From positions 1-55,320 of the forward strand of contig NZ_AFPM01000275.1 of the NCBI RefSeq assembly GCF_000220565.1: DNA of 55,320 bases, read 5' to 3'. The position numbers were made by a program, and so were the translations under genes. A model generated the notes under the pieces. It was not told where the DNA came from, ran no database searches, and saw only the letters and a program-made list of their open reading frames with translations. This document shows positions 1 through 55,320 of this stretch, in pieces. Each line of letters begins with the position of its first letter. Position 1 is the first letter of the stretch. The DNA is from Oceanicola sp. S124 (lineage in GTDB: Bacteria > Pseudomonadota > Alphaproteobacteria > Rhodobacterales > Rhodobacteraceae).

Positions 1-249
1 CGGCTCCCGCACCTTGTCCATGCCGTATTTCGACGGGTTGGCGAGGCCCTTCAGGGTCTTGCCCGCGTCCTTCATGCCGGATTCGTTGGCCGCATCCTCC
101 ATGGCGCGGGAAAACTCGCGCGCCATGCCGCGGGCCTTGCCAACGAATTGCCCGAAAGAGCGGAACAGCCCCGGCAATTCCTTCGGCCCGACCACGATCA
201 AGGCCACGATCCCGACCAGCAGGATCTCGGTTCCGCCCATACCGAACAT
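1..249 (-). CDS. tatB: Twin-arginine translocase subunit TatB (partial; 3' end outside window)
   Basis: TatB is an inner-membrane Tat subunit that, with TatC, receives folded proteins bearing twin-arginine signals. About 83 residues are visible. The N-terminus ([20 protein letters not shown]) is one short membrane helix, followed by the conserved [14 protein letters not shown] hinge and amphipathic helix, then a charged region. The ATG at 249 lies 7 bases after the tatA stop, so the two genes are co-transcribed. The 3' end, and probably tatC, lie beyond base 1. The E in the membrane segment and the GP-x-ELP hinge favour TatB over a second TatA. Confidence 0.93.
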
Positions 250-256
250 GGACGGA

Positions 257-472
257 TCAGACCTTGTCCTTGGTTTCTTCCGGCGTCACGTCACGCGCGC
301 TTTCGGACTTGTCGTCTTCCAGCTCGGCCGTGCTGTCGTTCACGCCTTTCTTGAAGGCGGTGATGCCCTTGCCGACTTCGCCCATCAGCGACGAGATCTT
401 GCCGCGCCCGAAAAGCACCAGCACGACGACAGCGATGAGCAGCAGGCCCATTGGGCCGATGTTGTTCAGCAT
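257..472 (-). CDS. tatA: Twin-arginine translocase subunit TatA
   Basis: TatA forms the size-variable pore of the Tat system for folded, often cofactor-containing proteins. The 71-residue product has one membrane helix at about residues 5-20 ([16 protein letters not shown]), the FGRGK hinge, an amphipathic helix ([17 protein letters not shown]) and an acidic tail, the usual TatA layout and length. A GGGGAGA ribosome site sits 8 bases before the ATG. A GGAGG/CCTCC stem (494-508) lies just upstream in the leader. TatB follows after 7 bases. Confidence 0.95.
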
Positions 473-736
473 TTTTCAGCTCTCCCCTGATCCGGAGGTC
501 ATGCCTCCTTGGTCCCTGCGTATCTAATGACTCGCGAGGCGGGTTGAAAGAACCAATACACAGGGTGCCGGGATTTTTGACAGTACAGAGGTCTGCCCGC
601 CAGGGCCGCGGCAACGCCGGTTCGCCCGCGCGCGCCGATGCCCCGCCATGACGCCGGGCCCCGACCGAGGTCGCGCAAAGGGCGCCCGGCCAGCGATCCG
701 CCGGGGTTTCACGGCCGAAAACCGGCGAAACGGGGG

Positions 737-1819
737 CTAGCGGGCGGGAAAGACGAAACAGCGGTCGCGCCGGATCGACAGCCACAGCGGCTTGCCGGGA
801 CGCGGCAGGAAGACATTGGGCACCGTGGCGCGCAGGATCGAGCCATCGTGATCCATGCGGAATTCGACGAGGGACTCGTTGCCCATGAAACGGGCACGCT
901 GCACCACGCCGCGCGCCGGGGTGCCCTGTTGCGGCGTCGGCAAGGGGCCGCGCCCCTCGCGGTCGAAGTCGATGCCGATGTGCTGCGGGCGGATGACGAT
1001 CTCGACCTCGGCGCCGTCGGGCACGCCGGGGGCGAGGAACTGACCGAAGGGCGTTTCTGTCAGTGCACCCTGCACCCGCCCCCGGATCACGTTGATATCG
1101 CTGAAGAACGCCACCGCCGACTTGTCGCGGGGGGCGTTGTAGATATTGTAGGGCGCGCCCTGCTGCAGGATCTCTCCGCCGCGCATCAGGGCAATCTCGT
1201 CGGCCATGCGCATGGCCTCTTCCGGCTCATGGGTGACCAGCAACACCGCCGTGCCCTCATCCTTCAGCACATCCAGCGTCTGGTCGCGGATCTCGTCGCG
1301 CAGCCGGTTGTCGAGGCCGCTGAAGGGCTCGTCCATCAGCATCACCCGGGGGCGCGGCGCCAGGGCGCGGGCCAGGGCGACGCGCTGCTGCTCGCCGCCC
1401 GAGAGGTGATGCGGGTAGCTGTCGATATGGCGGGACATGTCAACCCGGGCCAGCAGCTCTTCGACGCGGGCGCGCTGCTGCGCCTTCGCACCGTCCAGCC
1501 CGAAGGCCACGTTCTCGGCCACCGTCAGATGCGGGAACAGCGCGAAGTCCTGGAACATCAGGCCGATGCGGCGCGCCTCGGGCGGAGTGAAGTGACGGTC
1601 GTCCGCCAGCACCTTTCCATCCACCAGGATGGCACCACTGTCCTGGGTCTCGACCCCCGCGATCATCCGCAGCGTGGTCGATTTGCCGCAGCCCGAAGGC
1701 CCCAGCAGGCAGGTCACCTGCCCCGGCTGCACCGAGAGGGAGACGTCGCGCACCACCGGCACCCCGCCGAAGGAGCGGCAGAGGTCGCGAATCTCAAGGC
1801 GCGGGATCTGGTCGGGCAC
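737..1819 (-). CDS. ABC transporter ATP-binding protein, Fe3+/spermidine-putrescine type
   Basis: Cytoplasmic ATPase of an import-type ABC transporter. Visible motifs are Walker A GPSGCGKST (about residues 40-48), Q-loop MFQDFALFPHLTVAENVAFG, signature LSGGEQQRVALARAL (about 139), Walker B VMLMDEPFSGLD (about 159) and H-loop LLVTHE. A TOBE-like domain fills the last third, as in FbpC/PotA proteins, and the length of about 360 residues fits. I chose the GTG at 1819 because AGGACGG lies 8 bases before it; a TTG at 1843 would add 8 residues but has no ribosome site. No permease or binding protein is adjacent, so the substrate is unknown; iron(III) is a guess from family resemblance. Confidence 0.85.
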   Translation of the reverse strand: MPDQIPRLEIRDLCRSFGGVPVVRDVSLSVQPGQVTCLLGPSGCGKSTTLRMIAGVETQDSGAILVDGKVLADDRHFTPPEARRIGLMFQDFALFPHLTVAENVAFGLDGAKAQQRARVEELLARVDMSRHIDSYPHHLSGGEQQRVALARALAPRPRVMLMDEPFSGLDNRLRDEIRDQTLDVLKDEGTAVLLVTHEPEEAMRMADEIALMRGGEILQQGAPYNIYNAPRDKSAVAFFSDINVIRGRVQGALTETPFGQFLAPGVPDGAEVEIVIRPQHIGIDFDREGRGPLPTPQQGTPARGVVQRARFMGNESLVEFRMDHDGSILRATVPNVFLPRPGKPLWLSIRRDRCFVFPAR

Positions 1820-1918
1820 TGGGGGAACCGTCCTGGCTTGCAAGCTCGGGCCGGGATAGCAGCCCCCCGTGGCCCGCGCAATCGCCGGGCCGCGGGAAGG
1901 GCCTCCCGGCCCCTCGCC

Positions 1919-2698
1919 TCAGAAGGTCGAGTTGAAGGCGCCACCGTCCAGCAGCACGTTCTGTCCGATCATGAAGGCCGCATGCTGCGAGCACATGAAG
2001 GCACAGGTCTGCCCGAAGGCCTCGGCGGTGCCGTAGCTGCGCGCCGGGATGCCGGCCATGCGCGCGGCGCGGGCCTCTTCCATGCTGATGCCCTGGGCCT
2101 TGACCACGCCACCGTCCAGCGAGGCCGCACGGTCGGTGTCATGGATGCCGGGCAGCAGGTTGTTGATCACCACGCCATCCGGCGCCACCTGGCGCGCGGT
2201 GCCGGCGACATAGCCGGTCAGCCCGGCGCGGGCCGAGTTCGACAGGCCAAGCTGGCCAATCGGGGATTTCACCGACTGCGAGGTGATGTTGACCACCCGG
2301 CCCCAGCCCTGGGCGATCATGCCCGGCAGCTGCGCCTTCATCAGCGCGATCGGGGTCAGCATGTTGGCATCCAGCGCCTTGATGAAATCCTCGCGCTGCC
2401 AGTCGGTCCACATACCCGGGGGCGGACCACCGGCGTTGGTCACCAGGATATCCACCTGGCCCGCAGCCTCGAGCACCGCGGCACGGCCCTCTTCGCTGAC
2501 GATATCGGCGGCAATCGCCGTCACCTCGACACCATAGCGGCTGCGGATCTCCTCGGCCGTCGCCTCCAGCGCCTCGGCCCCGCGGGCGTTCAGCACCAGG
2601 TCGACGCCCGCCTCGGCCAGCGCCAGGGCGCAACCGCGCCCCAGTCCCTTCGACGAGGCCGTCACCAGTGCGCGCTTGCCCTTGATTCCCAGATCCAT
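1919..2698 (-). CDS. SDR-like protein (BKR-like subgroup) lacking the catalytic Tyr/Lys
   Basis: Rossmann-fold protein of 259 residues resembling 3-oxoacyl-ACP reductase. The cofactor motif TASSKGLGRG (about residues 13-22) and NAGGPPPG are present. At the position of the SDR Y-x3-K motif the sequence reads GLSNSARAGLTGY, so Leu and Ala appear to stand where Tyr and Lys should be. That pattern is known in a BKR-like SDR subgroup of uncertain activity, so the product should not be assumed to be FabG. An AGGAGAG ribosome site precedes the ATG. It is transcribed away from the Hint gene; the ABC ATPase gene follows 99 bases after its stop. Confidence 0.82.
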   Translation of the reverse strand: MDLGIKGKRALVTASSKGLGRGCALALAEAGVDLVLNARGAEALEATAEEIRSRYGVEVTAIAADIVSEEGRAAVLEAAGQVDILVTNAGGPPPGMWTDWQREDFIKALDANMLTPIALMKAQLPGMIAQGWGRVVNITSQSVKSPIGQLGLSNSARAGLTGYVAGTARQVAPDGVVINNLLPGIHDTDRAASLDGGVVKAQGISMEEARAARMAGIPARSYGTAEAFGQTCAFMCSQHAAFMIGQNVLLDGGAFNSTF

Positions 2699-2842
2699 GC
2701 TTCTCTCTCCTGCCCTGCGGCGCCTCCGGCGGCGTCAACCATCCGGAAACTTTCCGCGAAATGATCCGTAACTTGCCCGTATGAAGCCACAATCGAGCTC
2801 TAGCTCTTCCAGCCGATACGGACGAGAGGTACCCTGCCCGCC

Positions 2843-3901
2843 ATGAGCCCGCTTTCCAGCCAGACCCCGGCGATGCCGGCCACCGCAATTCCGGTCTTTC
2901 TAGCCTCCGCCCTCGCCGTCGTCCATGGCGTCAACGAGGGGGACGCCCTCTCGTTCGCCGATGAGCTGGTGCCCGACGACATCTACTGGTTCTCGCCCCG
3001 CACTCCGCAGTCCCGGATGATGGTCGAGATGCATGGCTCGGGAGAGATGCGCGTCGCCGAGGGCTCGCCCGCCGGCGTGCCGGGCATGGCGCTGCACCTG
3101 GACAGCTGCCTGATCTTCATGTCGCCCGACGGCACCACGACCGAGATCCTTGTCCTGGTGGCTGTCGACGAAGAGGGCGACGTGGACGAAGTCTATGCCC
3201 TGCCGCTGGCGCCGCTGCTGCCGCGTCACGACTACCGGCTGGTCGGCATCGACCGCCAGTCGGCGCCGCGCAAGTTCGCTGAGGTGGGTTGTGTCTCGTT
3301 CACCCGGGGCACGATGATCACCATGGCCTCCGGCGCCCAGAAACCCATCGAGGCGCTGGAACCCGGTGACCGGGTGCTGACCCGCGACCACGGCGCGCAG
3401 GAGGTCCGCTGGATCGGCCAGATGACCCACCGGGCAACGGGCGAATTCGCCCCCATCGTGATCCGCGCCGGGGTGCTGTCGAATACCGACGACCTGGTGG
3501 TCAGCCCCGAACACCGGCTGTTCATCTACCAGCGCCAGGATGCGCTCGGCCTGGGCCGCAAGGAGGTGCTGGTACGCGCCCGCCACCTGGTCAACGGCGA
3601 CACGATCTATCGCCAGGACGGCGGCTTCGTGGATTACTTCCAGCTGCTCTTCGACCGGCACGAGATCATCTATGCCGAGGGCATCGCTGCCGAAACCCTG
3701 CTGCTGGACACCCGCACCATCGCCGCCCTGCCCCCCGAGATCGACCCCGAGCTGGGCCGCACCCTGGCCCGCGCCCTGCCCCAGCACCACCGAACCGCGC
3801 TGGCCTTCGAGGTCGCTCCGACCACGCTCGAGCGTCCCGATGCGCTGAAGCTGCTGCGCGAGGCGACCCGGGGGCAGCTTCCGCCCGACCGGCGGCATTG
3901 A
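2843..3901 (+). CDS. Hint-domain (hedgehog/intein-type) protein
   Basis: A 352-residue protein with a central Hint domain, the fold of inteins and hedgehog autoprocessing domains. The domain starts near Cys150 (VGCVSFTRGTMITMASG) and contains PIEALEPGDRVLTRDHG, VRWIGQ and a later VVSPEHRLFI block with the conserved His. The N-terminal 140 residues (with MVEMHGSGEMRVAEG) are unassigned. Such Hint_2 proteins are common in Rhodobacterales, often fused to calcium-binding or adhesin-like regions, but here there is none. Whether it self-cleaves is not known. A repeat-rich gap follows. Confidence 0.8.
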   Translation: MSPLSSQTPAMPATAIPVFLASALAVVHGVNEGDALSFADELVPDDIYWFSPRTPQSRMMVEMHGSGEMRVAEGSPAGVPGMALHLDSCLIFMSPDGTTTEILVLVAVDEEGDVDEVYALPLAPLLPRHDYRLVGIDRQSAPRKFAEVGCVSFTRGTMITMASGAQKPIEALEPGDRVLTRDHGAQEVRWIGQMTHRATGEFAPIVIRAGVLSNTDDLVVSPEHRLFIYQRQDALGLGRKEVLVRARHLVNGDTIYRQDGGFVDYFQLLFDRHEIIYAEGIAAETLLLDTRTIAALPPEIDPELGRTLARALPQHHRTALAFEVAPTTLERPDALKLLREATRGQLPPDRRH

Positions 3902-3910
3902 AACTCAACA

Positions 3911-4031
3911 GGGGATGGGGGCGCTGCCCCCGTCCGCCGGGGCGGACTCCCCCGCAGTATTTCCAGCCGTCGGATGAACAGGACATTGCCCCTGCATCCA
4001 TCCGACGGCTGAAAATACTGCCGCCGGAGGC
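3911..4031. repeat. Paired inverted gene-end repeat (two copies head to head)
   Basis: Two copies of one repeat face each other. The left arm 3955-3976 and right arm 3999-4020 match as reverse complements at 21 of 22 positions around a 22-base loop. Outside the arms are GC-rich blocks: GGGGGCGCTGCCCCC (about 3916-3930) on the left and GCCGCCGGAGGC on the right. The unit GGCTGAAAATACTGCCGCCG, running to 4031, recurs at 54575-54599 with one mismatch in 25. The arrangement fits a dispersed REP-like element of roseobacter-type genomes that sits after gene ends. It fills most of the 254-base gap before prfC. Confidence 0.75.
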
Positions 4032-4130
4032 TTCCGCCCCCTCCAGCCGCGCCGGGGCGGGCTGTTCCGGGCACTCCGGCGCCAGGTCCCGCCCCCCCTG
4101 CAGGCAGGCCGGCCCCCAGGCGGCGCGCGC

Positions 4131-4158
4131 TTGCCCTTTTCCCGATCCCTGATATATG
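4131..4158 (+). promoter_or_regulatory. Candidate prfC promoter
   Basis: TTGCCC (4131-4136), a 16-base spacer and TATATG (4153-4158) resemble an alphaproteobacterial housekeeping promoter. The -10 box overlaps the upstream ATG at 4156, so a transcript would begin near 4165, at the second in-frame ATG. This is inferred from sequence only. Confidence 0.45.
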
Positions 4159-4164
4159 CGCCCC

Positions 4165-5772
4165 ATGCTGGACACGCCCTCGAACCGCCCCGAATTGCCG
4201 CCCGAAATTGCCCGTCGCCGGACCTTCGCGATCATCTCGCACCCGGACGCCGGCAAGACGACCCTGACCGAAAAGTTCCTGCTTTACGGTGGCGCCATCC
4301 AGATGGCCGGACAGGTGCGCGCCAAGGGTGAGGCGCGGCGCACGCGGTCGGACTTCATGCAGATGGAAAAGGACCGGGGCATCTCGGTCTCGGCCTCGGC
4401 AATGTCCTTCGATTTCAAGACCTTCCGCTTCAATCTCGTCGACACGCCCGGCCACTCGGACTTTTCCGAAGACACCTACCGGACGCTGACGGCGGTCGAT
4501 GCGGCGGTGATGGTGATCGACGGCGCCAAGGGGGTGGAGAGCCAGACCCAGAAGCTGTTCGAGGTCTGCCGCCTGCGCGACCTGCCGATCCTGACCTTCT
4601 GCAACAAGATGGACCGCGAGAGCCGCGACACCTTCGACATCATCGACGAGATCCAGGAAAACCTGGCGATCGACGTCACTCCGGCCTCCTGGCCGATCGG
4701 CGTGGGTCGGGATTTCCTCGGCTGCTACGACATGCTGCACGACCGGCTGGAGCTGATGGACCGTGCCGACCGCAACAAGGTGGCCGAGTCGATCAAGATC
4801 GCGGGGCTGGACGATCCCAAGCTGGCCGACCACGTGCCCGCCGACCTGCTGGAGAAGCTGCGCGAAGAGGTCGAGATGGCCCGCGAGCTGCTGCCCGCCT
4901 TTGACCGCCAGGCGCTGCTGGAGGGCACGCTGACGCCGATCTGGTTCGGCTCGGCGATCAACTCCTTCGGGGTCAAGGAACTGATGGATGGCATCGGCCG
5001 CTACGGCCCCGAGCCGCAACCGACCGCTGCCGAGCCGCGCCAGATCGCGCCGGAAGAGACAAAGGTCTGCGGCTTTGTCTTCAAGGTGCAGGCCAACATG
5101 GACCCCAAGCACCGCGACCGCGTCGCCTTCGTGCGCATGTCCTCGGGGCATTTCAAGCGCGGCATGAAGCTGACCCATGTGCGCACCAAGAAGCCCATGG
5201 CGATCTCGAACCCGGTGCTCTTCCTCGCCTCGGACCGCGAGCTGGCCGAGGAGGCCTGGGCCGGCGACATCATCGGCATTCCGAACCACGGCCAGCTGCG
5301 CATCGGCGACACGCTGACCGAGGGCGAGGCGCTGCGCGTCACCGGCATCCCCTCTTTCGCGCCGGAGCTGCTGCAGGGCGTGCGGGCGGGTGATCCGATG
5401 AAGGCCAAGCACCTGGAAAAGGCGCTGATGCAATTTGCCGAGGAAGGCGCGGCCAAGGTCTTCAAGCCCTCCATCGGGTCGGGCTTCATCGTCGGCGTCG
5501 TCGGCGCGCTGCAGTTCGAGGTCCTCGGCAGCCGGATCGAGCTGGAATACGGCCTGCCGGTCCGCTTCGAGCCCAGCCAGTTCACCTCGGCCCGCTGGGT
5601 GCATGGTGACCGGCTGGCGGTGGACAAGTTCGTCAACGCCAACAAGCAGCACATCAGCTACGACCACGACGGCGACGTGGTCTACCTGACCCGCCTGCAA
5701 TGGGACATCGACCGGGTGGCGCGCGACTACCCCGAGATCACCCTCTCGGCGACGAAAGAGATGATGGTCTGA
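4165..5772 (+). CDS. prfC: Peptide chain release factor 3
   Basis: RF3 is a ribosome-dependent GTPase that recycles release factors RF1/RF2 after termination. GTPase motifs are clear: G1 SHPDAGKTTLTEK near the N-terminus, the RRTRSDFMQMEKDRGISV switch region, G3 DTPGHSDFSEDTYRTL and G4 NKMDRE. The C-terminus FEPSQFTSARWV is RF3-like. Length is 535 residues, or 538 from the ATG at 4156. I chose 4165 because a candidate -10 box covers the first ATG. It is a single-gene unit on the plus strand. Confidence 0.95.
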   Translation: MLDTPSNRPELPPEIARRRTFAIISHPDAGKTTLTEKFLLYGGAIQMAGQVRAKGEARRTRSDFMQMEKDRGISVSASAMSFDFKTFRFNLVDTPGHSDFSEDTYRTLTAVDAAVMVIDGAKGVESQTQKLFEVCRLRDLPILTFCNKMDRESRDTFDIIDEIQENLAIDVTPASWPIGVGRDFLGCYDMLHDRLELMDRADRNKVAESIKIAGLDDPKLADHVPADLLEKLREEVEMARELLPAFDRQALLEGTLTPIWFGSAINSFGVKELMDGIGRYGPEPQPTAAEPRQIAPEETKVCGFVFKVQANMDPKHRDRVAFVRMSSGHFKRGMKLTHVRTKKPMAISNPVLFLASDRELAEEAWAGDIIGIPNHGQLRIGDTLTEGEALRVTGIPSFAPELLQGVRAGDPMKAKHLEKALMQFAEEGAAKVFKPSIGSGFIVGVVGALQFEVLGSRIELEYGLPVRFEPSQFTSARWVHGDRLAVDKFVNANKQHISYDHDGDVVYLTRLQWDIDRVARDYPEITLSATKEMMV

Positions 5773-5810
5773 CCCTTGCCGGGTCTTCCCGGCCCGGGCA
5801 TTCTGCCGCC

Positions 5811-7562
5811 ATGAGCGAGACCTCGACATATGGCGGCTTCCACCGGATCGTGACCCAGATGGAGGGGCGTCTCGCGCCCCTTCACTATGGCCCCGGAGAG
5901 GCCCTGCCGCCCGAGGATCTGGACTTTGCCCCGCTGAAGTCAGAGCGGGTCACGCCGCTGGCCGAGAAGCCGACGCTGGCCTCTTCGACCTACCTGCAGA
6001 AATGGGGCGAGCTGTGCGAGGACTTCGCCGGGCAGCCCCTCCTGCTGGCCCTGCATGGCCTGCTGATCGCCAACCTGCGCCGTCGCAAGCAGCCGGTGCA
6101 GACGGCCCCCCTCTTCCTGAGGATGTGGCGAGAAGAGGCTGATTTCCTTCTGGAAAACCTGGATGCCCGCTGGAAGGTCTCGGCCCTGACCACCTTCGGG
6201 GACCATGGCGCGACAGAGGTGCAGCGCCGCCTTGGCCAGTCGCTGACCATGCTCTTCTCGATGATGAAGCTCTATGAGACCGAGCGGCTGCACTCCGGTG
6301 CGGAGCCCTGGCAGGCGCATCCCGAGAAGCAGCGCCGCCCGCGTCGCCTGGCGATGGCGATGGACGCCTATTCCATCCACTCCGGCGGACTGGACGTGAA
6401 CCTGCTGGGACGCCTCTGGGAGGAATCGCAGCGCGATGCGCTGATCCGCCCGCTGGCCCAGGACCTGCTGGTGCAGCTCGAGGGGGACGAGCGCAACGTC
6501 TTCCACCGGTTTGCCGCCATGCGCGAGGCCGCCGGCCCCGACCCCGAGCGCGAGGCGCGACGGTATCTCTCGGCCCGGCCCTTCCGGCGCGAGGACACCC
6601 GCGCCTCGACCTCGCGGCTGGACAAGCAGACCGACCCCGCGAAGATCCGCTGGGGCCTCGTCACCACCGCCGCCGCGCCGCTGCCCGAGCTTGCCCGCTT
6701 CGCCGCTTATCACCTCGAGCTGGGGGCGTCGCAGCTGGATCTCTACCTCGATGACCCGGACCCGCAGGCGCTGGCCTTCCTGGCGGGCGATCCGCGCCTC
6801 CGGGTCACCGCCTGCGATGCAGCCTACTGGCAGGCCGAGGGGATCGCACGCCCCGAGGATCACCGCCAGCGCCAGTGTCACAACGCGCAGCGCAGCTACG
6901 AGGCCTCGGGGCTGGATTTCCTCGGCCATGTCGACGTGGACGAGTTCCTGATGCCGCCTTGCCCGATGGAATGGCTGCTGGCCTTCCTGCCGCCCCGCCT
7001 CGCCGCGCTGCGCTTTCCTTCTGCCGAGCTGCTGGCCGGCAGCGACCGCCACTTCAAGCTGACCGCCGAGGCGGCGGGGCATGGCTCCTACGCGCTGCCC
7101 GCCGTCTACCCGACCTTCGGAGAGCACCTGAAGGGCGGGTTCATCAGTCACACCACCGGCAAGACCCTGGCCCGCACCGGGCTGCGCGACGTGAAGGTCA
7201 ACCTGCACCGGGTCAACAAGCGCGGCGCGCCGATCCAGAATGTGGCGGACGTTCTGGCAGGCTATGTCGGCCATGCCCATGTCGGCAGCTTCGAGGATTT
7301 CCGCGCCCGGATGGCCTTCCGCATGGCGCGGGGCAGCTACCGCAAGCACCCGGAGCGCTTCGGCCTGCATGACGTGCTGGAGGTCACCTTCGAGACCGAG
7401 GGCGACGCCGGGCTGGCCCGGCTGTTCGACGAGGTCTGCGCCGACAGCCCCGCGCTGCGCGCCCGCCTCGAGCGCCACGGGATGCTGTTCACCCGCGACC
7501 TCGACCTCGACGCGCGCTGCCGCCGGGTCTTCGGACGGCTGCCCGAAGAGATGCCGGCATGA
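5811..7562 (+). CDS. GT2-like glycosyltransferase with a large N-terminal domain
   Basis: The 583-residue protein ends in a glycosyltransferase family 2-like domain. From about residue 275 it reads RWGLVTTAAAPLPELARFAA, then HLELGASQLDLYLDDP and, near residue 373, the DXD-type metal and sugar-nucleotide motif HVDVDEFL. The N-terminal 270 residues are helical and charged and I do not recognise them. No membrane helix or signal peptide is seen. The next gene overlaps by ATGA and encodes a shorter paralogue of the C-terminal domain. The start at 5811 (MSETSTYGG) avoids overlap with prfC. Acceptor and sugar are unknown. Confidence 0.78.
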   Translation: MSETSTYGGFHRIVTQMEGRLAPLHYGPGEALPPEDLDFAPLKSERVTPLAEKPTLASSTYLQKWGELCEDFAGQPLLLALHGLLIANLRRRKQPVQTAPLFLRMWREEADFLLENLDARWKVSALTTFGDHGATEVQRRLGQSLTMLFSMMKLYETERLHSGAEPWQAHPEKQRRPRRLAMAMDAYSIHSGGLDVNLLGRLWEESQRDALIRPLAQDLLVQLEGDERNVFHRFAAMREAAGPDPEREARRYLSARPFRREDTRASTSRLDKQTDPAKIRWGLVTTAAAPLPELARFAAYHLELGASQLDLYLDDPDPQALAFLAGDPRLRVTACDAAYWQAEGIARPEDHRQRQCHNAQRSYEASGLDFLGHVDVDEFLMPPCPMEWLLAFLPPRLAALRFPSAELLAGSDRHFKLTAEAAGHGSYALPAVYPTFGEHLKGGFISHTTGKTLARTGLRDVKVNLHRVNKRGAPIQNVADVLAGYVGHAHVGSFEDFRARMAFRMARGSYRKHPERFGLHDVLEVTFETEGDAGLARLFDEVCADSPALRARLERHGMLFTRDLDLDARCRRVFGRLPEEMPA

Positions 7563-8533
7563 GCGGCAGCGCGTCCTGGGCCCTCGTCTCGACGATCAAG
7601 GCGCCGTTGACAGGGGTGCTCGACTTCGCCGCCTGGCACCTCGAGCTTGGGGCGAAGCGGCTGCACATCTACCTCGACGATCCCGAGGATCCGGCCTATC
7701 CGGTCCTGAAGGCCCACCCCCGCATCCGCGCGGTGCGCTGCGATGACGCCCACTGGCGCCGGGTCGCGCCGAAGGGCCGCCCCCAGACCCACCAACTGCG
7801 CCAGGTCGCCAATGCAAGCCATTGCTACAACAGGAAGAACAGCCACGACTGGCTGGGCCATATCGACGTGGACGAATTCCTGTTCCCCGAGGGCGACATG
7901 GGCCGGATCCTCGCGGCCCTGCCAGTGGACGTGACCTCGGCCCGGCTGCGTCCGATGGAGGTGCTGGCCCCCGGCGACACCCCCGACGGGGTCACCCGCT
8001 TCCGCGCCTTCGCCCTGCCCCTGGCACGGCGCCACGCCCAGACCGACCGCATCTACCCCGAGTTCGGGCGCTGGCTGAACGGCGGGATGCTGTCCCATGT
8101 GGCGGGCAAGCTGTTCCTGCGCGCCGGGCTGCCGCAGGTGCGGTTCCGCATCCACAAGGCACTGAGCGCGGGCACCGAACTGGCAGAAGCGACAGAGCTG
8201 GCGCAGGTGCCCCTTGGCCATCTGCACGCGCCGGACTGGGACAGCTGGCACCGGCACTACCGCTTCCGCCTGGCGCGGGGGGCCTACCGGGCCGAGCTGA
8301 AGCCGATGCGCCCGGCTTTCGAGGACAGCCTCAGCCTGCACGACCTGCTGTCGCGGCTGGAAGAGACAGAGGGCGAAGCCGGCCTGCGCCGCTTCTTCAC
8401 CGAGGTCTGCACCGACACCCCTGCCCTGCGCCGCGCCCTCGCCGCCGAGGGGCTGCTGCACGAGGTTCCCATGGACCTTGCACGCCTTCGCATGCAGCAT
8501 TTCCCCTCAGCGGCCTCCCCGAAGACGGCCTGA
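7559..8533 (+). CDS. GT2-like glycosyltransferase (paralogue of the preceding gene)
   Basis: A 324-residue stand-alone glycosyltransferase domain. It shares with the upstream protein the opening LVSTIKAPLTGVLDFAAWH, the block HLELGAKRLHIYLDDPEDP, the DXD motif HIDVDEFL (about residue 101) and the late HDLLSRLEETEGEAGLRRFF block. It overlaps the upstream gene by 4 bases (ATGA), so the two are translationally coupled and arose by duplication. A bacterial role in cell-surface glycan synthesis is likely, but the substrate cannot be read from the sequence. Confidence 0.8.
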   Translation: MSGSASWALVSTIKAPLTGVLDFAAWHLELGAKRLHIYLDDPEDPAYPVLKAHPRIRAVRCDDAHWRRVAPKGRPQTHQLRQVANASHCYNRKNSHDWLGHIDVDEFLFPEGDMGRILAALPVDVTSARLRPMEVLAPGDTPDGVTRFRAFALPLARRHAQTDRIYPEFGRWLNGGMLSHVAGKLFLRAGLPQVRFRIHKALSAGTELAEATELAQVPLGHLHAPDWDSWHRHYRFRLARGAYRAELKPMRPAFEDSLSLHDLLSRLEETEGEAGLRRFFTEVCTDTPALRRALAAEGLLHEVPMDLARLRMQHFPSAASPKTA

Positions 8534-8588
8534 TCCCGGGGGAAACCCTCTGTTTCCGGTCAGCTCAGGCCTCAACAGCCCACGCTGA

Positions 8589-8617
8589 TTGACCTTTTGA
8601 GCAATCTGAGCTATGTG
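8589..8617 (+). promoter_or_regulatory. Candidate promoter of the DEAD-box helicase gene
   Basis: TTGACC (8589-8594), 17 bases and TATGTG (8612-8617) form a plausible sigma-70 promoter. It would leave a leader of about 90 bases before the ATG at 8715. Confidence 0.5.
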
Positions 8618-8714
8618 CCGGGCACAGTCGCGCCTCTTCCGGGCGCAGCGGGTCCGACCGACCCGGGACGACAGACGCAGCGGGCCCGAGAGTGTCCGTA
8701 CAAAACGGATACAT

Positions 8715-10331
8715 ATGACAAAGTTCTCTGATCTCGACCTGGACCCCAAGGTCCTGAAAGCCATTGCAGATGCTGGCTACGAATCCCCGACGCCGATCCA
8801 GGCCGGGGCCATCCCCCACGCGCTTGCCGGCAAGGATGTCCTCGGCATCGCCCAGACCGGGACCGGCAAGACCGCCTCGTTCACCCTGCCGATGATCACC
8901 CGCCTGGCCAAGGGCCGGGCCCGGGCGCGGATGCCGCGCTCGCTGGTGCTCTGCCCGACGCGCGAGCTGGCGGCGCAGGTGGCCGAGAATTTCGACACCT
9001 ACACCAAGTACATGAAGCTGACGAAGGCCCTGCTGATCGGCGGCGTCTCCTTCAAGGAGCAGGAAGCGCTGATCGACCGTGGCGTCGACGTGCTGATCGC
9101 CACCCCCGGCCGCCTGCTGGACCACTTCGAGCGCGGCAAGCTGCTGCTGACCGGCGTGCAGATCATGGTGGTGGACGAAGCCGACCGGATGCTCGACATG
9201 GGCTTCATCCCGGATATCGAACGCATCTTCAGCCTGACGCCCTTCACCCGTCAGACGCTGTTCTTCTCGGCCACCATGGCGCCCGAGATCGAACGGATCA
9301 CCAATACCTTCCTTTCCAACCCCGAGCGCATCGAGGTTGCCCGCCAGGCCACCACCGGCGAGAACATCCAGCAGCAGGTCGTGATGTACAAGGCCTCGCG
9401 CAAGGATCGCGAAGGCTCCGAGAAGCGGCGCATCTTGCGGCAGATCATCGACATGGAAGGAGACAGCCTGACCAATGCGATCGTCTTCTGCAACCGCAAG
9501 ACCGATGTGGATGTCACCGCCAAGTCGCTGAAGAAATACGGCTACGACGCGGCGCCCATCCACGGTGACCTGGACCAGTCCCAGCGGACCCGCACCCTGG
9601 ACGGCTTCCGCGACGGCTCTCTCAAGATCCTCGTGGCCTCGGACGTGGCGGCACGCGGCCTGGACGTGCCTTCGGTCAGCCATGTGTTCAACTTCGACGT
9701 GCCCTCGCATTCCGAGGACTACGTGCACCGCATCGGCCGTACCGGCCGCGCGGGCCGCAAGGGCAAGGCCGTGATGATCTGCGTGCCCCGCGACGAGAAG
9801 AACCTGGCCGATATCGAGAAGCTGGTCGAGAAAGAGATCCCGCGTCTTGAACTGCCCGGCGTGAAGTCCCCTGCCCCCGCAGCTGCCGAGGCCGTCGAGG
9901 ACGAGGCCCCCAAGCCCGCCCGTTCGCGCTCGCGCACCCGGTCGCGCAAGCCCAAGGACGAGACCGTCGAGGCCCAGGCAGAGGGCCCCAAGGCCGAGGC
10001 ACAGGTGTCCGAAACCAAGTCCGAGACCAAGTCGGGCGCCAACACCGACGAAAAGCCCGCCCGCAGCCAGCGCGCGCCCCGCAAGGAGAGCCCCGCGAAG
10101 GCCGAGGAGACGTCGCGCGACGCCGCCCGTGAATCTGGCCGTGAGTCTGGTCGCGACAATGCGCGCGAGTCTGGCCGCACCGAGCAGAACCGCGATCAGG
10201 GCAGCAAGTCCTCGCGCAGCAGCTCGCGTGGCAAACGTGGCAGCGGTAGCAACGACAGCAAGGTCGTGGGCATGGGCGATCACATGCCCAGCTTCATCGC
10301 CCTCAGCTTCGAGCAGCGCCGCGCCAGCTGA
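8715..10331 (+). CDS. DEAD-box ATP-dependent RNA helicase, RhlE type
   Basis: An ATP-dependent RNA helicase for RNA decay, ribosome assembly or cold adaptation. In order: Q-motif with PTPIQAGAIP, motif I AQTGTGKT, Ia PTRELAAQ, Ib TPGRLLD, II DEAD, III SAT, V ARGLDVPSVSHVFNFD and VI HRIGRTGRAGR. After about residue 380 comes a long low-complexity tail rich in Lys, Glu, Ser and Arg, with repeated ESGR-type units near the end, typical of RNA-binding tails. The start at 8715 gives 538 residues beginning MTKFSDLDLDPK. A strong terminator follows the stop. Confidence 0.93.
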   Translation: MTKFSDLDLDPKVLKAIADAGYESPTPIQAGAIPHALAGKDVLGIAQTGTGKTASFTLPMITRLAKGRARARMPRSLVLCPTRELAAQVAENFDTYTKYMKLTKALLIGGVSFKEQEALIDRGVDVLIATPGRLLDHFERGKLLLTGVQIMVVDEADRMLDMGFIPDIERIFSLTPFTRQTLFFSATMAPEIERITNTFLSNPERIEVARQATTGENIQQQVVMYKASRKDREGSEKRRILRQIIDMEGDSLTNAIVFCNRKTDVDVTAKSLKKYGYDAAPIHGDLDQSQRTRTLDGFRDGSLKILVASDVAARGLDVPSVSHVFNFDVPSHSEDYVHRIGRTGRAGRKGKAVMICVPRDEKNLADIEKLVEKEIPRLELPGVKSPAPAAAEAVEDEAPKPARSRSRTRSRKPKDETVEAQAEGPKAEAQVSETKSETKSGANTDEKPARSQRAPRKESPAKAEETSRDAARESGRESGRDNARESGRTEQNRDQGSKSSRSSSRGKRGSGSNDSKVVGMGDHMPSFIALSFEQRRAS

Positions 10332-10356
10332 GGCCGAGCGGAGAGAGAGTGCGAAG

Positions 10357-10379
10357 GGCCGCCCCATGGGCGGCCTTTT
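10357..10379 (+). terminator. Rho-independent terminator of the helicase gene
   Basis: GGCCGCCC (10357-10364), a 3-base loop, GGGCGGCC (10368-10375) and TTTT (10376-10379). The 8-bp perfect GC stem followed by a T run lies 26 bases after the helicase stop. Confidence 0.9.
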
Positions 10380-10395
10380 GCGTTTGCACCCTCCG

Positions 10396-10412
10396 TCATG
10401 ACAGCGTCATGA
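10396..10412. promoter_or_regulatory. Inverted repeat TCATGAC-N3-GTCATGA
   Basis: A perfect 7-3-7 inverted repeat between the helicase terminator and the sulfotransferase remnant. It could be an operator, but no regulator can be assigned. Confidence 0.4.
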
Positions 10413-10431
10413 TCGCCCATATCGGGCAACG

Positions 10432-10512
10432 ATGACCCCAACGACCTCTTACCTCCTCTGCACGGCGCCGCGCAGCGGCAGCCCCCTGTTGTGCAGCCTG
10501 CTGGCCGCGCCC
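10432..10512 (+). pseudogene. Remnant of a Stf0-type sulfotransferase gene (5' end only)
   Basis: An ATG followed by a reading frame for TTSYLLCTAPRSGSPLLCSLL resembles the start of Stf0-like sulfotransferases, where the PRSGST segment binds the 5'-phosphosulfate of PAPS. Here the Thr is Pro. After about 27 codons similarity ends abruptly (PRWQGLARIAANW), and the frame runs on into the start of the PilZ gene. I read this as a decayed or truncated gene. The match is from memory of the family, so identity is moderate. Confidence 0.5.
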
Positions 10513-10621
10513 CGCTGGCAGGGGCTGGCGCGAATTGCCGCCAATTGGCGTCAACTCACCGAACCCCGTTCAACCTTCGCTAACCCGCAGGCGCCACACT
10601 CTGCCCGAAGGAGTGACCGGC

Positions 10622-11068
10622 ATGAGTATCGTCCTACCCCCGGAAAACCAGCGCAACCGGCGCCAGCATGCGCGCTACCCGCTGCGGCGGCCCTGTACGC
10701 TGACGTTCCGCGACCGCTCGCTCAGCTGCATGCTGGTCGACATCTCGCTTGGCGGTGCCGGGGTCGAGCTGCCGATGCACGTCAGCAACTATGGCGGCTT
10801 CGAAGGGCTGCGTTTTCAGCTCCCCGGCGTGCTTCAGTTCCGCTCGGACCTGCGGTGGAGCATCGACCGACGCCTCGGGATGCAATTTGCGCCGGTGGCC
10901 CATCGGTCACCGGCGCTTCTGAAACTTCTGGCAGGGCTTGAGCAGGCCGCGCTGGACGGCACCCTGGAAATAGAGGCTGACAGCGCCGGATTTGCCCGGG
11001 TTCTCACCCGGGGGCATCCGAAACAGCTGTTCCCTCTCAGCTGGTCAGCCGCGAGACGACAACCGTAA
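10622..11068 (+). CDS. PilZ-domain protein (putative c-di-GMP receptor)
   Basis: A 148-residue single-domain protein. The PilZ c-di-GMP contacts are visible as an Arg-rich N-terminal stretch (RNRRQHARYPLRR) and DISLGGAGVEL, matching the RxxxR and D/N-x-S-xx-G motifs. The start at 10622 has AAGGAG 9 bases upstream; a longer frame upstream lacks a ribosome site. Its 3' end overlaps the convergent rnj gene by 32 bases. It would act as a c-di-GMP-responsive adaptor, but the target is unknown. Confidence 0.85.
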   Translation: MSIVLPPENQRNRRQHARYPLRRPCTLTFRDRSLSCMLVDISLGGAGVELPMHVSNYGGFEGLRFQLPGVLQFRSDLRWSIDRRLGMQFAPVAHRSPALLKLLAGLEQAALDGTLEIEADSAGFARVLTRGHPKQLFPLSWSAARRQP

Positions 11069-12710
11069 CCTCGGGCTTCTTGCCGATCTCGTCATTGGCG
11101 GTGTTGCGCACCACGCGGCGCAGCGCCTCTTCCAGCTTGTCGTCGTCGCGCAGGGTCTTGGCGTCGGCACGGCCGAGGAACTGGCTCAGGTCGCCTTCCA
11201 GCACATCGCTGAGCGGCGCCTTCGAGCGGCCCACCTCGGGCAGGCCCATGATGTCGCACCAGGGATCTCCCAGGGGCTCGTCCTGCTCGTCCAGCACGGC
11301 GGTGACGGTCACATGGCCGTTCAGCGCCATGCGGATCCGGTCGCGCACGATGCCGTCGAGGAAACCGATCTGGACCGACCCGTCGAGGTAGGTGCGCCCG
11401 GTCTCGATATGCTCGACCACCTTCGGGGCATTGCCCGAGAGGTCCAGCATCATGCCATTGACGCAGACCTCGGCAGCGCGGCCGGCGGCCATGGCGATCT
11501 TGGCATGTTCGCGCAGGTGGCGGTGCTCGCCGTGCATCGGGATCACCATCTGCGGCTGGGTGACCTGGTGCATGGTTTCCAGGTCGGGCCGGTTGGCGTG
11601 GCCCGAGACATGGTAACGGCCCGAACTGTCATCCACCACGTCCACGCCCAGCTCGGAGAGCTGGTTCATGATCGCGATCACGCCCTTCTCGTTGCCCGGA
11701 ATGGTCTTGGACGAGAACAGGAACAGGTCGCCCTCTTGCAGCGAGATGCCGTGATGCTTGCCGCGCGCCAGCTGCGCCGAGGCGGCCCGGCGTTCGCCCT
11801 GGCTGCCGGTGACGATCATCATCAGGTTCTCGCGCGGGATGTCCCGGGCCTCTTCAGGGCTGACGACCTTGGGGAAGGAGGCCAGCACGCCGGTCTCGAT
11901 CGAGGCTTCGACCATGCGGCGCATGGCCCGGCCCAGAAGGCAGATCGAGCGCCCTGCCCGCTCCCCGGCCTCGGCCAGGGTGCGCACGCGAGCGACGTTC
12001 GAGGCGAAGGTGGTGGCGATCACCATGTTCTTCGCTTCGGCCACCAGCTTCTCGACCTCGGGGCCGACCTCGGCCTCGGAGCGGCCGGGGTTGGGGCTGA
12101 AGACGTTCGTGCTGTCGCAGACCAGTGCCTTGACGCCGGGCCTGGCGACCTCGGCCCAGAGATCCGGGTCCCAAGCCTCGCCGACCAGCGGGTTCGGGTC
12201 CAGCTTGAAGTCGCCGGTATGCAGCACGCGGCCCGCCGGACTGTCGATCACCAGCCCCGAGCTTTCGGGGATCGAGTGAGAGATCGGCAGGAAGCCCAGG
12301 GTGAAGGGCCCCAGCTTGACGGTCTCGGGCCAGGCCGAGACGGTGGTCACGGCCTCGGGGCCGACGCCGTATTCGTTCAGCTTGTGGCGGGCGATATTCG
12401 CGGTGAAGGCGCGGCAATAGATCTTCGGCTTGCCGAGGCGATCATAGAGGTGCCCGACGGCGCCGACGTGATCCTCGTGGGCGTGGGTGATCACCACCGC
12501 CTCCAGCCGGTCGCGGTTCTGCTCCAGCCAGGTGATGTCGGCAAAGATCAGGTCGACGCCGGGGGTGGTGTCCATGTCAGGGAAGGCAACACCGATGTCG
12601 ACGAGGATCAGCCGCTCCTGCCCCGGTTTGCCGTAGCCGTAGACATAGGCATTCATCCCGATCTCGCCGGCGCCGCCCAGGGGCAGATAGATCAGCCGTT
12701 CGTTGCTCAT
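11037..12710 (-). CDS. rnj: Ribonuclease J (metallo-beta-lactamase fold)
   Basis: RNase J is an endo- and 5'-3' exoribonuclease for mRNA decay and rRNA maturation. The 557-residue product has the zinc motif THAHEDHVGA, LPISHSIPES, HTGDFKLD, the beta-CASP block with MIVTGSQGE and the C-terminal HVSGHA / PMHGEHRHL motifs. It is the last gene of the nuo-birA-coaX-rnj unit; its ATG overlaps the coaX stop (ATGA). The 3' end overlaps the convergent PilZ gene by 32 bases, so antisense pairing of the mRNA ends is possible. Confidence 0.93.
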   Translation of the reverse strand: MSNERLIYLPLGGAGEIGMNAYVYGYGKPGQERLILVDIGVAFPDMDTTPGVDLIFADITWLEQNRDRLEAVVITHAHEDHVGAVGHLYDRLGKPKIYCRAFTANIARHKLNEYGVGPEAVTTVSAWPETVKLGPFTLGFLPISHSIPESSGLVIDSPAGRVLHTGDFKLDPNPLVGEAWDPDLWAEVARPGVKALVCDSTNVFSPNPGRSEAEVGPEVEKLVAEAKNMVIATTFASNVARVRTLAEAGERAGRSICLLGRAMRRMVEASIETGVLASFPKVVSPEEARDIPRENLMMIVTGSQGERRAASAQLARGKHHGISLQEGDLFLFSSKTIPGNEKGVIAIMNQLSELGVDVVDDSSGRYHVSGHANRPDLETMHQVTQPQMVIPMHGEHRHLREHAKIAMAAGRAAEVCVNGMMLDLSGNAPKVVEHIETGRTYLDGSVQIGFLDGIVRDRIRMALNGHVTVTAVLDEQDEPLGDPWCDIMGLPEVGRSKAPLSDVLEGDLSQFLGRADAKTLRDDDKLEEALRRVVRNTANDEIGKKPEVTVVVSRLTS

Positions 12711-13486
12711 GTGGTTTCCAATGTCTGGTTATGGTCGTGGATGATCCTGAGGCCATGGATGGTCAGGAATTCATCGAAATGGTCGAAGAGCGTATCGCCC
12801 TGCTGGAACAGCGGTGCAAGCCCCCCGGTCGAGATAATCTTCATCGGGCGTGCATATTCGCCCTTGATACGGTCGCAAATGCCGCGAACCAGGCCGACAT
12901 AGCCCCAGAAGACGCCGGATTGCATGCAGGCAACGGTATTGGTGCCGATCACCTGCTGCGGCTTGGTGACATCCACATGGGGCAGCGCGGCGGCGGCCTC
13001 GTGCAGGGCCTGCAGCGAGAGGTTGACGCCCGGCGCGATCACTCCGCCGACGTAGGCGCCATCCTCGGCCACGACATCGAAGGTGGTGGCAGTGCCGAAA
13101 TCGACGACGATCAGGTCACCGCCGTAGCGGTCGAAGGCGCCGGCGGTATTGACCAGCCGGTCGGGACCGACCTGCGTGCCCTCGTCGACGCGGGGCTGGC
13201 GCGGCAGGGCGCATTCGGGCTTGCCGACGACCAGCGGGCGGCAGTTGAAGTAGCGGTCCGCCAGAACGCGCAGGTTGAACACCACCCGCGGCACGGTCGA
13301 GCTGATGATCACCGCGTCGATGTCCATCGGGATCCTGTGATGCGCCAGCAGCGTCGAGATCCAGACATAGTACTGGTCAGCGGTCCGCTGATGCTCGGTC
13401 GAGGTGCGCAGGGTGCAGAGAAAGCTCTCTCCGTCCCAGATCGAGAAGACCGTGTTTGTATTGCCGCAATCGATGGCCAGAAGCAT
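12707..13486 (-). CDS. coaX: Type III pantothenate kinase
   Basis: CoaX phosphorylates pantothenate, the first step of coenzyme A synthesis. It begins MLLAIDCGNTNTVFSIWDG, the acidic ASKHA-type phosphate loop, and contains GPDRLVNTAGAFDRYG, the DFGTATTFDVV motif, and GGVIAPG. Length is 259 residues from the ATG at 13486, which has GGGGGAG upstream. A frame running further upstream overlaps birA without a ribosome site. It sits between birA and rnj, overlapping rnj by 4 bases. Confidence 0.93.
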   Translation of the reverse strand: MLLAIDCGNTNTVFSIWDGESFLCTLRTSTEHQRTADQYYVWISTLLAHHRIPMDIDAVIISSTVPRVVFNLRVLADRYFNCRPLVVGKPECALPRQPRVDEGTQVGPDRLVNTAGAFDRYGGDLIVVDFGTATTFDVVAEDGAYVGGVIAPGVNLSLQALHEAAAALPHVDVTKPQQVIGTNTVACMQSGVFWGYVGLVRGICDRIKGEYARPMKIISTGGLAPLFQQGDTLFDHFDEFLTIHGLRIIHDHNQTLETT

Positions 13487-13514
13487 GGGTTTCTCCCCCC
13501 CCTTCAGGATGGCG

Positions 13515-14279
13515 TCAGGCGCCGAAATGGATATCCGCAGCCGCGATGACATGACGTGTCTCGCCCGCTGAAAGCACAAGCTGGCCCTCGGCGTCCACGG
13601 TTTCGAAGATGCCGGTCAGCTCATGGGTGCCGAAGCGGGCCGTGACCGGTTGGCCGATCCGTGCCGCCCGGGCCATCCAGGCCGCGCGCACGGGGGCGAA
13701 GCCGTCGCGGATCAGCACGCCCTCCCAGTGGGCGAAGGCGGGGGCGAGGGCATCCAGCAGCTCTTCCGGGGTGACACGCACGCCCAGCTCGTCCAGCAGC
13801 GAGACCGGGCGCAGGGCGCGGGCCTCGACCGCCTCGGCGCCCGGTGCCTGGGCCAGGTTCACGCCGATGCCGATGGACAGGCCGGCGGCGCGATTGCCCC
13901 GGCTCATGGTCTCGAGCAGGATGCCGGCCAGCTTGCCGCCGTTCAGCAGCACGTCGTTGGGCCATTTCAGCGCGAAGGGCTCGGCCCGGCCGGTGAGGGC
14001 GACAAGCGCGTCATGCAGGGCCAGCGAGGTGGTGAAGCTGCGCAGCGCCAGCAGGCGCGGATCGGCCTGCATGGGCGCCACATGGTTGGCGGCGAAGTTG
14101 CCCGCGGGATGCACCCATGCCCGGCCCCGCCTGCCCCGCGCCGCACTTTGATGCAGCGCCAGGATCCACAGCGGAGAGGCCAGATCGGCAAAGCGCCGTC
14201 TGGCCTCGTCCAGGGTGCTGTCCGTCTCTGCCAGCACCACCCGGCCGGTGCCGGGTGGCCAGGTGTCAGGCGCGCTCAA
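13515..14279 (-). CDS. birA: Biotin-[acetyl-CoA-carboxylase] ligase
   Basis: BirA makes biotinyl-AMP and attaches biotin to carboxyl-carrier lysines. The 254-residue product lacks the N-terminal DNA-binding domain of E. coli BirA, so it is a ligase only. Motifs are ETDSTLDEARR, the adenylate loop ARGRRGRAW, KWPNDVLLNGGKLAGILLE and GIGVNLAQ. The ATG lies 7 bases after the nuoN stop, which places it at the end of the nuo operon, as is usual in this order. MCC alpha, encoded at 35785-37740, is a likely substrate. Confidence 0.93.
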   Translation of the reverse strand: MSAPDTWPPGTGRVVLAETDSTLDEARRRFADLASPLWILALHQSAARGRRGRAWVHPAGNFAANHVAPMQADPRLLALRSFTTSLALHDALVALTGRAEPFALKWPNDVLLNGGKLAGILLETMSRGNRAAGLSIGIGVNLAQAPGAEAVEARALRPVSLLDELGVRVTPEELLDALAPAFAHWEGVLIRDGFAPVRAAWMARAARIGQPVTARFGTHELTGIFETVDAEGQLVLSAGETRHVIAAADIHFGA

Positions 14280-14286
14280 GGCGGTC

Positions 14287-15723
14287 TCAGTTCACCAGGG
14301 TCAGCGAGGCCGCCTGAGCGATCCCCTCGACCCCGAAGAGGTTCACCACACCAAGCAGCATGATCGCCGCCGAGGCCATGAGGAACCCGAACAGCAGCGG
14401 GCTGCGCGGCTTGTCGAGCGGCTCGCCCGCCTCGCCGAAGTACATGTAGAAGACGATGCGCAGGTAGTAGAAGGCACCGATGACCGAGGCGATCACGCCC
14501 AGCACCGCCAGCCACACCAGGCCCGCGTCATAGGCGGCGCGCAGCACGTAGAACTTGCCGAAGAAGCCGACCAGCGGCGGCACGCCGGCCAGCGAGAACA
14601 TCAGGATCAGCAGCGCCAGCGCCCGGCCCGGATAGGCGGTCGAGTACATGTTCAGCGCCGCCAGGTCGGTGACCGGCTGGCCGTCGCGCTCCATCGACAG
14701 GATGAAGGCGAAGACGCCAAGGTTCATCACGATGTAGATCGCCATGTAGATCAGCATGGCCTGCACGCCGAAGGCGGTGCCCGAGGCCAGACCCATCAGG
14801 GCAAACCCCATGTGGGTGATCGAGGAATAGGCCATCAGGCGCTTGATGTTGGTCTGGCCGATGGCGGCGATCGAGCCGAGGAACATCGACAGCACCGAGA
14901 TCAGCGCGATCACCTGTTGCCAGTCGGCAGTGATGCCACCGAAGGCCGAATGCACCACGCGGGCAAACAGGGCCATGGCGGCCACCTTCGGCGCGGTGGC
15001 GAAGAAGGCGGTGATCGGGGTCGGCGCGCCCTCGTAGACGTCCGGGGTCCACATGTGGAACGGCACGGCCGAGACCTTGAAGGCCAGGCCCGAGATCATG
15101 AAGACCAGGCCGAACAGCAGGCCGAGCGGCGCATGACCCTCACCCGCGGCTTCGATGATGCCCGAGAACAGCGTGGTGCCCGAGAAGCCGTAGACCAGCG
15201 AAGCGCCATAGAGCAGCATCCCCGAAGAGAGCGAGCCCAGCACGAAGTACTTCAGGCCGGACTCGGTCGACTTGATGCTGTCGCGGCGCAGCGAGGCGAC
15301 GACATAGAGGGAAAGCGACATCAGTTCGAGGCCCATGTAGAGCACGATCAGGTCCCCGGCCGAGACCATGACCATCATGCCCACGACCGCGAGGGTCACC
15401 AGCACCGGGTACTCGAAGTTGGCGACCTGACGACGGGCCAGGTACTCCTGCCCCATGACCAGCACGGCGGCGGCCGAGAGCAGGATCGCCACCTTGGCGA
15501 AACGGGCGAAGCCGTCGGCGTTAAAGGTGCCGCCGAAGGCGGTCTGGCCGACCTCGCGCGAGCCGACCCAGAGGGCGAGCAGCACGAAGACCAGCGCGGT
15601 GATCCATGTCAGCGGCGCGGTCAGCTTGTCCTTGCCGGTATAGACCGCGCCAACCAGCGCGAGCATCGCGAAGATGGCCAGGATAATCTCTGGCAGGATG
15701 ATGTTCAGATCAGCCTGAAGCAT
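14287..15723 (-). CDS. nuoN: NADH-quinone oxidoreductase subunit N
   Basis: NuoN is one of three antiporter-like membrane subunits that pump protons in complex I. The 478-residue protein is almost wholly hydrophobic, with about 14 helices. The proton-channel helices carry the conserved Glu/Lys set ([45 protein letters not shown]). It is the last Nuo subunit gene, 18 bases after nuoM, and is followed by birA. Confidence 0.96.
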
Positions 15724-15741
15724 TGTCTTACGGCCTCCGGA

Positions 15742-17298
15742 TCAGTGCGATGCGGCCACGACCGCCCCGTGATCGCCGAGGCGATCCGCGGCAGCCAGCG
15801 CGGTTTCATGGTGGCTCAGGAGTTCTTCGACCGAGGGGCCGATGATATCCGTCACGAGGCTGGGATAGACGCCCAGCAGAAGGGTCATGGCGACGAGCGG
15901 GGCGAAGATCCACTTCTCGCGCGCGGTCATGTCGGTGATCGACTTCAGGCTCTCCTTGATCAGGTCGCCCATGACGACCCGACGGTAGAGGTACAGCGCA
16001 TAGGCCGCCGAGAAGATCACCCCCGAGGTCGCGAAGAGAGCGATCCAGGTATTGGCCTGGAAGGCGCCCATCAGGGTCAGGAACTCACCGACGAAGCCCG
16101 AGGTGCCCGGCAGGCCGACGTTGGCCATGGTGAAGAACATGAAGATCAGCGCATAGGCGGGCATCCGGTTCACCAGGCCGCCGTAGGCCTCGATGTCGCG
16201 GGTGTGCATGCGGTCGTAGATCACGCCGACGCAGAGGAAGAGAGCGCCCGAGATGAAGCCGTGGCTGATCATCTGGAAGATCGCGCCGTCCAGCCCCTGC
16301 TGGTTGGCCGAGAAGATGCCCATGGTCACGTAGCCCATGTGGGCCACCGAGGAATAGGCGATCAGCTTCTTCATGTCTTCCTGCACCAGCGCCACCAGCG
16401 AGGTGTAGACGATCGCGATGGCCGAGATGCCGAGGATGAAGGTCGACATCACGTCCGCGCCCACGGGGAACATCGGCAGGCTGAAGCGCAGGAAGCCATA
16501 GCCGCCCATCTTCAGCAGGATCGCCGCCAGGATCACCGAACCTGCGGTCGGCGCCTGCACGTGGGCGTCCGGCAGCCAGGTGTGGACCGGCCACATCGGC
16601 ATCTTCACCGCGAAGGAGGCGAAGAAGGCCACGAAGAGCAGAGTCTGCATCCCGCCCGTGATGGTCATGCCCAGCACCGACAGCGGCGACGAGGAGAAGT
16701 CATGCGTCAGCAGCGTCGGAATGTCGGTGGTGCCCGCGTCGGCGAACATTGCCACCATGGCGACCAGCATCAGCACCGAGCCGAGGAAGGTGTAGAGGAA
16801 GAACTTGAAGCTGGCATAGATGCGGTTCTTGCCGCCCCAGATGCCGATGATCAGGAACATCGGGATCAGTGAGGCCTCGAAGAAGAGGTAGAACAGCACC
16901 AGGTCCAGCGCCATGAAGACGCCGAGCATCAGCGTCTCCAGCAGCAGGAAGGCCATCATGTATTCCTTCACCCGCTTGCTGACGTCCCAGGACGACCAGA
17001 TGGTCAGCGGCATGATGAAGGTGGTGAGCAGCACGAAGAGAACCGAGATCCCGTCGACGCCCATCTTGTACTTGAGACCCAGCAGCCAGTCGCGTTCCTC
17101 GACGAACTGCATGCCGGTGTTCGAGGCATCGAAGCCCGCCAGGATGAACAGCGACACGAGGAAGGTCAGCGAGGTGGCGATCAGCGCCACCCACTTGGCA
17201 TTGCGCTGAGCTGCCTTGTCCTCACCCCGCAGGAACACGCCCAGGATCACCGCGGCGATCGCGGGCATGAAGGTGACGATGGAGAGAAGATTGCTCAT
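15742..17298 (-). CDS. nuoM: NADH-quinone oxidoreductase subunit M
   Basis: NuoM is an antiporter-like proton-pumping subunit of the complex I membrane arm. At 518 residues it has the usual length and about 14 membrane helices. Typical blocks are [20 protein letters not shown], the proton-channel segment [20 protein letters not shown] and [19 protein letters not shown]. Its ATG overlaps the nuoL stop by one base (TAATG), indicating translational coupling. Confidence 0.96.
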
Positions 17299-19427
17299 TA
17301 TTCGGCCCCTCCGGTCATCGTCATCCAGGTCACGAAGACCGCGATGCCGATCACCATGGCAAATGCGTAGGTGAAGATGTAGCCGGACTGGGCACGACCG
17401 GCGAGCCGGGTGAAGAAGGGGATGATCCCCATGGCCAGCCCGTTGATGCCGCCATCGACGATCTTGCCGTCACCACCTTTCCAGAACAGGCGTCCGATCC
17501 AGAAGGCGGGGCGCACGAAGATCACGTGGTAGAGCTCGTCGAAGTACCATTTGTTCAGCAGGAACAGGTAGAGCGGACGGTTCACCTCGGCGACGCGCGC
17601 CGCCATGCCGGGGCGCTTGATGTACATGACCCAGGCGGTCAGGAAGCCCAGCACCATGGCGACGAAGGGGCTGACCTTGACCCAGGTGGGGGCATGGTGC
17701 GCCTCGTCCATGACGTGGTTGTCGGGGGCCATGAAGATCGCGCCCTGCGGTGCCATCCCGGCTTCGGCCACCGCGTGGCCGGCCTCGGCGCCCTCTTCCG
17801 TAGCCGCCGCAGCCTCTGCGCCGTGATCGGCCTCTTCGCCGTGGCTCTCGGAGGCGACAACGGTCCCCTCTTCGCCATGCTCTGCGGCTTCCGCGTGATG
17901 CGGGATGCCGAAGAAGGCGTTCACCTTGTCATGGTCGCCGAAGAACGAGCCGTACCACAGTATGCCCGAGAAGATCGCGCCAAGCGACAGGACGCCGAGC
18001 GGGATCAGCATGACTTTCGGGCTTTCATGGGCATGGTCATGGGTGTGCTTGTCGCCCCGCGCCTCGCCGTAGAAGGTCAGGAAGATCAGCCGCCACGAGT
18101 AGAAGCTGGTGAACAGCGCCGCGATGACCAGCATCCAGAAGGCATAGCCGCCCATGGTGCCCGCCCAGGCGCTCTCGATGATCGCGTCCTTGGACAGGAA
18201 GCCGGCGAAGCCGATATGGGTCAGCGGGATGCCGACGCCGGTGATCGCCAGGGTGCCGATCATCATGGCCGCGAAGGTGTAGGGGATCTTCTTGCGCAGG
18301 TTGCCGTAGTTCCGCATGTCCTGCTCGTGGTGCATCGCGTGGATGACCGAGCCGGCACCGAGGAAGAGCATGGCCTTGAAGAAGGCATGCGTCAGCAGGT
18401 GGAACATGGCGGCCGAGTAGACGCCGACACCGGCGGCGACGAACATGTAGCCGAGCTGCGAACAGGTCGAATAGGCGATGACGCGCTTGATGTCGTTCTG
18501 CACCAGGCCCACCGTCGCCGCGAAGAAGGCTGTGGTGGCACCGAGGAAGGTGACGAAGGCCATCGTCTCGGGGGCGTATTCCATCAGCGGCGACATGCGG
18601 CAGACCAGGAAGACACCGGCGGTGACCATGGTCGCCGCGTGGATCAGCGCCGACACCGGGGTCGGGCCTTCCATGGCGTCCGGCAGCCAGGTGTGCAGGA
18701 ACAGCTGCGCCGATTTGCCCATGGCACCGATGAACAGCAGGAAGGCGATCAGGTTGGCCGCGTTCCACTCGCGCCACAGGAAGTGCAGCGAGGTATCCGC
18801 CAGCGTCGCGCCGGAGGCAAAGATCACGTCCAGGCTGATGCTGTCGGTCAGGTAGAACAGCGCGAAGATGCCAAGCGCGAAGCCGAAGTCACCGACACGG
18901 TTCACGACGAAGGCCTTCATGGCGGCGGCACCGGCCGAGGGCTTCTTGTAGTAGAAGCCGATCAGCAGGTACGAGGCCACGCCCACGCCTTCCCAGCCGA
19001 AGAACATCTGCACCAGGTTGTCCGAGGTCACCAGCGCCAGCATCGAGAAGGTGAAGAAGCTGAGGTAGGCGAAGAACCGGGGGCGGTATTCCTCGCCCTG
19101 CTTGAAGTTCTCGTCATGGGCCATGTAGCCGAAGCTGTAGAGGTGGACCAGCGCCGAGACGGTGGTCACGACGATCAGCATGATCGAGGTCAGACGATCC
19201 AGGCGGATGCCCCAGGAGGTCGAGAGAGAGCCGCTCTCGATCCAGCGCAACAGCTCGATATGCTGCACCTCGTCGGGGGTGGTGAAGAAGGTGATCCAGC
19301 TCAGCAGGCAGACCAGGAACAGCACGCCGGTGGTCAGCACCTGCGCGCCCTTCACGCCGATCAGCCGCCAGCCGAAGCCGGCGATGATGGCGCTGAACAG
19401 CGGCGCGAGAAGAATGATGGGGACCAT
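17298..19427 (-). CDS. nuoL: NADH-quinone oxidoreductase subunit L with His/Glu-rich insertion
   Basis: NuoL is the distal proton-pumping subunit of complex I and carries the long lateral helix. The 709-residue protein is longer than E. coli NuoL (about 613). Conserved blocks include [39 protein letters not shown] and [16 protein letters not shown]. The extra length is mainly at about residues 505-578, a loop rich in His, Glu and Ala (for example [12 protein letters not shown]) between C-terminal helices. A short His run ([10 protein letters not shown]) precedes it. The frame is intact. Confidence 0.96.
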
Positions 19428-19431
19428 GGGC

Positions 19432-19737
19432 TCAGCCTTTCATCACGTTGACGTCTTCCACGGCGATGGTGCCGCGGTTGCGGAAGAAGCAGACGAGGAT
19501 GGCAAGCCCGATCGCCGCTTCCGCAGCAGCGACAGTCAGAACGAAGAGCGTGAAGACCTGCCCCGCGAGATCCCCGAGGAAGCTGGAGAAGGCGACGAGG
19601 TTGATGTTCACCGACAGCAGGATCAGTTCGATGCTCATCAGCAGGATGATGACGTTCTTCCGGTTCAGGAAGATGCCGAAGATGCCGATGACGAAGAGCG
19701 CAGCCGCCACCGTCAGGTAATGTTCGATACCGATCAT
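19432..19737 (-). CDS. nuoK: NADH-quinone oxidoreductase subunit K
   Basis: NuoK is a 101-residue membrane subunit with three helices that lines the proton path near the quinone site. It starts [20 protein letters not shown] and keeps the two buried glutamates in [15 protein letters not shown] and [13 protein letters not shown]. The start at 19737 fits the family length; an open frame upstream is not part of it. A 36-codon reading frame ends on this start (TGA sharing bases with ATG). Confidence 0.96.
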
Positions 19738-19844
19738 CCGCGGTCTCCTTTCGAATGCGCCTTGCGCGTGCTCTGCCTGGTCCCGAGCATCGCGGGCCCC
19801 GTTGCACCCGCGACGAAGATGGCTGTCCAGCTGGCTATGCTCAT
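19734..19844 (-). CDS. Small possible membrane ORF between nuoJ and nuoK (36 aa)
   Basis: A short frame starts ATGAGC at 19844 and ends with a TGA that overlaps the nuoK ATG. Its product begins [20 protein letters not shown], a hydrophobic stretch, and ends with a basic tail. AAAGGAAA lies about 12 bases before the ATG. The tight junction with nuoK suggests translational coupling, but the size is small, and a leader or chance frame remains possible. Confidence 0.35.
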
Positions 19845-19862
19845 CGCTGTCCCGTTTCCTTT

Positions 19863-19946
19863 CCCCGGTCCCTCCGGGGTCACTTGTTAGTGTCAGGCCC
19901 CGATTGCGGGGGCCCCGTTTTGCAAGACCCCGGCGCGATGCCGGGG
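19863..19946 (-). other. Three tandem stem-loops in the nuoJ-nuoK gap
   Basis: Three inverted repeats follow one another: CCCCGG/CCGGGG (19863-19879, 5-base loop), GGCCCCG/CGGGGGCC (19896-19914, one extra G) and CCCCGGC/GCCGGGG (19928-19946, 5-base loop, perfect). None has a long T run on the minus strand, so they look more like mRNA-processing or stability elements than full terminators. The gap is 229 bases, the longest inside the nuo operon. Confidence 0.6.
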
Positions 19947-19966
19947 CCAATTCACGGCCGGCGGGG

Positions 19967-20575
19967 TTACAGCCCCTGCCCCGGCTTCACGTCCTTCAGT
20001 TCCATCGCCTTGGCCGGGTCGCGCCACATCTGGTGCAGCACGTTCTGGCGCTTGATGTCCTGGCGGTGGCGCAGGGTCAGCACGATGGCCCCGATCATCG
20101 CCACCAGCAGGACAAGGCCCGCCAGCTGGAAGACCAGGAAATACTGTTCATAGATCAGCAGGCCGAGGGCGGCGGTGTTCTGCACCCCCTCGGGCGCAAC
20201 GGCCAGGCGGGCGGCCTCGGCGGTCTCGGCCTCCGTCCACGAGCCATAGGCGAGGGCGAACTGCATCAGCAGCACGATCCCGATCAGCAGCGCCAGCGGC
20301 ATGTAGCGCGCCATTTCCGCCTTCAGCGAGGCGAAGTCGACATCCAGCATCATCACCACGAAAAGGAACAGCACCGCCACCGCGCCGACGTAGACGATGA
20401 TCAGCAGCATGGCCACGAACTCGGCCCCCAGTAGGACGAAGAGCCCCGCCGCCGAGAGGAAGGCCAGGATCAGCCAGAGCACCGAGTGCACCGGGTTGCG
20501 GCTGACGACGGTGAACAGACCGCCTGCCAGCAGGCAGAGGGCGAAGAGATAGAAGGAGAAGGCGGCGACGGTCAT
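19967..20575 (-). CDS. nuoJ: NADH-quinone oxidoreductase subunit J
   Basis: NuoJ is a membrane subunit with five helices at the base of the complex I peripheral arm. The 202-residue protein shows [40 protein letters not shown] and the conserved third-helix block with the pi-bulge ([20 protein letters not shown]). The C-terminal region is polar and a little longer than in E. coli. Its ATG overlaps the stop of the upstream CMD gene (ATGA). Confidence 0.96.
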
Positions 20576-20979
20576 GTCTCATCATCCTCGTGTTCGTCCA
20601 TGACCTCTTTCGCCAGCTGGGCGGCCTTGGTCATGGCGGGTATGCCTGCGAACATCGACATCTGTGCGATGGCCTCGGCGATTTCCTGTTTCGTCGCGCC
20701 CGCTTCCAGAAGGTGGCGGACGGTGATGCGCAGCTGGCTCTCGGCCTGTGCGCCCTGCATGGTCAGACCCGCGAGGGTCAGGAAGAGCCGGGTCTTGGCG
20801 TCCAGCCCCTCCTTGTTGAGGGTGTTGCCGAAGGCAAACTCCATCCACTCCTTGGGCATGGTCGGCCAGAGCTGTTCGAACCCCTTGGGGGTGAAGCTCT
20901 CCAGCGCGGGGTTCATGGACTTGGCCATCTCCTGCGCGTGCCGGATGAACATCTCGAAAGGATTGCCGCTGTCAGTCAT
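20572..20979 (-). CDS. Carboxymuconolactone decarboxylase-like protein without cysteines
   Basis: A 135-residue protein of the CMD/AhpD-like fold. The core block [19 protein letters not shown], followed by [15 protein letters not shown] and AGIPAMTKA, matches the family. The CxxC pair that gives AhpD its peroxidase activity is absent; there is no Cys at all, so a redox role is unlikely. A CMD-family gene here, between nuoI and nuoJ, is usual in Rhodobacterales. It overlaps nuoJ by 4 bases, and an AAAGGGAG ribosome site precedes the ATG. Its function in or near complex I is unknown. Confidence 0.85.
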
Positions 20980-21018
20980 GGCGCTCCCTTTCCGCTGTCC
21001 TATGCCCAGGTGCGCCGC

Positions 21019-21513
21019 TCATCGGTAGGGTGCATCCAGCTCGAGGTTGCGGGCGATCTCGGCTTCCCAGCGGGCGCCGTTGTCCAGCAGCTTTTCCTTG
21101 TCGTAGAACAGCTCTTCCCGCGTCTCGGTGGCGAACTCGAAGTTCGGCCCCTCGACAATGGCATCCACCGGGCAGGCTTCCTGGCAGAAGCCGCAGTAGA
21201 TGCACTTGGTCATGTCGATGTCGTAGCGCGTGGTCCGGCGCGAGCCGTCCTCGCGCGGTTCGGCGTCGATGGTGATGGCCTGCGCGGGGCAGATCGCCTC
21301 GCAGAGCTTGCAGGCGATGCAGCGCTCTTCCCCGTTCGGATAGCGGCGCAGCGCGTGCTCGCCGCGGAAGCGGGGCGACAGCGGCCCCTTCTCATGCGGA
21401 TAGTTCAGCGTGGCCTTCGGCTTCAGCAGGTATTTGAAGCCCATCCTGAAGCCTTTCAGGATGTCCATCAGCAGGAAGTACTTGGCGGCGCGGGTGTAGT
21501 CGACGCTTGCCAT
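21019..21513 (-). CDS. nuoI: NADH-quinone oxidoreductase subunit I (two [4Fe-4S])
   Basis: NuoI passes electrons through clusters N6a and N6b towards NuoB. Two ferredoxin motifs are present, [12 protein letters not shown] and [12 protein letters not shown], each with a fourth Cys before Pro. Length is 164 residues from the ATG at 21513. That ATG follows the nuoH stop by one base and has GGAGG 6 bases upstream, whereas a TTG at 21525 has no support. Confidence 0.97.
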
Positions 21514-21514
21514 A

Positions 21515-22555
21515 TCAGCCTCCAATCATCCAGCGGGCGTAGGCACCGCCGAAGAGTTCGAATTTCGCCAGGAATGCCACCAGCACGACCCAGAAGAGCG
21601 ACAGCGGCAGGAAGACCTTCCAGCCGATGCGCATCAACTGGTCGTAGCGGTAGCGCGGCACGACGGACTTGGTCATCGCGAAGACGAAGAACACCAGGAC
21701 GCATTTGCCGAAGAACCACAGGAAGCCGTCGGGCAGGCCCGGGATCGGCGACAGCCAGCCGCCGAAGAACAGCGTGGTGGTCAGGGCGCACATCAGCACG
21801 ATGGCCACGTATTCGCCGATCATGAACAGCAGGAACGGGGTCGAGCTGTATTCCACCTGGTAGCCGGCCACCAGTTCGGATTCCGCTTCGGGAAGGTCGA
21901 AGGGCGGGCGGTTGGTCTCGGCGTGGGCCGAGATCAGGAACAGGAACAGCATCGGGAAGTGCGGCAGCCAGTACCAGCTGAAGATGCCGTAGCCGCCGTC
22001 CTGGGCATGCACGATATCGCCGAAGTTCATCGAGCCGGTCGAGATCACGATGCCGATGATGATCAGGCCCAGCGACACCTCGTAGGAGATCATCTGCGCG
22101 GCGGACCGGAGCGAGCCGAGGAAGGGATACTTCGAGTTCGACGCCCAGCCCCCCATGATCACGCCGTAGACCTCAAGCGAGGAGACCGCGAAGACATAGA
22201 GGATCGCGACGTTGATGTCCGACAGGACCCAGCCGTCATTGAAGGGGATCACCGCCCATGCCACCATTGCCAGCACGAAGCTGAGGATCGGCGCCAGGAA
22301 GAAGACGAACTTGTCGGCGCCCGCCGGCACCACGACTTCCTTGGTGATGTATTTCGCGAAGTCCGCGAAGCTCTGCAGCAGGCCGAAGATGCCCACCACG
22401 TTGGGGCCGCGGCGCAGCTGCACGGCGGCCCAGATCTTCCGGTCCGCGTAGAGCAGGAAGGCGAGGCACACCAGAAGGGGCACCACGATCAGAAGGACCT
22501 GGCCGACTATCAGCAGCAGGATGCCTAGCGGGTTGGAGGTGAAAAACTCAGCCAT
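21515..22555 (-). CDS. nuoH: NADH-quinone oxidoreductase subunit H
   Basis: NuoH forms much of the quinone chamber where the membrane and peripheral arms meet. The 346-residue, eight-helix protein has [39 protein letters not shown] and the quinone-site block [20 protein letters not shown]. It ends 1 base before nuoI. The upstream lipoprotein gene stops 6 bases before the nuoH ATG. Confidence 0.97.
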
Positions 22556-22561
22556 ATGTCC

Positions 22562-22996
22562 TCACACCGTGGGTATTCCGTTTTCGGCGCAATGCGCCGT
22601 GACGACTTCCGCGTCGATCGTCCTCTTGCCGTCCGGCAGGGCCGGCGAGACGGTATAAACCGCATCCGCCTCCCACAGGCCAGAGACCTGGGCGACATTT
22701 GTCCGCAGATGTCGTGCAAATCCGTAACCGCGGATCAGCGCATATTGCGCTGCCGCACATTCCGCGTAGTCCGAGACATCCTCGGGCCCGCGCGCGCCGC
22801 GCATGGAGACGTGGAAATTCACCAGGTCACCATCCAGCAGGCGGGTTTCGATCCCCTCATAGGTCGGCGCCGGGGCGACCAGCGCGGCGCGGGTCGCGGG
22901 CTGCGGCGCGCAGCCCTCCCCGGCACCGGCGCAGGGCATCCCGCAGCCAAGCAGCAGCGCCAGGGCGCCGGAGCCTATGATCAGGGGCAGCTTCAT
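22562..22996 (-). CDS. Putative lipoprotein between nuoG and nuoH
   Basis: A 144-residue exported protein of unknown function. The N-terminus [20 protein letters not shown] has a basic start, a hydrophobic core and a lipobox-like LLGC near residue 18. The mature part holds four further Cys residues and a conserved-looking [20 protein letters not shown] segment. It overlaps the nuoG stop by 4 bases and runs into nuoH, so it is made together with complex I. I do not recognise a family. Confidence 0.7.
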
Positions 22997-24978
22997 TCCG
23001 CCGCCATCGGCGCCGCGGCGCGGTCTGCCGCAATCTTCGACAGCTCTGCCATGACCTCCGACGCGCGGGCGATCGGGTTGGTCAGGTAGAAGTCGCGGAT
23101 CGGCAGGCGGAAGGTGGCCTCGCCCAGAGTCGCTGCGGGCAGCGGCGTCCAGGTGTTTTCCGGCACCTCGTCGATCTGCGCCAGGTGCGGCACCTCGGCG
23201 ATCAGCGCCTTGCGCAGCTGCGCGAGGCTGTCGAAGGGCAGCGTGGCGCCCAACTCGGCCGAGAGGGCACGCAGGATGGCCCAGTTCTCTTTCGCCTCGC
23301 CGGGGGCGAAACCGGCACGCAGCGCCAGCTGCGGGCGGCCCTCGGTGTTGACGAAGAGACCGTTCTCCTCGGTATAGGCGGCGCCCGGCAGGATCACGTC
23401 GGCGCGCATCGCGCCACGGTCGCCATGGCTGCCCTGGTAGATCACGAAGGGCCCCTCGCCGATCTCGACCTCGTCGGCGCCGAGATTGAAGATCACATCC
23501 GCATCGTCCAGCGCATCCAGGCCACGCTCGGTCACGGCGCCCACGTCCAGCGCGCCGACGCGCGAGGCGGCGGTGTGCAGCACCAGCATGCGACCGGAGA
23601 GCGCCTGCGCGGCGGCCAGCACGGCAGCACCGTCGGCCTCGTTCAGCGCGCCCTGGCCCACGATCACGATGGCATCCTCACCGACCTTCAGATCGGCCAG
23701 GGCCGAGCGGCCGGTGCCGGCATGGGTGTGATCATAGGTCAGGTCGGCGGCGGCGCCGACCAGCGTGACATTGGCGCCATGCAGCCAGGCCTTGCGGATA
23801 CGGGCGTTCAGCACCGGCGCCTCGACGGCGGGGTTGGTGCCGATCAGCACGATCTCCTTCGCGCCGTCGATCTCCTCGATCGCCACGTTGCCGACATAGG
23901 CCGAGCGGTTGTCGGCAGGCAGCTTCGCGCGGTCGGTGCGGCATTCGACGACACCGCCCTGCCCCTCGATCAGCGCCTTCAGCGCATAGACGGCCTCGAC
24001 CGGGGCCAGATCCCCGACCAGCGCGGCGAGGTTCTTGGCGCCCTTCACGGCGGAAACGGTGGCGGCCAGGGCCTCGGGCCAGGTCGCGGGCTTCAGCTTG
24101 CCGTCGATGCGCACATAGGGGCGGTCAAGGCGCTGGCGGCGCAGCCCGTCCCAGACGAAGCGCGTCTTGTCGGAAATCCATTCCTCGTTCACGCCGTCAT
24201 GGTTGCGCGGCAGGATGCGCATCACTTCGCGGCCCTTGGTGTCGACCCGGATGTTGGAGCCGAGCGCATCCATCACGTCGATGGTCTCGGTCTTGGACAG
24301 TTCCCACGGACGGGCCGTGAAGCTGTAGGGCTTGGAGACCAGCGCACCGACCGGGCAGAGGTCGATGATATTGCCCTGCAGGTTCGAGTTCAGCGTCTCG
24401 TTGAGATAGCTGGTGATCTCGGCGTCCTCGCCACGACCGGTCTGGCCCATCTGCGAAATGCCGGCGACCTCGGTGGTGAAGCGGACACAGCGGGTGCAGG
24501 AGATGCAGCGCGTCATGTGGGTCTCGACCAGCGGGCCCAGGTTCAGGTCATCGGTGGCGCGCTTGGCCTCGCGATAGCGCGAGAAGTCGACACCATAGGC
24601 CATCGCCTGGTCCTGCAGGTCGCATTCGCCGCCCTGGTCGCAGATCGGGCAGTCGAGGGGGTGGTTGATCAGGAGGAACTCCATCACCCCCTCGCGGGCC
24701 TTCTTGACCATGGGCGACTTGGTCTTCACCACCGGCGGCTGACCTTCCGGCCCGGGCCGCAGGTCGCGCACCTGCATTGCGCAGGACGCCGCGGGCTTGG
24801 GCGGGCCGCCGACCACTTCGACAAGACACATCCGGCAGTTGCCGGCAATCGACAGCCGCTCGTGGTAGCAGAAGCGCGGCACCTCGACACCGGCCTGCTC
24901 GCAGGCCTGGATCAGGGTCAGGGCCGGATCGACCTCGACCTCCTGGTCGTCGATGATGATCTTGCGAAGGTCAGACAT
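22993..24978 (-). CDS. nuoG: NADH-quinone oxidoreductase subunit G
   Basis: NuoG is the largest peripheral-arm subunit and carries several Fe-S clusters. The N-terminal 2Fe-2S domain has [15 protein letters not shown], then [14 protein letters not shown] (with the His/Cys ligand region before it), [10 protein letters not shown] and CPVGAL. The rest is a molybdopterin-oxidoreductase-like domain without molybdenum ligands. At 661 residues it matches alphaproteobacterial and mitochondrial homologues and is shorter than E. coli NuoG. Confidence 0.97.
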
Positions 24979-24984
24979 GGGTGC

Positions 24985-25410
24985 TCACTTTTCTTTCAAG
25001 AGGGCGCCGATCTGGCTGTTCCGCGCGATCTCGGCCTTGCCGAGACTGCACAGATCCACCGGGTTCTCGGGGTCCAGTCCTTGGGATTTCACGTAGGTTT
25101 CGCCGCGGGCGCGCATCCGTGCCTTCGCTTCGGAAGAATTCACGTAGGCGTCGATCTCGTCCTTCGAATATCCGAGGGAGCGGGCGCGGGAGTTGAGGTC
25201 GTTCAGCAGCAGCAGCCCCTTGAGGTTGCGCGGCGCGATCCGCTCGCAGCGGTCGCTGATCTCGATCGCCAGCGCCACCGAGAAGAGCGGGCCGTCGATC
25301 TCGCGCACTTCGCTGAGCGGCGGCAGCGCCGCGGTATTGGCCCGGGCCGTGCCGGTCAGGGCCAGCGAGGCGGCGAGGAAGCTGGCGGAGATGAGGGTGG
25401 CGATACGCAT
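24985..25410 (-). CDS. DUF5333-like exported protein
   Basis: A 141-residue protein with a cleavable signal peptide (MRIATLISASFLAASLALTG, then TARANT). The mature part contains LPPLSEVREIDGPLFSVALA, GYSKDEIDAYVNSSEAKARM and the C-terminal CSLGKAEIARNSQIGALLK, a pattern I associate with DUF5333 of Rhodobacterales. The start at 25410 has AGGA upstream; longer frames lack a signal sequence at their N-terminus. The stop is 6 bases before nuoG. Function unknown; the product should be periplasmic. Confidence 0.75.
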   Translation of the reverse strand: MRIATLISASFLAASLALTGTARANTAALPPLSEVREIDGPLFSVALAIEISDRCERIAPRNLKGLLLLNDLNSRARSLGYSKDEIDAYVNSSEAKARMRARGETYVKSQGLDPENPVDLCSLGKAEIARNSQIGALLKEK

Positions 25411-25421
25411 GGGATGTCCTT

Positions 25422-25478
25422 TCTGCGCGGGAGGTTTCCCCCGCAGAGCGGCCATCACCCGGCTGCTATTCAATAGCA
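25422..25478 (-). other. Stem-loop and palindrome between DUF3291 and DUF5333 genes
   Basis: TCTGCGCGGG (25422-25431) pairs with 25438-25447 at 9 of 10 positions around a 6-base loop, directly upstream of the DUF5333 ribosome site. A second, AT-rich palindrome TGCTATT-C-AATAGCA lies at 25464-25478. They occupy the 104-base gap between the two genes. Confidence 0.55.
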
Positions 25479-25514
25479 ACCGTGCGCCATCGCCTCGGAT
25501 GAGAGCCGGAACGC

Positions 25515-26015
25515 TCATGCCGCCTCCCCGCCGCAGGCGTGTTTCTGCCAAAGCCCCTGCTCGCGCAGCCAGGCCCAGCTAAAGGCATGATCCGAGGCGC
25601 CGTTCGCGCGCAGGTGCTCCAACCGCTCCAGCGCCTCGTCCAGAGAAGGCTGGTGGCCTTCGGGCACCCACCACATGACGAAATGCATCTGTCCCAGCAC
25701 CTCGAACCACTCGGCCCGGCGCTCGTAGAACTGCCGGTGCACGGTGTTCCAGACGAAATGCTCCAGGCTGGGAAGGTCTTCCCAGACGGTGAGATTCGCC
25801 ACGAAGCGGGGATCCCCGCCGATCGCGTTCTCGGTGTTGCCGGTGCCGGGTTCCCCCGACCCCTCCATCATCCAGACGAAGCCGGGCATGCGCTTGCCCA
25901 GACCGTTCACACGGTCGAGCGCGCCCATGAACTCGGCCACGCGCGGGTCGTCCGTCTCGGCGACAAGGCGGCCCACGTTCAGCTCCGCCAGATGATATCC
26001 GGGGCGGGTCACCAT
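25515..26015 (-). CDS. DUF3291-like protein (antibiotic-monooxygenase-type fold)
   Basis: A cytoplasmic protein of 166 residues. It starts MVTRPGYHLAELNVGRL and contains DDPRVAEFMGALDRVNGLGK, PGFVWMMEG and MHFVMWWVPEGHQP, a layout I recognise as DUF3291, related to dimeric alpha/beta-barrel monooxygenases. No enzymatic residues are known. A GTG at 26024 would add three residues. The start overlaps the preceding lipoprotein stop by 7 bases, so it belongs to the nuo operon; a 104-base gap with hairpins follows. Confidence 0.75.
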   Translation of the reverse strand: MVTRPGYHLAELNVGRLVAETDDPRVAEFMGALDRVNGLGKRMPGFVWMMEGSGEPGTGNTENAIGGDPRFVANLTVWEDLPSLEHFVWNTVHRQFYERRAEWFEVLGQMHFVMWWVPEGHQPSLDEALERLEHLRANGASDHAFSWAWLREQGLWQKHACGGEAA

Positions 26016-26380
26016 CCGCGGCACACCCCGCTGAAGACCAGGTCACCGCCCGAGAACTGAAGCGCCTCATCCGGGGCATCCGGACCGTTCATCCAGTCGA
26101 TGCGGGACGAGCCGAAGCGCTCGATGCAGTGGTTGGCGGCCTCGTAGCGGCCCGCGTCACGGGCACCGGCGAGGCTCTTCGAGGCATCCCGCACGGTGAC
26201 GACGAAATTCGCCGGCGTGTCCTTCTCCGCCGCCAGGCTCATGCGGAAGTACTGGCCATCGAAGACCGGCCGGCTGCTCTTGCTCAGCGCCTGGGAACGG
26301 CTGCAGGCCGACAGGGCCAGCGCAGCGCAGAGGGCAAGGCCGATCACGCGAAGGGGGGTCTGGATCCGGGTCATCTGCAT
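26009..26380 (-). CDS. Putative lipoprotein after nuoF
   Basis: A 123-residue predicted lipoprotein. The N-terminus has a basic region, the hydrophobic segment VIGLALCAALALSAC with lipobox LSAC (Cys26), and a polar mature part with FDGQYFRMSLAAEKDTPANF and two Cys. It begins 1 base after the nuoF stop and overlaps the DUF3291 gene, so it is co-translated with complex I genes. Family not recognised. Confidence 0.7.
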   Translation of the reverse strand: MQMTRIQTPLRVIGLALCAALALSACSRSQALSKSSRPVFDGQYFRMSLAAEKDTPANFVVTVRDASKSLAGARDAGRYEAANHCIERFGSSRIDWMNGPDAPDEALQFSGGDLVFSGVCRGW

Positions 26381-26381
26381 C

Positions 26382-27683
26382 TCACTCCGCTGCGGTCAGG
26401 ATGGTGGTCGAGCGGCCGGTCTTCTGGCGCTTGATGCGGTCCTCGATCTCGTCGCGGAAGTGACGGATCAGACCCTGGATCGGCCAGGCGGCGGCATCGC
26501 CGAGCGCGCAGATGGTGTGGCCCTCGACCTGCTTGGTCACGTCCAGCAGCATGTCGATCTCTTCCGGCTCGGCCTGGCCGGTGACCAGGCGGTCCATGAC
26601 CCGCATCATCCAGCCCGTGCCTTCGCGGCAGGGGGTGCACTGGCCGCAGCTCTCGTGCTTGAAGAACTTCGACAGGCGCCAGACGGCCTTCACCACGTCC
26701 ACCGAGTTGTCCATGACGATCATGCAGCCGGTGCCGAAGCTGGACTGGTTCTGACGCATCCAGTCGAAATCGAAGATCGCGTCTTCCAGCTTGTCCTTGG
26801 GCAGCACCGGGCAGGAGGCGCCGCCGGGGATGATGGCCTTCAGATTGTCCCAGCCGCCGCGCACGCCGCCGCCGTGGTGCTCGATGATCTCGCGCACCGA
26901 GAGCGACATCTGCTCTTCGAAGACGCAGGGGTTGTTCACGTGGCCGGTCAGCGCCATCAGCTTGGTACCGGCGTTGTTCGGACGCCCGAACGAGCTGAAC
27001 CACTCGGGCCCACGACGCAGGATGGTCGGCACCACGGCGATGGATTCGACGTTGTTCACCGTGGTCGGGCAGCCGTAGAGGCCGGCACCGGCGGGGAACG
27101 GAGGCTTCATCCGGGGCATGCCCTTCTTGCCTTCCAGGCTTTCGATCAGCGCCGTCTCTTCGCCGCAGATGTAGGCCCCTGCCCCGTGGTGCAGGAAGAC
27201 GTCGAAAGAATAGCCGGACTTGCAGGCGTTCTTGCCGATCAGACCCGCATCATAGGCCTCGTCGATGGCGGCCTGCAGGGCCTCCTTCTCGCGGATGTAT
27301 TCGCCGCGGATGTAGATGTAGGCGGCAACCGCGTTCATCGCGAAACCGGCGATCAGGCAGCCCTCGACCAGCGTGTGCGGGTCGTGGCGCATGATCTCGC
27401 GGTCCTTGCAGGTCGCGGGTTCGGATTCATCGGCATTGACCACCAGGTAGGCGGGACGGCCGTCGCTTTCCTTCGGCATGAAGGACCACTTCAGGCCGGT
27501 CGGGAAGCCTGCGCCGCCCCGGCCGCGCAGCCCGCTGTCCTTCACCTGCTGGATGATCCAGTCGCGCCCGTTGGCAAGGATGCCTGCGGTGCCATCCCAA
27601 TGGCCACGAGCCTGCGCGCCTTTCAGCGTGCGGTCGTTCATGCCGTAGAGATTGGTAAAGATACGATCCTGATCCTTGAGCAT
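26382..27683 (-). CDS. nuoF: NADH-quinone oxidoreductase subunit F (NADH/FMN)
   Basis: NuoF binds NADH and FMN and holds cluster N3, the entry point for electrons. The 433-residue protein shows the NADH/FMN loop [35 protein letters not shown] and the 4Fe-4S ligands [15 protein letters not shown] with a later TICALGD Cys. Length fits the family. It starts 3 bases after the DUF5337 gene ends. Confidence 0.97.
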
Positions 27684-27686
27684 GTC

Positions 27687-27923
27687 TTACCCTTTGTCAT
27701 TCCGGCGCGCGCGCCAGATCTGCGCCACCACCACCAGCGCCCAGACGAAGGCGGCAATGGCGGCAAAATCGAAGAGGAAGACGAAACGCTCCGGCAGGCC
27801 AAGCTGGCCCCCGAGAACCTGGAGACCCAACCAGAGCACCATGGTCGCGGCGATCACCACCGCCACCATGCGCCCCTTGCGGGCCAGTTCCAGTTCCCTG
27901 GCTCTGTCTTCCACCATCTCCAT
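27687..27923 (-). CDS. DUF5337-like small membrane protein
   Basis: A 78-residue protein with two membrane helices, about VAVVIAATMVLWLGLQVLGG and FAAIAAFVWALVVVAQIW, and a basic C-terminus RARRNDKG. The pattern matches DUF5337 of Rhodobacterales. I chose the ATG at 27923, with GGAG 5 bases upstream; a GTG at 27929 would overlap the upstream stop by 4 bases. It lies between the HhH membrane protein and nuoF. Its size and place suggest a small complex I partner, but this is inference. Confidence 0.75.
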   Translation of the reverse strand: MEMVEDRARELELARKGRMVAVVIAATMVLWLGLQVLGGQLGLPERFVFLFDFAAIAAFVWALVVVAQIWRARRNDKG

Positions 27924-27925
27924 CC

Positions 27926-28585
27926 TCACTCCGCCCGTTCGGCGGCTTCGAGGTCCTGCGCCTGCGCGATCCAGCCATCCCGGCCGATCCGCCCGCGGGC
28001 GCCCTTCACGTTCTCTTCCACCCAGGCCACGTCGGCCTCGCTCCAGCGGGCGATCTGCGCGAAGCTGCGGATGCCCGCCTCTTCCAGCGCCTGGGCCAGT
28101 TTCGGCCCCACACCCTTCAACCGCTGCAGGTCATCTGCCGGACCGGAGGCCTGGGCGATGATCTCCTGAGCTGCGGGAGAGGCCACCGCAGAGGCCACTT
28201 CCGGCGCGGCTTCGGGGGCCTCCCCGGAAACGACGGCCTCGGGCAGAGCGGCCCCGGCCTTGGGGGTTTTCGGCTGCGGTGCCTCGGCGTTGCCGGACTC
28301 GGCCCCGTCGACCGGCGTCGCGGCCTGCGGCTGCATCTCACCGGCAGGCGCCGCCACCGCCTCGCGCGTTTCGCGACCCGAGGCCTGGACGGGGCCCTGC
28401 CCCGCCGCGCCCTCGCAGATGAAGCGGTTCAGCAGGATCACCAGCAGGCCACCGGCCACGAGGGCCACCAGCAGCGCGCCGAGGAAGCCAAACGGGCCGG
28501 TCAGCGCGATGAGCAGCACAAGCGCCAGGGCAGCGCCAAGCGCCAGCCCCACCGTCCTGCACAGATCATTGCTCATCCCGGCCAT
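27926..28585 (-). CDS. Membrane-anchored helix-hairpin-helix protein, paralogous to NuoE C-terminus
   Basis: A 219-residue protein. Residues about 10-55 form two membrane segments (VGLALGAALALVLLIALTG and a second ending GGLLVILLNRF), followed by an Ala/Pro/Glu-rich linker. The last 69 residues hold a helix-hairpin-helix-like module (DDLQRLKGVGPKLAQALEEA). That module matches the C-terminus of NuoE, the neighbouring gene, at 30 of 62 positions by my ungapped count. AAGGA lies 9 bases before the ATG. A related module occurs in other alphaproteobacterial proteins. It may tether something to the membrane, but its role is unknown. Confidence 0.75.
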   Translation of the reverse strand: MAGMSNDLCRTVGLALGAALALVLLIALTGPFGFLGALLVALVAGGLLVILLNRFICEGAAGQGPVQASGRETREAVAAPAGEMQPQAATPVDGAESGNAEAPQPKTPKAGAALPEAVVSGEAPEAAPEVASAVASPAAQEIIAQASGPADDLQRLKGVGPKLAQALEEAGIRSFAQIARWSEADVAWVEENVKGARGRIGRDGWIAQAQDLEAAERAE

Positions 28586-28597
28586 CGCCCTGTTTCC

Positions 28598-29779
28598 TTA
28601 CTTCTCGTCGTCGTAGACGCCGCCGTCCTTCACCCGCTTGGCAAAGTCGGTCTCTTCACCGGCAGCCAGCGCCCGCGCCTGGCCGACCCAGTCGTCGCGG
28701 CTGACACGGCCCTTGAAGCCCACCAGGTTCTGATCGGCCCAGGCAACCTGCGCAGCGCTCCAGGCGGCGATCTGGTCGAAGTGATAGACCCCGATGCCGT
28801 TCAGCACGCCTTCCAGCTTGGGGCCGACGCCGGAAATCTGCTTGAGGTTGTCGGCCTTGCCGTCGCGGGGGGCGTCCAGCGCCTCGGGCTTCTCGCCCGC
28901 GCCCGCAGCTTCCACATCGGCGGCAGAGACCGCCGGCGCGGCGGCCTCGGGCTTGCCCGTGGGCGTCGCCTCGGCTTCCTGCTTGGTGGCACCGGCCTTC
29001 GAGACCGGGGTGTCGGCGGCGGGTTTCGGTTCCTTCTTGACCACCGGCTTGGTGGCCGGGCCTTCCGGCTTCTGGTCGCGCCAGGGGGTGAGCAGCGGCA
29101 CTTCGGTGCCGTCGATGCGCTTGATCCCGTCGCCGATCTCGACCGCGCGGGCCACCGAGGCGTTGTACTGGGTGCGGCCGCTTTCCCATTCGGTCAGCGC
29201 CACCAGACCGGCCAGCGGTTCCGAAGAGAACCGGCCGTTCTGCGGACCCGGCACCGGCACCTCGCCAGCGGCCAGCCTGTCGAGCAGGTCGCCCAGCTTC
29301 TCGGCGGTCAGGTCCTCGTAGTAGTCCTTGCCGATCTGGGCCATGGGCGCATTGGCGCAGGCGCCGAGGCACTCGACCTCTTCCCAGGAGAACTTGCCGT
29401 CCGCCGACAGCTCATGCGGCTTCGGGTTGATCTTGTCCTTGCAGACCGAGATCAGGTCCTCGGCGCCGCAGATCATGCAGGTCGTGGTGCCACAGATCTG
29501 GATATGCGCGACCGAGCCGACCGGCTGCAGCTGGAACATGAAATAGAAGGTCGCCACCTCGAGCACGCGGATCGAGGCCATGTCCAGCATGTCCGCCACG
29601 TATTCGATGGCGGGCTTGCTGAGCCAGCCTTCCTGTTCCTGGGCCCGCCACAGCAGCGGGATCACCGCCGAAGCCTGACGGCCCTCGGGGTACTTCGAGA
29701 TCTGGCCCTCGGCCCACTTCAGGTTCGCCTCGGTGAAGGCGAAGCTTTCGGGTTGTTCTTGGTGCAGGCGTCTCAGCAT
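28598..29779 (-). CDS. nuoE: NADH-quinone oxidoreductase subunit E with long C-terminal extension
   Basis: NuoE carries the 2Fe-2S cluster N1a next to NuoF. The thioredoxin-like domain (about residues 1-170) has the ligands [13 protein letters not shown] and [10 protein letters not shown]. The total of 393 residues is far longer than E. coli NuoE (166). The extra part is a low-complexity Ala/Lys/Pro/Glu linker and, from residue 310, a helix-hairpin-helix-like module ([18 protein letters not shown]) shared with the next gene. The frame is intact throughout. Confidence 0.95.
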
Positions 29780-29810
29780 CGGCTCAGGTCCCGTCCTTTA
29801 CTCTCTGTTC

Positions 29811-29869
29811 GCGGGTCAGACCCGCCGCGGCCCCTCGGGCCATTCATCCGCGCGGGGCAGCCGCCCCGC
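29811..29869 (-). other. Three tandem stem-loops upstream of nuoE
   Basis: GCGGGTC-A-GACCCGC (29811-29825), GGCCC-CTC-GGGCC (29829-29841) and GCGGGGC-AGCC-GCCCCGC (29852-29869) are all perfect inverted repeats. They fill most of the 102-base gap between the 94-residue lipoprotein gene and nuoE. There is no T run, so mRNA processing or stability control is more likely than full termination. Confidence 0.6.
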
Positions 29870-29881
29870 CTGCCGCCGGTG

Positions 29882-30166
29882 TCAGGCGGCACAGTCTCCG
29901 ACCACGAGCTGGACCGCGCCATCCGGCAGCGAGACCGCTTCGCCCGTGGCGATCTTGTATTGCGCCATCTCGACGGCCTGCTCGCGGTTCAGCCCGGTCT
30001 GCAGCTCGACCGGCAGGTAGTCCCGCTCGGTGCGCAGCACGCAGCCGACCGAGGCGACGGCATCGTTGAAATTGTCGGCGGCGCCCGCCGGCATGTTCTC
30101 GGGCATCGACATGGCGCAGCCGGCCAGGGCCAGGGCGGCGATCGGCAGAAGGTTCCGCAGCGCCAT
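29882..30166 (-). CDS. Small putative lipoprotein between nuoD and nuoE
   Basis: A 94-residue predicted lipoprotein: MALRNLLPIAALALAGCAMS has lipobox LAGC with Cys17. The mature part contains DNFNDAVASVGCVLRTERDY and LNREQAVEMAQYKIATGEAV, with three further Cys in all after the lipobox Cys including the C-terminal DCAA. The ATG at 30166 shares its A with the stop of the preceding 53-residue membrane gene (TGATG). A longer frame reaching 30538 is antisense-like within nuoD and is not used. Function unknown. Confidence 0.7.
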   Translation of the reverse strand: MALRNLLPIAALALAGCAMSMPENMPAGAADNFNDAVASVGCVLRTERDYLPVELQTGLNREQAVEMAQYKIATGEAVSLPDGAVQLVVGDCAA

Positions 30167-30327
30167 CACAGGTACCCCCGCGCAATATCCATCAGCACGG
30201 CCACGGCAGCGCCGATCACGGCCCCGACCACAAGCCGCGAGCTGCCCCTTGCGCCCAGCACCGCCAGCACGCCGCAGACCGCGCCGACCAGCAGCTGCCA
30301 GAGCGAAATGGTCACTGAGCCCAGCAT
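30166..30327 (-). CDS. 53-residue two-helix membrane protein after nuoD
   Basis: A very small gene. It starts [20 protein letters not shown] and has two hydrophobic segments, LWQLLVGAVCGVLAVLGA and LVVGAVIGAAVAVLMDI, separated by the basic turn RGSSR. The ATG shares one base with the nuoD stop, and its own stop shares one base with the next ATG; both junctions read TGATG, a pattern of translational coupling. It falls below common gene-caller length limits. The arrangement and codon quality support a real gene, but no family is recognised. Confidence 0.7.
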   Translation of the reverse strand: MLGSVTISLWQLLVGAVCGVLAVLGARGSSRLVVGAVIGAAVAVLMDIARGYL

Positions 30328-31541
30328 CACCGGTCGACCTCGCCGAAGACGATGTCCATGGTGCCGATGATGGCCGCGACATCCGCCAGCTGGTGGCCCG
30401 ATGCGACGTGATCCATCGCCTGCAGGTGCAGGAAGCCCGGCGCGCGCAGCTTGGCGCGGTAGGGCTTGTTGGTGCCATCGGCCACCAGGTAGACGCCGAA
30501 TTCGCCCTTGGGTGCCTCGACGGCGGCATAGACCTCACCCGCCGGGACGTGGAAGCCCTCGGTGTAGAGCTTGAAGTGGTGGATGAGCGCCTCCATCGAG
30601 GTCTTCATCTCACCGCGCTTGGGCGGGGTCAGCTTGCCGCGCGCCAGCACGTCGCCGGGCGTCTCGCGCAGCTTGACGATGGCCTGGCGCATGATCTTCA
30701 CGCTCTCGCGCATCTCGGCCATGCGGCAGAGGTAGCGGTCGTAGCAGTCGCCGTTCTTGCCGACGGGGATCTTGAAATCGAACTCGTCGTAGCATTCGTA
30801 GGGCTGCGCACGACGCAGGTCCCAGGGCAGGCCCGAGCCGCGCACCATGACGCCCGAGAAGCCCCAGTCGAGGATCTCTTGCTCGGTCACCACGCCGATG
30901 TCGACGTTGCGCTGCTTGAAGATCCGGTTCTCAGTCAGCAGGCTGTCGATGTCGTCGAGCTTGGCGGGGAATTCGATCGCCCATTCCTCGATGTCGTCGA
31001 TCAGCTTGTCGGTCAGGTCCTGGTGGACGCCGCCGGGCCGGAAGTAGGCGGCGTGGAAGCGCGCGCCCGAGGCCCGTTCGTAGAAGATGCACAGGTCTTC
31101 ACGCGGCTCGAAGCCCCAGAGCGGCGGGGTCAGCGCGCCGACGTCCATCGCCTGGGTCGTCACGTTCAGCAGGTGGTTCAGGATCCGCCCGATCTCGCAG
31201 AACAGGACACGGATCAGCGAGGCCCGGCGCGGGATCACGGTGCCGGTCAGCTTCTCGATGGCGAGGCACCAGGCATGTTCCTGGTTCATCGGCGCCACGT
31301 AATCCAGCCGGTCCATGTAGGGCAGGTTCTGGAGGTAGGTGCGGCTTTCCATCAGCTTCTCGGTGCCGCGGTGCAGCAGGCCGATGTGCGGATCGCAACG
31401 CTCGACGATCTCGCCGTCAAGCTCCAGCACGAGGCGCAGCACGCCGTGTGCCGCCGGGTGCTGGGGCCCGAAGTTGATGTTGAAGTTGCGGATCTGCTGT
31501 TCGCCCGTCTGAGCGTCGTCAAAACCCTTGGAGCCGTCCAT
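30327..31541 (-). CDS. nuoD: NADH-quinone oxidoreductase subunit D
   Basis: NuoD is the 49-kDa-type subunit that helps form the quinone-binding site. Conserved blocks are [51 protein letters not shown]-like sequence and the C-terminal DIVFGEVDR. Length is 404 residues from the ATG at 31541, which overlaps the nuoC stop as TGATG; a GTG one codon upstream is possible. The 53-residue membrane gene starts on its stop codon. Confidence 0.97.
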
Positions 31542-32161
31542 CACTTCGCCTCCTCTTTCTTCTCGCCGGGCTTCTCGTCCCCGGGAAGAATGTACTCGGC
31601 CCCCTCCCAGGGGGACATGAAATCGAACTGGCGGTACTCCTGGACCAGCTTGACCGGCTCGTAGACGACGCGCTTCTGCACTTCGTCGTAACGCACTTCG
31701 GTATAGCCGGTGGTCGGGAAGTCCTTGCGCAGCGGGTGGCCGCGGAAGCCGTAGTCCGTCAGGATGCGGCGCAGGTCCGGGTGGCCCGAGAAGACGATGC
31801 CGAACATGTCGAAGACCTCGCGCTCGAACCAGTTGGCCGAGGGGTGCACCGAGGTGATCGAGGGCACCATCTCGTCGTCACGCACCGCGAGACGCAGGCG
31901 GACGCGCTGGTTCGTGTACATCGACAGGAAGTGGTAGACCACGTCGAAGCGCTTGGCGCGTTCGGGGTAGTCCACCGCCGTGATGTCGACCAGCGACGAG
32001 AACTTGCACGAATTGTCGGTGCGCAGGAACTCGACGAAGCCCACGATGTTCGAGGGCGTCACGTCGATGTTCAGCTCGCCGAAGGCGATATCCCAGCCGG
32101 CGACGCAATCGGGCCGCCGCAGCTCGATATGGGCACCCAGTTCCTTCAGAGCTTCGCTCAT
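31541..32161 (-). CDS. nuoC: NADH-quinone oxidoreductase subunit C
   Basis: NuoC is the 30-kDa-type subunit that braces NuoD. The 206-residue product has the signature [20 protein letters not shown] and [16 protein letters not shown], ending in an extended charged tail ([13 protein letters not shown]). It is separate from nuoD, unlike the nuoCD fusion of E. coli. It begins 15 bases after nuoB and its stop overlaps the nuoD start. Confidence 0.96.
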
Positions 32162-32176
32162 GATTTCCCCCTGCCC

Positions 32177-32701
32177 TTAGCGTACCAGAGTGCCGGTGCG
32201 GCGGATCTTCCGCGCCAGCTGAAGAATGCCGTAGACCAGCGCCTCGGCGGTCGGAGGGCAGCCGGGGACATAGATGTCCACGGGCACGATCCGGTCGCAG
32301 CCGCGCACCACGGAATAGGAATAGTGATAGTAGCCGCCGCCATTGGCGCAGGAGCCCATCGAGATGACGTAGCGCGGCTCGGGCATCTGGTCGTAGACCT
32401 TGCGCAGCGCGGGGGCCATCTTGTTGGTCAGCGTGCCGGCGACGATCATCACGTCGGACTGGCGCGGCGAGGCGCGCGGCGCGGTGCCGAAACGCTCGAT
32501 GTCGTAGCGCGGCATCGAGGTGTGCATCATCTCGACGGCGCAGCAGGCCAGGCCGAAGGTCATCCAGTGCAGAGAGCCGGTCCGCGCCCAGGTGATCAGG
32601 TCTTCGGCCGAGGTCAGCAGGAAGCCCTTGTCCTGCAGTTCCCGGTTCAGCGCCTGGGTGGCGACTTCCTTGTCCGCACCGGCGGTGTTGGCAGAGGTCA
32701 T
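32177..32701 (-). CDS. nuoB: NADH-quinone oxidoreductase subunit B
   Basis: NuoB holds cluster N2, which reduces quinone. The ligands are the tandem Cys in [19 protein letters not shown] and the later SCANGGGYY and [11 protein letters not shown]. Length is 174 residues from the ATG at 32701, which joins the nuoA stop as TGATG. In-frame starts further upstream exist but overlap nuoA more deeply. Confidence 0.97.
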
Positions 32702-33066
32702 CACTCCCATTCCAGGGCTCCCTTTTTCCATTCGTAGGCAAAGCCGATGGTCAGCACGCCGAGGAAGACCATCATCGACCAGAAGCCGACCATGGAGATA
32801 TCCTTGAAGGCCACGGCCCAGGGGAAGAGCATCGCGATTTCGAGATCGAAGATGATGAAGAGAATCGAGACCAGGTAGAAGCGGACGTCGAACTTCATCC
32901 GGGCGTCATCGAAGGCGTTGAAGCCGCATTCGTAGGCGCTGACTTTTTCGGGATCAGGGTTGCGGACGGCAATGATCAGGGCGGCGAGGATCAGGACCAG
33001 GCCAAGGACGATCGCGACCGCGAGAAAGATGAGGATGGGAAGATATTCCCGCAGCATCTCTTCCAC
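32701..33066 (-). CDS. nuoA: NADH-quinone oxidoreductase subunit A
   Basis: NuoA is a three-helix membrane subunit near the quinone site and the first gene of the operon. The 121-residue product shows [20 protein letters not shown], the conserved loop [10 protein letters not shown] with its Cys, and [20 protein letters not shown]. The start is a GTG at 33066 with AAAGGAG 6 bases upstream. A candidate promoter lies 60-87 bases upstream. Confidence 0.97.
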
Positions 33067-33423
33067 GAATGGCTCCTTTCATGGGCGGCGGGGGTCCGCT
33101 GAGGGACCCTCAAGGCTAGGTCGCGTTTTACGCCTGCCCCCCGGCAGGGTCAACCGAAGCCGCGCGTTTTACACGGTTAGCAGAGAGCCCCAGGAGCGTT
33201 GAAAAACAGTTGAATAGCATGGATTTGATCAGCCGCGGGACCGTTAACGCTGCGTTGCCGCATGGATGGTGAAACCCAACGGAATCACTCGGATATTCCT
33301 TACGGAATCAATCGGATTTCCGCCGTCCACCGGGACAGGAGGAAAAACCGACCTTAGGTCAATGACATGGCCGCCCCCCGGCGGAACGACGTTCCACCGA
33401 AGCCGCCCGGGCCGGAACGCCGG
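33067..33423. other. Intergenic region between the liu and nuo operons
   Basis: This 357-base stretch holds the candidate nuo promoter and no reading frame I can support. Its middle (about 33196-33330) is AT-richer than the surroundings, as expected for a control region. I see no clear terminator for the liu operon that ends at 33424. Confidence 0.6.
33125..33153 (-). promoter_or_regulatory. Candidate promoter of the nuo operon
   Basis: On the minus strand TTGACC (33153-33148), 17 bases and TAAAAC (33130-33125) make a good housekeeping promoter about 60 bases before nuoA. The predicted transcript start is near 33118. A second TAAAACGCG occurs further upstream (about 33165-33173). Confidence 0.6.
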
Positions 33424-34209
33424 TCAGCTCTGCCAGTGCGGCTTGCGGCGGTCGAAGAAGGCGGCGATGCCCTCCCGGGCTTCCCGGCCCTCCCAGCAGG
33501 CGACCAGTTCGTCGATACTATGGTCGATATCGGCGGCGGAGGGCGGATTGCCCAGCCTTCGGGCAAGCACCTTTGCGCGGGCGACAGCCCCGGGGGCGGT
33601 CTGCAGGATCGGTGCAAGGGCACTCTCGATGGCCGCATCGAGATCCGCAGGCGCCACCACGCCGGCCAGCAGGTCGAGGCGCAGGGCCTCGTCGGTGCCG
33701 AAACGGGCCCCCTGGAAGAAGATCCGCCGGGCGCCAGCCGGTCCGGTACGGGCGACGACATAGGGGCCGATGGTGGCGGGGATCAGGCCCAGGCGGGTCT
33801 CGGTCAGGGCCATCTGCACCGGGGTCGCGGCGAAGGCCTGGTCGCAGCAGGCCACCAGCCCCACCCCGCCGCCGAAGCAATTGCCCTGCACCCGCCCGAT
33901 CAGCGGCTTGGGCAGGGCATCCAGCGCGCCCAGCATCCCGGCCAGCGCCCGCGCCTCGCGGCGGCGGGTCGGCGCATCGGCCTCCATCTGGTCGCGCATC
34001 CAGCCGAGGTCACCCCCGGCGCAGAAGGTCTCGCCCTCGGCGGCCAGCACCACGGCGCGGATGCCCTCGTCGCCGCCCAGCTCTTCCGCCGCCTGCGTCA
34101 GCTCGACAATCATCTCTGCGGACATGGCATTGTGCTTCTCGGGCCGTGCCAGCCACAGCCAGGCCACGCCGCGCGCCTCGCGCTCGATCCGGATCGTCTG
34201 ATAGCTCAT
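33424..34209 (-). CDS. liuC: Enoyl-CoA hydratase family protein, probable methylglutaconyl-CoA hydratase
   Basis: A 261-residue crotonase. Oxyanion-hole blocks AEGETFCAGGDLGWM and GNCFGGGVGLVACCD are clear, as is the catalytic-region segment ALTETRLGLIPATIG. By context in the leucine operon it should hydrate 3-methylglutaconyl-CoA to HMG-CoA, the step before the HMG-CoA lyase, whose gene it overlaps by ATGA. Family membership is certain; the exact substrate is inferred from neighbours. Confidence 0.85.
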   Translation of the reverse strand: MSYQTIRIEREARGVAWLWLARPEKHNAMSAEMIVELTQAAEELGGDEGIRAVVLAAEGETFCAGGDLGWMRDQMEADAPTRRREARALAGMLGALDALPKPLIGRVQGNCFGGGVGLVACCDQAFAATPVQMALTETRLGLIPATIGPYVVARTGPAGARRIFFQGARFGTDEALRLDLLAGVVAPADLDAAIESALAPILQTAPGAVARAKVLARRLGNPPSAADIDHSIDELVACWEGREAREGIAAFFDRRKPHWQS

Positions 34210-35054
34210 GTCCTCATCCCCCTTGCCATGATCGCCGCCTCTTCCAGCACCTTGCTGTCCAGGCCCGTCTCGTAGCCGCGTCGCTCCAGATGCGCCGCCA
34301 GCGCGCCGGTGGCGACATTGCCCGCCGCGCCGGGCGCATAGGGGCAGCCGCCCAGCCCCCCGACCGAGGCATCGAAAATACGCACCCCCTGGGCAAGTGC
34401 CGCATCGACATTGGCCAGCGCATGGCCCGCCGTGTCGTGGAAATGGCCCGCCACCTGCTCGACCGGGATCTCGTGCAGCACCGCCGAGAGCATCGCCGCC
34501 ACCGCCTCGGGCTGCGCCCGGCCCAGGGTTTCGCCCAGCGAGATCTCGGTGCAGCCCATGTCGAACAGCTCGGCCGCGACACGGGCCACGGCGGCCGGCG
34601 CCACGGGGCCGTCATAGGGGCAATCCGTCACGCAGGAGACATAGCCCCGCACCCGCAGCCCCGCCGCGCGGGCCCTCTCGACCACCGGGCGGAACCGGTC
34701 GAGGCTTTCGTCGATCGAGGCGTTGATATTGGCGCGGCTGAAGCCTTCCGAGGCGGCGCCGAAGACCGCCACCTCGCCCGCCCCTGCCGCCAGAGCATCG
34801 TCAAGCCCGCGCAGGTTGGGCGTCAGCGCGGTATAGAGCACCCCGGGAGCGCGGGTGATCCCGGCCAGCACCTCGGCGCTGCCGGCCATCTGCGGCACCC
34901 ACTTCGGGCTGACGAAACTGGCGCATTCGATGCGGCGGAACCCGGCCCGGGACAGGCAGTCGACCAGCGCCACCTTCTCGGCCACCGGGATGGCGCGGGC
35001 CTCGTTCTGCAGCCCGTCGCGCGGGCCGACCTCGACGATCTCGACTTTTTCCAT
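34206..35054 (-). CDS. liuE: Hydroxymethylglutaryl-CoA lyase
   Basis: This TIM-barrel lyase splits HMG-CoA into acetoacetate and acetyl-CoA, the last step of leucine breakdown. The 282-residue protein starts with VEVGPRDGLQNEARAIP and has the metal-site HFHDTAGHALAN and the family signature SVGGLGGCPYAPGAAGN with the catalytic Cys. GGAGGAG lies upstream of the ATG. It overlaps the hydratase gene by 4 bases. Confidence 0.94.
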   Translation of the reverse strand: MEKVEIVEVGPRDGLQNEARAIPVAEKVALVDCLSRAGFRRIECASFVSPKWVPQMAGSAEVLAGITRAPGVLYTALTPNLRGLDDALAAGAGEVAVFGAASEGFSRANINASIDESLDRFRPVVERARAAGLRVRGYVSCVTDCPYDGPVAPAAVARVAAELFDMGCTEISLGETLGRAQPEAVAAMLSAVLHEIPVEQVAGHFHDTAGHALANVDAALAQGVRIFDASVGGLGGCPYAPGAAGNVATGALAAHLERRGYETGLDSKVLEEAAIMARGMRT

Positions 35055-35107
35055 GCCCGCTTCTCCTCCTTCGGGACAACGTCAGCCGACGGGCCTAACC
35101 GATGGGC

Positions 35108-35788
35108 CTAGCCAACGGGCGGCACCTCGGCGGGCCGGTCATAAAAGGCCCGGTCATACAGCCCGGTGCCCGGCTCGGGCAGCGACGCCCGGAAGGCGGG
35201 CCGCTCGGTGATCCGGGCGAACCAGGCGGCGGTTTCGGGAAAGCCCTGAAGGTCGGTGAAATGCAGCGCCATCCAGACCGCCTGGCCAAGCGCGACATCC
35301 GCCGCCGAGAAGCCCGAGGTCAGCAGGTAGTCGCGGTTCTCGACCGGGGTCGACAGGCGCCCCTCGATGGCCGCGAAGCACTTCTTCAGCCGCGCCACCT
35401 CGATCTTCATCACGGTCGGAGAGCGCTGCCAGTCCTCGTAGAGGATGACGTGCTGCTGCGTCAGCGCCGCCGCATGCTGCGAGACGGTCTCGGCGAAGTG
35501 CAGCCAGACCAGCCAGTCGGGACGGTCGAGGTCGCCCTGCAGCCGTCCCAGCCCCCGGGCCGGGAAGCGTTCGCAGAGGATCTCGATGATCGCGAGGCTC
35601 TCGAAATACGTCTCTCCGTCCAGTTCCAGCGCCGGCACGCGACCCGCGGGCGAAGCCACCAGGTAGTCGGGCTGGCGCAGCGAGGCATCGAAGGCACGGA
35701 TCGAGATGTCGAAGGGTTCGCCCAGTTCGTTGAGCAGCCAGAGGACCCGCATCGAGCGGGTTCCGGCACAGTGGTGCAGGGTGATCAT
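35108..35788 (-). CDS. Glutathione S-transferase family protein
   Basis: A 226-residue soluble GST. The N-terminal thioredoxin-like domain has CAGTRSMRVLWLLNELG, SPAGRVPALELDG and the glutathione-binding ESLAIIEIL; the C-terminal helical domain has FSAADVALGQAVW. It overlaps the MCC alpha stop by 4 bases, so it is part of the liu operon, as seen in related genomes. Its substrate is unknown; protection against reactive CoA intermediates is a guess. Confidence 0.88.
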   Translation of the reverse strand: MITLHHCAGTRSMRVLWLLNELGEPFDISIRAFDASLRQPDYLVASPAGRVPALELDGETYFESLAIIEILCERFPARGLGRLQGDLDRPDWLVWLHFAETVSQHAAALTQQHVILYEDWQRSPTVMKIEVARLKKCFAAIEGRLSTPVENRDYLLTSGFSAADVALGQAVWMALHFTDLQGFPETAAWFARITERPAFRASLPEPGTGLYDRAFYDRPAEVPPVG

Positions 35789-37740
35789 GCCGTGGCCTCC
35801 TCCTCGGATTCGAGGCGGATCAGGGCGGCACCGGCCTCGACCTGGCTGCCCTCGGGCAGCAGGATCTCGGCGATGACACCGTCTCGCGGGGCGCTCAGCG
35901 CATGTTCCATCTTCATGGCCTCGAGGATAGCCAGCGGCTGGCCCGCTGCAACCCTGTCGCCCGCAGCGGCGGACAGGCGGCGCAACAGACCCGGCATCGG
36001 GGCAAGGATGATCTCGCCGCCCGGCCCCTCGGCGGCCTCGGCGCCGGGGCGCAGGATCTCGACAAGGCGCGGCGCGCCGTCAAACAGGGTGATGCGGTCG
36101 CCCGAGAGGTGCCAGGCCGGGGCGTAGTGGCCCGCGATCTGCCAGGCTCCGGCCCAGCTGAGCGTGTGGCGAGCCTCGCCCAGGGCCACGACATGACACT
36201 CGGGGGCCGGGATCTCGACGCTGGCCAGCACCTCGTCGTCACCGGCGCGCAGGCGGACCTGGTGGCGCAGGGGGGACCAGAGGCTGAAGCCGCGCCGGGC
36301 TGCGGGCGGTCCGGCCAGGCCGAGGGCGATCAGCGCTGCCCAGGCCAGGTCGGCACCACTCACACCCGCGGGGGCACAGAGCTGCGCCGCGCCGCGTTCG
36401 ATCAGCCCGGTATCCAGCTGGCCGGCGCGCACCTGCGGATCGGCCAGCAGCGCCTGAAGGAAGCCGAGGTTGGTGGTGCAGTCCGCCAGCTCGACCTGCC
36501 GCAGCCCCGAGAGCAGGCGCTGGAAGGCGATCTCCCGCGTGGGACCATGGGCGATCAGCTTGGCGATCATCGGATCATAGTGCGGCGAGATCTCGTCGCC
36601 CTCCCGCACGCCGGTATCGACCCGGAGGCCCTCGGGGAAGGAGAGCCGCTCCAGCCGCCCGGTCGCGGGCAGGAAGCCCGCCGCCGCATCCTCGGCATAG
36701 AGGCGCGCCTCGACCGCATGGCCGGACAGGCCGATCTGGTCCTGCTGCAACGGCAGCCCCTCACCCGCGGCCAGCCGGATCTGCCATTCCACCAGGTCCA
36801 GCCCGGTGACCGCCTCGGTAACGGGATGTTCGACCTGCAGGCGGGTGTTCATCTCCATGAACCAGAAGCCGTCGGGGCGCAGCCCGTCCGAGCCGTCGGC
36901 GATGAATTCCACCGTGCCGGCACCGCGATAGCCGATGGCCTCGGCGGCGCGGCAGGCGGCCTTGGTCATGGCGGCGCGGGTCTCGGGCGGGATGTCGGGC
37001 GCCGGGGCCTCCTCGATCACCTTCTGGTGGCGGCGCTGAAGCGAACAGTCCCGTTCATAGAGATGCACCGCGCGGATCCCGTCCCCGAAGACCTGCACCT
37101 CGACATGGCGGGGGTCGCGGATCAGCTTCTCGACCAGCATGGCGGGATTGCCGAAGGCGCCCTGCGCCTCGGCCTGCGCGGCGGCGAGCGCGGAGGTGAA
37201 ATCCTCGGGCCGGTCGACCCGACGCATCCCCTTGCCGCCGCCCCCGGCCACGGCCTTCAGCAGGACGGGATAGCCGATGCGCCCGGCCTCGGCGGCCAGA
37301 TGGGAAGGATCCTGATTGTCGCCGTGATAGCCCGGCACGACGGGCACCCCTGCCTCCTCCATCAGCGCCTTGGCGGCGCCCTTCAGGCCCATGGCGCGGA
37401 TCGCCTGCGCCGAGGGGCCGATGAAGGTGATCCCCGCCGCGTCCAGCGCCTCGACGAAATCCGGGTTCTCGGACAGGAAGCCATAGCCCGGATGCACCGC
37501 CTGCGCGCCCGTGGCCTGCGCCGCCGCGACGATGCGGTCGATGCGCAGGTAGCTTTCGGACGGAGCCGCGCCGCCGAGGCAGACCACCTCGTCGGCCATG
37601 GCCACATGCCGCGCCTGCCGGTCGGCGTCGGAGCAGACGGCGACGGTGGAAATCCCCATGGCACGGGCCGAGGCGATGACCCGGCAGGCGATCTCGCCCC
37701 GGTTTGCCACGAGGATCTTGTCGAAAAGCCGCTCAGCCAT
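35785..37740 (-). CDS. liuD: Methylcrotonyl-CoA carboxylase, biotin-carrying alpha subunit
   Basis: The alpha subunit carboxylates biotin with ATP and bicarbonate for 3-methylcrotonyl-CoA carboxylation. Residues 1-450 are a biotin carboxylase: KILVANRGEIACRVI, the ATP-grasp Gly loop AVAGGGGKGMRRV and EMNTRLQVEHPVTE. The C-terminal carrier domain has LEAMKMEH with the biotinyl lysine at about residue 610. Length is 651 residues. AAGGAGG precedes the ATG. BirA encoded at 13515-14279 could biotinylate it. Confidence 0.95.
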   Translation of the reverse strand: MAERLFDKILVANRGEIACRVIASARAMGISTVAVCSDADRQARHVAMADEVVCLGGAAPSESYLRIDRIVAAAQATGAQAVHPGYGFLSENPDFVEALDAAGITFIGPSAQAIRAMGLKGAAKALMEEAGVPVVPGYHGDNQDPSHLAAEAGRIGYPVLLKAVAGGGGKGMRRVDRPEDFTSALAAAQAEAQGAFGNPAMLVEKLIRDPRHVEVQVFGDGIRAVHLYERDCSLQRRHQKVIEEAPAPDIPPETRAAMTKAACRAAEAIGYRGAGTVEFIADGSDGLRPDGFWFMEMNTRLQVEHPVTEAVTGLDLVEWQIRLAAGEGLPLQQDQIGLSGHAVEARLYAEDAAAGFLPATGRLERLSFPEGLRVDTGVREGDEISPHYDPMIAKLIAHGPTREIAFQRLLSGLRQVELADCTTNLGFLQALLADPQVRAGQLDTGLIERGAAQLCAPAGVSGADLAWAALIALGLAGPPAARRGFSLWSPLRHQVRLRAGDDEVLASVEIPAPECHVVALGEARHTLSWAGAWQIAGHYAPAWHLSGDRITLFDGAPRLVEILRPGAEAAEGPGGEIILAPMPGLLRRLSAAAGDRVAAGQPLAILEAMKMEHALSAPRDGVIAEILLPEGSQVEAGAALIRLESEEEATA

Positions 37741-37752
37741 GCCGTGCCTCCT

Positions 37753-38731
37753 TCATGTCCTTTGCCAGCCGCCGCCCAGCAGCGCCTCGGCCTCGGTGAC
37801 CATGCCGGTCAGGATCTCTGCCGCCGGGCGGATCCGGTGCAGCAGCCCGATGCCCTCGCCGACGATCGGGCCGGCGATGTCCGCATCGCCCTCTGCTGCC
37901 GCCGCTCGCCAGCGCGCCAGCGCCTGCGCGTCGGCGGCCAGGGCGTCAAGCCGCCCCTCCCAGTCCTCCTGGAAGGGGGTGCGCATGCCGCGCAGGTCGA
38001 AGCCCTCGGGCCAGTCGATCCCCCGCGCCACGTCCCAGAGATGGGACCGGTAAGTCGCATCCCCCGAGGCCGCCATGGCCGCCCGTCGCTGCCCCTCGGG
38101 CACCAGCGCCTCGTCCGAAGCCCAGAAGGCGGTGCCGCAAAGCACACCCTCAGCCCCCAGCATCAGCGCCGCCGCAAGGCCGCGCCCGTCGGCGATGCCA
38201 CCGGCGGGCCAGCAGCAGTACCTCGGGCGCCTCGCGGGCCAGCAGGTCGGCCAGCTCGGCCACCAGAGAGAAGGTGCCCCGGCGCGCGCCATGGCCACCG
38301 GCCTCGCTGCCCTGGGCGACCAGCGCCACCGCCCCGGCGGAGAGCGCGGCGCGCGCCTGCGCCAGGTCCTGCACCTGCGCCATCACCGGCACCCCGGCGT
38401 CCTGCGCCATTGCGGCAAAGCGCGCCATCTCGCCGAACGACAGGAACAGCACCGCCGGATCGCGCGCCAGCACCTCGGCCAGCAGGGCCTCGCCCGGGGC
38501 GCCGGCCTGCGCCAGCTTCCAGCTGATGAAACCCATGCCGGTGCGCGCATTGCCCGCCTCGGCCAGCTCGTGCCGGATCCAGTCGGCCTCGCCGTAGCCA
38601 CCGCCGATCAGCCCAAGCCCCCCGGCGCCCGAGACCGCCGCCGCCAGCCGCCCCCCCGCCACCCGGGCCATGGGGGCGGAAACGACCGGATGGTCGATCC
38701 CGAATCTCTCTGTCAGTCGTGTGCGGATCAT
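37753..38731 (-). pseudogene. Nitronate monooxygenase-like gene with a +1 frameshift
   Basis: The N-terminal two-thirds (from 38731) read MIRTRLTERFGIDHPVVSAP, GGLGLIGGGYGEADW and VALVAQGSEAGGHGARRG, an FMN-dependent nitronate monooxygenase (2-nitropropane dioxygenase) fold. After EVLLLA the frame is lost. The expected phosphate-binding continuation AGGIADGRGLAAALMLGAEG is intact in another frame and runs to 37753. One extra base in GGG at 38206-38208 explains it. The joined product would be about 325 residues. It could be a true pseudogene or a sequencing or assembly error in a short homopolymer. The gene lies between the two MCC genes. Confidence 0.85.
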
Positions 38732-38842
38732 CCTGCCTTCCTCCGGGACGGGCGCGGCGCCCTGCCCCTGTCAGCTTGCGTCGGACGGGCGCGCGGCCTG
38801 ACCGGGGCGGCGCCCCCTGCCCCGGGCGCGCCCCGCGCGACA

Positions 38843-40444
<1,602 letters not shown>

Positions 40445-40450
40445 CTGCCC

Positions 40451-40945
40451 TCAGCCCTCCGACCAGGCGGTATCGAGATAAAGGGCCTGCTCCCCGGTCA
40501 TCCGCATCAGGCAGGATACCGCAGCCGGCCCGGCGCCGGTGCCGCCGCCCCATTGACTGCCCTCGAAGGCGCAGGTTGCGTCGCGGAAGGCGATCCAGGC
40601 GCGCTGCATGTCGCGCAGGGCGGTTTCGGTGCCGCCGGGCCCGCCAGCGGCATCGAAGTCCCCCGCGCGCTGGCGCAAGGCGCCGTAGCGCGCGTTCAGG
40701 ATCCCGTCCCAGTAGTCCCGTTCACGATCAAGGCAGCCCCCCATGCCGACGGTGGAATACCCCCCCTCGCTGGTCTCCATGCAGAGCTCCGCGGAGCGCC
40801 CGATACAGCCGCGCGGGTCGCCGCCCTCGTCCACCTGCGCCAGGCAGGACTCGGTCGCCTCGTCGGAATAAGTCAGCTCCTGCGCCATCGCGGGGCCGGC
40901 AGGCACGGCAAGCGCCGCCAGCAGGATCATCCATGTCTTCATCAT
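40451..40945 (-). CDS. Exported LprI/DUF1311-like protein
   Basis: A 164-residue secreted protein. The signal peptide MMKTWMILLAALAVPAGPAM is followed by AQEL. The mature domain has spaced Cys residues and GGCLDRERDYWDGILNARYG, the LprI/DUF1311 hallmark of lysozyme-inhibitor-like proteins. ATG codons at 40945 and 40942 are both possible. It lies inside the liu operon, 6 bases before MCC beta, although no link to leucine catabolism is evident. Confidence 0.8.
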   Translation of the reverse strand: MMKTWMILLAALAVPAGPAMAQELTYSDEATESCLAQVDEGGDPRGCIGRSAELCMETSEGGYSTVGMGGCLDRERDYWDGILNARYGALRQRAGDFDAAGGPGGTETALRDMQRAWIAFRDATCAFEGSQWGGGTGAGPAAVSCLMRMTGEQALYLDTAWSEG

Positions 40946-41234
40946 CTCGTTCCCATCTCCTTGCGCGGGACATGCCGCGCCGGGTTCCGGGGGTGCCGGA
41001 TCCCATCGCCCGGACCTGCCCGGTCACCACGCCCTGCGACAGGCAGAGCCCGTGCCTCGCCGACCCGACAAGGCCCTGAGCCGGATATAGGGCTGGCCGC
41101 GGCCCCGTCCGGTGGGACCCGGGTAGGGTCGCCATGCCCCGGGTCCGAACCGTCCGCTCCGCCGAGACCGGTCAGCCCGGGGCCGATCCTTGCGGCGCGA
41201 CCACGTCCGATACCGGCAGGGGCGCCTCCAGGGA
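40946..41234. other. Gap within the liu operon with no supported gene
   Basis: The 289 bases between the isovaleryl-CoA dehydrogenase stop and the LprI-like start carry no reading frame with family resemblance and no clear hairpin that I can see. Confidence 0.5.
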
Positions 41235-42398
41235 TCATGTCATCGCCGCCATCAGCTCGCGCCCGATCAGCATCCGGCGGATCTCCGAGGTGCCTGCGCC
41301 GATCTCCATCAGCTTGGCATCGCGGAACAGCCGCGCCACCGGCGCATCGGCAAGGAAGCCAGCCCCGCCAAGCGCCTGCACTGCCTGATGGGCCACCACC
41401 ATCGCCTCTTCGCTGGCATAGAGCACGCAACCCGCCGCATCGGCGCGCGTCACCTCGCCCCGGTCGCAGGCCCGGGCCACCTCGTAGACATAGGCGCGGG
41501 CCGAGTTCAGCTTGACGTACATGTCGGCGATCTTGCCCTGCATCAGCTGGAAATTCCCGATCGGCTGGCCGAACTGGCGGCGCTCGGCGACATAGGGCAT
41601 GACCTCGTCGAGGCAGGCCGCCATGATCCCGGTGCCGATCCCCGAGAGCACCACGCGCTCGTAATCGAGGCCCGACATCAGCACCGCGACGCCCCGCCCC
41701 TCTTCGCCCAGCACGTTCTCGAAGGGCACCTCGACATTGTCGAAGATCAGCTCGGCGGTGTTGGAACCCCGCATCCCCAGCTTGTCGAAATGCGGCGAGG
41801 TGCTGAACCCGGCCATGCTCTTCTCGATCAGGAAGGCCGTCATGCCCTTGCTGCCCGCCTCGGGGTCGGTCTTGGCATAGACCACCAGCGTGTCGGCATC
41901 GGGGCCGTTGGTGATCCAGTACTTGTTGCCGTTCAGCACATAGCGGTCGTTCTTCTTCTCGGCCCGCAGCTTCATCGAGACCACGTCCGACCCCGCCCCG
42001 GGTTCCGACATCGCCAGCGCGCCGACATGTTCGCCCGAGATCAACCCGGGCAGATACCGGCGCTTCTGTTCTTCGGTGCCGTTCAGCTTGATCTGGTTGA
42101 CGCAGAGGTTGGAATGGGCGCCATAGCTGAGAGAGACCGAGGCCGAGGCCCGCGCGATCTCTTCCACCGCGACCACATGGGCCAGGTAGCCAAGGCCGGT
42201 GCCGCCGTACTCTTCCCCGACGGTCAGGCCCAGCAGGCCCATGTCCCCCATCTCGCGCCAGAGCGCGGCGGGAAATGCGTTGCTGGCGTCGATCTCGGCG
42301 GCCAGCGGTTTCACCCGGGCCTGGGCCCAGTCATGCACGGCCTCGCGCAGGGCATTCACGTCCTCGCCAAGATCCATGCGGAGCGATGCGGTGAACAT
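41235..42398 (-). CDS. liuA: Isovaleryl-CoA dehydrogenase
   Basis: This FAD flavoenzyme oxidises isovaleryl-CoA to 3-methylcrotonyl-CoA, the first committed step of the operon. The 387-residue protein has [39 protein letters not shown] and, in [15 protein letters not shown], the Glu that matches the catalytic base of isovaleryl-CoA dehydrogenases. The C-terminus has the FAD-binding QALGGAGFL and [11 protein letters not shown]. The ATG at 42398 has AAGGAGGAG upstream; a promoter and operator lie just before it. Confidence 0.94.
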
Positions 42399-42417
42399 CG
42401 GGCTCCTCCTTCCCATA

Positions 42418-42431
42418 TGAACACTCGTTCA
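42418..42431 (-). promoter_or_regulatory. Palindromic operator of the liu operon
   Basis: TGAAC-N4-GTTCA, a 14-base perfect inverted repeat directly downstream of the -10 box and upstream of the ribosome site of isovaleryl-CoA dehydrogenase. The spacing fits a repressor site of the TetR type, but no regulator gene is adjacent, so the binding protein is unknown. Confidence 0.6.
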
Positions 42432-42460
42432 CCCTAGGAGGCTCCTGCCCCCGCCGTCAA
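42431..42460 (-). promoter_or_regulatory. Candidate promoter of the liu operon
   Basis: On the minus strand TTGACG (42460-42455), 18 bases and TAGGGT (42436-42431), a usual alphaproteobacterial housekeeping promoter. Transcription would begin inside the palindrome. Confidence 0.65.
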
Positions 42461-42506
42461 GCGGCGCGCGCGGACAGGCGGACCGCCGCCGGCCCCGGGC
42501 CTGACG

Positions 42507-42527
42507 GCGATTTCACCCTGAAATCGC
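42507..42527. repeat. Perfect 9-bp stem-loop between liuA and aminotransferase genes
   Basis: GCGATTTCA-CCC-TGAAATCGC, a perfect inverted repeat 77 bases after the aminotransferase stop. It may act as a terminator-like 3' end of that gene; there is no T run. Confidence 0.55.
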
Positions 42528-42603
42528 ATGGGATCGCTTGCGCCGCAGGCGCGCGACTGGGTCACGCCCGACCAGAGGGGACGCAACGTCAGGCAGGAAG
42601 CGC

Positions 42604-43800
42604 TCAGCCCCGGGCCTGGTAGACTGCTCCGACCTCTGCCCGGATGATCCGCGCCAGTTGGGCGCAGTCTTTCAGGCTGAAGGTCAGCGGCAGGCGCATG
42701 TCCATCAGCCCCGAGAGCACCCGGTCGGTCTGCGGCATCGGCGCATGCTCCGCGTAGCGCCAGCTGTCGTAGCGCGAGGTGAAGCCCAGGGGCTCGGCGG
42801 CACCGAACCATTTCAGCTCGACCCCCCGCGCGGCGCAACGCGACAGGACCTCGCGCACCGCCTCCTCGGCCCAGCCGGGCAGCAGGAACTGGATCGACGA
42901 GCCGACATAGGTCTCGGCCTCGGGCCGCTCGACGATCTTCAGGCCCGGGGTGCCGCGCAGCCCTTCCTCGACCACGCCGTAGCGCGCGTTCCAGGCCGCG
43001 CATTGCGCCCCGAGCGTCCTCAGCTGCGGGCGCAGCACCGCCGCGCGCAGGTTGTCCATCCGCCCCGAGATGTTCGGGGTCTCGTATTTCACCCGCTCGA
43101 AGACCTCCGGCCCCGGCGCCGCAAGGTGGCGCCCGTACAGCATGTAGCTGCCCGACAGGATGATCGCCCGCGCCGCGACCTCGGCGTCATCGGTGATCAG
43201 GAAACCGCCCTCACCCGAGTTCATGTGCTTGTAGGTCTGGGTCGAGTAGCAACCGACCAGCCCCTGCCGCCCCGAGGCCTGCCCGTTCCAGGCCGCCCCC
43301 ATGGTGTGGGCGCAGTCCTCGACCACCTTGACGCCCGCCGCGTCGCAGATCGCCATCAGCCGGTCCATGTCGCAGAGATGGCCGCGCATGTGCGACAGCA
43401 GCAGCACCCGCGCCGCGCCGATCTTGGCCTGAAGGTCATCGAGGTCGATCACCAGGTCCTCGGTCACCTCCACATAGACCGGGCGCCCGCCGACAGCGGC
43501 AATGGCGCCCGGCACCGGGGCCAGGGTGAAGGCATTGGTCAGCACCGGCTCGCCCGGCCTCACCCCGACCGCACGCAGCGCCGTGGTGATCGCGATCCCG
43601 CCCGAGCCGGTGGCCAAGGCATACCGTGCCCCCGTCAGCTCGGCGAACTCCTTCTCCAGCAGCGCCACCTCACCCACTTCGTCAGGCAGGGTGTTGTAGC
43701 GGTGCAGACGGCCTGAGCGCATGACGCGGACGGCGGCCTCGATCGCCTCTTCGGGGATCGGCTCCTGCTGGGTGAAACTGCCGGTGAAACGCTCGCTCAT
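42604..43800 (-). CDS. DegT/DnrJ/EryC1/StrS-family aminotransferase
   Basis: A PLP-dependent enzyme of 398 residues. The PLP-phosphate region GSGGIAITTALRAVGV, the pyridine-nitrogen Asp in VVEDCAHTMGAAW (about residue 162) and the Schiff-base Lys in QTYKHMNSGEGGF (Lys191) are all present, so it should be active. The family aminates nucleotide-linked or free sugars and related ketones; the exact substrate cannot be told. It follows the gph-like gene by 10 bases and is probably co-transcribed. No sugar-nucleotide cluster surrounds it. Confidence 0.85.
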   Translation of the reverse strand: MSERFTGSFTQQEPIPEEAIEAAVRVMRSGRLHRYNTLPDEVGEVALLEKEFAELTGARYALATGSGGIAITTALRAVGVRPGEPVLTNAFTLAPVPGAIAAVGGRPVYVEVTEDLVIDLDDLQAKIGAARVLLLSHMRGHLCDMDRLMAICDAAGVKVVEDCAHTMGAAWNGQASGRQGLVGCYSTQTYKHMNSGEGGFLITDDAEVAARAIILSGSYMLYGRHLAAPGPEVFERVKYETPNISGRMDNLRAAVLRPQLRTLGAQCAAWNARYGVVEEGLRGTPGLKIVERPEAETYVGSSIQFLLPGWAEEAVREVLSRCAARGVELKWFGAAEPLGFTSRYDSWRYAEHAPMPQTDRVLSGLMDMRLPLTFSLKDCAQLARIIRAEVGAVYQARG

Positions 43801-43810
43801 GCCTTGGCCC

Positions 43811-44473
43811 TCACAGGTTCAGCCCGGCCACCACGCCGGGCAGGTCATCGAAATGGGCCAACAGCCCCTCGGGCTGCAGCGCCGCCATCTGGTCAGCCGC
43901 AGGACCGAATTCCACCAGGATCGAGGGCACACCGGCGGCCCGCGCCGTCTCGCGGTCGGTCACGGTATCCCCGACCAGGCAGCAGCGCCCCGGATCGCCC
44001 CCGGCCCGCCGCGCGGCCTCGCGCAGGGGCTCGGGATCGGGTTTCTTCACCGCCAGCGTATCCGCCCCGACCAGCGCACCGAATTCCGCCAGCACGCCGA
44101 GATCCTGCAACAGCTGGCGGGCATGGGCCTCGGGCTTGTTGGTGCAGATCGCCACCGCGAAACCATCCGACTTCAGCCGCTCCACCGCCTCCATGGCCCC
44201 GGGATAGATCCGGCTGTGGGTCGAGAGATCCGCCGCATAGGCCGCCAGCAACTGCGGATAGAGGCGCGAGATCTCGTCCTCGTCCCCGGCGATCCCGAGC
44301 CGCTCGAAGCCGGCGCGCAGCATGGCACGCCCCCCGCGCAGCGCGGTGCCGGCATCCGCGGCGCCCAGCACGTCGCCATGCCCTTCGGCGCGGAAACAGG
44401 CATTGGCAGCCGCCAGCAGGTCGCCGCTGGTATCGGCCAGGGTTCCGTCCAGATCGAAGACAACCGCCCGCAT
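43811..44473 (-). CDS. gph: Phosphoglycolate phosphatase (HAD family)
   Basis: A 220-residue HAD phosphatase that would hydrolyse 2-phosphoglycolate. Motif I is VFDLDGTLADTS, motif II ICTNKP, motif III the Lys in VKKPDPEPL and motif IV LVGDTVTDRETARAAG. The start at 44473 gives the standard length; much longer frames run upstream antisense to glmU. Assignment within the HAD family rests on overall similarity, so a different phosphate ester is possible. Confidence 0.87.
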   Translation of the reverse strand: MRAVVFDLDGTLADTSGDLLAAANACFRAEGHGDVLGAADAGTALRGGRAMLRAGFERLGIAGDEDEISRLYPQLLAAYAADLSTHSRIYPGAMEAVERLKSDGFAVAICTNKPEAHARQLLQDLGVLAEFGALVGADTLAVKKPDPEPLREAARRAGGDPGRCCLVGDTVTDRETARAAGVPSILVEFGPAADQMAALQPEGLLAHFDDLPGVVAGLNL

Positions 44474-44567
44474 CCGCGCTCCTTCCGCCCGGGTCCGGCC
44501 CGGCAGGCTTTCGCCGCCAATGTTGCGGAGCGAAACCCAAGTTGATCGCGCCCCGACCCCCGTGGCC

Positions 44568-44595
44568 TTGCGCCCTTTGGGTTCTCGGATAAAAC
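44568..44595 (+). promoter_or_regulatory. Candidate glmU promoter
   Basis: TTGCGC (44568-44573), 16 bases and TAAAAC (44590-44595), about 100 bases before glmU in the divergent gap with gph. Confidence 0.4.
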
Positions 44596-44698
44596 GGGCG
44601 CCGAGAAAGAACAATGGCCGATGGCCGCGCGGGCCTCTCTGCGCGGAGCCATGGCAACAGGCAAGCTGACCCGGTGAAAGATCGGGCAAGGGGGCAAG

Positions 44699-46053
44699 AT
44701 GAGCACGGCACTGGTGATCCTGGCTGCGGGCAAGGGCACACGGATGAACTCGGACCTGCCCAAGGTCCTGCATGAAATCGCGGGGGCGCCGATGCTGGCC
44801 CATGCGATCACCTCGGGCCTGACGCTGGATCCCTCGCGGCTGGTCGTCGTCGCCGGCCATGGCGCCGAGGCGGTGACGAAGGCCGCCGAAGAGACCTGCC
44901 CGCTGGCCCAGATCGTCCTGCAGGAAGAGCAGAAGGGCACCGCCCATGCGGTCGAGCAGGCGCGTTCGGTGCTGGATGGCTTCGAGGGCGACGTCATCGT
45001 CCTTTACGGCGACACCCCCTTCATCCGCCCCGAAACGCTGGAAGCCATGCGCGAGGCCCGCGCCCGCCACGACGTGGTGGTGCTGGGCTTCGAGGCTGCC
45101 GATCCGGCCCGCTATGGGCGCCTGGTGATGGACGGGGACCGCCTTGACCGCATCGTCGAGTTCAAGGACGCTTCCGATGAAGAGCGCGCCATAACCCTTT
45201 GCAATTCCGGCCTTCTCTGCGCCCCCGGCCCGCTGCTCTTCGAGTTGCTGAGCGCCGTCGGCAACGACAATGCCGCCGGGGAATACTACCTGCCCGACGT
45301 GGTGGCGCTGGCCAATGCGCGGGGCCTCTCTTCGGGCGTCGTCACGTGTGACGAGGCCGAGACCCTCGGCGTGAACTCCCGCGCTGAACTGGCCCGCGCC
45401 GAGGCGCTGTTCCAGGCCCGTGCCCGCGCGGACGCCATGGAGAACGGCGTCACCCTGCAGGCCCCCGACACGGTCTACTTCGCCTTCGACACCTTCATCG
45501 GCGGCGACACGGTGATCGAGCCCAACGTGGTCTTCGGCCCCGGCGTCACGGTCGAGAACGGCGCGCGGATCCGCGCCTTCAGCCACCTCGAAGGCTGCCA
45601 CGTGTCGCGCGGCGGCGTCATCGGCCCCTATGCCCGCCTGCGCCCCGGCGCCGAGCTGGCCGAGGACGTCAAGATCGGCAATTTCGTCGAGATCAAGGAG
45701 GCCCGGCTGGATCGCGGCGCCAAGGTCAACCACCTCTCCTACATCGGCGATGCCGAGATCGGCGAGGGCACGAACATCGGCGCGGGCACCATCACCTGCA
45801 ACTATGACGGCGTCTTCAAGCACCAGACCCGGATCGGCGCGCGGGCCCTCATCGGCTCGAACACCATGCTGGTGGCGCCGGTCTCGGTGGGCGATGACGC
45901 AATGACCGGCTCTGGCTCGGTGATCACCACGGACGTGGAACCGGGCGCGCTGGCGCTTGGCCGCGCCAAGCAGGTGAACAAACCGGGCTTTGCGCGCAAA
46001 TTGTTCGAAATGCTGAAATACAAGAAGGCCAGTCAGGCCAAAGAGGCGGAATA

Positions 46054-46054
<1 letters not shown>
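44699..46054 (+). CDS. glmU: Bifunctional N-acetylglucosamine-1-phosphate uridyltransferase / glucosamine-1-phosphate acetyltransferase
   Basis: GlmU acetylates GlcN-1-P and couples it to UTP, making UDP-GlcNAc for peptidoglycan and LPS. The N-terminal pyrophosphorylase has LAAGKGTRMNSDLPKVLHEI, EEQKGTAHAV and LYGDTPFIRP. The C-terminal part is a left-handed beta-helix of hexapeptide repeats, with NHLSYIGDAEIGEGTNIGAG. Length is 451 residues. AAGGGGG lies upstream. Its stop overlaps the glmS ATG (TAATG). Confidence 0.97.
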
Positions 46055-47870
<1,816 letters not shown>

Positions 47871-47874
<4 letters not shown>

Positions 47875-48566
47875 GCGCGCCAACCACTCTTGAGGCGGCC
47901 CTTGAGCTGCTGAAGACCCATGCCGAGCCCGAGAAGGCCGACGGCATGGCGGCCTATCACAAGGTCGCGCGGCCCTACCTCGGCGTCGCCAACCCGGTGC
48001 TGAACGAGCTGGCGCAGGACTGGCGGCGGGCGCTCTCGCTGCCCGAGCGGCTGTCGCTGGCCTCGGCGCTCTGGCAGAGCGACATCCACGAGGCGCGGGT
48101 GGTGGCGGCCAAGCTGCTGACCCAGGCGCGGATCAAGCCCTCGGATGCCGAGGCCTGGTGGATGATCTGTTCCTGGGTGCCCGAGTTCGACGCCTGGGCG
48201 ATTGCCGATCACGCCTGCATGGCCGGGCAGCGCCGCGTCATGGCCGACCTGTCGCGCCTGGACGAGATCGCCGCCTGGACCACCCACGACCACCTCTGGA
48301 CCAAGCGCGCGGCGCTGGTGATCACCCTCGGCCTGGCGCGGCTGAACCACCCCGATGCGGCGCAGATGGCCGCGCGCGAGAAGGTGCTGGGCTGGGCGGC
48401 GGACTATGTCGCCGACGACCGCTGGTTCATCCAGAAGGCGGTGGCCTGGTGGCTGCGGGATCTCTCCAAGCATGACGCCGAGCGGGTGCGCGCCTTCCTC
48501 GATGCCCATGGCGACGGGATGCGCGGCTTTGCCCGCAAGGAAGCCGGGAAATACCTGCGCGACTGA
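47871..48566 (+). CDS. DNA alkylation repair protein (AlkD-like HEAT repeats)
   Basis: A 231-residue all-helical protein of the DNA alkylation repair family, which removes bulky or positively charged alkylated bases. Visible segments are RPYLGVANPVLNELAQDW, LWQSDIHEARVVAAKLL, WTTHDHLWTKRAALVITLGL and WFIQKAVAWWLRDLSKHD. The start at 47871 overlaps the glmS stop (ATGA); an open frame continues upstream inside glmS but is a shadow. Activity is predicted from the family. Confidence 0.85.
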
Positions 48567-48569
48567 GGC

Positions 48570-49046
48570 TCAGCCGCCGTAGATCTCGACCTCGGAGAGC
48601 GCGGTCAGCGGCAGGCCGAGGCCCTGCATCGCCTGCAGCGAAAGCCGGGCACCGCTGGCGCCTTCGGCGGGGCGCAGCTCGACCGCGATCTCGCGCCCGG
48701 TGTCCAGCGCCCGCACCCGCCCCTGCGCCGGGGCGCTGACCAGGGGTGTCTTTACCCAAAGCCCCGGCTCGGTCGCGGCCCCCAGCGAGGCGATGGACCG
48801 GCCGAGCAGCCCGGTGGCCCCGGGTGTCGCGGCGGCGGCGGTCGGCACCGCCTCGCCCTCGGCACCGCCGCCCGACCCGTCACGGGCCAGAGGCCGCAGC
48901 ACCCAGGGTTCACCGCTGGAAGAATAGCTCTCGCCCCCCGGCGCGGCGGCACCGACCGGCGGGTCGCTGCGCAGCCCCTGGAACAGGGTCGGGGACTGGC
49001 AGGCCGCCAGGGCGGGAATCATCAGAAGCGGGATCAGGACTTTCAT
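48570..49046 (-). CDS. Putative lipoprotein of unknown function
   Basis: A 158-residue predicted lipoprotein: MKVLIPLLMIPALAACQSPT with lipobox LAAC (Cys16), a Gly/Ser/Ala-rich linker, and a C-terminal domain of about 75 residues beginning LLGRSIASLGAATEPGLWVK and ending SEVEIYGG. The C-terminal part has the feel of the beta-barrel domains in RlpA-like proteins, but no clear match. It converges on the DNA-repair gene, with 3 bases between the stops. Confidence 0.7.
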   Translation of the reverse strand: MKVLIPLLMIPALAACQSPTLFQGLRSDPPVGAAAPGGESYSSSGEPWVLRPLARDGSGGGAEGEAVPTAAAATPGATGLLGRSIASLGAATEPGLWVKTPLVSAPAQGRVRALDTGREIAVELRPAEGASGARLSLQAMQGLGLPLTALSEVEIYGG

Positions 49047-49130
49047 GACGCCAGCCTATCGCATGCCCCCGAGGGCGCAATCGCCGAAACATCCCTTGTC
49101 GGCGGAGCGCCGCGCGCCTAGTTTCTGCCC

Positions 49131-50138
49131 ATGACACAGCCTCTCGTCGATCCCTTCCAGCGCGCCATTACCTACCTGCGCGTCTCGGTCACCGACCGTT
49201 GCGATTTCCGCTGTGTCTACTGCATGGCCGAGAACATGACCTTCCTGCCCAAGAAGGAGCTTCTGACGCTGGAAGAGCTGGACCGCATGTGTTCGACCTT
49301 CATCCGTCTCGGGGTGCGGAAACTGCGCATCACCGGCGGTGAGCCGCTGGTGCGGCGCGATATCATGACCTTCTTCCGGGCCATGTCGCGCCATCTGGAC
49401 AGCGGCGCCCTGCGCGAGCTGACGCTGACCACCAACGGCAGCCAGCTCGAGCGCTTCGCCGCCGATCTCTACGCCGCCGGCGTGCGGCGGGTGAACGTGT
49501 CGCTCGACACGCTGGACGAAGAGAAATTCGCCCGCGTCACCCGCTGGGGCCGGCTGCCTCAGGTGCTGCGCGGGCTGGATGCGGCGCAGGCGGCGGGCCT
49601 GAAGGTGAAGCTGAACGCCGTTGCGCTGAAGGGCTTCAACGAGGACGAGGTCGAGACCCTGACCCGGTTCTGCGCGACGCGCGGCATGGACCTGACCTGG
49701 ATCGAGGTCATGCCCATGGGCGATCTCGGCAACGAGGACCGCGTGGGGCAGTACTGGTCGATGAAGGACCTGCGCGCTCGGCTGGCCGAAAGCTACACCC
49801 TGACCGATCTGCCCGAAAGCACCGGCGGCCCGGCCCGCTACGTGCGGCTGGAAGAGACCGGCCAGAAGATCGGCTTCATCACGCCGCTGTCCCACAACTT
49901 CTGCGAAAGCTGCAACCGCGTGCGGATGACCTGCACGGGCGAGCTTTACATGTGCCTTGGCCAAGAAGACATGATGGACCTGCGCCCTGCCCTGCGCAAT
50001 CATCCGGGCAACGACGGCCCGCTGGAACAGGACATCCGCCGCGCCATCGGGCTGAAGCCCGAGGGTCACGACTTCGACTATTCGCGTCAGCGTGCCGACG
50101 GGCAGGTCTCGCGTCACATGAGCCATACGGGCGGGTAA
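49131..50138 (+). CDS. moaA: GTP 3',8-cyclase (molybdenum cofactor biosynthesis protein A)
   Basis: This radical-SAM enzyme turns GTP into a cyclic precursor of molybdopterin. The N-terminal cluster motif is CDFRCVYC, followed by [12 protein letters not shown]. The C-terminal cluster uses [13 protein letters not shown] and a later Cys in YMCLGQ. Length is 335 residues, usual for the family, though the C-terminus lacks a GG tail. kdtA begins at the next base after its stop. Confidence 0.96.
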
Positions 50139-51455
50139 ATGACGACCCAGGCGCGACCGACGCCCTTCTATCACCTCTATGCCGTCCTCGCCTCGCTGGC
50201 CACGCCGCTGGCCTGGCGGCGCGTGCGCGCCAAGTTGACCGCCGAGGGCATCGCCCCCGAACGGCAGGGTGAACGCATGGGCCGCGCCACCCGCGCCCGC
50301 CCCGAGGGCCAGCTATTCTGGTTCCATGCCGCCAGCGTCGGTGAGAGCGTCTCGGCCCTGGCGCTGATCGAGAAGGTGCTGGAGCTGGCCCCCGAGGCCC
50401 ATGCGCTGGTCACCACCGGCACCGCCGGCTCTGCGCAGGTGCTGGCCGGGCGGCTGCCGAAGCGGGCGATCCACCAGTTCGCACCACTGGACACCGCACG
50501 CGCCCTGCGCCGCTTCTTCCGCCACTGGCATCCCGATGCCGGGATCTTCGTCGAAAGCGAGCTTTGGCCGCAGATGATCGTGCAGGCGCGGGCCTCGGGG
50601 ATGCGGCTGGCACTGGTCAATGCGCGGCTGTCGAAAAGCTCGTTGAAGAACTGGCGGCGCTTCGATGAGACCTTCCGTTTCCTGCTGAGCCAGTTCACGC
50701 TGGTGCGCACCCAGGACCGCGCCACGCTGGAGGCGCTGAACGAGCTGGGCGCGGACCGGCAGAGCGTGGCGCAGGGGCCGAACCTGAAGGCGATGATCGC
50801 CCCGCCGCCGGTGGACGCCGCCACGCTGGCCGAGCTGCGCACCGCCTTTGACGGCCCCTTCTGGGCCGCCGCCGCCACCCATCCGGGCGAAGAAGCCGAA
50901 GTGCTGCGCGCCCATGTCGCGGCCCGTGCTGCCCTGCCCGGCCTGCGCCTGCTGCTGATCCCCCGCCACCCGACGCGCGCGGCGGAGATCGCCGCGCTGG
51001 TCCGCGCCGAGGGGCTCTCCCTCGCGCAGCGCTCTGCCAAAGAGGCACCCCGCGGGGCCGAGGTCTACCTGGCCGACACCCTGGGCGAGATGGGGCTCTG
51101 GTATGAGCTGACGCCGCTGGTCTTCGTGGGGGGCTCCTTCGCCAGGGTCGGCGGCCACACCCCCTACGAGCCCGCCTGCTTCGCCACGCCGGTGCTGCAC
51201 GGCCCCCACTACGAGAACTTCTCGGAAGTCTACGCCACCTTCGACGCCAGCGGCGCCGCCCGTGAGGTCGCCGATGCCTCCGAGCTGGGCCGGGAGGTGG
51301 TGCGCCTGCTCTCGGACCCGGCCGCCTTGCAGCAGATGTCCGAGGCCGCCGCCACCCTGTCGCGCGGCCATGGCTCGCAGCTGACCCGTGTCGCCGAAGA
51401 GCTGCTGGACGCGCTCACCCCCGCCCCCCTTCCCGACGCCGGCCCGCTGGGATAG
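50139..51455 (+). CDS. kdtA: 3-deoxy-D-manno-octulosonic acid transferase
   Basis: KdtA (WaaA) attaches Kdo to lipid A, the first inner-core step of LPS. The 438-residue protein has FHAASVGESVSALALIEKVL, LVTTGTAGS, FVESELWPQMIVQAR, LVNARLSKSSLKNW and VFVGGSFARVGGHTPYEPA, all characteristic of this GT30 enzyme. The N-terminal segment is a short membrane anchor. moaA abuts it without overlap, and the lpcC-like gene follows after 26 bases. Confidence 0.94.
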   Translation: MTTQARPTPFYHLYAVLASLATPLAWRRVRAKLTAEGIAPERQGERMGRATRARPEGQLFWFHAASVGESVSALALIEKVLELAPEAHALVTTGTAGSAQVLAGRLPKRAIHQFAPLDTARALRRFFRHWHPDAGIFVESELWPQMIVQARASGMRLALVNARLSKSSLKNWRRFDETFRFLLSQFTLVRTQDRATLEALNELGADRQSVAQGPNLKAMIAPPPVDAATLAELRTAFDGPFWAAAATHPGEEAEVLRAHVAARAALPGLRLLLIPRHPTRAAEIAALVRAEGLSLAQRSAKEAPRGAEVYLADTLGEMGLWYELTPLVFVGGSFARVGGHTPYEPACFATPVLHGPHYENFSEVYATFDASGAAREVADASELGREVVRLLSDPAALQQMSEAAATLSRGHGSQLTRVAEELLDALTPAPLPDAGPLG

Positions 51456-51481
51456 GTATCCCCCAAAGCGGGAGACCTTCC

Positions 51482-52543
51482 ATGACCCAGCCCGATATCG
51501 CCCGAACCGAGGTGATCGCGCCGAACTTCAAGAAACGCATGTCCGGGGTGACCTCGACGGTCTATCGCCTGGTGCCGTTGCAAGCGCGCGACATGGCGAT
51601 CGTGTCGAGTGGCCCCGCAGTGCCCGCCGACGTGCCCCAGGTGCCGGTGCGCGCACTGCTGACCATGTCCCGGCGCGGCCCCTCGGGCCCCCGGGTCTGG
51701 CACGCCCGTCGCAACAACGAGATGCTGGCCGGGATCGCCCTGAAGCGGCTTCTGGGCAAGCGGCTGAAGCTGATGTTCACCTCGGCGGCGCAGCGCGACC
51801 ACAAGGGTTTCACCAAGTGGATGATCCGCCAGATGGACGCGGTGGTGGCCACCTCGGCCCGCTCACAGAGCTTCCTTGAGGTGCCCTCGGTGGTGCAGCA
51901 TCACGGCATCGACGCAGAGCTGTTCTGCCCCGCCACCGACAAGGCCGCACTGCGCCGGGAGCTGGGCCTGCCCGAGGGGCAGACCCTCGTCGGCTGCTTC
52001 GGGCGCATCCGCCCGCAGAAGGGCAATGACCTGTTCATCCAGTCCATGCTGCGCCTGCTGCCCGACCGCCCTGGCGTCACGGCGGTGATGATGGGCGGCG
52101 TGACCGATCAGTTCCAGGACTTCCACGCCGGGCTGAAGGCCCAGGTCGAACAGGCGGGCCTCTCGGACCGTGTACTCTTCCTGCCCGAGGATCCGCACTG
52201 GGACATCTCGCGCTGGTTCCGCGCCCTCGATCTGTACATCGCGCCGCAACGCTGGGAGGGCTTCGGACTGACCCCGATGGAGGCCATGTCCTGCGGCGTG
52301 CCCGTGGTTGCCACCCGCGCCGGCGCCTTCGAGGACTTCATCCCCGATGGCGTCGCCGGCAGCATCGTCGACATCGAGGACCTCGACGCCCTGACCAAGG
52401 CCACCGCCCGGCTGCTGGACGATGCGACCCTGCGCGCCGGCTACGCCCAGGCGGCGCGCGCCCATGTGCTGCAAAGCTGCCGGATCGAGCAGGAGGCCGA
52501 GGCGCTGAACGCGATCTATCGCCGCCTCTTGTCCGAGGGCTGA
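51482..52543 (+). CDS. lpcC: Glycosyltransferase (GT4), LpcC-like LPS core mannosyltransferase
   Basis: A 353-residue GT-B enzyme. The GT4 C-terminal block CFGRIRPQKGNDLFIQSML, LPEDPHWDISRWFRALD and YIAPQRWEGFGLTPMEAMSC with the EX7E-type Glu pair is clear. The N-terminus IAPNFKKRMSGVTSTVYRL and downstream position from kdtA match LpcC, which adds mannose to Kdo in rhizobial LPS. GGAGA precedes the ATG. The sugar is inferred from context, not shown. Confidence 0.8.
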   Translation: MTQPDIARTEVIAPNFKKRMSGVTSTVYRLVPLQARDMAIVSSGPAVPADVPQVPVRALLTMSRRGPSGPRVWHARRNNEMLAGIALKRLLGKRLKLMFTSAAQRDHKGFTKWMIRQMDAVVATSARSQSFLEVPSVVQHHGIDAELFCPATDKAALRRELGLPEGQTLVGCFGRIRPQKGNDLFIQSMLRLLPDRPGVTAVMMGGVTDQFQDFHAGLKAQVEQAGLSDRVLFLPEDPHWDISRWFRALDLYIAPQRWEGFGLTPMEAMSCGVPVVATRAGAFEDFIPDGVAGSIVDIEDLDALTKATARLLDDATLRAGYAQAARAHVLQSCRIEQEAEALNAIYRRLLSEG

Positions 52544-52576
52544 GCCTGCCACTACCCTGCCGCCAAGGGGGCTGCC

Positions 52577-52972
52577 ATGCTGACCAGGTTCCACCATGTC
52601 GCGCTGATCTGCGCCGACTATCCACGTTCGCGCGCCTTCTACACCGGGGTGCTGGGCCTCTCGGTGATCGCCGAGACCTATCGCGCCGAGCGTGACAGCT
52701 GGAAGCTGGACCTCGCCCTGCCCGGCGGCGGCCAGATCGAGCTGTTCTCCTTCCCCGGTGCCCCGCCCCGTCCGACCCGCCCCGAGGCGCAGGGGCTGCG
52801 CCATCTCTGCTTCGCCACCGAAAACCTCGACGCCGCAATCGCTGCGCTGGCCCGCCATGGCGTCGAGGTGGAAGAGATCCGCACCGACCCGCTGACGGCT
52901 GCGCGCTTCACCTTCTTCGCCGATCCCGACGGGCTGCCACTGGAACTCTACGAGCAGCCCCCCGAGGCTTGA
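52577..52972 (+). CDS. gloA2: VOC-family protein, YaeR/GloA2 type
   Basis: A 131-residue vicinal-oxygen-chelate fold protein that closely follows E. coli YaeR. It has RFHHVALICADYPRSRAFYT, RDSWKLDLALPGGGQIELFS, GLRHLCFATE, RTDPLTAARFTFFADPDGLP and LELYEQ. His and Glu residues at the metal positions are kept. Its physiological substrate is unknown; the family includes glyoxalases. The tetR promoter overlaps its stop. Confidence 0.9.
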   Translation: MLTRFHHVALICADYPRSRAFYTGVLGLSVIAETYRAERDSWKLDLALPGGGQIELFSFPGAPPRPTRPEAQGLRHLCFATENLDAAIAALARHGVEVEEIRTDPLTAARFTFFADPDGLPLELYEQPPEA

Positions 52973-52974
52973 CA
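52969..52974 (+). promoter_or_regulatory. -35 element of the tetR-EamA unit
   Basis: A consensus TTGACA overlaps the VOC gene stop codon. The -10 region (about 52992-52998, CTAGGTA) lies 17-18 bases on and is covered by the palindrome at 52995-53010. Confidence 0.55.
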
Positions 52975-52994
52975 GCTGCCGCGTCGCATAACTA

Positions 52995-53010
52995 GGTAGA
53001 CCAGTCTACC
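52995..53010 (+). promoter_or_regulatory. Palindromic TetR-family operator
   Basis: GGTAGAC-CA-GTCTACC, a perfect inverted repeat ending 11 bases before the tetR ATG. It covers the -10 region, and the core TAGACC is common to operators of this regulator family. Autoregulation of tetR and of the coupled transporter is the likely role. Confidence 0.75.
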
Positions 53011-53021
53011 CAGGGATTCCC

Positions 53022-53621
53022 ATGCCGACCGACAGCCCCCGCCCCGAGACCACCTCCCGCCCTGCCCGCAAACGCCTGCTGCGCGCCGCCGCGGACCTGT
53101 TCTACAACGAGGGCTTGGCGGCGACGGGAATCGACACGATCACCCGCCGGGCCGGGGTGGCGAAACAGAGTCTCTACAACAACTTCGCCTCGAAGGAAGA
53201 GCTGGTCGCGGCCTATATCGAGGCGCGCCACGACGAATGGCTCGCCCTGCACGCAGAGCGCGCGGCCCGCGCGGAAAGCCCCGCCGACCGGGTGCTGGCC
53301 ATCTTCGACGCCTACCAGGACCATGCCGAGGCCGCCTACCGGCGCGGCTTCCGCGGCTGCGGCCTGCTGAATGCCGCCGCGGAACTGGTCGCCGATCATC
53401 CGGGGCGCGCCGCCGTGCGCCGTCACAAGGAGGAGGTCGACGCCCTGCTGGGGCAGGCCCTCGCCCTGCTGCTGCCCGATGATCCCGCCCGCGCCGCCAC
53501 GCTGGTTCCCCATCTGACCTACCTGCTGGAAGGCGCCATGGCGCGCGCCGGTCTGGACGGCACCGGTGCCCGCGTCGCCGAAGCCCGCGCCATCGCCGCC
53601 CGCCTGCTGGCGACCGCATGA
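53022..53621 (+). CDS. TetR-family transcriptional regulator
   Basis: A 199-residue repressor. The N-terminal helix-turn-helix reads RKRLLRAAADLFYNEGLAAT, then ITRRAGVAKQSLYNNFASKE, the usual TetR recognition helix. The C-terminal part (HAEAAYRRGFRGCGLLNAAA) is a ligand and dimer domain related to YxaF-type regulators. It sits directly after its own palindrome and overlaps the EamA gene by ATGA, so it most likely controls that exporter in response to a small molecule not identified here. Confidence 0.92.
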   Translation: MPTDSPRPETTSRPARKRLLRAAADLFYNEGLAATGIDTITRRAGVAKQSLYNNFASKEELVAAYIEARHDEWLALHAERAARAESPADRVLAIFDAYQDHAEAAYRRGFRGCGLLNAAAELVADHPGRAAVRRHKEEVDALLGQALALLLPDDPARAATLVPHLTYLLEGAMARAGLDGTGARVAEARAIAARLLATA

Positions 53622-54526
53622 GCGCCCCCGCCACATCCCGCACCGCCGGTGTGCTGTTCTGCCTGCTCGCCGCCACGACATGGGGCACCACGGGCACCGC
53701 CGCCAGCTTCGCCCCGGATGTGCCCGCCGTTGCCATCGGCGCAGCGGCCATGGGCATCGGCGGGCTGCTGCAGGCGCTGATCTCGCTGCGCCGGATCTCT
53801 CAAGCACGCGCCCTGCTGGCCCCCCACTGGCCCCTGCTGGTGATCGGCGCCCTCTCGGTGGCGCTCTTTCCGCTGGCCTTCTACGGCTCGATGCGTCTGG
53901 CGGGCGTGACGGTCGGCACGGTGATCTCCCTCGGCTCGGCCCCGGCCATCGCGGCGCTGATCGAGACCCGGCTGGAGGGCAGCCGCCTCAGCCCGCGCTG
54001 GATAACCGGCGTCGGCTTGGGCCTCTCGGGCATGGTGCTGCTGGCAACGACCGAGGGCGGCCGACCCGAACAGGCGCCGAACCTGCCCCTGGGCGTCGCG
54101 CTCGGCCTGGCGGCGGGGGGCAGCTATGCGCTCTACTCCTGGACGGCGCGGCGGCTGATGCAGCAGGGCATCGCGGCGCCGGCAGCCATGGGCGCCACCT
54201 TCGGGCTGGGCGGGCTGCTGCTGATGCCGGTGCTGGCGGCGACCGGCGCGCCCTTCCTCGCAAGCCCCGGCAACCTTGCGGTCGGCGCCTACATGGCGCT
54301 GGTCCCGATGTTCGCCGGCTACCTCGCCTTCGGCCAGGCCCTGTCGCGCATCACCAGCAGCCAGGCCACGACCATCTCGCTGTTCGAACCCGTGATCGCC
54401 GCCCTGCTAGCGATCCTCGTGGTCGGAGAGCGCCTGCCCCCGACCGGCTGGCTGGGTGTCGGGCTGATCCTCGCCTGCCTGCTCTGGACCGAGCTGCCGC
54501 TGCCGCGCCACCGCCGCACGGCCTGA
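53618..54526 (+). CDS. EamA/DMT-family transporter
   Basis: A 302-residue inner-membrane protein with ten predicted helices in two EamA repeats, typical of drug/metabolite exporters. Segments include VLFCLLAATTWGTTGTAASF, LLVIGALSVALFPLAFYGSM, GTVISLGSAPAIAALIE and the second-repeat LFEPVIAALLAILVVGERL. It is coupled to tetR by a 4-base overlap. Substrate unknown; amino acids or drugs are common for the family. Confidence 0.9.
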   Translation: MSAPATSRTAGVLFCLLAATTWGTTGTAASFAPDVPAVAIGAAAMGIGGLLQALISLRRISQARALLAPHWPLLVIGALSVALFPLAFYGSMRLAGVTVGTVISLGSAPAIAALIETRLEGSRLSPRWITGVGLGLSGMVLLATTEGGRPEQAPNLPLGVALGLAAGGSYALYSWTARRLMQQGIAAPAAMGATFGLGGLLLMPVLAATGAPFLASPGNLAVGAYMALVPMFAGYLAFGQALSRITSSQATTISLFEPVIAALLAILVVGERLPPTGWLGVGLILACLLWTELPLPRHRRTA

Positions 54527-54537
54527 GACATGCGAAA

Positions 54538-54561
54538 GGGCGCCCGGAAAGCCGGACGCCC
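54538..54561 (-). terminator. Stem-loop between convergent EamA and M20 genes
   Basis: GGGCGCCCGG (54538-54547) pairs with CCGGACGCCC (54552-54561) at 9 of 10 positions around a 4-base loop. On the minus strand it is followed by TTTC. It would end the amidohydrolase transcript and could also stop the EamA transcript. Confidence 0.65.
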
Positions 54562-54574
54562 CGCATCATCACCA

Positions 54575-54599
54575 GGCTGAAAATACTCCCGCCGGAGGC
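54575..54599. repeat. Third copy of the gene-end repeat
   Basis: This 25-base unit starts GGCTGAAAATACTCCCGCCG and differs at one position from 4007-4031. It lies between the stem-loop and the amidohydrolase stop. Confidence 0.7.
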
Positions 54600-54616
54600 G
54601 TGCCCGGCAGCAGTCC

Positions 54617-55320
54617 TCAGGCCGGCATGCGCTTTTCGACGATCTCGGCCCACCAGGAGCAGCCCGCGGGGATCGCGTCGTCGTTAAAGTTGTACTCGGG
54701 GTTGTGGACGTCGGCGCTGTCGCCGTTGCCGACCAGGATATAGGCCCCGGGGCGCTCTTCCAGCATATAGGCGAAATCCTCGCCACCCATGGTGATCTCG
54801 GCCTCGGCACAATCGCCCGACACCGACCGGGCGACCTCGGCGGCGAACTCGGTCTGTTCGGGGGTGTTGACCATCGCCGGGTAGCCCGGCAGCCAGGTCA
54901 TCTCGGCGCTGGCGCCGAAAGCGGCGGCGACCGAGGGCACGATGGCCTTCACACGCTCTTCGCCAAGGGCCCGGCTTTCCCTGGACATGGTGCGGATCGT
55001 GCCACGCAGGGTGACCTTGGCGGGGATCACGTTGAAGGCCTTGGAAGAGCTCTCGAACGAGGTGACCGAGACCACGATCTGCTCGACCGGATCGGCATTG
55101 CGGCTGACGATGGACTGCAGCGCGGTCACCACCTGCGAGGCGGCGACGATCGGGTCGACGGTCTGCTGCGGCTTGGCCGCATGGCCGCCCCGGCCGACGA
55201 TGTCGATCTCGAACTGGTCCGTTGCAGCAAAGAAGGCCCCCGGGCGGATGCCGAAGCTGCCCACGGGCATGCCCGGCCAGTTGTGCATGCCGTAGACCTC
55301 CTGGATGCCCCAGCGATCCA
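54617..55320 (-). CDS. M20-family amidohydrolase (partial; 5' end outside window)
   Basis: The C-terminal 234 codons of a HipO-like M20D metallopeptidase/amidohydrolase that removes acyl groups from amino acids. Visible are the metal-binding His in VYGMHNWPGMPVGSFG, the dimerisation-domain GRGGHAAKPQQTVDPI and the C-terminal TMGGEDFAYML with the metal Glu. The frame continues past base 55320 in codons RWGIQEVYG, so the ATG at 55288 is internal and the true start lies beyond the window. Substrate not determinable. Confidence 0.9.
   Translation of the reverse strand, partial: DRWGIQEVYGMHNWPGMPVGSFGIRPGAFFAATDQFEIDIVGRGGHAAKPQQTVDPIVAASQVVTALQSIVSRNADPVEQIVVSVTSFESSSKAFNVIPAKVTLRGTIRTMSRESRALGEERVKAIVPSVAAAFGASAEMTWLPGYPAMVNTPEQTEFAAEVARSVSGDCAEAEITMGGEDFAYMLEERPGAYILVGNGDSADVHNPEYNFNDDAIPAGCSWWAEIVEKRMPA

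Follow-up and report, generated by a model that had tools for sequence, protein, structure and literature searches.

The window analysed here, that is, the whole 55,320-nucleotide stretch of contig NZ_AFPM01000275.1 from Oceanicola sp. S124, carries a nuo cluster on its minus strand, recognised from the list of open reading frames together with Pfam profiles, in which the gene order is nuoE, P0002, a DUF5337 gene and nuoF. The nuoE gene (28598..29779) encodes a protein of 393 aa made up of a 2Fe-2S thioredoxin-like core (PF01257, E 4.6e-54), a linker and a C-terminal module, and 12 bases past its end begins P0002 (27926..28585), encoding a protein of 219 aa with a predicted membrane hairpin and a C-terminal module of its own. 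The end of P0002 shares 4 bases with the gene for a small DUF5337 protein (27687..27929; PF17272, E 1.8e-34), followed by the nuoF open reading frame (26382..27683), which was taken as the downstream limit of the interval, just as nuoF homologues close it in the regions fetched from other genomes.

Further small genes are found elsewhere in this cluster on the same strand. Two lie between nuoD and nuoE, one lipoprotein-like (29882-30163) and without a match in the Pfam search, the other short and hydrophobic (about 30170-30330), and the gap between nuoF and nuoG holds three accessory genes (24985-25551, 25515-26024 and 26009-26380), consisting of DUF5333, DUF3291 and a lipoprotein-like open reading frame with no Pfam match. 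A carboxymuconolactone decarboxylase-family gene (20572-20979) adjoins the chain 6 (nuoJ-type) gene.

In complex I, NuoE is part of the peripheral arm. The protein encoded in the window is an ordinary member of the long-form subunit E family, with no notable difference from it (residues 1-385 of 393 score 594 bits with NCBIfam PRK12373, for which the cut-off is 514). A solved NuoE (8qby_E, 239 aa) aligns to its residues 1-234 only; beyond these come a low-complexity linker (about residues 235-308; 28856..29077) and the module (residues 309-379; 28643..28855), confirming from the sequence the linker described in the initial annotation. The arrangement proposed there for P0002, a module following two membrane helices, is also what AF2 predicts: helices 5-29 and 33-61 form a hairpin (residues 5-61; 28403..28573) bearing a Cys9/Cys57 pair, a putative disulfide with a spacing of 48 (28415..28561), after which a low-complexity linker (residues 62-146; 28148..28402), modelled with low confidence (pLDDT below 50 for 59-146), leads to the module (residues 150-217, or 147-219 in the AF2 model; 27935..28138).

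The resemblance between the two modules is real. Aligned without gaps, NuoE 307-368 and P0002 148-209 are identical at 31 of 62 positions (the initial annotation had counted 30), against a mean of 14.9 and a maximum of 21 identities when P0002 was shuffled 300 times and the best offset taken each time, and BLASTP finds 34 of 73 residues identical across the roughly 70-residue modules (55 bits, E 2e-13). The aligned stretch had been described as the last residues of both proteins, and while the match itself holds, NuoE extends about 20 residues further; this tail, with the consensus GGETEF..., forms part of the module in the majority of the relatives examined but is absent from P0002. In the same way, the homology behind the term "duplicated" stands but a duplication with two members does not, since L21 of the window genome and various proteins elsewhere carry the same domain. 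Nor do the two modules group with different outside families, since mean identity between the NuoE and protein-O classes (0.659) is close to that within each of them (0.676 and 0.654).

Judged from sequence and predicted fold, the modules of NuoE and P0002 are copies of a known domain, the helix-hairpin-helix (HhH) domain. The P0002 module exceeds the cut-off of HHH_5 (PF14520; 32.5 bits against 27) whereas the NuoE module gave no match to it up to E 1 in the same Pfam search, and the latter is therefore assigned to the HhH family because it is homologous to the former. The NCBIfam models for long NuoE, L21, S2 and the phasin PhaH match both modules. AF2 models, built from 4 and 6 aligned rows, predict the same HhH-like fold with an identical helix pattern, P0002 helices 161-169, 175-179 and 183-192 corresponding in the alignment to helices 22-30, 36-40 and 44-53 of the NuoE module, though the NuoE model (mean pLDDT 68.7) is less certain than that of P0002 (83-91 over residues 147-219). 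Searching solved structures with the P0002 model returned the HhH domain of Pol theta (Z 8.5, 68 residues, rmsd 2.4), the N-terminal domain of RadA (Z 8.2, 61 residues, rmsd 3.0) and NusA AR2, from a structure in which it is bound to the protein SuhB (Z 7.9), values which in a small helical domain may reflect a common arrangement only and are not strong alone; matches of the NuoE module were weaker, NusA being the highest (Z 7.1), and with Foldseek neither module had a match at E 0.001 or better. HHH_5 and the domains of RadA, Pol theta and NusA AR2 have the fold and the GVGPKL hairpin in common with the modules, but are distant from them and not closely related in sequence.

P0002 as a whole matches protein-O, a new subunit of the RC-LH1 complex of Dinoroseobacter shibae (PDB 8YY9, chain O; PMC12079452), over residues 9-212 of its 219 (phmmer, 8yy9_O, E 6.2e-20), and over residues 40-212 it matches 9wqv_a (2.7e-21), a chain of an entry which includes a reaction centre M chain, so that a protein-O homologue is present in a second reaction-centre structure. 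According to the accessible part of the D. shibae paper (PMC12079452), protein-O was traced as two membrane helices (residues 8-59) with a Cys10-Cys59 disulfide on the cytoplasmic side, its C-terminal domain being flexible and invisible in the map, and its gene sits between nuoE and nuoF, which is also the place of P0002. The same text already notes, for D. shibae, that the C-terminal domain resembles the C-termini of NuoE proteins, proposes that protein-O acts in assembly, as protein-U does, and contributes to an internal quinone path, and leaves both the function and the native or acquired origin of the gene open. A literature search with most subscription papers outside its range returned nothing beyond that paper on protein-O with RC-LH1 and NADH-quinone oxidoreductase, and no paper on HhH in NuoE, on a C-terminal extension of alphaproteobacterial NuoE, on the 9wqv entry, on a 41 kd protein of ubiquinone oxidoreductase or on URFs of the R. 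capsulatus nuo operon.

By its sequence and gene place, P0002 is thus the positional orthologue of protein-O. Both have the predicted or traced two-helix hairpin, the Cys pair (spacing 49 in protein-O, 48 in P0002), the long linker and the C-terminal HhH module, the tail of which has been lost in P0002. Protein-O is an RC-LH1 subunit, whereas no PF00124 (pufLM) match was found in the window genome (G000), which is 91.7% complete, and such a role is therefore inapplicable to P0002 unless these genes were missed.

The occurrence of this gene was followed in a family set of 295 genomes representing 294 genera, 121 of them with pufLM and 285 in which a NuoE core was detected at E 1e-60 or lower. 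From these 285, 160 nuoE-nuoF regions were taken: 33 of the 36 open NuoE frames under about 305 aa (G022, G102 and G156 were left out because of contig ends), 7 unusually long ones and 120 in roughly list order. Short NuoE was deliberately oversampled and the sample is not random, so the prevalence in the family can not be read from it. Two regions running into contig ends (L083 and L186) were dropped, leaving 158.

A module-bearing hairpin gene was present in 96 of the 158 intervals, comprising 42 of the 60 with pufLM and 54 of the 98 without, and its being common also outside the phototrophs indicates that the respiratory operon is its home. This suggests that protein-O was borrowed for the photosynthetic complex from a respiratory gene cluster, i.e., that a gene of a respiratory operon was reused in photosynthesis, which bears on the origin left open in the accessible text of the D. 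shibae paper, and it also means that proteins of the protein-O type can be studied in easily grown non-phototrophic relatives. Evidence for an additional, particular link of the gene to photosynthesis is mixed: module-bearing hairpins were present/absent in 42/18 genomes with pufLM against 54/44 without (p 0.067), in 32/4 against 49/33 when only genomes with the NuoE module were counted (p 0.002), and in 44/16 against 64/34, not significant, when module-less hairpins were included (p 0.38). PufX was found in 69 of the 295 genomes, and two phototrophs for which the searches gave no NuoE module and no hairpin gene (L073 and L074, from G091 and G051) do have PufX, so that RC-LH1 there may use another filler subunit.

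In a further 12 of the 158 intervals the hairpin gene had no module, several of these retaining the Cys pair, and the hairpin therefore probably has a role of its own. It may even be the functional part of the protein, serving complex I or another quinone-linked membrane complex as a subunit for assembly or for a quinone channel and reused in RC-LH1, with the module as an accessory, a reading we regard as unlikely. Besides the module-less genes, it would agree with the spacing of 46-50 seen in all 64 of the 97 hairpin N-termini that carry a Cys pair and with the assembly and quinone-path roles proposed in the accessible text on protein-O (PMC12079452). It leaves unexplained, however, why NuoE has the module in common, and 33 of the 97 N-termini lack the pair found in P0002. 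We also know of no such hairpin subunit in bacterial complex I structures. The Cys pair was considered as a feature tied to phototrophy as well, which was rejected given its presence in 23 of 42 hairpins with pufLM and 40 of 54 without.

The module of NuoE was missing in 40 of the 158 sampled genomes, short NuoE being oversampled, which indicates that complex I can do without it. Where it is present, the hairpin gene is more often present too, either counting any hairpin gene (present/absent 90/28 with the NuoE module against 18/22 without, p 4e-4) or module-bearing ones (81/37 against 15/25, Fisher p 7e-4). Such figures would be expected if the two modules bound each other or one protein partner, with the hairpin docking complex I and, in phototrophs, linking it to RC-LH1, an alternative that we consider possible but rather doubtful. 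In genomes that have the hairpin, its module is independent of that of NuoE (81/9 against 15/3, p 0.42), which counts against direct docking and also against the suggestion in the initial annotation that the module pair could bring NuoE and the membrane together. A tree-aware test gave LR 15.9 for NuoE module and module-bearing hairpin, but the control pair, pufLM and NuoE module, gave LR 15.8, making the signal unspecific; co-loss as proof of joint function was accordingly rejected, and the co-occurrence is weak evidence of a functional pair.

Direct docking would also account for the resemblance of the modules within genomes. Mean identity between NuoE and protein-O modules of the same genome is 0.704, a value reached in 0 of 20,000 permutations, against 0.659 between the classes overall, and the identity to a module's own partner exceeds that to the five nearest genera, ranked by NuoE core, by 0.040 (58 of 81 positive, p 8e-5; 56 of 81, p 1e-4, in a rerun). 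The excess was +0.033 after removal of the five most similar pairs (p 2e-4) and +0.045 against the nearest genus only (p 5e-5). A mirror-type correlation of the two modules, with the NuoE core controlled for, gave a partial r of 0.198 (mean 0, sd 0.067 and maximum 0.215 in permutations); it contributes little beyond the paired test and is not used here.

Gene conversion alone, on the other hand, yields within-genome resemblance, and one clear tract was found. In G103 (L146) about 300 nt are shared between nuoE and the hairpin gene with 3 mismatches and an abrupt left edge, spanning the module together with the final portion of the linker, and codons are identical at 98% of the shared residues, where 53% would be expected. 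When the 81 genomes are taken together, codon sharing is only slightly above expectation (0.573 against 0.521), with an excess of more than 0.2 in five of them, so that recent conversion appears to be occasional. The pair in the window, 49% identical, has drifted apart, since its NuoE module is on average 65% identical to the other protein-O modules. No single duplication date is meaningful where conversion occurs, and the timing by phylogeny suggested in the initial annotation was dropped: the 72-column alignment of modules gives a tree with mixed classes, to which 81 genomes contribute 162 modules. The nearest tip is the module's own partner in 19 cases, a member of the same class in 102 and a member of the other class from another genome in 41. 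A class signal is nevertheless present, with 38 Fitch changes against a mean of 54 and a minimum of 44 for shuffled labels.

It is very improbable that the module lacks any specific role and is a sequence that spreads, recombination copying it from one neighbour to another. The conversion tract in G103, the several unrelated carriers and the patchy absence would all fit such an origin, but residues are strongly conserved over many genera, with nearly the same consensus in both classes, and the module persists on a ribosomal protein such as L21.

A search of the window genome with the P0002 module, up to E 1, gave seven places, of which P0002, NuoE and L21 are clear and four are weak (E 0.017-0.49), one of these being a DNA polymerase IV-like open reading frame by sequence reading. 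In the class the module was found in 19 of 190 genomes, 16 of them beyond the family of the window, and the carriers among the 30 loci returned (L200-L229) were recognised by eye as NuoE, L21, S2 and membrane-anchored proteins, with NCBIfam confirming three L21 and one S2. The L21 (PRK12278) and S2 (PRK12311) proteins with this C-terminal HhH extension belong to the ribosome, unlike NuoE and P0002. The presence of the tag on L21, S2 and phasins points to a ligand more general than direct docking would provide.

One homologue with a reported ligand is the phasin PhaH of Caulobacter crescentus (NF045508), which has a homologous C-terminal HhH module after a linker but is a granule-binding protein. 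According to the accessible part of a review, its N-terminus binds granules, its HhH domain attaches to DNA in a non-specific manner, and granules become disorganised when phaH is deleted; among the carriers, DNA binding is reported in that text for PhaH alone. The PhasinPhaH profile matches both NuoE (P0001, 6.4e-18) and P0002 (1.1e-18), in the C-terminal part only and at 66-68 bits against the full-length cut-off of 250, so that neither is a PhaH; none of the 190 class genomes had a PhaH over the family cut-off, while the Caulobacter control does match.

Within the modules, basic residues are conserved in the HhH hairpin and after it. More than 90% of both classes have a basic residue at K5, K49, R51 and R54 (alignment numbering), and at K8 and K13, which belong to the HhH hairpin, lysine is the most frequent residue (70-90%). 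Conserved acidic positions occur beside these, which favours docking of the modules, and most modules are acidic as a whole (the median pI is 4.97 in NuoE and 5.14 in protein-O; the pair in the window has a net charge of 0 and -1, and the L21 module one of -4), which is unusual for a DNA binder and counts against the nucleic-acid reading. The presence of NusA AR2, with its partner SuhB, among the fold neighbours likewise indicates that this fold class includes protein binders, which speaks for docking and against nucleic acid. Because of the homology to PhaH and the conserved basic residues, a nucleic-acid tether is nonetheless preferred, with modest confidence, over direct docking of the modules.

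The reading we tentatively favour, its probability falling somewhat short of one half, is that P0002 is a protein-O counterpart whose HhH module tethers it to a ligand common to several carriers, nucleic acid being the likeliest. NuoE and P0002 each bear a copy of a single mobile HhH tag of the Alphaproteobacteria at the end of a long linker and, as the ends of the protein-O hairpin are on the cytoplasmic side in the accessible description (PMC12079452), the tag of P0002 should reach into the cytoplasm, like that of NuoE. It may serve as a flexible tether joining large assemblies to one ligand, namely complex I through NuoE, the hairpin protein with its membrane partner, and ribosomes through L21, the ligand being most probably nucleoid nucleic acid, in line with what is reported for the PhaH HhH domain. 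The copies on NuoE and on the hairpin protein would be kept alike by occasional gene conversion together with shared constraint. Of the roles suggested in the initial annotation, a common ligand of the two modules is thus supported as a possibility, and binding of nucleic acid has the homology to the PhaH domain as its one direct support.

If the tag is such a tether, complex I and membrane complexes would be placed at the nucleoid. To our knowledge, such an organisation of respiratory complexes has not been described so far. A wider version, which we regard as speculative and on the whole improbable, is that the tag on NuoE, on the RC-LH1 hairpin and on L21 and S2 ties respiration, photosynthesis and translation in Rhodobacteraceae and their relatives to a common scaffold, either the nucleoid or one hub protein, with protein-O recruited from the respiratory system.

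A further gene with the module was also seen in 12 of the 158 nuoE-nuoF intervals (L048, L130, L139, L145, L152, L153, L170, L172, L178, L184, L189 and L195). The N-termini of several of its products are phasin-like by sequence reading, and a phasin carrying the HhH module is possibly encoded inside the nuo operon at these loci.
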